Source of the DNA: Lentisphaeria bacterium
GTDB taxonomy: Bacteria; Verrucomicrobiota; Lentisphaeria; Oligosphaerales; Oligosphaeraceae
DNA length: 41,702 nucleotides
Direction of reading: 5' to 3'
Assembly: GCA_024405215.1 (NCBI GenBank)
Contig: JAKSPB010000024.1
Span: 1-41,702, forward strand
Shown here: positions 1 to 41,702 of the stretch, piece by piece
Numbering within the stretch: the stretch's first letter is position 1
Layout: every line of letters begins with the position of its first letter
Made by a program: the position numbers and the translations under genes
Notes under the pieces: model-generated
The model's database searches: none
Told to the model about the DNA's origin: nothing
The model's input: only the letters and a program-made list of their open reading frames with translations

Positions 1-56
1 AACAACTAACAACTAACAACTAACAACTAACAACTAACAACTAACAACTAACAACT
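1..56. repeat. Heptamer tandem array (AACAACT)x8
   Basis: Eight perfect head-to-tail copies of AACAACT run from the left edge and may extend beyond it. The array directly abuts the stop codon of the leftward HD-domain gene, so it would be transcribed as its 3' trailer. It resembles the short tandemly repeated heptamers known from cyanobacteria, though that is a similarity of form only. A degenerate trace (AACAACGAACAACT) follows the TRL-like gene at 33407-33420. Confidence 0.9.
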
Positions 57-58
57 AA

Positions 59-709
59 CTAACGGCATTCGTCATCCAGTTCGGCGAAGAAGTCCTTCAT
101 GAACTGGTGGCGCTGGCAGGCGATGATGCGTCCGGCGTTGGTCAGCATGCTGTCGGGGAGATATTGGAGCTTGACCAGATATTCGCGGTAGGCGGAGTCT
201 TCGCGTCCGTAGGAGGCGCCATTCAGGGCTTCTTTTGCGGTATTGTGGACGCGTGCGCCAGTCTTTCCTGCGAAATGAAAGGCGCGCGCCAGTCCGATGG
301 CTCCCAGGGAATCCAGTTTGTCAGCGTCAAATAGAATGCACGCTTCCGGCGTGGCGGGCTTTTCGCCCGTGCGGCTACGATAGCGGTGGGTCCGGATGCA
401 TTCCGAGACGTGATGGCGCCAGGCGTCGTCGCCGATATTTTCCTTCGCGAGGATATCCAGGGCCATTGTGGCGCCGAGGATGGCATGGTCGCTTTGGCCT
501 TGGTCCGCCATTTCCACGGGGCGGGCGATATCGTGCAGAATGGCCGAAGCCGTGATGACGGAGAGGTCGGCGTTCTCCTGCCGGCCGAGGGCCAGTGCGC
601 AGGAGAGTACGCGGCGCGTGTGGTCCCAGTCATGGCAGGAGGGATCCGCCTCCAGACGCGCCTGTGCAATCTGCGTCAGGCGCGCCTGCTGTTCGTCCGT
701 TAGAAGCAT
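59..709 (-). CDS. HD-domain phosphohydrolase (YedJ-like)
   Basis: A 216-residue soluble protein of the HD metal-dependent phosphohydrolase superfamily. The metal-binding set is visible: HDWDH at residues 26-30, LHD with H59-D60, a further His at 108 in IRTHRY, and DADKLD with D128 and D130. Length and motif spacing fit small bacterial YedJ-type HD proteins, whose substrates are mostly unknown. It is the last gene seen of the leftward group that includes cysS, separated from it by 94 bp that carry one copy of an 80-bp palindromic repeat. No strong Shine-Dalgarno precedes the ATG; AGCAAG is the nearest match. The stop codon touches the heptamer array. The family call is secure; the substrate is not known. 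Confidence 0.8.
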   Translation of the reverse strand: MLLTDEQQARLTQIAQARLEADPSCHDWDHTRRVLSCALALGRQENADLSVITASAILHDIARPVEMADQGQSDHAILGATMALDILAKENIGDDAWRHHVSECIRTHRYRSRTGEKPATPEACILFDADKLDSLGAIGLARAFHFAGKTGARVHNTAKEALNGASYGREDSAYREYLVKLQYLPDSMLTNAGRIIACQRHQFMKDFFAELDDECR

Positions 710-734
710 CTTGCTATTTGCGATTCTGCGTATT

Positions 735-794
735 CAGACTTGACATTTTCCCGAGGCTTGCGCCCCGGGAACAGAACAAGTCCGTTGTCGTTAT
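735..794. repeat. Palindromic repeat family P80, copy 1 (5' part)
   Basis: Between the HD gene and cysS. It begins CAGACTTG and ends CAAGTCCG, which pair as an outer stem; an inner CCCG...CGGG stem surrounds GAGGCTTGCGCC. The same ordered blocks recur at 24805-24885 and 36881-36958. This copy lacks the GGCAACCTA tail present in the other two. Confidence 0.6.
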
Positions 795-803
795 CTATGA
801 GCC

Positions 804-2219
804 TTACTTCTTCAGCAGCTGGGGGCCTTTGGGCGTGTCCTTGACCACCCAGCCGGCGTCGTCCAGTGCCTTTCTCATGGCGTCGGCCTTCGCCCAGTCC
901 TTGGCTGCGCGGGCGGCCTGGCGTTCATCGGCCAGTGCCTGGATTTCGGCGGGGATGACCAGCTCCGCTGCGTCGGGTTCGATGACGGCGAGAACCTCGT
1001 CCATCTTTGCCAGAACGGCCTGTGCGGCCTTTGCGGCCTCGGCGGAGAATGCGTTTGCGTCCAGTGCGCGGTTGCAGTCGCGGATGAAATCAAAGAGGGC
1101 GGCAAGACCGGCGGAGACGTTCAGGTCGTTCTGCAGAGCGGCGAGGAAGGCGTCCTGGGCCTTTGCGAAGGCCTCCTGCTGTTCGGCGGTGACTTCGCCG
1201 GCTGCGCCGTTCTTGGCGACGTCCGCCAGTCGTGTGGTGAAGGCGTCGATGCGCTGCAGGTTTCCGCGGGCCTCGTCCAGCGCCTGGAAGGAGAAGTTGA
1301 GGCTCTGGCGGTAGTAGGTGCCGATGAGCACGTAGCGGATTTCGCGGCCGGTGTAGCCCTTTTCCAGAATGTCCTTGAGTGTGTAGAAGTTGCCGAGGCT
1401 CTTGGACATCTTCTGACCTTCCACCATCAGATGTGCGCAGTGCATCCACAGGTTGACGAACTTGCAGCCGTTGGCGGCTTCGGACTGGGCGATTTCATCC
1501 TCGTGGTGGGGGAACATGTTGTCGATGCCGCCGCAGTGGAGATCGAAGGTCTTTCCGAGGTACTTGGAGGACATGGCGGAGCATTCGATGTGCCAGCCGG
1601 GACGGCCCTTGCCCCAGGGGGAATCCCACCAGACATCGCCGTCCGCCTCGTCCCACGCCTTCCAGAGCGCGAAGTCCGCCATGGCGTCCTTTGCGTATTC
1701 GTCCATCTTGATGCGAACGCCGACACGCATGGAATCGCGGTCGATCTTGACAAGCTGGCCGTATTGGGGCCATTTTTCAATGGAGAAATAGACGGACTTG
1801 TCTTCGGCCTGGTAGGCGATGCCTTTGTCGAAGAGGGTCTGGATGAGCTGGATCATTTCGGGGATGGTCTCGGTGGCGGCGGGATAGACGTCTGCGGGGA
1901 CCATGCGGAGGGTCTTGATGTCGGAGAAGAATGCGTCCTTGTACTTGCGTGTGAAGGTCTGCAGGGGGAGCTTCTCGGCCTGGGAGCCGCGGATGGTCTT
2001 GTCGTCCACGTCGGTGAGGTTCATGACATGGCGGACCTTCAGGCCGGAGGCCATCAGGGTGCGCTTCAGGATGTCCTCGAAGGCGTAGCAGCGGAAGTTT
2101 CCGATGTGGGCGAAGTTGTAGACGGTGGGGCCGCAGGTGTACATCCCGATCTTGCCGGGCTTGATGGGTGCGAGCTCCTCCACGCGGTGGCTCAGGGAGT
2201 TATAGAATTGAATGGCCAT
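804..2219 (-). CDS. cysS: Cysteinyl-tRNA synthetase
   Basis: Class I aminoacyl-tRNA synthetase that charges tRNA-Cys in the cytoplasm; 471 residues, normal for the family. Visible are TCGPTVYNFAHIGN (zinc ligand C29 and the HIGH-type motif at 38-41), the zinc-site stretch GWHIECSAMS with C213, the HCGGIDNMFPHHEDE block around 228-242, and KMSKS at 270-274. It starts 12 bp after the metallophosphoesterase stop, so it is probably co-transcribed with it. There is no clear Shine-Dalgarno, but the ATG matches the usual N-terminus of the family. Nothing appears truncated. Confidence 0.97.
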   Translation of the reverse strand: MAIQFYNSLSHRVEELAPIKPGKIGMYTCGPTVYNFAHIGNFRCYAFEDILKRTLMASGLKVRHVMNLTDVDDKTIRGSQAEKLPLQTFTRKYKDAFFSDIKTLRMVPADVYPAATETIPEMIQLIQTLFDKGIAYQAEDKSVYFSIEKWPQYGQLVKIDRDSMRVGVRIKMDEYAKDAMADFALWKAWDEADGDVWWDSPWGKGRPGWHIECSAMSSKYLGKTFDLHCGGIDNMFPHHEDEIAQSEAANGCKFVNLWMHCAHLMVEGQKMSKSLGNFYTLKDILEKGYTGREIRYVLIGTYYRQSLNFSFQALDEARGNLQRIDAFTTRLADVAKNGAAGEVTAEQQEAFAKAQDAFLAALQNDLNVSAGLAALFDFIRDCNRALDANAFSAEAAKAAQAVLAKMDEVLAVIEPDAAELVIPAEIQALADERQAARAAKDWAKADAMRKALDDAGWVVKDTPKGPQLLKK

Positions 2220-2231
2220 GATGGTATGTGG

Positions 2232-3416
2232 TTAGGGGGATTTATGATGCAAAGTGATGAGAGTCATTTCCGGAGGGACGAAAAGCCGGAAGGGCGGTCC
2301 CCAGGTTCCGGTTCCACGACAAATATAAAGCCGCCCGCCGTTCTTTAAGGCGGTCCAGGCGCTTGTCGGGTATTTACAAGTGAAAAAGATGACAAAATTA
2401 AAGGGGAAGAGCTGTCCGCCATGGGTATGTCCTGAAAGCATGGCATCGTAGCCTTCCGGCATGAAGTCCGCCATTTCCGGACCATGGCAGAGAAGCAGGT
2501 TGCAGAGATTGGGGATGGGCTTGGGGATTTGTTCGCGACATCGTGCGAAGGCTTCGTTCTTGGCCAGGATTTCATCGCCTTCCTTGGGGTGCGCGGGGAA
2601 GTGTGGGGTTTGCCAGATCCAGCTGTCGTCCACGCCTGCCAGATGGAGCCAGGGCTGGGGGGAGGCCTCCGCCGTTTGCATTCGCCCGCTCAAGAGGGTA
2701 AAGCCGGCTTGCTGATGGACTTCCAGGCTTTCCCGCCAGCCGGCATAGCCGTCATGGTTTCCGAAGACGGCGTATTTGCCGTCGGGGGCGTTCCAGACGG
2801 CGATTTTCTGCAACAAAGGTGTGATTTCGCCATGCCGGGAGCTATCTAGGAAATCACCGCTATGGAGGATGATGTGTGGTTTTTCGGCGTCAATGGCTTG
2901 GGCAACGGTGTCCAGGACGCTGGTGCGGTAGAGTTGTGTAAGATGGAGGTCGCTCAGGAGGAGGATCTTGTAGCCGTCGGCCTCCGGCGGGACGCCAGGC
3001 AATGCCAGGTCGTAGCGTTCCAGTTGCGGCAAACCGGACTGCGTATGGCCGATGATGGCGGCAAGGAGTGCGGCGCCCAGGCAGATATAGGCCAAGGGTC
3101 TGGGGGGCAGGCGGTATTTTCGCATGCAGAGATTCCAACCGGTGAGGAGGAGTCCCGTGGTGCCGAACCAGAGGGCCAGGACCTGGAAGGCATAGAAGGT
3201 GCGCAGGAAGCGTTGCGCGCCGATGGAGGTCATGGGCAGATGGCGTACGATGGGGACGATGCCAAGGAAGAAGAGCACCATCAGCAAAGCCAGGGCGATG
3301 CGACCGATTTTCCGTTTCGTATCGCTGGCGTGAAGCAGGATGGCATTTTGGAGGAGCCACCAGTTCCATGCGGCGAAGAAGAGCAGTCCGGAGATGAAGA
3401 TGAGGGTGTTTTTCAT
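2232..3416 (-). CDS. Membrane-anchored calcineurin-like metallophosphoesterase
   Basis: 394 residues: an N-terminal membrane part with about four hydrophobic segments (roughly residues 3-25, 40-58, 75-97 and 108-123), then a calcineurin-type phosphoesterase domain. Metal-binding motifs are complete: SDLHLT (D156, H158), SGDFLD (D188), GNHDGY (N220, H221), LCHGP, and SGHTHGGQ. The arrangement matches YkuE/YaeI-type enzymes; LpxG, the lipid A diphosphatase of chlamydiae, has the same general build. Since lpxA is in this window, an LpxG-like role in making lipid X is possible but only inference. It lies 18 bp after the RecO-like gene and 12 bp before cysS in one leftward operon. Confidence 0.85.
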   Translation of the reverse strand: MKNTLIFISGLLFFAAWNWWLLQNAILLHASDTKRKIGRIALALLMVLFFLGIVPIVRHLPMTSIGAQRFLRTFYAFQVLALWFGTTGLLLTGWNLCMRKYRLPPRPLAYICLGAALLAAIIGHTQSGLPQLERYDLALPGVPPEADGYKILLLSDLHLTQLYRTSVLDTVAQAIDAEKPHIILHSGDFLDSSRHGEITPLLQKIAVWNAPDGKYAVFGNHDGYAGWRESLEVHQQAGFTLLSGRMQTAEASPQPWLHLAGVDDSWIWQTPHFPAHPKEGDEILAKNEAFARCREQIPKPIPNLCNLLLCHGPEMADFMPEGYDAMLSGHTHGGQLFPFNFVIFFTCKYPTSAWTALKNGGRLYICRGTGTWGPPFRLFVPPEMTLITLHHKSP

Positions 3417-3434
3417 GAAATTCGGAAGGGGATT

Positions 3435-4061
3435 CTACTCCCAGCGGATTTCCTTGCAATCCGCGTCTAGGAGTCTGGACTGTGTCCATTGCCGCAGATT
3501 GCTCCAGACTTGCGGGGTCAGCGCAGGGATGTCTCCGCCTGCGGCCATGCGCAGGAGCAATTCGCATTGTGCGGCTTCGGCGGGAGTCATTTCCAGTGGG
3601 GAGAGCCATCCCGCTTCGTTCAGGTAGGTCAAGGCTACGCCGGTGAGTACACCGTTCGTGTCGATGCCATTTGGCGTCTGAAGGCGGACCAGGGCCACGC
3701 GGAGTGCCTGGAAGAATCTTGGCATGGCCAGCTGTGGCGGTACGTTCGCCAGGGCGAATTGCGCCAGCAGGCAGGCGGTCTCAAAGCCGTTTCTGGTGTT
3801 GGCCACGGCGGTATAGTCTGCCAGGATGGTTCCGTTCTGGCAGAAGCACATTTCCGAAGAGGATTGCCGGTATTCCACCTGGACGAACTGGAAGAGGTCA
3901 AGGAAGGTGCTGCTTTTGCGGCTGCCAGGAGCCGGGAGTCGCAGGTAGAAGACCATCCTGCCCAGTTCCGGCGAAAGTCCCGTGAATATGCAGGCGTTGT
4001 CCTGATAGGGGGTCTTTCGCAGAAAGAGCACTTCGGCGGAGTGGTCGGCGGGCGGTCTCAT
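3435..4061 (-). CDS. RecO-like DNA repair protein (divergent)
   Basis: 208 residues. The N-terminus (AEVLFLRKTPYQDN, then LSPELGRMVFYLR) resembles the OB-fold of RecO, which helps load RecA with RecR. The later helical part, with ALTYLNEAGWLSP, resembles the RecO C-terminal domain. It is somewhat short for RecO (about 240 residues), and the four-cysteine zinc motif of many RecO proteins is missing. Its ATG overlaps the TGA of the upstream two-TM gene (ATGA), so the two are translationally coupled. The family call is by pattern only; an unrelated helical protein cannot be excluded. Confidence 0.55.
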   Translation of the reverse strand: MRPPADHSAEVLFLRKTPYQDNACIFTGLSPELGRMVFYLRLPAPGSRKSSTFLDLFQFVQVEYRQSSSEMCFCQNGTILADYTAVANTRNGFETACLLAQFALANVPPQLAMPRFFQALRVALVRLQTPNGIDTNGVLTGVALTYLNEAGWLSPLEMTPAEAAQCELLLRMAAGGDIPALTPQVWSNLRQWTQSRLLDADCKEIRWE

Positions 4062-4693
4062 GCGTTTTGGGGCGGCAGCAACAGGAATTGGGTGGCGGCG
4101 AAGAGGAGCATGACGAGGCCTCCCAGGCAGATGGCCAGAGCGGTTGTTCTGGCATAGGCCGGCAAGGCCTGGATCTGTTGTTCCAGGCTGTCAGCAGTCA
4201 CATTGAGGAGCACGATGGTGGAATCCAGGGACTGGATCAGCTTTTCATGGTCCTGGGCCGTGTAGTCCCGGAAGGATTGCGCGGTCTGTTGCAGCGTGTG
4301 GGAGAGACGTGGCAGCAATGCCTTCAGGTCTTCGGCTGCCTGTTCAAAATCGGCCAGTGGCTGGTAGGAGGGAATCTTGAAGACCTTCGGTGTGCTTAGC
4401 GTGGTGGTTTGTCGAATCAGTTCCACGGCGGGAACCAGGTCTTTGGCCAGAATGCTGAGCTCCTGGAGATTGACGGCATAGCCTGGGATGACGCGTGTGC
4501 CGAAACGGTCGAGGTTGTCCCGTTGGCAATCCAGCGTGTCGGCATATTGCCGTAGGGTGTTCTTGGCGATGGTCAGTTGGGAAATGGGCAGGTTTGTCTG
4601 TGCCTGGCGTAGAAAGACGATTCCGCCACATAAGAAGAGCAGGGCAAGAAGCGTCTCCAGGTTGAGAAGCAGAATGGCGATGGTGCGTTTCAT
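4058..4693 (-). CDS. Two-transmembrane protein with extracytoplasmic helical domain, function unknown
   Basis: 211 residues. A hydrophobic segment at about 7-28 and a second at about 184-206 bracket some 150 residues rich in Leu, Gln and Asp with helical or coiled-coil character (for example LADFEQAAEDLKALLPRL). The topology resembles the sensor part of chemoreceptors, but there is no HAMP or signalling domain. It lies 10 bp downstream of a secreted unknown and overlaps the RecO-like gene by four bases, so the three are probably one transcriptional unit. No family was recognised. Confidence 0.7.
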   Translation of the reverse strand: MKRTIAILLLNLETLLALLFLCGGIVFLRQAQTNLPISQLTIAKNTLRQYADTLDCQRDNLDRFGTRVIPGYAVNLQELSILAKDLVPAVELIRQTTTLSTPKVFKIPSYQPLADFEQAAEDLKALLPRLSHTLQQTAQSFRDYTAQDHEKLIQSLDSTIVLLNVTADSLEQQIQALPAYARTTALAICLGGLVMLLFAATQFLLLPPQNA

Positions 4694-4703
4694 TCGTGGA
4701 AAA

Positions 4704-5933
4704 TTAAAATAGAATTTTATCCAGGGCAGGGCGGAGGCTCTGGTGGTTCAGGATTTCCTGCCATTCCCTCATTCGTTGGCGAGCCAGGTTTTCCCGTTCA
4801 GCCTCGCGAAGCAAGGATTCAGCTCGGTCCTGCCGCTCGCTGGCCTGGCTGAATTCCTCCCGTGCCTGGTGGAGAAACTCTCGGAAGTCCCGTAGGTTGT
4901 GCTGTCGGAAGGCATCGACGGCAAGAAGATATTTGGAGACGGCGTCCTGCAGGAGGGGCGGCGTGACGCCCAGCAGACTCAGGAGACGATTCTGGATGTC
5001 CCGGATGGCGGTGGCGTCGGGCTTGTAGTCCTTCAGCATTTCGGGGAGTTGTTCCAGTTGGACGCGCAGGATGCCGTCCTGGGAATCCGCGGAGAGGAAG
5101 GAGATGGTGAGGATTTCCTCCAGCTGCCCCCGGATGTTTTCCGTTGAGTTGTCCCGTGTGCGTTTCTGCGCAGTGGCGAGCGCATTCTGTTCATACCAGG
5201 CTTGGAGGGAGCCTTTTTCGGGGAGTGAACCAGGCGGAAGGGCATTTCGCAAGGCTTCCGCGGAGGGGAGCTTCTGGCGGCATTCGCCATCCCACCATGT
5301 CTCCAGGAGTCCGGGAAGATCCCGTGTAGTGCCTTCCAGGATATCCAGGAGGAGATTCGCGTGGACCATGTACAGCCGGAAAAGCAGCTCCGATTCCACA
5401 GGCGGATGATTGGTTAGCAGGGCGTTGATCCGGGGAAAACGGCGTTGCAGGAATTGGCGCCGGGGGATGCGGAAATCCGGCTGGTAGAAGCCGCGTTCCG
5501 CGATTCCGCAGTAGATCACGCGATTTGCCAAGGCGGCTGCCAGCAGGGCTAGGGAGGCGTTGTCATGGACACGGGTGTTCAAGCGTTCCCGCATTCGTCG
5601 TTGCAACAGTGCCCGGAAGATCCGCCAGAGTGTTCTTTGGACAGGTTCGTCCAGGGGAACTGCCACGGAGTTGCCTGTGAACTCGCGTTCTTCGAAGTCG
5701 CGTTTCAGGGCGAAGAAGCTCAAGGGCTTTTGGGGGACAAGCGAGCTCTTCAATAAGGCGTCGGTTTCTTGGGAACACAGACGGATCAGGAGGGTAAGAT
5801 GCCAGAGGCCCTCCTGGTCCAGGGCGTAGAGCTCGCAGTTCTCGTTCTGGAGGCGTTGGAAGACGCCCTCCTGGGCGGCGGGAAGGATGCCTCCCAGGAA
5901 AATCAGAATCACGAGTGCGAGGATACGCGTCAT
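4704..5933 (-). CDS. Secreted protein of unknown function
   Basis: 409 residues with a clear N-terminal export signal ([15 protein letters not shown] followed by ILPAAQ). The mature part is mostly helical and rich in Arg, Leu and Gln. Its last 70 residues (from about [12 protein letters not shown]) look like a charged coiled coil containing [18 protein letters not shown]. No catalytic motif was found. It begins 6 bp after the purE stop and is followed after 10 bp by the two-TM protein, which suggests the pair may work together at the cell envelope. No family was recognised. Confidence 0.7.
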
Positions 5934-5939
5934 GGATGA

Positions 5940-6437
5940 TCAGAGTGCGTTTTGGATTTCCGCGTCGGCGGCCAGGACCTTCTCGCGTCGGGCCGCGCGT
6001 TCGGCGGCCAGCTTCTCCCGGAGGGCTGGATCCGCCAGCGCGAGCATTTCCGCAGCCAGCAGGCCGGCGTTGGTTGCGCCGCCGGAGCCCACGCCGACGG
6101 TGGCGACGGGGATTCCGCCTGGCATTTGGACGGTGGCCAGCAGGGCGTCCATGCCGTGGAAGGCGCCGCCTTCCACAGGGATGCCGATGACGGGAAGGAG
6201 GGTGTGGGCGGCCACGGCGCCAGCCAGGTGGGCGGCACCGCCGGCTGCGGCGATGATGACGCCGTAGCCGTTGGCAATGGCGTTGTCGGTGAAGTCGGCG
6301 ACGACATCGGGCGTGCGGTGGGCGCTCATGACGCGGACGGTGGTTTCCACTCCCAGTTTCTTCAGGATGTCAATGCAACCCTGGATCTTCGGAAGATCGG
6401 AATTGCTGCCCATCAGGACGGCTGCTTTCAGTGACAT
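5940..6437 (-). CDS. purE: N5-carboxyaminoimidazole ribonucleotide mutase PurE
   Basis: Class I PurE, 165 residues, moves the carboxylate of N5-CAIR to give CAIR in purine synthesis. Family landmarks: MGSNSD at residues 9-14, MSAHRTPD near 37-44, the AAAGGAAHL loop, and [10 protein letters not shown] good Shine-Dalgarno (AAGGAG) lies upstream of the ATG. purK, the usual partner that makes N5-CAIR, is not next to it. It is 100 bp after the radical SAM gene, with a hairpin in between, and 6 bp before the secreted unknown. Confidence 0.96.
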
Positions 6438-6476
6438 GGTTTGTTTCTCCTTGGTGGAATTGTTTTGATGGACGTG

Positions 6477-6502
6477 GAACGCGGCGATGAAGCGCCGCGT
6501 TC
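6477..6502. other. Perfect stem-loop between the radical SAM gene and purE
   Basis: GAACGCGGCG pairs perfectly with CGCCGCGTTC around a 6-nt loop. No T-run follows on either strand, so a classic intrinsic terminator is unlikely. It may be an mRNA-processing or stabilising hairpin within the operon. Confidence 0.5.
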
Positions 6503-6537
6503 AGGACGGGCGGTCATAGCGGCTTGTTCTGGAAAAA

Positions 6538-7488
6538 CTAGAACTCCTTTCCTTGGGCGAGGGCGTTTCCTTTAAAAGCCTCGCCGGGGTGGCGAAAATC
6601 CGGAATGAAATTGGCATCGCCGCACTGGGGTTGCAGGAAGACGCGTCGGAAGCCCAGCTCCTCTACGCAGTCCATGACGCGATTGTATTCTTCGTCGGTG
6701 ACGATGCGGGTGAATTTCCCGCGGCGGTGGCATTCGGGCATGGGGCGGAACTGCCGCATGACGGAGATGGGGAGGCGTGGGCCGAACTCCTCATAGAGCG
6801 CGCGAAGGATGGCCAGGGAGTTTTCCACTTCGCCCGGAAGCACTAGGTGGCGGACCAGCACGCCGCGGTTGGCCGCCATTTCGCCGGTTTCGTCAAAGGG
6901 GCGCAGGAATCCCGCGCGGTCCACCAGGAATTTCAGCGACTCCATGGCGATCTGCGGGTAGTCTTCACGGGCCATGCAGGTCTTGGCCAGCGCCGCGTCG
7001 GCGTATTTGAAATCCGGCAGGAAGATTTCGACGCCGTTGTCCAGTGCGTCCTGCAGGGTTTCGACATTGCTGTAGCCGCTGCTGTTCCAGACAACGGGTA
7101 GCCAGCAATCCGCCTTCCGGACCAGCTTCAGGACTTCGCGCAGATGCGGCCAGTAATGGTCGGGGGTCACGAAGTTGATGTTGCGGATGCCTTTTCCCGC
7201 CAAGGCGAGAATGCGTTCCGTTGCCTCCTGGACGTTCAGAAAGTCACCGACGTGTTCTGTGGAGAGCTGGTAGTTCTGGCAGAAGAAGCATCCGCAGGAG
7301 CATCCCGTGAGGAAGACGGTTCCGCTGCCGTCCTTTCCCACCAATGGCGGTTCCTCGCCAAAATGCGCTTCAATGGCGGCAATGTGCAGTTCCGCGCCCT
7401 CGCCGCAGAAGCCGTGCTGGCCATGCAGACGGTCAACGCCGCATTTTCTGGGGCAGAGTTCGCAATGGTTGTATTCCGAAAGCTCCAT
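6538..7488 (-). CDS. Radical SAM protein, PflX/PflA-activase-like
   Basis: 316 residues. The radical SAM CX3CX2C motif is at C63, C67 and C70 (TGCSCGCFFCQN), with an extra Cys at 65. An N-terminal cysteine cluster at C9, C12, C16 and C28 (CELCPRKC...GFCG) is typical of the COG1313/PflX group related to pyruvate formate-lyase activases. The substrate of this group is not established, and no glycyl-radical enzyme gene is nearby. The start codon overlaps the hisA stop (TAATG), so the two genes are translationally coupled. Whether the neighbours imply a shared pathway is unclear. Confidence 0.88.
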   Translation of the reverse strand: MELSEYNHCELCPRKCGVDRLHGQHGFCGEGAELHIAAIEAHFGEEPPLVGKDGSGTVFLTGCSCGCFFCQNYQLSTEHVGDFLNVQEATERILALAGKGIRNINFVTPDHYWPHLREVLKLVRKADCWLPVVWNSSGYSNVETLQDALDNGVEIFLPDFKYADAALAKTCMAREDYPQIAMESLKFLVDRAGFLRPFDETGEMAANRGVLVRHLVLPGEVENSLAILRALYEEFGPRLPISVMRQFRPMPECHRRGKFTRIVTDEEYNRVMDCVEELGFRRVFLQPQCGDANFIPDFRHPGEAFKGNALAQGKEF

Positions 7489-8240
7489 TATCGATATTTT
7501 TTCAGAATGTCGTAGGGAAGATTGCCGCCGAAAAGGTCCAGGGCGCTTCCTACGGTGAAATCAATGCGTCCATTCCCTGCCGTCTCAATGGTGCGGATGT
7601 CTTCCAGGCTGCGTATGCCGCCGGCGTAGGTCACGGGCGCATCGCACCATTCTGCCAAATGGCGCACAAGAGTTTCGTCAATGCCCTGCCGACGGCCTTC
7701 CACGTCAACTGCATGGATGAGAAATTCGCCGCAGGCTTCTTCCAGTTGGTCGAAGGTCTGGCGGGAGAGTGTCAGGCCGGTGAGTTTCTGCCAGCGGTCG
7801 CAGGCGACCACGTAGTTGCCATCCACGGCCTTGCAGGAGAGATCTAGCACCAGCCGTTTCCGAGGGATAGTGCGACGCAGTGCATCCAACCGCGCAGGGG
7901 CGAAATCACCGTCCACGAAGAGATACGAAGTCACGATGACCGCTGCCGCGCCTGCCTCCAGCCATTCCGTGGCGTTTTCGGGGGTGATTCCGCCGCCCAG
8001 CTGCAGGAAGTCCGGGCAAGCGGCCAGGGCATCGCGGGCTGCGGCGTCATTGCCGGGACCCAGTTTGATGACATGCCCGCCGCGCAGGCCGTCGGCACGG
8101 TACTTCCGGGCGAACCAGGCAGGGGATTCCGCGGCGACGAAATTCTCCGTCACGGCGTCATGGGCGTTGTCCTGGAGAGTGGCGCCGACGATTTGCTTGA
8201 CGCGACCGTCATGAAGATCGATGCAGGGGCGAAAGCGCAT
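7488..8240 (-). CDS. hisA: ProFAR isomerase HisA, eukaryotic (HIS6) type
   Basis: Histidine pathway (beta-alpha)8-barrel isomerase, 250 residues. The sequence follows yeast HIS6 rather than the common bacterial HisA: RPCIDLHDGRVKQIVG at the start, GGHVIKLGPGND, FLQLGGGI, VIVTSYLF, LVLDLSCK, FLIHAVDVEGRRQGID, and FTVGSALDLFGG near the end. Predicted catalytic aspartates are D8 and D133. It starts 6 bp after the esterase stop and overlaps the radical SAM gene. The histidine gene hisB lies about 5.5 kb away in another operon, so the his genes are dispersed here. This type is known in a minority of bacteria. Confidence 0.92.
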   Translation of the reverse strand: MRFRPCIDLHDGRVKQIVGATLQDNAHDAVTENFVAAESPAWFARKYRADGLRGGHVIKLGPGNDAAARDALAACPDFLQLGGGITPENATEWLEAGAAAVIVTSYLFVDGDFAPARLDALRRTIPRKRLVLDLSCKAVDGNYVVACDRWQKLTGLTLSRQTFDQLEEACGEFLIHAVDVEGRRQGIDETLVRHLAEWCDAPVTYAGGIRSLEDIRTIETAGNGRIDFTVGSALDLFGGNLPYDILKKYR

Positions 8241-8246
8241 GGGAGT

Positions 8247-9008
8247 CTACTGAAGCATCCAGGGGATGGCCTTTTGGATTTCCCGATCCCAGAAGGGCCA
8301 TTCATGGGAATAGTCGGCCTGGTCCCAGACGACGTCGAAGCCCTTCGCCTTGGCGGCCTCGTAGAAGCGGCGGTTGACATCGAAGAAGCGCACGTCTCTT
8401 TCGCCGCAGGCGATGAAGAGGCGTGGCTTGACGGCGTCGGCGGGATAGCGTTCCAGCAGTCCGAAGACGTCCTCGTCGTCGGCTGCCGGTGTGGTCTGGA
8501 AATCCGCCTTGTAGAGATCGGGTTTTTCCTGCTTCAGCCAGGCGGGATCCAGGGCTCCGGAGAAGCATATTGCCGCGGCGAATTTCCCAGGGCATCGCAA
8601 GGCGGTCTTGAGGGTTCCGAAGCCACCCATGGAGAGTCCGGCGATGAAGCGCTTCCGAGGCGTGGTATCCACTTGGAATGCACCTTCAATCAAGGCGGGA
8701 AGTTCCGTGGAAATGTAATCGAAATAGCGTTCGCCGCTGGGGAGATTGCAGTAGAAGGAGCGCCCGCCGTCCGGCATGGCCACGGCCAGGCCCTGGGCTT
8801 CCGCATAGCGTTCGATGACGGTGCGGCGCATCCAGATGGTGTTGTCATCGGATAGACCGTGGAGAAGATAGAGCACCGGAGGCCGGTCTTGGGCGGCTGC
8901 TGCCTGCTGGCCGATCTGGGTGATGGCCGTGCGCGCGGGGAAGACCACGTTCACCTGCGTCATTTTCTGCAGGCAGTTGGAATAGAAGTCACATTGAAAG
9001 AAGGACAT
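8247..9008 (-). CDS. Alpha/beta-hydrolase esterase (EstA/S-formylglutathione hydrolase-like)
   Basis: 253 residues of the putative esterase family. The nucleophile elbow GLSMGG places the catalytic Ser at 126; the probable acid is D205 in CGERD and the base H235 in DYSHEWPFW. LYLLHGLSDD (about 47-55) forms the oxyanion region. There is no signal peptide, so it should act in the cytoplasm on acetyl or other short acyl esters, possibly of sugars. It starts 12 bp after gltA and ends 6 bp before hisA. The exact substrate cannot be read from the sequence. Confidence 0.85.
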   Translation of the reverse strand: MSFFQCDFYSNCLQKMTQVNVVFPARTAITQIGQQAAAAQDRPPVLYLLHGLSDDNTIWMRRTVIERYAEAQGLAVAMPDGGRSFYCNLPSGERYFDYISTELPALIEGAFQVDTTPRKRFIAGLSMGGFGTLKTALRCPGKFAAAICFSGALDPAWLKQEKPDLYKADFQTTPAADDEDVFGLLERYPADAVKPRLFIACGERDVRFFDVNRRFYEAAKAKGFDVVWDQADYSHEWPFWDREIQKAIPWMLQ

Positions 9009-9020
9009 AGTCGTTTGCGT

Positions 9021-10346
9021 CTATTTGGTTGCGGGGTGGGTGTATGGTGTGGAGGCCAGGCTGTCGGCTACGGTGCGCAGTTCTGGACCTACGTAGATCT
9101 GACGCGGGCGGACGATGCGCTGGGCAGTGTCATCGTGCTGTTCCAGCCATTGTGCGATCCATCCGGGAAGCCTTCCGATGGCGAACATGACGGTGAACAT
9201 GTTGATGGGGATTCCCATGGCGCGATAGGAGAGCCCGGTGTAGAAATCCACGTTGGGATAGAGGTGGCGTTCCTGGAAGAAGGAATCGTTCAGTGCGATA
9301 TCCTCCAGTTCCTGTGCGAATTCCAGGAAGGGGTCGTTGTGGTTCAGATGGTTCAGGACGCTCTTGCAAATCTTCTTGGCCACTTTTGCGCGAGGATCGT
9401 AGGTCTTGTAGACACGATGGCCAAAGCCATAGAGACGGAAGTTGTTGTTGCGGTCCTTGGCCTTTTCCACCAGCGTCCTGGGCGAGAGGCCGCTTTTCAT
9501 GGCTTCTTCCAGCATTTCCACGACTTGTTGGTTGGCGCCCCCGTGGAGCGGTCCCCACAGTGCGCAGACGCCGGCGGAAATGCTGGCATAGAGATTCGCC
9601 CGGCTGGACCCCACGCCGCGGACGACGGTGGTGGAGCAGTTTTGCTCATGGTCTGCGTGAAGAATCAGGAGCTGGTTCAGGGCACGGGTGATGACGGGGT
9701 CCGGCGCATAGTCATTCACGGGGGTATAGAACATCATGTTCAGGAAGTTCTCGCAGTAACGCAGATCCGCCCGGGGATAGACGATGGGATGGCCCATGTA
9801 TTTCTTGTAGGAGAAGGCGGCGATGGTGCGCAGCTTGGAAAGCAGGCGGGCCACGGTGATGTCGATGGCTTCGGTGGGGTCCAGCTCCAACTCGGGATAG
9901 AAAGTGGAGAGGGAGACCACCATGGCCGAAAGCATGGCCATGGGATGCGCGTGGTCGGGATACAAATTGAAGAAGTTCCGCATGTTCTCATGGAGAAGCG
10001 AATGCAGGTTCATCAATTTGCTGAACGCGTTGTATTCGGCAGGCGTGGGCAGGAAGCCGTGCACCAGCAGATAGGCGACTTCCAGGAAAGAACAGTGTTC
10101 CGCCAAGTCGGCGATGTCGTAGCCGCGGTAGCGCAGGATGCCCTTGTCGCCGTCCACGAAGGTGATGTTGCTTTCGCAGACGCCCGAATTCACCATGCCG
10201 GGATCGAAGGTCACTAGTCCGGTATTCTTTCGCAGGGTTCGGATGTCCAGGGCGCGTTCCCCCTGCGTCCCTTCCAATATGGGGAATTCGTAGTCGTGGC
10301 CGTCGTAGTTGAGGCGGGCATTCATGATTTTCTTGACAAGGCTCAT
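9021..10346 (-). CDS. gltA: Citrate synthase
   Basis: 441 residues; condenses acetyl-CoA with oxaloacetate. The active-site blocks are present: LHADHEQNCSTTVVRGVGSS, the GPLHGGANQQVVEML segment with the catalytic His, GFGHRVYKTYDPRA, and NVDFYTGL with the catalytic Asp. The ATG at 10346 was chosen because AGGAG lies just upstream; the longer start at 10373 falls inside a palindrome. It heads the leftward esterase-hisA-radical SAM series. An 18-bp perfect palindrome and a TATATT box precede it. Confidence 0.97.
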   Translation of the reverse strand: MSLVKKIMNARLNYDGHDYEFPILEGTQGERALDIRTLRKNTGLVTFDPGMVNSGVCESNITFVDGDKGILRYRGYDIADLAEHCSFLEVAYLLVHGFLPTPAEYNAFSKLMNLHSLLHENMRNFFNLYPDHAHPMAMLSAMVVSLSTFYPELELDPTEAIDITVARLLSKLRTIAAFSYKKYMGHPIVYPRADLRYCENFLNMMFYTPVNDYAPDPVITRALNQLLILHADHEQNCSTTVVRGVGSSRANLYASISAGVCALWGPLHGGANQQVVEMLEEAMKSGLSPRTLVEKAKDRNNNFRLYGFGHRVYKTYDPRAKVAKKICKSVLNHLNHNDPFLEFAQELEDIALNDSFFQERHLYPNVDFYTGLSYRAMGIPINMFTVMFAIGRLPGWIAQWLEQHDDTAQRIVRPRQIYVGPELRTVADSLASTPYTHPATK

Positions 10347-10361
10347 ATTTTCTCCTGAAAA

Positions 10362-10401
10362 GTTTTGCGCCATGGATCCATGGCGGAAAACTCATAATAT
10401 A
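10362..10401 (-). promoter_or_regulatory. Palindrome and -10-like box upstream of gltA
   Basis: CGCCATGGATCCATGGCG (10368-10385) is a perfect 18-bp palindrome; with GTTTTG/GAAAAC flanks the symmetry spans 30 bp with one mismatched pair. A TATATT box (10396-10401, minus strand) lies just upstream of it, so the palindrome would sit in the 5' leader before the Shine-Dalgarno. It could be a repressor site or a leader hairpin. Confidence 0.4.
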
Positions 10402-10545
10402 TTTCCTGTATAGAGACTTGACGGGGAACGGGAGACGAGAGGCGCGGCGCCGCGCACGGGGCGACCCGGCGGGGAACTCTCGGGGGGAGGGGCGGGCGCG
10501 GGTTTCGGCAAGATGCCTGGCTTTCAACCACCCTTGTCGTTTGCA

Positions 10546-10588
10546 TAAAAAAGCCCCTTTCCGCCGGGCGAACCCGGTGGAAAGGGGC
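10546..10588 (-). terminator. Intrinsic terminator after rplT
   Basis: On the minus strand GCCCCTTTCC-A-CCGGG pairs with CCCGG-C-GGAAAGGGGC around a TTCG tetraloop, followed by TTTTTT. A long GC-rich stem with a U-run closes the hisB-thrS-infC-rpmI-rplT unit. Confidence 0.93.
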
Positions 10589-10613
10589 GGAGGTGCGCAG
10601 TCGCGAATTTCAA

Positions 10614-10967
10614 TTACGCGCGGGCGGCCTTTGCCTTCTCGACGAGCTGCTGGAAAGCGGCGGCGTCGGTGACGGCGAGGTCAGCGAGCATCTTGCGGTT
10701 GATTTCGATGTTGGCCTTGTTGAGGCCATCGATCAGCCAGCTGTATTTGAAATCGAGGGCGCGGCAGGCAGCGTTGATGCGCTGGGTCCACAGCTGACGG
10801 TAGGCAATTTTCTTGTCTTTACGTCCGACGTAGGCGTTGGCCATGGCTCGATCCGTGGCGGTATACGCCATGCGGATGAGCTTGCTGCGGGTGCCGCTGA
10901 AGCCCTTGGCCATTTCGAGCACGCGCTTGCGGCGGGCTCTGGATGCGGGTGCGTTCGTTGCTCTCAT
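10614..10967 (-). CDS. rplT: 50S ribosomal protein L20
   Basis: 117 residues, basic; binds 23S rRNA early in 50S assembly. Characteristic segments are RARRKRVLEMAKGFSGTRSK, a variant AYVGRKDKKIAYRQLWTQRI, and the helical C-terminus NRKMLADLAVTD. It is preceded by GGAG and lies 34 bp after rpmI in the conserved infC-rpmI-rplT order. In many bacteria L20 represses this operon by binding its mRNA; no leader structure was identified here. A strong terminator follows. Confidence 0.97.
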   Translation of the reverse strand: MRATNAPASRARRKRVLEMAKGFSGTRSKLIRMAYTATDRAMANAYVGRKDKKIAYRQLWTQRINAACRALDFKYSWLIDGLNKANIEINRKMLADLAVTDAAAFQQLVEKAKAARA

Positions 10968-11001
10968 TGTTCAGTACTCCAAGCTAGATGGTTGACATCG
11001 A

Positions 11002-11202
11002 TTACAAACCGTAGGGGAAACAGGCCTTCATGCGGGAGAGCTCGGTGCTCTTGATCTCCTCGGGCTGGCCCAGACGACGCTTGCGGGTGGCGGACTTCTT
11101 GGTCAGAATGTGGCGACCACCTGCACGGTTGTGCATGAATTTTCCCGTTCCGGTCTGCTTGAAGCGCTTCGCGGCGGCTTTTCTCGTTTTCATCTTCGGC
11201 AT
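11002..11202 (-). CDS. rpmI: 50S ribosomal protein L35
   Basis: 66 residues. [20 protein letters not shown] at the N-terminus and [15 protein letters not shown] in the middle are diagnostic of L35. A good AGGAG Shine-Dalgarno lies about 7 nt before the ATG. It sits between infC and rplT as in most bacteria. Confidence 0.97.
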
Positions 11203-11325
11203 TTTGGTTTTCTCCTATTGGGAATGGCTACCGCCGGCTGATACGCCCGGGCGAGGGTAGAGAAAACGAACCCTTTGCCCATTGGCCGGCGCGTCAGTCA
11301 ACAAAACGACGGCAGCACAGTGTTG

Positions 11326-11922
11326 TTAGGCCTGAGGAGCCTCGACTGCGGTGGCAGATGCCTGTTCCTGAGCTTCCTTCTTGGCTGCGGCACGGGCTTC
11401 CGGCCGCACGGAAATGGTGGTGGAGAAGGTCTTCCGGTCCTGCCGGACGGGAGAATCCTGTTTTGCGATGTCCTCCAGCTGCTTGATGAATCGGTTCATG
11501 ATTTCCATGCCGATTTCCTGATGGCTCATTTCACGGCCACGGAACTGAAGGAGAAGGCGGACCTTGTCACCGTGCAGAAGGAATTCGCGGGCATGCTTGA
11601 GCTTGACATTCAGGTCGTTGTCATCAATGACAGGACGGAGCTTGACTTCCTTCAGCTTGGGCTGCAGGAGGTTCTTCTTGGCTTCGCGGGCGCGTTTGGC
11701 CTCCTCGAACTGGTATTTGCCGAAGTCCATGATGCGGGTCACGGGCGGTTCGGATTTGCTGGGAACCAGCACCAAGTCCAGTCCGGCTTGCTGTGCACGG
11801 GCCAGGGCGGTCTCGAAGGTCACGATGCCGACTTGCGCGTTGTTCTGGTCAATCAGACGGACGTCATGACCGCGCAGGAAACGATCTCCAGATTTGAGTT
11901 GCTTCACTCGGTTCAACTCCAT
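11326..11922 (-). CDS. infC: Translation initiation factor IF-3
   Basis: 198 residues. The N-domain (HDVRLIDQNNAQVGIV), the linker with MDFGKYQFEEAKRAREAKK, and the C-domain (EVKLRPVIDDNDLNVKLKHA, then RGREMSHQEIGMEIMNR) are all present. An Ala/Glu-rich tail follows residue about 175. The start is ATG rather than the AUU known from E. coli. No Shine-Dalgarno is visible in front of it. It follows thrS after 65 bp in the classical thrS-infC-rpmI-rplT cluster. Confidence 0.96.
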   Translation of the reverse strand: MELNRVKQLKSGDRFLRGHDVRLIDQNNAQVGIVTFETALARAQQAGLDLVLVPSKSEPPVTRIMDFGKYQFEEAKRAREAKKNLLQPKLKEVKLRPVIDDNDLNVKLKHAREFLLHGDKVRLLLQFRGREMSHQEIGMEIMNRFIKQLEDIAKQDSPVRQDRKTFSTTISVRPEARAAAKKEAQEQASATAVEAPQA

Positions 11923-11987
11923 TGTGGGTGGATTAAGTGCCCGGGGCGGCCGTGTGCCGTCCGGGGCGGTTCTTGCTGAGGATTCAG

Positions 11988-13742
11988 CTATGCCTTCTCG
12001 GCGATTTCCTTCTGGATGGTCTCGATGAAGGCGGGCAGGGCGACGACGTCACCCTTGACGTAGTATTTGCCACCGGCTTTGCTACGGTCGCGGACGGAGA
12101 TGGCGACGGTGCCGTCGTTCTGCTCCTTCTCGCCCACAACCAGCAGGTAGGGGATGCGGATGAGGCCGGCGTTCTTGATCTTGGCGCCGATGGGGCTGGC
12201 GTCCAGGTCGCTGGTGACGCGCAGGCCCTCCAGGCGGAGCTTCTTCTCGATTTCCTTGGCGTAGTCGTTGAACTTCTCGGAGATGGGAAGCACGCGGACC
12301 TGCTCGGGGGCCAGCCAGGTCGGGAAAGCGCCGGCGTAGTGCTCGACGAGGATGCCGAAGAAGCGTTCCAAGGAGCCCAGCAGGGCGCGGTGAACCATGT
12401 AGGGCTGATGGCGGAGGCCATCGGCGCCGATGTATTCCAGGTTGAAGCGCTCGGGCAGGTTGAAATCGAACTGGATGGTGGAAGTCTGCCACTCGCGGCC
12501 GATGGCGTCCTTGATTTTCAGGTCGATCTTGGGGCCGTAGAAGGCGCCGCCGCCTTCGTCCACTTCGTAGCTCATGCCTTCGGCCTTGATGGCGTTCAGC
12601 AGGGCCTCGGTGGCCTGCGCCCATTTTTCGGGAGCGCCGACGGCCTTGGCGGGACGGGTGGAGAGGTATGCCTTGATTTCCTTGAAACCGAAGCATTTCC
12701 AGATGTACATGGAGAAGCGGATGACCTCGCGGATTTCATCCATGATCTGCTCGGGGGTGCAGATGATGTGGGCGTCGTCCTGCGTAAATCCACGGACGCG
12801 CATGAGGCCATGGAGGACGCCTGCCTTTTCGTAGCGGTAGACCGTTCCGAACTCCGCCCAGCGGCAGGGCAGCTCGCGGTAGGAGCGGGGCTTGGTCTTG
12901 TAGATCATGATGTGGAAGGGGCAGTTCATGGGCTTGACGTAGTAGGGATCGCCGTCAATGTCCATGTTGGAGTACATGTTCTCCTTGTAGAAGCCCAGGT
13001 GCCCGGAGGTCTCCCAGAGGTTTGCACGGCCCACGTGGGGGGTATAGACCAGCTCGTAGCCGTTGCGGTAATGGGCATCGCGCCAGAAGGTCTCGATGAC
13101 GTTGCGGATGCGGGCTCCCATGGGATGCCAGGAGACCAGGCCGGGACCGATTTCCTCATGGAGGCTGAAGAGCTCCATTTCGGTGCCAATCTTGCGGTGG
13201 TCGCGCTTCTTGGCCTCTTCCACGCGCTTCAGGTAGTCGTCCAGTTCCTGCTTGGTGGGGAATGCGGTGCCGTAGACGCGCTGCAGCATCTTGTTCTTTT
13301 CGTCGCCGCGGAAGTAGGATCCGGCCACGCCGGTCAGCTTGACGGCGCCGATTTCGGAGGAGTTCTCCACGTGGGGGCCACGGCAGAGATCCACGAAGTC
13401 GCCACAGGTGTAGAGGGAAATCACGCCTTCCTCGGGGATGTCGTCCAGGCGGGAGAGCTTGTAGGTCTGGCCTTTGCTTTCAAAGAGCTTACGGGCCTCT
13501 TCGCGTGAAACCTCGGTACGGACGAAGGGAACCTTCTGCCCGATCATCTTGCGCATCCGGGTTTCGATCTCCTTGAGATCTTCGGGACCCAGGTGGTGTT
13601 CCATGTCGAAATCGTAGTAGAAGCCGTCCTCGGTGGCGGGGCCGATGTCGAACTTGGCATCGGGCCAGAGTTTGGCCACCACGGCGGCCATGATGTGTGC
13701 CGCAGAGTGACGGAGGGTGCTCAGATTTTTGTTGTCAGCCAT
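11988..13742 (-). CDS. thrS: Threonyl-tRNA synthetase lacking the TGS domain
   Basis: Class II synthetase, 584 residues from the ATG at 13742. The editing domain comes first: HSAAH (H12, H16) and the paired DLCRGPH (C120, H124). The catalytic core follows with motif 1 around WHPMGARIRN, motif 2 with RAEFGTVYRYE-like WAEFGTVYRYEKAG, motif 3 with GSLERFFGILVEH, and a C-terminal anticodon-binding domain. The roughly 60-residue N-terminal TGS domain of the E. coli-type enzyme is absent. A TTG start at 13790 would add only 16 residues and would overlap hisB, so it was not chosen. No Shine-Dalgarno is obvious. Confidence 0.95.
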   Translation of the reverse strand: MADNKNLSTLRHSAAHIMAAVVAKLWPDAKFDIGPATEDGFYYDFDMEHHLGPEDLKEIETRMRKMIGQKVPFVRTEVSREEARKLFESKGQTYKLSRLDDIPEEGVISLYTCGDFVDLCRGPHVENSSEIGAVKLTGVAGSYFRGDEKNKMLQRVYGTAFPTKQELDDYLKRVEEAKKRDHRKIGTEMELFSLHEEIGPGLVSWHPMGARIRNVIETFWRDAHYRNGYELVYTPHVGRANLWETSGHLGFYKENMYSNMDIDGDPYYVKPMNCPFHIMIYKTKPRSYRELPCRWAEFGTVYRYEKAGVLHGLMRVRGFTQDDAHIICTPEQIMDEIREVIRFSMYIWKCFGFKEIKAYLSTRPAKAVGAPEKWAQATEALLNAIKAEGMSYEVDEGGGAFYGPKIDLKIKDAIGREWQTSTIQFDFNLPERFNLEYIGADGLRHQPYMVHRALLGSLERFFGILVEHYAGAFPTWLAPEQVRVLPISEKFNDYAKEIEKKLRLEGLRVTSDLDASPIGAKIKNAGLIRIPYLLVVGEKEQNDGTVAISVRDRSKAGGKYYVKGDVVALPAFIETIQKEIAEKA

Positions 13743-13782
13743 GATGTTATCAAAATTGCCGGCTTGATGCGTCGGCGTTGAA

Positions 13783-14379
13783 TTATTCAAGAAGACCTTT
13801 GGTGGAGGGCATTTCGCCTGCCAGGACGGAATCCATTGCGGCGGCGGTTCTCAGGGCTCTTCCGAATGCCTTGAAGATGGCTTCTAGGCAGTGGTGGTTT
13901 TCGTCTCCGGCGAGGAGATCCACATGGAGGGTCATTCCCGCCGTGTTGACCAATGCCTGGAAGAACTCATGGAAGAGCTTGTGGCTGATGCCGCCTGCGA
14001 ACGCTTCGGGGAAGGCGCATCTCCAAGAGAGATGGGGCCTCCCGGAGAGGTCGACGACCGCGCTGGCGAGAGCTTAGTCCAGAGAGATGGTGGCTTCGCC
14101 GAATCTAGTGATCCCGCGCTTGTCACCCAGAGCGATTTTCATCGCCTGGCCAAGCGCGAGTCCCACGTCCTCCATGGTATGGTGTGCATCGATTTGCAAA
14201 TCGCCTTTTGCCTTGAGCTGCAAGGAAAAATGACCATGCTTGAAAGTCGCGTCAAGCATATGGTCGAAGAAGGGCAGTCCCGTGCCGATGACGTTGGTTG
14301 CAGGGCCGCCGTCCAGATTCAGCACCAGGGAGACTTTTGTCTCTTTGGTTTCTCGGTTGATTTCTGCGCTTCTTGGCAT
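13783..14379 (-). pseudogene. hisB: Imidazoleglycerol-phosphate dehydratase, interrupted by an in-frame TAA
   Basis: The reading frame covers a full-length monofunctional HisB (198 codons), but codon 102 is TAA (14074-14076). The first 101 residues carry [15 protein letters not shown] and the first metal motif HHTME. Reading on in the same frame gives ALASAVVDLSGRPHLSW, then FHEFFQALVNTAGMTLHVDL, the second metal motif HHCLE, and the C-terminal GEMPSTKGLLE with a normal TAA at 13783. The interruption falls in the conserved DEALA block, where Glu is expected, so one G-to-T change (GAA to TAA) explains it. There is no frameshift or other lesion, which points to a recent mutation, a sequence error, or readthrough. 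Confidence 0.9.
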
Positions 14380-14410
14380 TGTGGTAAAGATTTGTCTCGT
14401 AAAAAAGCGT

Positions 14411-14447
14411 AATATAGCACATTTCCTGCATATCTCTAGCGCACTAG
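14411..14447 (-). promoter_or_regulatory. Candidate promoter for the hisB-thrS-infC-rpmI-rplT unit
   Basis: Minus strand TGCTATATT gives an extended -10 (TATATT at 14411-14416), 32 bp before the hisB ATG. Just upstream is the inverted repeat TCTAG-CGCA-CTAGA (14434-14447). No good -35 is seen. CAGGAAAT between the two also appears next to the gltA -10 box. Confidence 0.35.
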
Positions 14448-14515
14448 AAATAATGCGATTTTGGAGGATGCGCTATGCTGGGGAAGGGCCTGTTTTTCCG
14501 GCGTTCTTCTTGTCG

Positions 14516-15727
14516 CTACGATTTGATGACGGCGCCAGCCTTCATGACGAATCCAACGTCCTGCATGGCCGAAATGTCCGTCAGGGGATTGCGGGCCATG
14601 GCGATGACGTCCGCCATTTTTCCCTTTTCAAGGGATCCGATGGAATCGCTCATGCGCAGCAGGTCGGCGGCGTTTTGGGTGGCGCAAAGCAAGGCTTCGC
14701 CCGGGCGGAAGCCGAAATCCACCATCAGTTGGAACTCCAGCGCCTGTTTCCCGTGAGGATTCATCGACGTGCCCGCGTCGGTGCCAAATGCGATCTTGAC
14801 GCCTGCCTCGCGGCATAAGCGCAGATGTTCCTTGTGATGCTGCAGGCACAGCTTCGCCTTTTCGATGGTCTCGTCGGGCAGGCCGACGCTTTTCCCGTGT
14901 GCGACAAGCTGGTAGGCGGCGATGATGGTCGGTACGAAATACGTCCCGTTTTCCTTCATGAGCCGGACGCATTCCTCGTCCATCATCATGCCGTGTTCAA
15001 TGGAGGTGATTCCCGCGCGGACCGCCGCCTTGATTCCCGCCGCGCCATGCGCGTGGGCGGAAGACAATTTCCCGTGCATTTTGGCTGTTTCCACGGCAGC
15101 GAGAATTTCGTCGTCCGCCATGTATTGTGCGCCCGGCGCGTCGCCCTTCGACATTACGCCGCCAGTGACCATCAGCTTGATCTGGTCGACGCCGTATTTG
15201 ATGTTGTAGCGGGCAGCTTGCCGGATGGCGCAAGGGGAATCCGCGATACGCAGGGGCGACTGGTAATATTGCGGCATCAGGTGCAGGTCCGAATGGCCGC
15301 CGGTCGGGCCGAGTGCCCAGCCTGAAACGAGCATGCGCGGGCCGATGATGCGTCCCGCTTCGATTTCATTGCGGAGCGCCACGTCGACAAAATCCGTCGC
15401 TCCCTCGTCCCGGATTGTCGTAAAGCCCGCATCCAGGTCCTCCCGTGCGTGGCGCATGGCGTCAAACGCGATGGCGCCCATAAGGTGGTATTCGCCATTG
15501 AAATCATCCTTGACGCCATTCATGTGCGTATGCACATGGCAGTCAATCAGGCCAGGCATCACGAATTTATCCGACAAATCGATGAACTCGTCTATGTTGT
15601 CGGGGGGGGCGGCGCCGTTCAGGATTTGCGTGATTTTGTCATTTTCAACCAGAATCAGCGCATTTTCGCGGATGTCGTCTTCCGAAATGCCTGTAAAGAG
15701 CAGCCCGCATCGAATTGCCTTTGTCAT
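14516..15727 (-). CDS. Metal-dependent amidohydrolase (imidazolonepropionase/prolidase-like)
   Basis: 403 residues of the amidohydrolase superfamily. Metal and catalytic motifs: DCHVHTH near residue 50, the carbamylated-lysine candidate in QIKLMVTGG, SAHAHG, SIEHG, and FGTDAG. The sequence is closest in style to the Xaa-Pro dipeptidase/aryldialkylphosphatase-related group that hydrolyses N-acyl or dipeptide substrates. The ATG at 15727 was chosen because AGGAG precedes it by about 9 nt; the longer frame overlaps lpxA. It has no signal peptide and is the last gene of tyrS-lpxA-amidohydrolase. The substrate cannot be determined by eye. Confidence 0.85.
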   Translation of the reverse strand: MTKAIRCGLLFTGISEDDIRENALILVENDKITQILNGAAPPDNIDEFIDLSDKFVMPGLIDCHVHTHMNGVKDDFNGEYHLMGAIAFDAMRHAREDLDAGFTTIRDEGATDFVDVALRNEIEAGRIIGPRMLVSGWALGPTGGHSDLHLMPQYYQSPLRIADSPCAIRQAARYNIKYGVDQIKLMVTGGVMSKGDAPGAQYMADDEILAAVETAKMHGKLSSAHAHGAAGIKAAVRAGITSIEHGMMMDEECVRLMKENGTYFVPTIIAAYQLVAHGKSVGLPDETIEKAKLCLQHHKEHLRLCREAGVKIAFGTDAGTSMNPHGKQALEFQLMVDFGFRPGEALLCATQNAADLLRMSDSIGSLEKGKMADVIAMARNPLTDISAMQDVGFVMKAGAVIKS

Positions 15728-15743
15728 TCTGTCGTTCTCCTGT

Positions 15744-16544
15744 TTAATCAGCGGAAGCAACAGCTGCTTTGCCGCCAGTTGTCAGGCCGCGCTTCGTGCC
15801 TTCAAGAAATTCCACGAAGGTGCGGATTTCAGGGAAGTCCGGGAGTTCCGCGCGGATTTTCGCGATGGCGTTGGGACGGCTGAAGCCATCCTGACAGGCG
15901 ATTTTGACGGCTTCCTTGATGGCGTTGACCACTTCAAGTCTCCAGCCGGCGCGGTGCAGGCCCACGGCGTTGATGCCCTGGATGGCGTCCTCTTGGACAA
16001 TGCCGTAGGGGACCACGTCCTGGCGGAGCCTCGAGCCGCCGCCGACCATGGCCAGTTCGCCGATGCGGCAGAATTGGTGGACGAGGGTCTGGCCGGAGAT
16101 GAAGGCGTGGCGTCCGACTTCCACGCGGCCAGCCAGCAGAGACGCATTGGCGATGATGACATCGTCGGCGATCTGGCAGTTGTGTCCGAGATGGACGAAG
16201 GCCATGAGCATGACGTTGTTTCCGACGACGGTATGACTGCCTTCCTCGACGCCCCGATGGATGGTGACGTATTCGCGGATGATGCAGTTCTCGCCGATGT
16301 CGGTGAAGGACTCCTGGCCGTGGAAATGCACGTCCTGGGGTTCGTCGCCCAGGTTTGCGCCGCAGTGGATGCGGGTGCCTTTGCCGATTGTGGTGTTTCC
16401 GGAGAGGACCACATGGGGGCCGATGACGCATCCATCGCCGATTTTGACATTCCTGCCGATGACGGCGAAGGGGCCGATGGTCACGTCGTTTCCGAGGATG
16501 GCGCCTTCTTCAATGGCTGCGCGGGGATCGATGTTGCTTGGCAT
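15744..16544 (-). CDS. lpxA: UDP-N-acetylglucosamine acyltransferase LpxA
   Basis: First enzyme of lipid A synthesis, 266 residues. A left-handed beta-helix of hexapeptide repeats runs from IGPFAVIG to about residue 185, followed by the helical C-terminus. HLGH (H118, H121) corresponds to the AHIAH region with the catalytic base, and the VGLHRAGW motif is conserved. AGGAG precedes the ATG. It is 27 bp after tyrS and 16 bp before the amidohydrolase; the usual lpxD/fabZ/lpxB partners are absent here. Its presence implies an LPS-bearing outer membrane. Confidence 0.96.
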   Translation of the reverse strand: MPSNIDPRAAIEEGAILGNDVTIGPFAVIGRNVKIGDGCVIGPHVVLSGNTTIGKGTRIHCGANLGDEPQDVHFHGQESFTDIGENCIIREYVTIHRGVEEGSHTVVGNNVMLMAFVHLGHNCQIADDVIIANASLLAGRVEVGRHAFISGQTLVHQFCRIGELAMVGGGSRLRQDVVPYGIVQEDAIQGINAVGLHRAGWRLEVVNAIKEAVKIACQDGFSRPNAIAKIRAELPDFPEIRTFVEFLEGTKRGLTTGGKAAVASAD

Positions 16545-16571
16545 GGTGGTTCTCTCCTGAGGAAAATACGG

Positions 16572-17855
16572 TTATTTCAGGATGACGCGCTTGCGGTTCT
16601 TCTTGCCGGCGCGCAGCATGATTTCGCGCGAGTCCGGGAAGTTCGCCGCAGTGACGACCATCTTGGGGTCCTGGAGGCGGGTTTCGCCCAAGTAGCATCC
16701 GCCGCCCTGGACCAGGCGGCGCGCCTCGCCGTTGGAGGCGCAGAGGCCGGCCTTGACCATCAAGGTCAGCAGTCCAATGCCTTCGCCCAGCTCGTCGGCA
16801 GCGAGGTCAATGGCGGGGATGGCGTCGTTGGCGGCTTCGGCGATGATCTTCGCGACGTCGGAAGAGGTCTCGATCTTGCCTTCGGGATCCGCGAAGCCAA
16901 ACTGGTTGCAGGCGGCCAGGTAGGCCTGCGCGGCGACGGCGGGGCCGTGGGCCAGCGCGGTGGCCTCGTAGGCCAGGATCTCCTTCGCGCGGTTGATTTG
17001 CGGGGAGGGCAGCGCGCCCAAACGTCGCACTTCGTCCATGGGCAGCGCGGTGAAGTAGCCGAGCAGGCGCTGGACGTCGCCGTCGTCCACGTTGCGCCAG
17101 AACTGGTAGTAGTCGAAGGGCGAGGTGCGGGCTGCATCCAGCCAGACTGCGCCGCCTGCGGTCTTTCCGAACTTGGTGCCGTCGGCCTTTAGGAGGAGCG
17201 GGAAGGTCGCGCCGAAGACTTCCTTCTGCTGGAGCTTCCGGGTCAGTTCAACGCCGGCCACGATGTTGCCCCACTGGTCCTGTCCGCCGAATTCGAACAT
17301 GCAGCCGAATTCCTTGCAGAGGTGGTTGAAGTCGAAGGACTGGAGCAGGGGATAGCTGAACTCCAGGAAAGAGAGTGTGTTCTGCAAACGGAGCTTGACG
17401 GATTCCGCCGTCAGCATCCGGTTGACGCTGAAGAGGGAACCGATGTCCCGCAGGAAATCCAGGAACTTGACGTCGCGCAGCCAGTCGGCGTTGTTGACGA
17501 TGCGGGCCTTGCCTTCGCCGAAATCCAGGAAGCGTCCCAGCTGTTCCTTGATGGAGGCCACGTTTGCGTCAATGGTCTCCACGGTCATGATGGGGCGTGC
17601 CTCCATCTTTCCGGAGGGGTCGCCGATCATGGCGGTGCCGCCGCCGACCAGCGCCAGAGGGCGATGGCCGCATTTCTGCAGCCATCGCATGGCCATGATG
17701 GGGAGCAGATGCCCGATGTGCAGGGAGCTTCCGGTGGGGTCGAAGCCCACATAGAAGGTCTGGGGGGCTTCCCCCAGAAGTTTCCGCATTGCATCCGCAT
17801 CCGTGGACTGGTAGACGAACCCACGGTCAATCAAGATATCCCAGACGTTTTCCAT
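16572..17855 (-). CDS. tyrS: Tyrosyl-tRNA synthetase
   Basis: Class I synthetase, 427 residues. Motifs: YVGFDPTGSSLHIGHL (HIGH), MIGDPSGK, GGQDQWGN for tyrosine and ATP binding, and KFGKT in place of KMSKS, a common TyrRS variant. A C-terminal S4-like RNA-binding domain starts near LVKAGLCASNGEARRLVQGGG. It begins just after the rplU terminator and is followed by lpxA, so it probably starts a new transcription unit, although no clear promoter was identified. Confidence 0.97.
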   Translation of the reverse strand: MENVWDILIDRGFVYQSTDADAMRKLLGEAPQTFYVGFDPTGSSLHIGHLLPIMAMRWLQKCGHRPLALVGGGTAMIGDPSGKMEARPIMTVETIDANVASIKEQLGRFLDFGEGKARIVNNADWLRDVKFLDFLRDIGSLFSVNRMLTAESVKLRLQNTLSFLEFSYPLLQSFDFNHLCKEFGCMFEFGGQDQWGNIVAGVELTRKLQQKEVFGATFPLLLKADGTKFGKTAGGAVWLDAARTSPFDYYQFWRNVDDGDVQRLLGYFTALPMDEVRRLGALPSPQINRAKEILAYEATALAHGPAVAAQAYLAACNQFGFADPEGKIETSSDVAKIIAEAANDAIPAIDLAADELGEGIGLLTLMVKAGLCASNGEARRLVQGGGCYLGETRLQDPKMVVTAANFPDSREIMLRAGKKNRKRVILK

Positions 17856-17882
17856 AACGAGAAATCAAAGAATGGCAACAAC

Positions 17883-17919
17883 AAAAAAAGGCACAAACAC
17901 AAACGGTTCATGCCTTTTT
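17883..17919 (-). terminator. Intrinsic terminator after rplU
   Basis: Minus strand AAAAAGGCA pairs with TGCCTTTTT across a loop of 17 nt, and the T-run continues (TTTTTTT). It lies 33 bp downstream of the rplU stop. Confidence 0.75.
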
Positions 17920-17951
17920 CAAGAATCAAAATGACGTTGTCCTTGGAGAGA

Positions 17952-18266
17952 CTAGGCGCCAATGATTTCCTTGACGACCAGACGGGTCATGTCCTGGCGA
18001 TGACCGTTCTTGCAGCGGCTGCGCTTGCGGCGCTTCATCTTGAAGACGATCAGTTTGGGACCGCGGAACTGTTCCTTGATTTCGGCCGTGACCTTGGCGC
18101 CGGCGATGGTGGGGGCGCCGAAGACGGTGTTGGAATCGTTGGAGATCAGCAGGACATCGCTGAAGTCAACAGCGGTGCCGGCCTCGCCCTGGATGCGGTC
18201 AATCTCGAATTCCATGCCGGGCTCGACCTTGTACTGCTTGCCCGAAGTCTTGATGATGGCGTACAT
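17952..18266 (-). CDS. rplU: 50S ribosomal protein L21
   Basis: 104 residues from the ATG at 18266: MYAIIKTSGKQYKVEPGM at the start and FKMKRRKRSRCKNGHRQ near the end are diagnostic. The longer frame to 18344 has no support, and GGAG sits just before the chosen ATG. It lies 94 bp after rpsD; that gap holds a 7-bp GC stem (CGGCCTG/CAGGCCG at 18312-18335), possibly a leader hairpin. The usual partner rpmA is not adjacent, and the rpsD neighbourhood is unusual. Confidence 0.96.
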   Translation of the reverse strand: MYAIIKTSGKQYKVEPGMEFEIDRIQGEAGTAVDFSDVLLISNDSNTVFGAPTIAGAKVTAEIKEQFRGPKLIVFKMKRRKRSRCKNGHRQDMTRLVVKEIIGA

Positions 18267-18360
18267 TTGATAAACTCCGTGAAAAGGGTTTCTATGATCC
18301 TGAGAGGAAGGCGGCCTGCCCTGAAAGCCAGGCCGTCGCGGCACTCGAACAACCTAGAGA

Positions 18361-19029
18361 TTAGTGCAGGTTGTAGTATTCGATGACCTTGATGATGGAG
18401 ACGTCCACGTGGATTTCCTCGGTGAGGGGCTCGCGGGCGATGGTCACCTTGCACTTGTCGTTGGCGTCCTTCTCCAGATAGGGAGGCAGGGTGACAGTGC
18501 TGTCCTTGGCGATCTTGGCGATCATGGGGGAGTGCTGCTCGTTGATGGTCAGGACGTCGCCGGCCTTCAGGCGGAGGCTGGCGCGGTCGCAGACCTTGCC
18601 ATTCACCAGGATGTGGCGGTGGCTGACAATCTGGCGGGCGGCGAAGATGGTGGGTGCCAGGCCGCTGCGATAGACGGCGGAGACCAGGCGCATCTCCAGG
18701 TTGGCCAGGAGCTTGTCGCCGGTGTTGCCGGTGCCGCGCTTGGAATTGCGGTAGATGAAGGTCAGCTGATGCTCGGTCAGATCATAGAAGGTCTTGAGCT
18801 TCTGCTTCTCCAGCAACAGCTGTCCATAGGTGGAGAGCTTCACGCGGCGCTTGGTAGGACCATGCTGGCCAGCGGGATAGGCCTTGGGGGTGCTGGTGGC
18901 TTCGCCGCCTTCCTTGGTGTTGATGACGCGGCTGTTGGTAGGGCAGTTGGGCTGTCCCCACAGGCAGAAACCGATACGACGGCACAGAGTGTGCTTGGCA
19001 CCATGGGTGCCACTTTGGGTCTTGGCCAT
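18361..19029 (-). CDS. rpsD: 30S ribosomal protein S4
   Basis: 222 residues. An N-terminal region with Cys at 16, 22 and 30 suggests a zinc-binding form. YGQLLLEKQKLKTFYDLTE is followed by the S4 RNA-binding domain (LEMRLVSAVYRSGLAPTIF, then ARQIVSHRHILVNGK). It nucleates assembly of the 30S body. A near-perfect AAGGAGG precedes the ATG, and a promoter candidate lies at 19155-19182. It is transcribed with rplU rather than in the alpha operon with rpsM/rpsK. Confidence 0.97.
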   Translation of the reverse strand: MAKTQSGTHGAKHTLCRRIGFCLWGQPNCPTNSRVINTKEGGEATSTPKAYPAGQHGPTKRRVKLSTYGQLLLEKQKLKTFYDLTEHQLTFIYRNSKRGTGNTGDKLLANLEMRLVSAVYRSGLAPTIFAARQIVSHRHILVNGKVCDRASLRLKAGDVLTINEQHSPMIAKIAKDSTVTLPPYLEKDANDKCKVTIAREPLTEEIHVDVSIIKVIEYYNLH

Positions 19030-19154
19030 GTTGATGGGCCTCCTTGCAAGCGCCTTTCGCTTCCACCAGTCGTAAACTGTCGCCGCCTGTCAGGGTGTGA
19101 AAAAGATTCCGGAAGAAACTCCGGAGGCGGCTGGACCGGCACGAAAAGCGGCTT

Positions 19155-19182
19155 AATATAACTGTCGAAGAGCAAACCGCAA
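19155..19182 (-). promoter_or_regulatory. Promoter candidate for rpsD-rplU
   Basis: On the minus strand TTGCGG (19177-19182), a 16-bp spacer and TATATT (19155-19160) form a sigma-70-like promoter about 125 bp upstream of the rpsD ATG, leaving room for a long leader. Confidence 0.45.
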
Positions 19183-19235
19183 GCACTTCGGACGAGAAAA
19201 TCCTCGTGCCCGCGGTCATTGGGGAACCAGTGAAC

Positions 19236-19279
19236 AGTAGTCTGCGACACGCAAGGATTAATGATGCAGACTACTAGCT
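19236..19279. repeat. CTAGTRGTCTG palindrome, copy 1
   Basis: AGTAGTCTGC (19236-19245) and GCAGACTACT (19266-19275) form a perfect 10-bp inverted repeat around 20 nt. The right arm supplies the TAG stop of the leftward Gln-rich gene. CAGACTACTAGCT here is identical to 24710-24722. No T-run follows on the minus strand, so it is not a standard terminator. Confidence 0.7.
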
Positions 19280-19927
19280 CCGCTGGGTCCCGCGGACATT
19301 GCGGGGGATGCGGTTCTGCTCTTTCTCCCGTTCCCGTTGCTGTTTTTCCTGTTCCCGGCGCTGTTGTTCCATCTGCTGTTGCTGCTGAAGCTGCTGCTCC
19401 TGCTGCTGTTTCTGGAGACGTTGCTGTTGTTCCCGTTGCTGTTGCATCCAGAGTTGCTGCTGCTGAAGCTGGATTTGCTGCTGTTGCTGCATCATGATCT
19501 GTTGCTGTTGCTGCATCATGATCTGCTGCTGTTGCTGCTGCTGTTGCTGCTTGCCGGGGACCTGTGGGGGCAGGCTTTTCTTCATGCGGCGGTTGTGCGC
19601 CTGGATCATCTTCTGCAGGCTTTCCTGGAGTTCCTTGGCCTTCTTGTTGCTGATGACGCCATAGCCCAGCAGGGTGATGGACTCCTGTTTTTCATTGACG
19701 CCGTCGAAACGTGATTTTGCGGGACCGGGGTCGTTGTTGTGAGACTTGATCATCATGGAGAGCTGTTTGCCCAGGGCATCGGCTTCCCGGTCGCTGATGA
19801 CTCTGCCGGGCAACTGGAGGATTTCCACTTTGTTGTTGTGGGGCGCCAGCGTGTTCTTGGCCTGCACGGGGAGGGCGAACCAGCAGAATGCCAGGAGGCA
19901 GAGGAGGGGGAGATGGACTTTCATCAT
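19274..19927 (-). CDS. Secreted Gln-rich protein with a duplicated N-terminal motif
   Basis: 217 residues from the ATG at 19927 (AGGA upstream). A signal peptide (MMKVHLPLLCLLAFCWF, cleavage near VQA-K) is followed by two related segments of about 32 residues: ILQLPGRVISDREADALGKQ...IKSHNN and ITLLGYGVISNKKAKELQES...IQAHNR. From about residue 125 the protein is mostly Gln with Met, Leu and Arg, including QQQQQIMM repeated in tandem, and ends in a charged Gln/Arg/Glu tail. The coding DNA is a CTG/TTG microsatellite, prone to length change. Its stop codon lies in a palindromic repeat, and an inverted-end element fills the region upstream. No family was recognised. Confidence 0.75.
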   Translation of the reverse strand: MMKVHLPLLCLLAFCWFALPVQAKNTLAPHNNKVEILQLPGRVISDREADALGKQLSMMIKSHNNDPGPAKSRFDGVNEKQESITLLGYGVISNKKAKELQESLQKMIQAHNRRMKKSLPPQVPGKQQQQQQQQQIMMQQQQQIMMQQQQQIQLQQQQLWMQQQREQQQRLQKQQQEQQLQQQQQMEQQRREQEKQQREREKEQNRIPRNVRGTQRS

Positions 19928-19947
19928 TTTGATTTTCCTCGTTGTTT

Positions 19948-20136
19948 GAGGCAATTGCAAAAGTCGCTTTGGTCACTTTTCGCGTTTTTCGGTCATTTTG
20001 CTCCAATCTAGTCCTCCGTTGCCTTGGCAAGGGAGGGATGCGTCGCGCCGTAATATGCTACGTCTTGTCGCACTTGAAACAAACTGCCTCGAAAATCCCT
20101 GAGAAGTGTCTTCGACTGGATCGTTGCAATTATCTC
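19948..20136. repeat. Inverted-end element, copy 1 (about 189 bp)
   Basis: Starts GAGGCAATTGCAAAAGTCGC and ends with the related inverted sequence GTTGCAATTATCTC. Blocks such as CACTTGAAACAAACTGCCTC match, on the opposite strand, the element at 24887-25047. It fills nearly all of the gap between ftsW and the Gln-rich gene, and its end covers the ftsW stop codon. No ORF of its own is convincing, so it looks like a non-autonomous MITE-like repeat. Confidence 0.65.
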
Positions 20137-21454
20137 ATTTTGTCTTTTTAGTAGAATCGTTGAGATCGGCGGCAAAGGCGTTGACGGATCGTTTGGGGAG
20201 CGACCGGTCCGTGTTTCGTGGGAGAATCCGCTGGGTGCCGATTTCGCTCCAGATGGCCTTGGCATTTCGACGCGAGACATTGAAGACCAGTCCCAGCAGG
20301 AACATCAGGGAGATGACGCTGGAGCCGCCGTAGGAGAGGAATGGCGCTGTGACGCCGGTGGGGGGGAGCCATCCGCTGACCACGCCGACGTTGACCAAGG
20401 CCTGTACGGAGATGAGAATGGCGATGCCGTGGCAGAGGAGCAGGTCGCTTCTGGTCCGGCATTGATGGGAGATGACGAGGATGCAGGCGCAGAGTCCCAG
20501 GTATCCAAGCAGGATGCCTGTGATGCCGACGAAGCCCAGCTCCTCTCCGATGACGGCGACGATGAAGTCCGTGTGGGCTTCTGGGAGATAGGTCTTCACG
20601 TAGCCTTTGGAGTAGCCTTTGCCGAAAAGATTTCCCTGCCCCAGGCAGATCTGGGAACGGAAGAGCTGGTAGGATTCGCTGAGGCGATTTTCTTCCGGGT
20701 GCTTCCATGCGGTGATGCGGTCGCGGCGCATGGGACTGCCGGCAATGAAGGCGGTTCCGACCACGGCGCCGATGACGAGGATCATCAGCATATATCGGAA
20801 ACGAACTCCGGCCAGGAACATGACGCCGATGACCATCATTCCCGTGACGAAGGTGGTGGAGAGGTCCTTTCCCAGCAGGACGAGTCCTAGCAGGATGCAG
20901 GAGCTCCCCAGGGGGATGACGACGCCGTGGAGGAAACTCTTGATTTTTTCCCGGGGGACCATGCCGTAGTATGCGGCCAGAAAGAGCACCAGGGCGATTT
21001 TGGCGAACTCGGAGGGCTGGATCTGGATGCCTCCGAAACGGAGCCAGCGTACGGCGCCCTTGATGGCGGCAGCGCAGGGGAAGAAATGCAGTGCTTTCGA
21101 GCCGACGAGTTTCATGGCCACCGCGGCTGCGGTCAGATATCCCAGGGGGAGTATGGTGGCCAGCAGTCCCCAATGGCTCAGTCGGTAGAGTTTCGGCAGG
21201 CTCAGAAGCAGCGCTGTCAGGCAGGCGGCCAGTCCGCAGCCTACCCAGACGAGCTGCATCCAGAAGTAATGGTTCCCGCTTTTGAAGATGGTGGCGGAGG
21301 AGATCATGCTGATGCCCAGTCCCAGCATCGCTGCGGTCAGGACTGCCAGAAGCGGCACGGCGCAACGGGACAGAAGGGACGCGCCGCTTCCGGGTGACGT
21401 GGTGCTCCAGAGGACTTGCTCCTCCGGTTCATGGGGAATGTTAGGCAGGGGCAT
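20135..21454 (-). CDS. ftsW: SEDS-family cell-wall glycosyltransferase (FtsW/RodA type)
   Basis: 439 residues with about ten membrane segments. SEDS family landmarks: ALHFFPCAAAIKGAVRWLRFG before IQIQPSEFAKIALVLFLA, the EAHTDFIVAVIGEELGF loop, and PPTGVTAPFLSYGGSS near the C-terminus, the pattern typical of FtsW. These proteins polymerise lipid II into peptidoglycan with a class B PBP. It begins 12 bp after the HD-domain gene; no mur or fts genes adjoin it. FtsW is preferred over RodA from the C-terminal motif, with moderate certainty. Confidence 0.85.
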   Translation of the reverse strand: MPLPNIPHEPEEQVLWSTTSPGSGASLLSRCAVPLLAVLTAAMLGLGISMISSATIFKSGNHYFWMQLVWVGCGLAACLTALLLSLPKLYRLSHWGLLATILPLGYLTAAAVAMKLVGSKALHFFPCAAAIKGAVRWLRFGGIQIQPSEFAKIALVLFLAAYYGMVPREKIKSFLHGVVIPLGSSCILLGLVLLGKDLSTTFVTGMMVIGVMFLAGVRFRYMLMILVIGAVVGTAFIAGSPMRRDRITAWKHPEENRLSESYQLFRSQICLGQGNLFGKGYSKGYVKTYLPEAHTDFIVAVIGEELGFVGITGILLGYLGLCACILVISHQCRTRSDLLLCHGIAILISVQALVNVGVVSGWLPPTGVTAPFLSYGGSSVISLMFLLGLVFNVSRRNAKAIWSEIGTQRILPRNTDRSLPKRSVNAFAADLNDSTKKTK

Positions 21455-21466
21455 GGGATGTCGCTC

Positions 21467-22684
21467 CTAGGAAAGAACCTTCCGGAATCCTGCGAAGACC
21501 TGTCCGAAGTCCACCGGGCCGACCATCTTGTCCTGGTATTCCCGGGAAAGACGTTCCATGCCTTCCTGGAGATGCCGCGAGGTGACGCCGTTTCGGATGG
21601 ATTCCACCGCCTCGATGAAGGCGGCCAGCTTGTCTGCGCAACAGATGATTTCGCCGTCCATGGGGAAATAGGCGTCGTCGTTGTATTTTTCCGAGAGTTC
21701 CTCGAAGGTGAGTCCCGTGATGATCTTGCCGTCGAGGATGACGCGGTTCTCGAACTCGTTGTCGGTGAAATAGGAGAGTTCCCGGTACCAGCGGCTGGGC
21801 ACCAGCGGCTGGACTTTCTCTTCCATCTGGAGGTTCTCGTATTTCTTGATGGTGTCGGCCAGGCCTTCCACGGCGTTCTTGACGGGCGAGGTGATGTCCC
21901 GGGTCAGCGCTTCGGGGAGGTCGTGGAAAAGTGCGCCTTGGAAGCCATTGACGATGCGCTGTTCGCAGGCGTCGGTGTCGCAGAGGGCCAGGTAGGTCAT
22001 GATGGCCACCATCAGCATGTGTCCCAGGACGCTTGTGGCGGGGATGCGCGGGGACTGGCTCCAGCGCTTCTGGAAGCGGAGCTGTCCGCACAGGTCGATG
22101 AAACCGGCGGTTTTGCGGCCGAGGGCGATCTTCTGGACGCCGATGAGGTCGATATGATCTTCCAGCTGGTCTTCGATTTCGGCCTTGATTTGGTCAATGC
22201 CGCGGATGAAGGGGCACAGTTTGTAAAGGATGTTGAACTCCCACTGGGTGGCCAGGTAGTGGGCTGCCTTGAGGATTCGCTTTTCGTATCGGGCGTATCC
22301 GGGATCCAGGAGATATCGCCGCATCCGTTCCGTGAAACCGCCTTTGACGGTGCTGGTCAGGGGGAAAAGCTCCTTCAATACCCATTCGTTGAGCTGGGGG
22401 CCGTTTTCCGCCATCATGCGGTGGAAGACCGGCGGCTTGATGTCGGTCAGGATGATGCGCTGGAGCAGCTCGTACATGGCGCCTTCAATGAGCAATCGCC
22501 ATTTCACCAGGCCGGCATGGCGGTCCTCCTCGCATTTCGCCAGCGCCCAGGCGATGATCATCTTGTGGGCCTGTTTGTCCAGTTCGGTGAATTCCATGGG
22601 GTTGATTTGATCATTCCAGCGGCGGATGCTGGCTGCCCCGAAAATCAGCTCGATAAGAGATTGTTCAAGTGATTGCTTTTGCAT
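21467..22684 (-). CDS. HD-domain phosphohydrolase (YfbR-like core)
   Basis: 405 residues. The C-terminal half carries an HD domain: SVLGHMLMV (H222), GALFHDLPEALTRDITSPVK (H254, D255) and CCADKLAAFIEA with the last metal Asp. This order matches YfbR/HD_3 nucleotidase-like proteins. The N-terminal 200 residues are helical and contain LDKQAHKMIIAWALAK, without a recognised domain. It is followed after 12 bp by ftsW. A TATATT box (22693-22698, minus strand) lies immediately upstream of the start. The substrate is unknown, and its length is about twice that of YfbR. Confidence 0.8.
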   Translation of the reverse strand: MQKQSLEQSLIELIFGAASIRRWNDQINPMEFTELDKQAHKMIIAWALAKCEEDRHAGLVKWRLLIEGAMYELLQRIILTDIKPPVFHRMMAENGPQLNEWVLKELFPLTSTVKGGFTERMRRYLLDPGYARYEKRILKAAHYLATQWEFNILYKLCPFIRGIDQIKAEIEDQLEDHIDLIGVQKIALGRKTAGFIDLCGQLRFQKRWSQSPRIPATSVLGHMLMVAIMTYLALCDTDACEQRIVNGFQGALFHDLPEALTRDITSPVKNAVEGLADTIKKYENLQMEEKVQPLVPSRWYRELSYFTDNEFENRVILDGKIITGLTFEELSEKYNDDAYFPMDGEIICCADKLAAFIEAVESIRNGVTSRHLQEGMERLSREYQDKMVGPVDFGQVFAGFRKVLS

Positions 22685-22995
22685 AATGACCTAATATATA
22701 CGAATTTGGCGGCAGACTATGGCCATCGGGGCGGATTTGTTATGGAAAAAGCTTTCTTCGGGGGAAAATGCGGGGGGCGCGATAGCATAGGATGGTTTTC
22801 GTATTGCCGGGTTGGTGGCTGGCCCCCGCGTGCTCCTGCGCAGGTTGCGCCAATTCTCCAGTCTATTCCCCCTTCAATTGGGGATTTCGGCGGCTTGATG
22901 AATGATTTTTGGGGATTTTGCTTGCAAATGGCCAAAGTACAGTTACGGTAACTTGCATTGTAAGTTTTCAGGGGGAAATTGCCGGAATCGCTGCT
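22685..22995. other. Divergent intergenic region with no gene
   Basis: 311 bp between the leftward HD gene and the rightward HPr-domain gene. It holds a TATATT box at the left, a GC-rich stretch (22800-22850) of no recognised type, and near the right end the perfect palindrome AGTTAC-G-GTAACT (22941-22953). Short frames here show no family features. Confidence 0.6.
22941..22953 (+). promoter_or_regulatory. Operator-like palindrome upstream of the HPr-domain gene
   Basis: AGTTACGGTAACT is a perfect 6+1+6 palindrome 43 bp before the ATG at 22996. ACTTGCATTGTAAGT, weaker and also symmetric, overlaps its right end. The position suits control of the gene; no cognate regulator is visible. Confidence 0.35.
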
Positions 22996-24561
22996 ATGCA
23001 AATTGTCGATAACGCTACATTTGAGAAGCTTTTGTGGGAGCGTTCAACGCTTTTGCTGGCTCACAGTGTCCATTTTGTTGAGGTCGGGGCGGAGAATTTC
23101 TTTTTGACGCGACCGTTGTTGAGCTTCCTGCTGGCGGAATCCAGCCAGCTGGAGGAACTGCTGGATGCGTATGGTGCCCGCAGCAACGAGAAATGGCACA
23201 CGTTGCGGATGCACGTGGCCATGATCAAGAATTTCAGTGCTGCTGGATACGACCTGCTTCACTTGCAGCATACCATCCATTCCTATGATTTCGTCGGAGC
23301 GTATCCGAAGATGGAGGAAGAGACGAAGGCCGCAGTGGCTTTTGTCTCCAATTTCCTTTTCTGTTCTCTTCGGCAGGTCATGGACGACAGCATGGCGCTG
23401 GGATGGCCGCCTCCCGAGGAATTGAGCGGATACGACTATACCGAGGAGCTTCCTCCCGGAATGCTGCCCAAGGACAGGATCATCGGCGGCATGCGGGACA
23501 AGGACAGCGTGCAGATGCTGGTGAGCAGCCTGGCCACCAAGTTCTTGAATAGCACAGAGGATGCGGATTTCCTGAACAATGCCTCGAAATGCCAGGCCCC
23601 CAATTGGCGCGGACTGAACTTCGACCAGCTTTCCGAAGCTTCCATCCGTTCTCTGGAAGAGAAGTTCCATTCTCTGCAGTCGCTCTATGATACCTACATT
23701 TCCTTCAGCGACACCGAAGACAAGGATGGATCGCTGCGTCAGTTGCGCGGCCATGTCAGCGTGGTGCTTCATTTGCTGCGGGGGGCCACTGTTTTCATTC
23801 ATTTCTACGAGCGCCATATCAAGATTCAGGGGGATGAGCTTTTCTGCCATAAGAACTGCGTCTTGAAAAGCGACTGGTATCTGGAACTGCTGACCCACTA
23901 TCTGTGCCGTTACAGCTATGATTTCCTGTCAAGTGCCCGAAGCCTCTGCCAGGCCATGCTCCGGCAGTATGCCGTGGTAGGGGAAAAGGAGATTCCCGCG
24001 CCGCCCTATTTTGGTTTCCACGTCCGTCCTTCCACCCTCATCGGGTCCATTGTGCGCCATTACGGCAGTCATGTGGTCATGGAGCTGGATGACAAGGAAT
24101 ACGACGCCAGCGTTCCCATGAACCTTTTCCTGGCCAACGAATGGATCAACCAGAAGAAGTGCCAGTTTGTCGGCGATGAGCTGACGAAGCTGAACGAACT
24201 GTTCCTGGAGAAGGAGAGGCAGATCCGGGAGGGCACGCTAAGCCGGCTGGATGCCGTGCGCGAGATGATCCGCGAGGCGGCGAATCGTAATCTGCTTCGG
24301 GTGCTGGTCTATCCTCTGGATGTGGACAGCATCGTGAAGAGTTCCGGAGCGCAGACCCTTCTGGAGTTGATGCAGAACGTGGTCAGTACGCTTCACGCCC
24401 AGCGGAAGATCAATATCCTCTATTCGCATAACGTGAAGTTCAAGGGCGACGTGCGCGTCCTGGAGGATATCCAGGTCCTGGCCGAAAACGGCTATGGCGA
24501 GAACGAGACCGGCGCGAATATCCCGTTGCCTCGGGAGCTGAACTATCTGGTTCATCACTAG
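22996..24561 (+). CDS. Large protein with an internal HPr-like domain, function unknown
   Basis: 521 residues, no signal peptide. Residues about 336-395 resemble HPr, the PTS phosphocarrier: YFGFHVRPSTLIGSIVRHYG corresponds to the HPr active-site segment (GLHARPA type), with H342 at the phosphorylatable position, and SVPMNLFLA follows where HPr has its second helix. The N-terminal 330 residues are helical and Cys/His-containing without a recognised family; about 130 residues after the HPr part are also unknown. The ATG at 22996 was preferred to an upstream TTG; the ribosome site is weak. It is the only rightward gene left of rnc. Its stop codon lies within a palindromic repeat. A regulatory rather than sugar-transport role is plausible, but that is inference. 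Confidence 0.7.
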   Translation: MQIVDNATFEKLLWERSTLLLAHSVHFVEVGAENFFLTRPLLSFLLAESSQLEELLDAYGARSNEKWHTLRMHVAMIKNFSAAGYDLLHLQHTIHSYDFVGAYPKMEEETKAAVAFVSNFLFCSLRQVMDDSMALGWPPPEELSGYDYTEELPPGMLPKDRIIGGMRDKDSVQMLVSSLATKFLNSTEDADFLNNASKCQAPNWRGLNFDQLSEASIRSLEEKFHSLQSLYDTYISFSDTEDKDGSLRQLRGHVSVVLHLLRGATVFIHFYERHIKIQGDELFCHKNCVLKSDWYLELLTHYLCRYSYDFLSSARSLCQAMLRQYAVVGEKEIPAPPYFGFHVRPSTLIGSIVRHYGSHVVMELDDKEYDASVPMNLFLANEWINQKKCQFVGDELTKLNELFLEKERQIREGTLSRLDAVREMIREAANRNLLRVLVYPLDVDSIVKSSGAQTLLELMQNVVSTLHAQRKINILYSHNVKFKGDVRVLEDIQVLAENGYGENETGANIPLPRELNYLVHH

Positions 24562-24733
24562 TGGTCTGTAATGTCTATAACTTTGTCATGCTCATCTCCT
24601 TGCGAGCCTTTTCCCCGGTCTGCTTCCTTGCGGAGTAGACTATGCGCGGTCGCAGACCGGAAAATTAATCTTCAGAAATAGCTGTTGTCTGAATGACTTT
24701 TAGATGTTACAGACTACTAGCTTTTTACTAGTG
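24557..24733. repeat. CTAGTRGTCTG inverted repeat, copy 2 (about 165 bp)
   Basis: CTAGTGGTCTGTAATGTC (24558-24575) and its inverted partner at 24703-24720 match at 15 of 18 positions. The left arm contains the TAG stop of the HPr-domain gene. ACTAGTG occurs at both outer edges (24557-24563 and 24727-24733), which could be a target duplication. Inside is a perfect 9-bp stem CCGGTCTGC/GCAGACCGG (24615-24660). No ORF is present. Confidence 0.6.
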
Positions 24734-24759
24734 CGGCGTCCGGGGAGGGAGGGGGCTGG

Positions 24760-24823
24760 AAGCCAAGTCTTTTTGGGGGAATATATCCTTTAAGGATCCT
24801 GCGCAATCAGACTTGGCTTTTTT
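24760..24823 (+). terminator. Terminator-like hairpin after the HPr-domain gene
   Basis: AAGCCAAGTCT (24760-24770) pairs perfectly with AGACTTGGCTT (24809-24819), followed by a six-T run. An inner palindrome ATCCTTTAAGGAT (24785-24797) sits in the loop. The second arm can instead pair with GCCAAGTC at 24848-24855, part of the P80 repeat. Confidence 0.5.
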
Positions 24824-24885
24824 CCGAGGCTTGTGCGTCGGGTGCAGGCCAAGTCCGTGTCGTCAATCCATAATACGGCAACCTA
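24805..24885. repeat. Palindromic repeat family P80, copy 2
   Basis: Contains AATCAGACTTGGC, TTTTTTCCGAGGCTTG, GTCGGGTGCAGGCCAAGTCC, and ends TACGGCAACCTA. The block order matches 36881-36958 throughout and 735-794 in its first part. It borders the inverted-end element directly. Confidence 0.65.
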
Positions 24886-24886
24886 A

Positions 24887-25047
24887 GAGGTAGTTGCAAA
24901 AGTTCATTTGAAGGCGCCTTCCAAGGATTCCCGAGACAGTTTGCTTCAAGTACGCCAAGGCGTAGTTTACCACGACGCGAAGCACTTGGAACAAAATGGC
25001 CGGAATTTGCAAAAAGTGGCCAAGGCGACTTTTGTTCCAATTGCCTC
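24887..25047. repeat. Inverted-end element, copy 2 (about 161 bp)
   Basis: Begins GAGGTAGTTGCAAAAGTTC and ends, inverted, with GAGGCAATTGGAACAAAAGT. It is in the opposite orientation to the copy at 19948-20136 and shares with it, after reverse-complementing, blocks such as TACTTGAAGCAAACTGTCTC and CAATTG-CAAAAGT ends. It lies immediately downstream of rnc and carries no convincing gene. Confidence 0.65.
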
Positions 25048-25082
25048 TTAAGTATATAGTTTGGTTAAGCTTCTCCGAAAAT

Positions 25083-25826
25083 TTATTCCTGCGGTACGGC
25101 GTTTGCGGCTTTGACCTGTTCCAGGGCGGCTTTGGCTGCCATCTGTTCCGCGCCTTTCTTGGTGGAGCCTTCTCCTTGGAAACTTTTGCCATTGGGCAAC
25201 GTGACCTGGAAGACGAAGTGCGGCGCGTGGCTGGGGCCGCGGGAGGAGAGTTCCTTGTATTGTGGCGCGCCATGCAGGTTCGCCTGGCAGAATTGCTGAA
25301 GCAGGCCCTTGGGGTTGTCGCATTCCTCCGCCGTCAGGACGGCGCTTTTCAGATCGGGATAGATGCGCTGGACGACTTCCTGGGCGGCCTGGAACCCGCC
25401 GTCCAGGAAGACTGCTCCCAGGAAGGCCTCGTATGCGTCGCCCAGCAGGGAGGGACGTTCCCTGCCGCCGCCGAGGATTTCGCCTTTCCCTAGCATCAGT
25501 CCCTTGTTGATTCCCAGGCTCTGGGCATTTCTGGCGTTGGCGGGTTCGTCCACCAGCACGGAACGCGCCCGTGTGAGTTCGCCTTCCTGGGTTTCGGGGA
25601 AGTCATGGTAGAGTCGATCGGTGACAATGAGCTGCAGCACGGCGTCACCGAGGAACTCCAGCCGTTCGTTCCAAGGATGGGAGGGGATGGCGGATTCCGC
25701 GGCATAGCTTGAGTGTGTCATGGCCAGTTTCAACTTTTCCAAATCATGGAAAAAGTAGCCGGCTTTTTTCTGAATCTCTTCTAGAACCCCGGGCCATTCT
25801 GATGTTTTTTGGTTGAAATTTTTCAT
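25083..25826 (-). CDS. rnc: Ribonuclease III
   Basis: 247 residues; cleaves double-stranded RNA in rRNA maturation and mRNA turnover. The RNase III domain carries the signature NERLEFLGDAVL (about 53-64) and the second acidic block GDAYEAFLGAVFLD (about 128-141). A C-terminal dsRNA-binding domain (about 168-240) ends in GSTKKGAEQMAAKAALEQ. It diverges from efp; the gap between the start codons is 113 bp. Downstream it runs into repeats rather than another gene. Confidence 0.97.
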   Translation of the reverse strand: MKNFNQKTSEWPGVLEEIQKKAGYFFHDLEKLKLAMTHSSYAAESAIPSHPWNERLEFLGDAVLQLIVTDRLYHDFPETQEGELTRARSVLVDEPANARNAQSLGINKGLMLGKGEILGGGRERPSLLGDAYEAFLGAVFLDGGFQAAQEVVQRIYPDLKSAVLTAEECDNPKGLLQQFCQANLHGAPQYKELSSRGPSHAPHFVFQVTLPNGKSFQGEGSTKKGAEQMAAKAALEQVKAANAVPQE

Positions 25827-25939
25827 AATTGCGCTATCTTAAGACATTTGCGCACAGACAAAAAACAAGCGTGTTGGACACGTGTATGTTTTCTGCCTGT
25901 GTAAGTTTTTACAATGTAAGCCTTAAGGAGAGAACTGCC

Positions 25940-26521
25940 ATGCAGTATGATGTTTCTGATTTGCGCAAGGGTCTGAAAGTCCAGCTTGATGATGGGAATC
26001 CCTATCTGATCACCGAATATGATTTCATGAAGCCCGGAAAGGGCCAGGCCATCTATCGTTGCAAGATGCGCAACATGCTGACCGGTTCCACCACGGAAAA
26101 GGCCTATCGTCCCGGCGACAAGATCGACCAGCCCGATCTGGCCGAGAAGACCGTGAACTTCTCCTATGACGAAGGCGACGGCATCTATATCTTCATTGAT
26201 CCCAACACCAGCGATGATGTCCGCGTCACCGAGGAGGTCCTGGGCCGCAACAAGTATTTCCTGGAAGACGACATGGAGTGCCAGATCCTCTTCTTCAATG
26301 GCAACCCCATCGACATCACCCTGCCCATCTTCGTGGAAAAGGTGATCGCGGAGACCGAGCCCGGCTTCAAGGGCGATACCGCCACCAACTGCCTGAAGCC
26401 CGCGAAGATCGAGAATGGCTACGAGATCAACGTTCCCACCTTTGTGGGCGTCGGCGACCTGGTTCGCATCGACACCCGCACGGGCGAGTATTCCGATCGT
26501 ATCAAGAAGGCTTCCCTCTAA
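25940..26521 (+). CDS. efp: Translation elongation factor P
   Basis: 193 residues; relieves ribosome stalling at proline runs. The KOW-like N-domain has the loop KPGKGQA with Lys34 at the tip, the position modified in many bacteria. The OB domains include FIDPNTSDDVRV and the C-terminal VGDLVRIDTRTGEY motif. The ATG at 25940 has an excellent AAGGAG; the longer frame from 25829 would include the promoter gap. No epmA/epmB or other modification gene is nearby. A terminator follows. Confidence 0.97.
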   Translation: MQYDVSDLRKGLKVQLDDGNPYLITEYDFMKPGKGQAIYRCKMRNMLTGSTTEKAYRPGDKIDQPDLAEKTVNFSYDEGDGIYIFIDPNTSDDVRVTEEVLGRNKYFLEDDMECQILFFNGNPIDITLPIFVEKVIAETEPGFKGDTATNCLKPAKIENGYEINVPTFVGVGDLVRIDTRTGEYSDRIKKASL

Positions 26522-26538
26522 TTCGATCCCTTTGACGG

Positions 26539-26587
26539 AACGGGCAGCGGGCGGGTAGGTTCTCTACTGGCGCCTCTGCCCGTTTTT
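26539..26587 (+). terminator. Intrinsic terminator after efp
   Basis: AACGGGCAG (26539-26547) pairs with CTGCCCGTT (26576-26584), running into TTTTT. The 28-nt loop has further GC pairing. It starts 18 bp after the efp stop. Confidence 0.85.
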
Positions 26588-26650
26588 GTGTTTTCGGCGA
26601 TTTTCGGGGGGGGCAATGGTTTTTTGCAATTCCTTCTCTTCTCGTTGCAG

Positions 26651-27226
26651 ATGTTTTCCCGTCTCAAGGCATTGTTCGGCATTTTTTTCTATCTCTCCAC
26701 TGTGACGCTGGGGGGAGGGCTGGCCATGCTTTCCGGAATGCGGGACGAGTTCGTGGCGAAGCGAAAATGGCTGACGGACGAAGAGATGGTGGACACCGTG
26801 GCCGCCATGCAGTCCATGCCTGGCATCATCGCCTGCAACATGGGCGCCCTGCTGGGCTATCGGGTTGCCGGCTTTCCGGGGGCGCTGGTCTCCATCTTGG
26901 GCGCTATGCTTCCGCCGTTCCTGGCCATCATGCTTTTGTCCAGTGCGGTTTCCTGGCTGCGGCAGTTCGCGGTGGTCTCCCATATCTTCCTGGGGGTCCG
27001 CGCCGCCATCGCCGCAACGATTCTCTGGGCATCCGTGGGGTTGGGAAAGAAAATCCTTTCCACTCCGGAAAGACGCGCCAGGATCTTTTCCTGGAGCGTG
27101 GCCGTCGGCAGTTTTGGGGCGCTGAGCTTCTTTGGCGTGAACGCCATTCTGGTGCTGGTCATCGCCGCCATTCTCGGATGGCTCCTCTTCTGGCGCAACG
27201 GTGTCGCCAAGGAGGAGAAGCCATGA
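26651..27226 (+). CDS. Chromate transporter, half-size ChrA subunit 1
   Basis: 191 residues from the ATG at 26651 (a GTG at 26588 lies in the efp terminator and was not used). Five or six hydrophobic segments and the family pattern FFYLSTVTLGGGLAMLSGM, then MQSMPGIIACNMGALLGYR, identify a single-domain chromate ion transporter. Short ChrA proteins act as pairs with opposite topology. Its stop overlaps the next start (ATGA), so the two halves are translationally coupled. True substrate, chromate or another anion, is not evident from the sequence. Confidence 0.88.
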   Translation: MFSRLKALFGIFFYLSTVTLGGGLAMLSGMRDEFVAKRKWLTDEEMVDTVAAMQSMPGIIACNMGALLGYRVAGFPGALVSILGAMLPPFLAIMLLSSAVSWLRQFAVVSHIFLGVRAAIAATILWASVGLGKKILSTPERRARIFSWSVAVGSFGALSFFGVNAILVLVIAAILGWLLFWRNGVAKEEKP

Positions 27227-27792
27227 ATCCACTGGTGCTATACCTCCTGTTTGTCAAGATTGGCTTCTGCACCTTCGGGGGCGGATTCGCCATGATTCCC
27301 TTTTTCCAGGACGAACTGGTCACCCGCCGGGCGCTGATGGCGCCGGCCGAGTTCGCGGACATTGTGGCGCTGGCGCAAATCACGCCAGGTCCCGTGGGAT
27401 TGAATGCCGCCACCTTCATCGGCCAGCAGCAGGCGGGTTTCCTGGGGGGGCTGGCCGCCACGCTGGGCGTGGCTACGCCCTCACTGGTCCTGGGGCTTCT
27501 GGTGGCCTATTTCCTGAAGGCCTTTGAACAGAACCGCCACTGGCGGGCGCTGCTCTGCGGGATTCGTCCCGCCACCTTGGGACTCATTGTCTCCGCCGTG
27601 GTCTTTTTTGCGGAGACGTCGCTTTTCACGACGCCCTTGGCGTCGCTGTGGCGGGCGGGAGAGTCCTTCGGCTTCTGCTGGCAGGGCGTGGCCATCTTCG
27701 TGGCGTCGCTTTTGGCGGAGTGGCTCTGGAAACCCAATGTCTTCTGGGTCATGCTGGGGGCGGCGTTGGCCGGCTGGCTGTTGTTCCTGTAG
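27223..27792 (+). CDS. Chromate transporter, half-size ChrA subunit 2
   Basis: 189 residues. FVKIGFCTFGGGFAMIPFFQ, then LAQITPGPVGLNAATFIGQ, is the classical ChrA domain signature, closer to consensus than its partner. AAGGAGG just upstream of the ATG lies within the end of the first gene. About six membrane segments. The two genes form one two-subunit transporter, as known for paired short-chain ChrA proteins. Confidence 0.9.
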   Translation: MNPLVLYLLFVKIGFCTFGGGFAMIPFFQDELVTRRALMAPAEFADIVALAQITPGPVGLNAATFIGQQQAGFLGGLAATLGVATPSLVLGLLVAYFLKAFEQNRHWRALLCGIRPATLGLIVSAVVFFAETSLFTTPLASLWRAGESFGFCWQGVAIFVASLLAEWLWKPNVFWVMLGAALAGWLLFL

Positions 27793-27828
27793 GATAGGCC
27801 GCCCCCCGGGATGTCGTCTTCTTTTCAG

Positions 27829-28075
27829 TTCTCCGCTTGGCGGAGAAGACACAAAGCACGCCAAAAACACAGAATACACAAAAAGATTTTTTGTTCAAAA
27901 CAAGAATGCAGAACCACGAATGAACACCAATGACGGTCATCCTGGCGGTTCCAAGGGATCGACCAAGTTCAATGGCCGTTTTCCGTTCGTGTGTATTTGT
28001 AGTGGTTCGAAAACTCTCTTTTGAAGGAAAAAGGAAGGGAAAAACAGTCTTTTTGTGTTTTGTGGTTCGCGCCGG
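27829..28075. repeat. Large imperfect inverted repeat filling the chrA-yihY gap
   Basis: Arm pairs: GAACCACGAATGAACACC onward (27911-27936) against the strand-complement of 27983-28008, and ACACAAAAAGA-type sequence at 27868-27894 against 28040-28066. A separate small perfect hairpin TTCTCCGC-TTG-GCGGAGAA is at 27829-27847. Sequences of the CACGAATGAACACCAATG type are frequent intergenic repeats in several bacterial phyla. The 344-bp gap shows no gene; the long frame into yihY is repeat-derived. Confidence 0.55.
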
Positions 28076-28136
28076 GAGGCGCAGAAGTTTTTTTGAGAGT
28101 TGTATCAAGAATTTTCATTCCATACCATTGTGTTCC

Positions 28137-29729
28137 ATGGCAAAATCCTTGCTCAATAAAATTCTGGAATGGAATCTCATCAAAGAGGCGCGGGATTTTC
28201 TCTCCGTGCGGATTTGGGATGCAGATTTCCAGACGCTCCGTTTCCTGAAGCGCAGCGGCTATTCCTTGTGCCGGATGCTGGAAGTCGCGATCTGCGGTTT
28301 TGTCGAGGATCGCTGCACCTTGCAGAGCAGCGCCCTGACCTACATCACCATGGTCTCGCTGGTGCCGATTCTGGCCATCACCCTGGCCTTCTGCAAAGGC
28401 ATCGGCTTGCAGCGGCAGCTTCTCGGACATCTGGGCATTGATACCATGCTGCAAGTCATGCCGGACCACTCCGGACCGCCGCAGCTGACATACGTTATTG
28501 TCAAGAAAGAGCCGAAGAAATCCGAGAAGGCGGCGGAAAAGGACTCCGGACAATCCCCGGGGACACCTCTCGAGAGTCATTCCGTGCCGGAGCGTTATTC
28601 CGCCTCCACCGTCAAGCCTGGCTTTGCGGCAGAACTGCCGGAGCCCATGCAGGTGGCGGTGCTGAATTTGATCGGCTATGTGGACCACACGAATTTTGCC
28701 GCGCTGGGTGTGGTGGGTGTGCTGACGCTGCTGACGACCGTGGTCATGTCCATCAAGAAGTTGGAGAATAACTTCAATACCATCTGGTGCGTTTCCCGCG
28801 GACGATCGCTTTTGCGGCAGATCAGCGAATATCTCGTGGTGCTGCTGCTGGCGCCGGTGATGCTATTCCTTGTGCTCTCCCTGACCGCCTTCATCAGTTC
28901 CGATTCCTTGGCGCAGTTTCTGCACACGAGTTCGGAACAGGTCATCTTCTGGGGCAGGATCCTGTCGCAACTGGTGTTGCTGGTGTGCCTGATCGCTTCC
29001 TTCATGGCGCTCTACCTCTTCATGCCCAATACCCATGTGCGGCTGGGCCCTGCGCTGCTGGCGGGAACGGTGGCCGCCATCTTGTGGGGAATCGTCTTGC
29101 TGATGTATGTGAAATGGCAGATTGGCCTGGCGAAATACAACGCCATCTATGGAACTTTCGCCGCGTTGCCTTTCTTCCTGGCGTGGCTCTATGCCAGCTG
29201 GCTGGTGATCCTGCTGGGGGCGGAAATCTGCTTCGCCGCACAGAACCAGCGTCTGCTTCGTCAGACCAAGCAGCTTCTGCCTTTGGAAGCTGGAGCGAAC
29301 CGCATCCTGGGTATCGCCATCGTGGAGGCCATCAGCAAGTGCTTTGACGAGGGCAAAGGGTGTTGGAATGCCGTGGACTTCGCCATGGAACACAATGTCT
29401 CCATTCGCGAATTGGAGTTCTCCTTGAAGTCGCTTCTGACGGCGAAGTTGGTCATTCAGCGCAAGCCGGAGGCCGATCCGCCGGAGTGCTACGAATATAT
29501 GCTGGGACGGCCCGCATCCCAAATCACCTTGTCACAGGTTTCCGAGGCGTTCATCGGCATTGAATCCGAAAATGCGCTCCGCATGGAGAAGTGCCTGCCG
29601 CCAAAATTCGTGGCCTTTTTGAAAAAGCGCCACCAGGAGACAGTTTCCAAGTTGGGGCAATTGACCTTTGAGCATTCCACGCCTGAGGACGAAGTCCTGC
29701 GTCCCACAGTGGAGAATCCCGACCGATAG
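28137..29729 (+). CDS. YihY/UPF0761-family membrane protein with C-terminal extension
   Basis: 530 residues from the ATG at 28137. The YihY core (formerly misnamed RNase BN) has about six membrane segments; FVEDRCTLQSSALTYITMVSL near the start and YGTFAALPFFLAWLYASWLVI later are typical. A polar insert of about 75 residues, rich in Lys, Pro and Ser, interrupts the first loop. The last 130 residues (from about EAISKCFDEGKG) resemble a winged-helix domain (VSIRELEFSLKSLLTAKLV). The start is placed here because upstream sequence belongs to a repeat; no good Shine-Dalgarno is seen. It is followed after 12 bp by the ZnuA-like gene. Function unknown. Confidence 0.82.
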   Translation: MAKSLLNKILEWNLIKEARDFLSVRIWDADFQTLRFLKRSGYSLCRMLEVAICGFVEDRCTLQSSALTYITMVSLVPILAITLAFCKGIGLQRQLLGHLGIDTMLQVMPDHSGPPQLTYVIVKKEPKKSEKAAEKDSGQSPGTPLESHSVPERYSASTVKPGFAAELPEPMQVAVLNLIGYVDHTNFAALGVVGVLTLLTTVVMSIKKLENNFNTIWCVSRGRSLLRQISEYLVVLLLAPVMLFLVLSLTAFISSDSLAQFLHTSSEQVIFWGRILSQLVLLVCLIASFMALYLFMPNTHVRLGPALLAGTVAAILWGIVLLMYVKWQIGLAKYNAIYGTFAALPFFLAWLYASWLVILLGAEICFAAQNQRLLRQTKQLLPLEAGANRILGIAIVEAISKCFDEGKGCWNAVDFAMEHNVSIRELEFSLKSLLTAKLVIQRKPEADPPECYEYMLGRPASQITLSQVSEAFIGIESENALRMEKCLPPKFVAFLKKRHQETVSKLGQLTFEHSTPEDEVLRPTVENPDR

Positions 29730-29741
29730 GAGAATTTACAA

Positions 29742-30575
29742 ATGAACAAATTCTCGTTTTTCCTGAGTCTTTGCCTGGTGGCGACGCTTTCCGCCGCGCC
29801 GTTGCGGATTTTCGTCACCATATCGCCCATGGCGGAAGCGGTCACGGCCATTGGCGGCGCAGAAGTCGAGGCGCATACGCTCCTGCCGCCCGGCTTCAGT
29901 CCCGAAAGCTACCAGCCCAATGCCCGGATGCTGGCGTCTTTGGGCAAGGCGGACGCGCTTCTCACCATCGGCGTGCCTTTCGAGAAGATTCTGCTGGAAA
30001 AGCTGAAAGGCGTTTTCCCGAACCTTCTGGTGGTGGACGGCACACGGGGGATGAACTATCGGTTCTTTCCGGACGGGGGCAAGGATCCCCACGTTTGGCT
30101 TTCCGCTTCCAATATGCTGGTATATGCCAATACAGTGGCTGAGGAACTGTGTCGGCTGCGTCCCGCCCAGACGGAGCATTTCCGTGCGCGTCTGACTGTC
30201 TATCGGAAAAGTCTTCAGGAGGCCAGCGACCGCAACCGCGCGCGTCTGGCGACTTTGAAAGGCAAGGCCGTTCTTGTCTATCATCCCGCTTTCGGGTATT
30301 TCCTGGAAGAGTATGATATTGCTCAGTTGGCCATCGAGGAGGAGGGCCACGAACCCGCCGGCGGCACTTTGCAACAATCCCTTCGCCAGGCCAGAAGCCT
30401 TCATGTGCCTGCCATTTTCGTGCAACCGCAGTTCTCGCCTCGCACAGCCCGTACATTGGCCAAGGAACTGCTTTGCCGTGTGCTTGTCCTGGATCCTCTG
30501 CCGACCGCATTGACGGTTGGTCTGGAAGACCTGGGGAAGACCATATCTGACGCCTATTCTTCTGCTGCCGAATGA
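29742..30575 (+). CDS. Metal ABC transporter substrate-binding protein (ZnuA/TroA type)
   Basis: 277 residues with a signal peptide (MNKFSFFLSLCLVATLSAAP); no lipobox, so likely periplasmic. Cluster A-I fold features: FVTISPMAEAV, LPPGFSPESYQPN, DPHVWLS (H117) and VYHPAFGYFL (H181). The first metal His of the usual DPHSYEP motif is replaced by Glu-Ser (E55-S56). H202 in EEEGHEPAGG and D248 or so may complete the site. AGGAG precedes the ATG. It overlaps the ATPase gene (ATGA). Zinc is the default guess; manganese or iron remain open given the altered ligand. Confidence 0.88.
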   Translation: MNKFSFFLSLCLVATLSAAPLRIFVTISPMAEAVTAIGGAEVEAHTLLPPGFSPESYQPNARMLASLGKADALLTIGVPFEKILLEKLKGVFPNLLVVDGTRGMNYRFFPDGGKDPHVWLSASNMLVYANTVAEELCRLRPAQTEHFRARLTVYRKSLQEASDRNRARLATLKGKAVLVYHPAFGYFLEEYDIAQLAIEEEGHEPAGGTLQQSLRQARSLHVPAIFVQPQFSPRTARTLAKELLCRVLVLDPLPTALTVGLEDLGKTISDAYSSAAE

Positions 30576-31354
30576 TTCCTGCTGTTCAAATTCAGAATTT
30601 ATGCTTCGGGTATGAGGAGAACGAGGTTCTCCACAATATCAACCTGGAGGTCGCCCGACAGGATTTCGCCATCATTGTCGGTCCCAACGGCGGCGGCAAG
30701 ACCACCTTGCTGCGGCTGATGCTGGGGCTTTTGGAACCACGTTATGGAAGTGTAAAAATCCTAGGCAAGAAACCTGTTTGCGCCAGACGGCAGATGGCGT
30801 ATGTCCCGCAGTCGCTGCAGTTCGATTCAAAGTTCCCCATATCTGTGCTGGAGACCGTGCTGCTGGGACGGGTGGAACGCCATCTCTTCGGCGGTTCCCG
30901 CGCTGCTGACCGGGAAATCGCCCTGGACGCTCTGCAGGAGGTGGGATTGGCGGATTGCGCGCGGCGTCCATTCGCGGCGTTGTCCGGCGGTCAGCGTCAG
31001 CGCGTGCTGATTGCACAAGCCCTTGCCTCCGAACCGGAAGTGCTGCTGCTGGATGAGCCCGGCGCGAATCTGGATACGCCCGGCGTCGCCACCATCTATA
31101 GCTTGTTAAAGGAATTGAGCCGTCGTCTGACCATCATCATGGTCTCCCATAACCTTTCCATGGTGGAATCTTTCGCCACCCATGTCATCTGTGTGAATCA
31201 CACGGCAGACATGCATCAGATTTCCGAAGTCTCCCAGGAAGATCTTCATGCTGGGAACTGGGTGCACATCTTCCATCATTCCTGCCCTGTCTCCCATGAC
31301 GAAGGCGAGGATTTCTGCGCTGGCCCCCATTTGGGGAAGGAGGAGACACGATGA
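30572..31354 (+). CDS. Metal ABC transporter ATP-binding protein (ZnuC type)
   Basis: 260 residues. Walker A GPNGGGKTT at 37-45, Q-loop YVPQSLQFD, signature LSGGQRQRV, Walker B LLLDEP and the switch His in MVSHN are complete, so the protein should be active. The C-terminal 30 residues are rich in His, Cys and Asp (HIFHHSCPVSHDEGEDFC), which may bind metal and sense cytoplasmic load. It overlaps both neighbours by ATGA. Confidence 0.93.
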   Translation: MIPAVQIQNLCFGYEENEVLHNINLEVARQDFAIIVGPNGGGKTTLLRLMLGLLEPRYGSVKILGKKPVCARRQMAYVPQSLQFDSKFPISVLETVLLGRVERHLFGGSRAADREIALDALQEVGLADCARRPFAALSGGQRQRVLIAQALASEPEVLLLDEPGANLDTPGVATIYSLLKELSRRLTIIMVSHNLSMVESFATHVICVNHTADMHQISEVSQEDLHAGNWVHIFHHSCPVSHDEGEDFCAGPHLGKEETR

Positions 31355-32211
31355 CTTTATTCTTCCAGGATCTTCTTTCCTCTCCGTTGCTGCAGCGTTC
31401 CGTGGCTGCCATGGCGTTGGCCGCCGTCGCCTGCGGCATCGTGGGGTGCTATGTGGTCCTGAAGCGGGACAGCTATGCCGTAGGCGCCATCAGCCATTCG
31501 TTGCTGGGCGGCGTGGGCGCGGCGCTCTTTCTTTCCGCAAAATACGGCCTTGCCTGGCTGACGCCCTGGCTGGGGGCGCTGGTGGCTGCATTGCTGGTTG
31601 CGGTGGTCATAACCCTGATGACGGTCCGCTGGAAAATGCGGGCGGACACGGTGCTTTCCGCCATCTGGGCCGTGGGCATGGCGCTGGGCATTTCCTTTGT
31701 TACCGCCACGCCTGGCTATCCGCCGGATTTGAACAGCTATCTCTTCGGAAGCATTCTCATCATCTCTCCCATGGACCTCTGGATGACGGCGGTGCTGGAT
31801 GCGGTGATTCTGCTGGTTGCTCTATTGTGGCACCAGCGCTTCGTGGCGCTGGCTTTCCATGCCGAGATTCTCTCCTTGCGCGGTATTTCCCTAGGGTGCG
31901 TACAGCTGGCCATGCAGTTGCTGGTTGCCCTTACCGTGGTGATTCTTTCACAGCTGGTGGGCATTGTGCTTTGCATGGCGCTGCTGATTCTGCCCGTGGC
32001 CACGGCGTCCGTCTTCTCCCGGCGCATACCCGTGATTATGGCGCTTTCCGCGATTCTCTGCTTCCTGTGTTCTTTCGTTGGCGTGGCGGTCTCCTATGAC
32101 GCCTTGCCTGGTAACATCCTGCTGGCTCCCGGCGCAACCATCGTGGAGTTGGCGGGAGTGCTCTTCCTTTTCAGTGTGGTCATTCGTTTTTTCCGACGCA
32201 AGAGAGTATGA
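31351..32211 (+). CDS. Metal ABC transporter permease (ZnuB type)
   Basis: 286 residues, about eight hydrophobic segments, ABC-3 family. GCYVVLKRDSYAVGAISHSLLGG near the N-terminus and YLFGSILIISPMDLW in the middle are typical, as is LLILPVATASVFSR. It completes the importer with the two preceding genes and overlaps the M24 peptidase by ATGA. Confidence 0.93.
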   Translation: MTLFFQDLLSSPLLQRSVAAMALAAVACGIVGCYVVLKRDSYAVGAISHSLLGGVGAALFLSAKYGLAWLTPWLGALVAALLVAVVITLMTVRWKMRADTVLSAIWAVGMALGISFVTATPGYPPDLNSYLFGSILIISPMDLWMTAVLDAVILLVALLWHQRFVALAFHAEILSLRGISLGCVQLAMQLLVALTVVILSQLVGIVLCMALLILPVATASVFSRRIPVIMALSAILCFLCSFVGVAVSYDALPGNILLAPGATIVELAGVLFLFSVVIRFFRRKRV

Positions 32212-33344
32212 ACAAGCTCATTTTTGCCTCCAGCGAAAGCTGTGCCGACCTGTGGTATCTGACGGGATTCGCTGCTTCGGATCCCTTCCTTTTCTTCCAA
32301 ACCGACAGATTGGCAGCGGTCGCCGTCAATTCCATTGAGATCGGGCGCGCCCAGAAACAGTGCCGTCCTGGCATCCAAGTGGCCGATGCCGGGCATCTGG
32401 CGGAGTTTTTCCAGCGGGAACCGGTAAGTGATTCCAAGCTGCATTGGTTCGTGAGGCAGATTCGCACGCTTTGCGAGGGCACTGGGGTTTATGAATGGAA
32501 TGTCCCCAACGATTTTCCCGTGGCCTATGCGGATCTGCTTCGTGAAAATGGCATCAAGGTGACGCCCCTCTGGCCGTTTGCCCCGGAGCGCAAGGTGAAG
32601 ACTGCCGAAGAAATCGAGAAGATCCGCCATTCCGAACAGCTGGCCGAGGCTGGACTGGCGGAAGCCGATGGAATGCTCCGCCAGGCTACGGTGGATTCCG
32701 ATGGGTATCTGGTGCTGGGCGGGACGCGGCTTTACGCCGAGGAACTCCGCGGTGCCATCAATGCCGCCATCGCTCGCAAGGGCGGTGTTGCGCTGGGGAC
32801 CATTGCGGCTCCTGGTTTGCAGGGGTCCGATCCGCATCAATCTGGCATGGGGCCTGTTCGTGCCAACGAGCCTATTGTGATGGATATCTTCCCCCGTGAC
32901 CAGAACACCGGCTATTTCGGGGATTTGACCCGCACCCGCGTCAAAGGCAAGGCCTCGCCCATTGTCCGCAAGGCCTACGAGACGGTTCTGGACGCACAGC
33001 TGGAGGTGCTTCGTTCACTCAAGGCCGGCGTGCTGGGCTGCGATATGCAGAAACTGGTGACTGACAAGTGCGATGCCGCGGGATTCCCCACCGGACGAGA
33101 CTTGAAGACCGGAATCTATCATGGTTTCTTCCATAGCCTAGGGCATTCCGTGGGAATGGAAATCCATGAGGGGCCCAATCTCTCGCCCGCGAAAGAGGCG
33201 CCGCTGGTGTCCGGGCATGTGGTCACCGTGGAGCCCGGCCTCTATGACCCCGCTTGGGGCGGCATCCGCATTGAAGATACTGTCGCCATCACCGAGACGG
33301 GCATTGACAATCTGGCCACGGTCGGAAAGGAACTGGAAATCTAG
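32208..33344 (+). CDS. M24-family metallopeptidase (Xaa-Pro aminopeptidase-like)
   Basis: 378 residues. A small N-terminal creatinase-like domain (to about 130) is followed by the pita-bread fold. All five metal ligands are visible: IVMDIFPRD, GYFGDLTRT, SLGHSVGMEIHEGP, VTVEPGLY and GIRIEDT. No signal peptide, so cytoplasmic. It is the last gene of the importer operon, joined by an ATGA overlap; because such enzymes need Mn, Co or Zn, co-expression with a metal importer makes sense, although that is inference. Confidence 0.92.
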   Translation: MNKLIFASSESCADLWYLTGFAASDPFLFFQTDRLAAVAVNSIEIGRAQKQCRPGIQVADAGHLAEFFQREPVSDSKLHWFVRQIRTLCEGTGVYEWNVPNDFPVAYADLLRENGIKVTPLWPFAPERKVKTAEEIEKIRHSEQLAEAGLAEADGMLRQATVDSDGYLVLGGTRLYAEELRGAINAAIARKGGVALGTIAAPGLQGSDPHQSGMGPVRANEPIVMDIFPRDQNTGYFGDLTRTRVKGKASPIVRKAYETVLDAQLEVLRSLKAGVLGCDMQKLVTDKCDAAGFPTGRDLKTGIYHGFFHSLGHSVGMEIHEGPNLSPAKEAPLVSGHVVTVEPGLYDPAWGGIRIEDTVAITETGIDNLATVGKELEI

Positions 33345-33375
33345 AAATATTGTATTGTAGTTTTCTCTTCCCCCC

Positions 33376-33407
33376 AAAAAATAGGCTCCTAGAATCCTAG
33401 GAGCCTA
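33376..33407 (-). terminator. Terminator of the ddl-TRL unit
   Basis: TAGGCTCCTAG and CTAGGAGCCTA are perfect 11-bp arms around AATC. On the minus strand it is followed by a six-T run, just downstream of the TRL-like stop. It also sits between two convergent genes, but no T-run follows on the plus strand. Confidence 0.85.
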
Positions 33408-33418
33408 ACAACGAACAA

Positions 33419-33733
33419 CTATTCACCCCAGACGACGCACTTGTATGTGGAGTAGAGGCCCAGGAAGGAGCTGGCTTCCCAGTCCACGTGATGGATTCTC
33501 GTGATGTTGCCATTGGCGCAGGCCGTGGTGATGGAGGAATCGCCTGTGGCAATCAGATTCAGCACGGAGTGCGAGACGGAAACGCCCATCTTGGGGGATG
33601 CGATTTCCGAAACATTTCCCGTGGCCATGGGGAGACGTACATCGGTGAACAGTACGCCGCACGGCGTGGTGGTGGCGCAGGAGCTGAATAGAACGGTGCC
33701 CAGGACGGCGACGAGAACGAGGAATTTCTTCAT
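33419..33733 (-). CDS. TRL-like small lipoprotein
   Basis: 104 residues. A lipoprotein signal (MKKFLVLVAVLGTVLFSSC) with Cys19 as the likely lipidated residue is followed by ATTTPCGVLFTDVRLPM and SVSHSVLNLIATGDSSITTA, then NGNITRIHHVDWEASSFLGLYS. This matches the TRL-like (tRNA-associated locus) protein family, where the sequence is repeated around GxxxTDV and HVD motifs; function is not known. It starts 7 bp after ddl and ends at a strong terminator. Confidence 0.8.
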   Translation of the reverse strand: MKKFLVLVAVLGTVLFSSCATTTPCGVLFTDVRLPMATGNVSEIASPKMGVSVSHSVLNLIATGDSSITTACANGNITRIHHVDWEASSFLGLYSTYKCVVWGE

Positions 33734-33740
33734 GGTGGGC

Positions 33741-34865
33741 TTACTTGGATTTGAGGTTCTGTTTGCGCTGGAAACGCACCATTGCGGTTTCCAATAAAGT
33801 GGTGATGAGCTCTGGATACTTGATTCCGGAATTTTCCATCATCTTGGGATAGAGGGAAATACTTGTGAAGCCAGGAATGGTGTTGACCTCGTTGAGAATG
33901 AGATTCTCCTTCTTTGCGCCCTTTTGAGGGGACTGATAGAAGAAGTCTACACGGGCCATGCCGCCGCAACCCAGGGCGTCAAAGACCATGGAAGCCGCTT
34001 CACGGATCATTTCCTTGGTGGAGGCAGGCAGTTCGGCCGGGACTTTCAGGCGGGCGCCATCCTCGTCCAGGTACTTGGCATTGTAGTCATAGAAGCCCTT
34101 GGTGGGGATGACTTCGCCGGGATCCGCAACAAAGATGTTCCCGTCCGGCATCTCCAACACGGCGCATTCGATTTCCCGGGCATTCTGGACGGCTTCTTCC
34201 ACGAGCACCTTTTCATCATAGCGGAAAGCCTCTTCCAGCGCGTCGTCCAGTTCGGCGATGGTCTTGACGCAGGAGATGCCGACAGAGGAGCCGGCGTGGG
34301 CGGGCTTGATGAAAAGCGGCAGTCCCAGGTCTTTCCGCAGGATTTCCGAGTCGATGTTCTCATCGGGACCGAAGGCGTAGAAGGCGGCCACGGGGATGTC
34401 CAGCAAATCGCTGGCCAGGATCTTCGTGCGCTCCTTGTCCATGCAGTTGGAACTGGCATTCACGTCGCAGCCCACGTATGGCGCGCCCAGCATTTCAAAG
34501 AGTCCCTGGATGGTGCCGTCCTCGCCGTTGGAACCGTGCATGACAGGGAAGGCCACGTCGAAAACGACGGGCTTGCGCTTGCCGTCGGGGAAGGCCAATA
34601 CCGGGCCTTCTGGCGTGCGCATGGGGAAGCAGGCGGCGCTCTTGGGGAGAAGGGCGACGTTCTTGGGATCATCGGCGTTCTCCAGGAACTCCTTGTCGCC
34701 GTAGAAGCGCCAGGTGCCGGTCTCGTCAATGCCCACTACGAGCGGGCGGAAACGCGTGCGGTCGATTGCCTTGAAGACGGAGAGGCAGGAAATCAGGGAG
34801 ACTTTGTGTTCTGTGGAACGTCCTCCACAAAGCAGCAGGACAGTTTTTTTTGTGATTCTAGGCAT
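33741..34865 (-). CDS. ddl: D-alanine--D-alanine ligase
   Basis: 374 residues, ATP-grasp enzyme of peptidoglycan synthesis. Motifs: LLLCGGRSTEHKVSLIS, FPVMHGSNGEDGTIQGLFEM, SNCMDKERTK, PLFIKPAHAGSSVGI, FYDYNAKYLDEDGA, and NEVNTIPGFTSIS. The FYDYNAKY loop is the D-Ala type rather than the D-lactate (VanA) type, so no resistance role is indicated. It pairs with a TRL-like lipoprotein and diverges from the ClC gene. Confidence 0.96.
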   Translation of the reverse strand: MPRITKKTVLLLCGGRSTEHKVSLISCLSVFKAIDRTRFRPLVVGIDETGTWRFYGDKEFLENADDPKNVALLPKSAACFPMRTPEGPVLAFPDGKRKPVVFDVAFPVMHGSNGEDGTIQGLFEMLGAPYVGCDVNASSNCMDKERTKILASDLLDIPVAAFYAFGPDENIDSEILRKDLGLPLFIKPAHAGSSVGISCVKTIAELDDALEEAFRYDEKVLVEEAVQNAREIECAVLEMPDGNIFVADPGEVIPTKGFYDYNAKYLDEDGARLKVPAELPASTKEMIREAASMVFDALGCGGMARVDFFYQSPQKGAKKENLILNEVNTIPGFTSISLYPKMMENSGIKYPELITTLLETAMVRFQRKQNLKSK

Positions 34866-34904
34866 AGCAGGTTTTCAGAAAGAGAGGAAATAATGGCGTT
34901 GAAT

Positions 34905-34917
34905 TATATTAAATATA
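34905..34917. promoter_or_regulatory. Shared -10 palindrome between ddl and the ClC gene
   Basis: TATATT-A-AATATA is a perfect palindrome and gives a TATATT box on both strands, 39 bp before ddl and 29 bp before the ClC gene. No convincing -35 is visible on either side. Confidence 0.35.
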
Positions 34918-34945
34918 TCGCCGAGAAGACAACCTTTTTCCACCT

Positions 34946-36739
34946 ATGCTTAATCTATCCAAAATATTTGCGGGGATGTCCTGGGGAATGCCTTGGAAAT
35001 ACGCCCACCAGAAGCAACTCTTGGTGTTGGGGCTATGTGCTTTGGCGGGGGGCTTGGCCGGGCTTGCCTGCAGTGGCATGCACCTGTTGGCAGGGATGGT
35101 CTATTTTCAGAGCCGGCATTTGTTGGAGGCCTGCGGTGATTCCGTGCGCTGGGTGGAACCCGCGCTTCCTGTCGCGGGAATTTTCTTCTGTGTCATTCTG
35201 GGACAGCTCTTCTGGCGGCGTCATCCATACGACACGAATCTCTGGACAGCCATCCGGCAGGCTCGCTATCCCGGGCGCGGCCTGCGAGAATATCACATGC
35301 TGAGCCATATCCTGACCTGTGGGGTCGCGGTGGGATTGGGAATTTCCGCCGGTATGGAGGCTCCTAGTGCTTTGACGGGCGCGTCCATAGGCGACAACCT
35401 CGGACGAAAACTGGGGCTTCCCCGGGAGAATCGCACGCTGCTTCTGTGCGCCGGTGCGGCGGCCGCCATCTCGGCTGTTTTCAGCGCACCGTTGGCGGGG
35501 GCGCTTTTCGCTTGCGAGGTCCTTCTGCCGGGAACTGCAGCGGTTACGCTGATCCCGCTGCTGATTGCTTCGGCGGCAGGTGCCATCCTCGGCCAACTTT
35601 GTGGAGTGAATGTCCGCTTCCCGGAAATCGCCTACAGCTGGCATTTGGAAAATCTCTGGCTCTACTTGTTCATGGGGTTGGTCTGCGGTGCTGCTTCCGT
35701 GGCGGTGATTCGACTGAATTGTCAATTCCAGAAGCTTCGCCGGGCGGTGGGGAATCCTTGGCTTATGGCCATTGGCGGTTCCGTGATGTTGTACGGAATT
35801 TTCTTGTTGTTGCCGATGGTGGGAGGGAATGGCCTGAATTTCGTGCTGGAACTGATGCACGGCAATCTCTCTGCCTTGCCGGGCGGAGTGCTGGACGTGC
35901 CGTCACAGTGCGGATGGATGCTCCTGGGCGGCTTTGCGCTGTGCGTGCTCATCAAGCCAATCGTGTCCATGATTTCCATCTGTTCTGGCGGTGACGGCGG
36001 CATGTTCGCACCGTCTCTGGTGACGGGTGCTTTCATGGGAATTTTCTTCCATCAGTTGCTGGGCATGGCGGATATCACGGGCTTTCCGCTGATCAACTGC
36101 ATGGCCGCCGGCATGGCGGGGATGCTGGCTGGGGTGATGCACGCGCCGATGACAGGTCTTTTCCTGATTGCGGAACTTCTGGGGGGCTACCAGCTCTTTG
36201 TGCCGCTGATGGTGGTGGTGGCCATTTCCACTTTCACCAGTCGGTGTCTTTCCCGGGGAAACATCTACTTTGCCGCCGCCGACATCCTGCGGAACCCGGA
36301 GACGGATCCCTGTGTCAATGAAGATGGCAATGAACAGGAGAGTACGCCAGTGGGCGAGGTCGCAGACCGAAACTCCTATACCTTGAGTCCCCAGGATACA
36401 TTCCGGACGCTGCTGAAGGTGCTTTTGCATAGTCCGCAGGAGATCTTTCCTGTACTGGATCAGAACGACCGGCTGGTTGGAATCATCCAGGAACGGAACA
36501 TTCGGCCCTATCTGCTGGATACGAAACTTTATGATATTCTGGTGGCGGATGACTTTATGGGCGCGGTGCCAGGGGAATTGCCATACGAGGCTACCATCGC
36601 CGAGGCCACGCGCCTTTTCGACGCCACGGGGGCGGAGTTCATTCCCATTGTCCGAAACGGGAAATACTATGGTCTGCTGACCCGTGCGCAGTTGCTGGAA
36701 TGCCACAGGACGGCGCTCAACCACCAGGAACTCTTCTGA
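34946..36739 (+). CDS. ClC-family chloride channel/antiporter with C-terminal CBS pair
   Basis: 597 residues. About eleven membrane helices carry the ClC signatures in variant form: GISAGMEAPSALTGASIG (consensus GxxxGxEGPxxxxG, with Glu retained but Gly changed to Ala), FSAPLAGALFACEV, and SGGDGGMFAPSLVTGA. The C-terminal 150 residues form two CBS repeats (IFPVLDQNDRLVGIIQERNI and FIPIVRNGKYYGLLTRAQLL). ATG at 34946 was used; another ATG lies 30 bp on. No strong Shine-Dalgarno. Retention of the gating Glu suggests an antiporter, by inference. Confidence 0.9.
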   Translation: MLNLSKIFAGMSWGMPWKYAHQKQLLVLGLCALAGGLAGLACSGMHLLAGMVYFQSRHLLEACGDSVRWVEPALPVAGIFFCVILGQLFWRRHPYDTNLWTAIRQARYPGRGLREYHMLSHILTCGVAVGLGISAGMEAPSALTGASIGDNLGRKLGLPRENRTLLLCAGAAAAISAVFSAPLAGALFACEVLLPGTAAVTLIPLLIASAAGAILGQLCGVNVRFPEIAYSWHLENLWLYLFMGLVCGAASVAVIRLNCQFQKLRRAVGNPWLMAIGGSVMLYGIFLLLPMVGGNGLNFVLELMHGNLSALPGGVLDVPSQCGWMLLGGFALCVLIKPIVSMISICSGGDGGMFAPSLVTGAFMGIFFHQLLGMADITGFPLINCMAAGMAGMLAGVMHAPMTGLFLIAELLGGYQLFVPLMVVVAISTFTSRCLSRGNIYFAAADILRNPETDPCVNEDGNEQESTPVGEVADRNSYTLSPQDTFRTLLKVLLHSPQEIFPVLDQNDRLVGIIQERNIRPYLLDTKLYDILVADDFMGAVPGELPYEATIAEATRLFDATGAEFIPIVRNGKYYGLLTRAQLLECHRTALNHQELF

Positions 36740-37297
36740 AGTTGCCGTGTTCCACAAGAGGTTAGGTCCCTTGGGGGAGAAACAAGTCGTTTCTTCCGCA
36801 GGATGCGTCTCCTGGCGCAAGCCGTAAAACGTACGGAATGGACTTTTCTTAGGAAACTGCATGCTTGAGTTGCCTGCGGGGTCTGAGGTTGCGTTTTTCC
36901 GGGACTTGCGCCTCGGGCACAGAACGAGTCTGTATCAACAATCAATTGCGGCAACCTATGTATCTCATTCCCTTTTTTATCCGGTCTTCGTTCTTTTTCA
37001 AGGGAAGAAAACCTTTTGGGCGCCATGTGCCTTTTGCGTCTTTGCAGGCGAAGTGTCAGGAGCGGCTTCGGGAAACAAGCTCAAAAGGAGCAGAGCATGA
37101 TAAAACCTCAGTGGTTTCAGGCGATTAGCAATAAATTAAGGAAATAATGTAAAAATATTTTGCGTCTGAATGTATATTATATAAAATTGAATCAGAGTTG
37201 GTTAGCTAGGACCGGGGATGTTACATCTGCATCGTGTCTCGAAGACATGAGGGCAGGGGAGTGTCTCGAAAAACGATCATGACAGGAGTAAAGGACG
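36740..37297. other. Gene-free 558-bp region upstream of the giant protease gene
   Basis: Contains a P80 repeat (36881-36958), a GCAAAGACGC-type intergenic repeat on the minus strand (about 37010-37055), an AT-rich block likely to hold a promoter (37125-37195), and the direct repeat GTGTCTCGAA at 37234 and 37261. The first of these forms the symmetric TGTCT-CGA-AGACA. Short frames across it look repeat-derived. Confidence 0.6.
36881..36958. repeat. Palindromic repeat family P80, copy 3
   Basis: Blocks in order: GTCTGAGGTTGCGTTTTTCC, GGGACTTGCGCCTCGGG, CACAGAACGAGTCTGT, CAACAATCAATTGCGGCAAC. They align end to end with the copy at 24805-24885. The outer stem is less perfect than in the other two copies. 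Confidence 0.6.
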
Positions 37298-40200
37298 ATG
37301 AAAAATAGGTTGACGGTTATCGGGGTATTGTGTCTCGTTTTCCTGCTTTATGCTCAGCAGCATTCTACAGGCGTCATTCTGCCTTCCGACGGGGATGCGG
37401 TGGCGGTCCTTTCCACTTTTCGGAGTTATTCCCTGCCTGTGGAGAAGGCGGAGGTTCAGGTGCGTTCGGCCCTGCCGGCAAGCCATGTCAATTTCGCTCA
37501 TCTGCCGGTCGTGAGCAATCAGGGCGGCATGGGAATCTGCGGCAGCTTTGCCCCGACCTATTATCTGGGAAACTACTATCTTTCCCTGCGTGACGGTGGC
37601 GGAAGATACAATCCGAAGATGGATTCCGCAAAGATGGTGTCGCCTCTATGGAGTGTCTATATGTTCCGGCACGGCGGAACGGGGAGCCAGCCCAACGGCG
37701 GTGATCCCGTCGACAGCATCCGCGGCCTTTGTGAACAGGGATATCTCACCCTGGCCGAGATGCCTTTCACGGGTGCGCCGCCTTCCACATACTATCTGCC
37801 GAATGTCGCGACCCAGAAGAAAGCCCTGGCCCGGCGCTTCGGCGGCTATGGCGTGACGCTCTCGGACATCGCGACGCCAGAAGGACTGGAAAAACTGAAG
37901 GCAGCCTTGAGAAACGGTGACATCTTCGTTGCGATAACCAAGCCTATTCCGCTTAATTTCGACCAGTATCCCAACGAAAACGCGGCCTGGGGCGACGATG
38001 CCAGGAGCAACAACAACGGCGTCTTCGCGTGGCCGGTCGAGGGAATTACCCGTGAACCGCACGCCGTCACCATCATCGGCTACGATGACACCAAGCGTTA
38101 TGTCGGCAAGGACGGACAGGAGACCTGCGGTGCCTTGCTGGCGGTGAACTCCTGGGGAACGAACTGGGGCGTAAAATACAACGGCGAAGGTGGTTATATC
38201 TGGATTGGCTATGAGTCCGGCTTCCTGGAAGGGACCTGCTATTCCCTGAAGCCTGGAACCGGCGGTTATGCGCCTTCCTTGACGGCAATCATATCCGTGG
38301 AAACCGCCGGGCAAGGCGACACGCCATGGATTGACAAGTTTTTCCCGAGGGCGTGGCTTCATAATCTGGAATTCACGCTGAACGGCCATACGCTGAGCAA
38401 TCCTATTCCTGCAAACTACTATTTGACTGGTCTGGAAGAAAATCCGAAGAAGGCGGAGATTCTCGTGGATCTTTCCGGATATGACGACATTGATTTTTGG
38501 CAGTTGGGAACGATTCTTTCTTTCGGCGGGCAGGCAAAGCTTGGCGACGTCCGCTCCGTCAAAATTCAGGATGGGAATGGCGACCTGCTCTGGCAGAAGG
38601 ATACCGAGGGATTCGAGCTGAAGCCGTACAGCGGCTCCTATCCGACGTGCAAATATTATCTCTCGCTCTTTGCGGAACAGAAAAACGCATTGCCGGAAAT
38701 CTATCCGCATACGGGAAGTTTCGCACTGGGCGATTTCAATGGCGACGGAAGGCTGGATGTCGTCGCCGCCGTTCGCCAGGGCAAGGCGGTTGCAAACAGC
38801 GGCTGCGAATATCAGGCCAGTCTGTTCTTCCGACAGAAGGACGGTTCGTGGAAATCGCAGGATCTGCAGCTGAATCTTGAGGGTCTCAGCCGCGAGTTGC
38901 TGGCCGTGGATCTGGACGGCGACGGTGTTCTTGACCTCGCTGCAACCGATGGCGCAAAGGCGGTCTTCCTGAAGAATGACGGCAAGGGGAACTTCACGCA
39001 GTCGGCTTCCGTAAATGTCACGGAAGAATGGAACAACAGCCCGGGCTGTTTTGCAACGGCTGACTTCGACAACGACGGAAAGCCCGATTTCGCGCTGATC
39101 AACGCCGAAAACACTGTCGTCATAAGGCAGGATACCCCCTCCAAATACGTTGTCTATCCAATTGGCAATAGACTCGTCCGTCCCGTTGACCTTGACCAAA
39201 ATGGCAAATCGCTGGCGGTCGGCGACATCAATGGCGACGGCTGGACGGACATCGTGGCCATAGGCCGCACAAAAGAGGTCTGGCAGAACCAGGCGGTCCT
39301 CTATTTCAATCGCGGCGATATGACTTTCGCACCACATGTCCTACCGTTGAAGGCAACCGAATACAACGCCATCAGCGTGGCGGATGCAGACCAGGACGGC
39401 TGCGACGACATCCTGTGCACGGGGGTAGGCCAGCTTGCCATCCTTATGGGGCGCCCCGATGTTGCCGGAGCATTCCAGATGCCGAATGAAGCGCAGGTCA
39501 GCACGTCGGTCGATGTCGCCTACGGCGGCAATGTGGCCTGGTGCGATCTGGACATGGACGGACGTATGGAAGCGGTGGTTGCAGGAACGACAACTGGCGT
39601 CACCAGCTCTTCCGCCGATCCATACGGCGAAGACAACATCGGATTCCCGTTGCATGACTATGCAAGAAATTACCTGAAGATCCTCCGCTGGGATGGAACG
39701 CAATTCGTGGACGCGAACATGGCGCTTCCTGGAACGGTCGGTTTTGCAGGGCCGTCGCTTCTTTGCGTGAAGGACTTCGACGGCGACGGCAAGCCTGACA
39801 TCGTGCACGGCGGTTGCTATGGCTTCAAGTCTGTCGTTTTCTCCCATCAGGGGCCGAACCGTTCCGTCTGCGGCATGACTTTCCTCCGCAATGAATTCCA
39901 AGGCACGGCGACGGCGCCATCGGCGCCGACCGCCCTTGTCGCAAAGGCGTTGGGGAAAGGGCAGGCACGCCTTTCGTGGCAGGCAAGCACGGGGACGCGT
40001 TTTGCTTTGCGCATCGGCACTGCCAGCGGCAAGAGCGATGTCTTTTCTCCCGCAAATGGCTCCCAATACAAATCTGGCATCGTGCTTAACCATCTTCCCG
40101 CAAAGAAACTCTACTGGGCGGTCCGTGCGGTGGACGCCGCGGGAAATTTATCCCCATGGTCCGCCGAAAACAACTTCACTCCGAATGGAACCGCAGCCGT

Positions 40201-41702
40201 TCCTTCTCCTGCCGCCAAATGTCCAGACGAGATTGCGTTGCCGCAGTACACTTTCACCTGCACCAGCGAAGATGCCGCACGCGGCAGCGTCACGTCGCCT
40301 GGGCCAGTCACCTGCGGACAGGAAGTCATCCTCGCCGCTATGCCGAAAGCGGGATGGCGCTTTGCCTGCTGGACGGGCGATGGATTGCTTGCGGATTGTC
40401 TTTCCGAACAGACCACCGCAAAGATTTACGGGAAGGCGAATGTCACCGCGCATTTCATTCCGGACGACCGGAATCTCAAGATCGATGAACGGCACCTGGG
40501 CTTCCGGGATGCGGCGGGCAATCTATGGTTCTATGATAAACCGCTCCAGAAAGTGCCGTATTTTTCGGCAGCTGCTGGATGCACCTTCTTCACCCTGGCA
40601 GACGGCACTGCCTATTTCGACCGCATAGGCCCGCGTGCCTGGAATCAGCGACTGCTTCGTGCGCTTGACGGCACGTTGTGGTTTAACGCCATTTCGGCCA
40701 ATTTTGGCGACGCCGACGGTCTAGGCGGCTACCTGGAACAGACGCAGGCGGCGTGGGGCGGCCCCGGCGGCCTTGCCGTGCGCTATGATTTTGAACAGAC
40801 CAATGCGCAGCTCTGGCGCGAACTTGCCGTCGTGCACGCAAACTACGACTCCTATCCGGAAGCAACAATCCGGTCCAACGAGGAAATTGCCTGCTGTGTG
40901 CCGCAGAAGAGCTTTATGTTGCTTCTGACCTCGAGAGGCCGTGTCCGTTTCATCGGCTTGAACGATTCCGGCCAGTTTGGCGCAGTTGCGCCATATCGTC
41001 TGAAGGAATGCACGGAAATCGCCGGATTGCCGGAGGTATTCACTGTCACGGCAGGGACTGGATTCGCAGCCGCAATCGACTTCTCGGGCGCCCTTTGGAC
41101 CTGGGGGGACAACCGGGTGGGGCAGCTCGGTCGCGGAAAGTCCGGAGGCATTCTGGCTGTTCCCGGGAAGGTCACGGGGCTGCCGTCAAAAGTGGTTGCC
41201 GTCGCCGCAGGCGACAATCATCTGGCTGCCCTCTGCGAGGATGGTTCGCTTCATGTCTGGGGCGATAATTCATCTGGACAGCTCGGCGCCGCAAATGGGC
41301 TTCCGCTGTCCGGCAAACGCGTCACGGCCATTGCCGCAGCTGGCAACCGTACGGCGGCGCTGGCTGAAGATGTCATCTATCTGTGGGGCGACGGCGAGAC
41401 GGCGCCTGTCGCTATTGACAGGATTGACTTTGAGACAGTGCAGTGCCAGATCAAAGTCGATGACCGGGCGGCTGCGTTGCTTTCTGAAGCTGCAGGAAAT
41501 CGCGTGGGCCGAAAGGACATTCCCATTACATTGCAGGCGGATTCGGAAGAAAAAACCGTCTTTCAGTATTGGCTTGTGAATAATGTAAGGCATGAGGGAA
41601 ATTCCCTGACGGTCACCTTGACCGACAAGAGCACCGTCGAGGCAGTCGATCAGCTGACGAAGCCCCTTGTCTCATTTGGAGAACCAAAGATGACGGACTC
41701 GG
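37298..41702 (+). CDS. Giant secreted papain-like protease with FG-GAP, FN3-like, InlB-B-like and RCC1-like domains (3' end missing)
   Basis: Open for 1468 codons to the window edge. An AGGAG precedes the ATG. A signal peptide (MKNRLTVIGVLCLVFLLYAQ) leads into a C1A papain-like domain, residues about 60-310: NQGGMGICGSFA with Cys81, EPHAVTIIGYDD with His255, and VNSWGTNWG with Asn284. Then come at least seven FG-GAP/VCBS Ca-binding repeats, about 475-840 (GDFNGDGRLDVV, VDLDGDGVLDLA, GDINGDGWTDIV, KDFDGDGKPDIV). An FN3-like segment (870-950) and an InlB-B-like repeat (985-1050; GWRFACWTGDG) follow. RCC1-like repeats, about 1200-1370, include WTWGDNRVGQLGRGK and HVWGDNSSGQLG. It is probably exported or surface-attached for protein or polymer degradation; that role is inferred. 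Confidence 0.88.
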   Translation, partial: MKNRLTVIGVLCLVFLLYAQQHSTGVILPSDGDAVAVLSTFRSYSLPVEKAEVQVRSALPASHVNFAHLPVVSNQGGMGICGSFAPTYYLGNYYLSLRDGGGRYNPKMDSAKMVSPLWSVYMFRHGGTGSQPNGGDPVDSIRGLCEQGYLTLAEMPFTGAPPSTYYLPNVATQKKALARRFGGYGVTLSDIATPEGLEKLKAALRNGDIFVAITKPIPLNFDQYPNENAAWGDDARSNNNGVFAWPVEGITREPHAVTIIGYDDTKRYVGKDGQETCGALLAVNSWGTNWGVKYNGEGGYIWIGYESGFLEGTCYSLKPGTGGYAPSLTAIISVETAGQGDTPWIDKFFPRAWLHNLEFTLNGHTLSNPIPANYYLTGLEENPKKAEILVDLSGYDDIDFWQLGTILSFGGQAKLGDVRSVKIQDGNGDLLWQKDTEGFELKPYSGSYPTCKYYLSLFAEQKNALPEIYPHTGSFALGDFNGDGRLDVVAAVRQGKAVANSGCEYQASLFFRQKDGSWKSQDLQLNLEGLSRELLAVDLDGDGVLDLAATDGAKAVFLKNDGKGNFTQSASVNVTEEWNNSPGCFATADFDNDGKPDFALINAENTVVIRQDTPSKYVVYPIGNRLVRPVDLDQNGKSLAVGDINGDGWTDIVAIGRTKEVWQNQAVLYFNRGDMTFAPHVLPLKATEYNAISVADADQDGCDDILCTGVGQLAILMGRPDVAGAFQMPNEAQVSTSVDVAYGGNVAWCDLDMDGRMEAVVAGTTTGVTSSSADPYGEDNIGFPLHDYARNYLKILRWDGTQFVDANMALPGTVGFAGPSLLCVKDFDGDGKPDIVHGGCYGFKSVVFSHQGPNRSVCGMTFLRNEFQGTATAPSAPTALVAKALGKGQARLSWQASTGTRFALRIGTASGKSDVFSPANGSQYKSGIVLNHLPAKKLYWAVRAVDAAGNLSPWSAENNFTPNGTAAVPSPAAKCPDEIALPQYTFTCTSEDAARGSVTSPGPVTCGQEVILAAMPKAGWRFACWTGDGLLADCLSEQTTAKIYGKANVTAHFIPDDRNLKIDERHLGFRDAAGNLWFYDKPLQKVPYFSAAAGCTFFTLADGTAYFDRIGPRAWNQRLLRALDGTLWFNAISANFGDADGLGGYLEQTQAAWGGPGGLAVRYDFEQTNAQLWRELAVVHANYDSYPEATIRSNEEIACCVPQKSFMLLLTSRGRVRFIGLNDSGQFGAVAPYRLKECTEIAGLPEVFTVTAGTGFAAAIDFSGALWTWGDNRVGQLGRGKSGGILAVPGKVTGLPSKVVAVAAGDNHLAALCEDGSLHVWGDNSSGQLGAANGLPLSGKRVTAIAAAGNRTAALAEDVIYLWGDGETAPVAIDRIDFETVQCQIKVDDRAAALLSEAAGNRVGRKDIPITLQADSEEKTVFQYWLVNNVRHEGNSLTVTLTDKSTVEAVDQLTKPLVSFGEPKMTDS

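Follow-up and report, generated by a model that had tools for sequence, protein, structure and literature searches.

Imidazoleglycerol-phosphate dehydratase (IGPD, HisB) is an internal duplication of a half-domain, with one HHxxE motif in each half (PMC7284861), and in a plant enzyme histidines and glutamates from both motifs coordinate the two manganese ions (PMC10978614). Constrained bacterial genes are known to contain in-frame stop codons often, though not for long (Belinky et al. 2021, PMC7918605), and UAA is reported to be the least leaky stop codon in bacteria (PMC5289835). Here a hisB frame that carries such a stop is compared with these systems. The window, which is the whole 41,702-nucleotide stretch of DNA analysed, is one entire contig of an 82-contig draft genome of 2.98 Mb that is 96.8% complete. 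On its minus strand the hisB frame opens with an ATG at 14379, has TAA as codon 102 (14076 to 14074), continues for 96 sense codons to 13785 and closes with its natural TAA at 13784 to 13782. The parts of the frame are as follows.

13782 to 14379, minus strand: hisB, imidazoleglycerol-phosphate dehydratase, 198 codons plus the natural TAA, broken at codon 102; the only IGPD gene in the genome.
14077 to 14379, minus strand: 5' piece of 101 codons, which encodes the first half-domain; H66, H67 and E70 form the first HHxxE motif.
14074 to 14076, minus strand: in-frame TAA, codon 102; Glu (GAG or GAA) in nearly all relatives; predicted beta-hairpin turn in the second half-domain.
13785 to 14073, minus strand: 3' piece, 96 codons, with the second HHxxE motif (H162, H163 and E166); first in-frame ATG, GTG or TTG at codon 143.

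A sequence-only reading had claimed that a single TAA at 14074-14076 splits hisB and that the frame reads on without a stop for another 96 codons, which include the second metal motif. Both claims were borne out by reading the frame and by profile matches, as each piece matched IGPD and HisB models, with contiguous ranges on the PF00475 profile (positions 1-69 and 71-144 of 144). With the stop read as X, the whole frame scored 199 bits against PF00475 (cut-off 27) over positions 1-144 of 144. Both HHxxE motifs were invariant in a 23-sequence alignment, and the frame as a whole was 83-84% identical to the HisB proteins of two species of the same genus. This identity, together with the 45 of 45 other matched genomes of the order without an internal stop, excludes a chance frame. 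In an AlphaFold2 prediction made with Glu in place of the stop (mean pLDDT 91.7), the frame folds into two repeated half-domains; residue 102 forms the turn that joins strands 93-100 and 103-110 as the opening hairpin of the second half-domain.

The interrupted hisB was the single IGPD match in the whole genome, and the search for a second copy that the sequence-only reading had proposed returned no intact one. The rest of the pathway was surveyed as eight other his genes, with histidinol-phosphate phosphatase outside the survey. All eight (hisG, hisE, hisI, hisA, hisH, hisF, hisC and hisD) were matched and had no internal stops; the impression that hisA is intact was thus right and extends to seven further genes. 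The hisA gene lies in the window.

7488 to 8240, minus strand: hisA, intact, hisA_euk type.

This gene matched the 'hisA_euk' model TIGR02129 at 331.6 bits, far above the usual bacterial HisA model.

The named relatives identified through HisB similarity were Lentisphaeria/Victivallales assemblies (horse faeces, ruminant gut) and Oligosphaera ethanolica. Among 110 relatives, residue 102 was Glu in 102, Asp in 6 and Gly in 2, in agreement with the expectation that HisB normally has Glu here; the codon was GAG in 70, GAA in 32, GAC in 4, GAT in 2 and GGC in 2. One same-genus species has GAA and GAG is also found in the genus, so that one or two base changes would yield TAA. A search of 48 genomes from the order found hisB in 46, and an internal stop occurred in this genome only (0 of 45 others). 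An intact orthologue is present in sister species and the stop is private to this genome, as in a recent nonsense pseudogene. We lean toward reading the stop as a genuine nonsense allele, young in evolutionary terms, by which the genome's only hisB is inactivated. The main rival, less likely but possible, is that the stop is a consensus or assembly error, in which case the true codon 102 is a sense codon, HisB is normal, and strains were collapsed or bases miscalled over a short stretch. A single transversion from the same-genus GAA would suffice for such an error, the genome is a draft in 82 contigs, and the named relatives are mostly metagenome assemblies. The intactness of all the other his genes found is what an error predicts as well, which counts against the young allele, and the rest of the hisB frame, intact and with a signature of selection, is also in keeping with an error.

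This signature was obtained from a codon model in which the window branch had its own omega, estimated at 0.107-0.109 compared to a background of 0.07, a difference that was not significant. Setting omega to 1 on the window branch was rejected for the whole gene (worse by 5.8 lnL units) but not for codons 103-198, where the 3' piece alone is a weak test and constraint is not sharply estimated. Selection has thus acted on the frame during most of its history after it parted from the sister species, and because the window branch is still under purifying selection, any loss of hisB must be recent. An omega that is not significantly raised over the whole branch is expected of a young loss; it is compatible with a nonsense allele of recent origin, with an error and with a tolerated stop.

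The changes private to this genome were concentrated around the stop.

14053 to 14085, minus strand: codons 99-109, with the private replacements P99S, E102stop, R106S, V107A and I109V in the alignment of relatives.

The window HisB carries seven private changes at positions where four close relatives all agree, and five of the seven fall within 11 codons (permutation P = 0.0004). With the stop left out, four of the six private replacements lie no more than 7 codons from it (P = 0.0003; 0.0014-0.0075 for radii of 10 and 15), but the radius was picked post hoc and these P values are suggestive; of a loss of constraint since the mutation, the four replacements are likewise no more than suggestive. 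Among the 110 relatives, 109 have Pro at position 99, and S106, A107 and V109 are found in some other HisBs. An isolated base error would not bring four nearby replacements at sites otherwise invariant in close relatives, whereas a local mutational event or a badly resolved stretch could give such a cluster. The confinement of the unusual changes to about 11 codons is in keeping with an error too, and it weighs against the young allele to the extent that the stretch could be badly resolved. As a source of the cluster, template copying was considered and rejected, as the window held no 12-mer match except the trivial one, and a 10-base near-repeat shortly downstream (CCATCTCTCT) was unconvincing. 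An exact search of viral contigs with the mutated stretch gave no match.

We additionally examined whether interior stops are frequent in this assembly by comparing 632 kb of the genome with about 600 kb of sequence from relatives, almost entirely a single same-genus species. At >=70% identity there were 65 non-overlapping matches; three were flagged, and two of these were antisense shadows of open genes (70-81% identity). Of some 63 conserved genes that could be compared, hisB was thus the only real one broken by an interior stop. Flags below 70% identity were short low-identity or shadow frames, with the two-strand translation read for the largest only. A codon-statistics scorer was discarded because antisense frames score high, and a six-frame posterior scan was discarded at 18% sensitivity, having missed hisB; the sister-genome comparison was used instead. 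Because no other interior stop was found in this sample, the assembly is not error-rich, and the site is interior to the 41.7-kb contig. Both observations argue against a consensus error.

The surroundings of hisB also distinguish this genome from its relatives.

11988 to 13742, minus strand: thrS, which immediately follows hisB in nearly all relatives with a long enough locus.
14516 to 15727, minus strand: amidohydrolase, Xaa-Pro dipeptidase-like by profile matches, between lpxA and hisB.

The hisB gene lies directly upstream of a thrS-infC-rplT cluster (10614-13784, minus strand), and hisB and thrS are adjacent in most Lentisphaeria genomes examined. Same-genus and near relatives have the order tyrS-lpxA-hisB-thrS(-infC). 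The amidohydrolase stands between lpxA and hisB in this genome only, and is missing there in other near relatives as well as in the two same-genus species. The search of family genomes gave no close relative of it, and the best matches from the rest of the order belong to other families and reach about 33% identity, which makes acquisition by horizontal insertion probable. A promoter-like site lies at 14438-14411, between the amidohydrolase and hisB. The insertion and the hisB stop are both private to the lineage, with no demonstrated link between them. The thrS gene is essential. The sequence-only reading had placed essential operon neighbours on both sides of hisB; this stands for thrS downstream but not for the immediate upstream gene, which is the genome-specific amidohydrolase without a counterpart in the sisters.

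Could the stop be read through? Under this explanation, which the sequence-only reading had offered as an option and which we consider unlikely, the stop is real and readthrough is frequent enough to supply HisB, as leaky or regulated expression. The window-branch dN/dS below 1 is the signature used for tolerated, short-lived in-frame stops in bacteria (PMC7918605). However, none of the 45 tRNA genes found has the anticodon UUA, so that no suppressor tRNA was found, and UAA is reported to be the stop least prone to leak (PMC5289835). TAA is also an ordinary terminator here, ending cysS, infC, tyrS, rpsD, hisA and other genes of the window. No relative has a stop at this codon; recoding would call for a stop kept in relatives with selection on both sides, and the codon is sense in the 45 other matched genomes of the order. 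Nothing unusual was seen in RNA structure at the stop (z = -0.5), and no Rfam element was found there. Reassignment of TAA would likewise entail many in-frame TAA codons and loss of its terminator role, whereas TAA terminates genes and hisB alone was interrupted in the sample.

We find it hardly credible that the gene has been split into two assembling half-proteins with one HHxxE motif each. The two halves of HisB are homologous (PMC7284861), the stop lies not far into the second half-domain and the private changes cluster around the break. But no ATG, GTG or TTG occurs in frame before codon 143, i.e., for 40 codons, so that reinitiation cannot supply the second half, and a start at codon 143 would remove two strands and a helix. 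A split at the half-domain junction (near residues 85-92) was ruled out, as the model places the break about 10 residues into the second half, at a hairpin turn away from the junction and with no start after it. The lack of a tRNA for UAA, the low leakiness of this codon and the 40 codons without a start leave readthrough, reassignment and a split protein unsupported. Very improbable, too, is the broader proposal of a real, tolerated stop giving low and possibly regulated HisB by UAA readthrough or from two half-domain pieces, with the clustered replacements as adaptations.

Among the options given by the sequence-only reading, a very recent loss of histidine synthesis is thus the best supported, by purifying selection on the frame, the intact rest of the pathway and the sole copy of hisB. 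The young nonsense allele is shown to have in its favor the stop itself, its lack in relatives, the single copy, the intact pathway genes and the continued purifying selection. If the allele is genuine, translation would end at codon 102 and give a 101-residue fragment consisting of the first half-domain and one strand of the second. Since the second metal-binding HHxxE motif is missing, no two-metal active site is expected in this fragment, which would presumably be inactive. Histidine synthesis would then stop at imidazoleglycerol phosphate, and histidine would have to be taken from the surroundings. We infer in this way a real allele that occurs in the population, a loss of HisB activity and auxotrophy of the organism. 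A real allele would represent the first step of amino acid pathway loss in a Lentisphaeria lineage of gut type, all other enzymes found being retained, and the organism would be expected to be a histidine auxotroph. An error would instead serve as a warning against inferring auxotrophies from single genome assemblies.

The window gene resembles known HisB proteins (PF00475; PDB 4qnk, 2f1d and 1rhy) along its full length, before as well as after the stop, in its pair of HHxxE motifs and in its predicted IGPD-type two-half topology. It is unlike them in that, in place of a single unbroken coding frame, it is broken at codon 102 and its first product would be 101 residues long. With stop-codon reassignment and suppressor-tRNA recoding it shares a stop where a conserved amino acid sits; in contrast to these systems, it has no cognate tRNA, the stop is used normally, no other sampled gene is hit and the stop is not conserved. 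Nothing here points to a novel mode of stop-codon decoding. The nonsense alleles of Belinky et al. (2021, PMC7918605) resemble it in the single in-frame stop, the flanking dN/dS below 1 and the lack of retention in relatives, but here the stop occurs in one genome only, where persistence or reversal cannot be followed, and private replacements cluster beside it. The hisB case is ordinary in kind, a small and checkable point and not a new mechanism. What is new beyond the sequence-only reading is this cluster of private replacements at the stop, together with the probably acquired amidohydrolase that breaks the lpxA-hisB-thrS order in this genome only.
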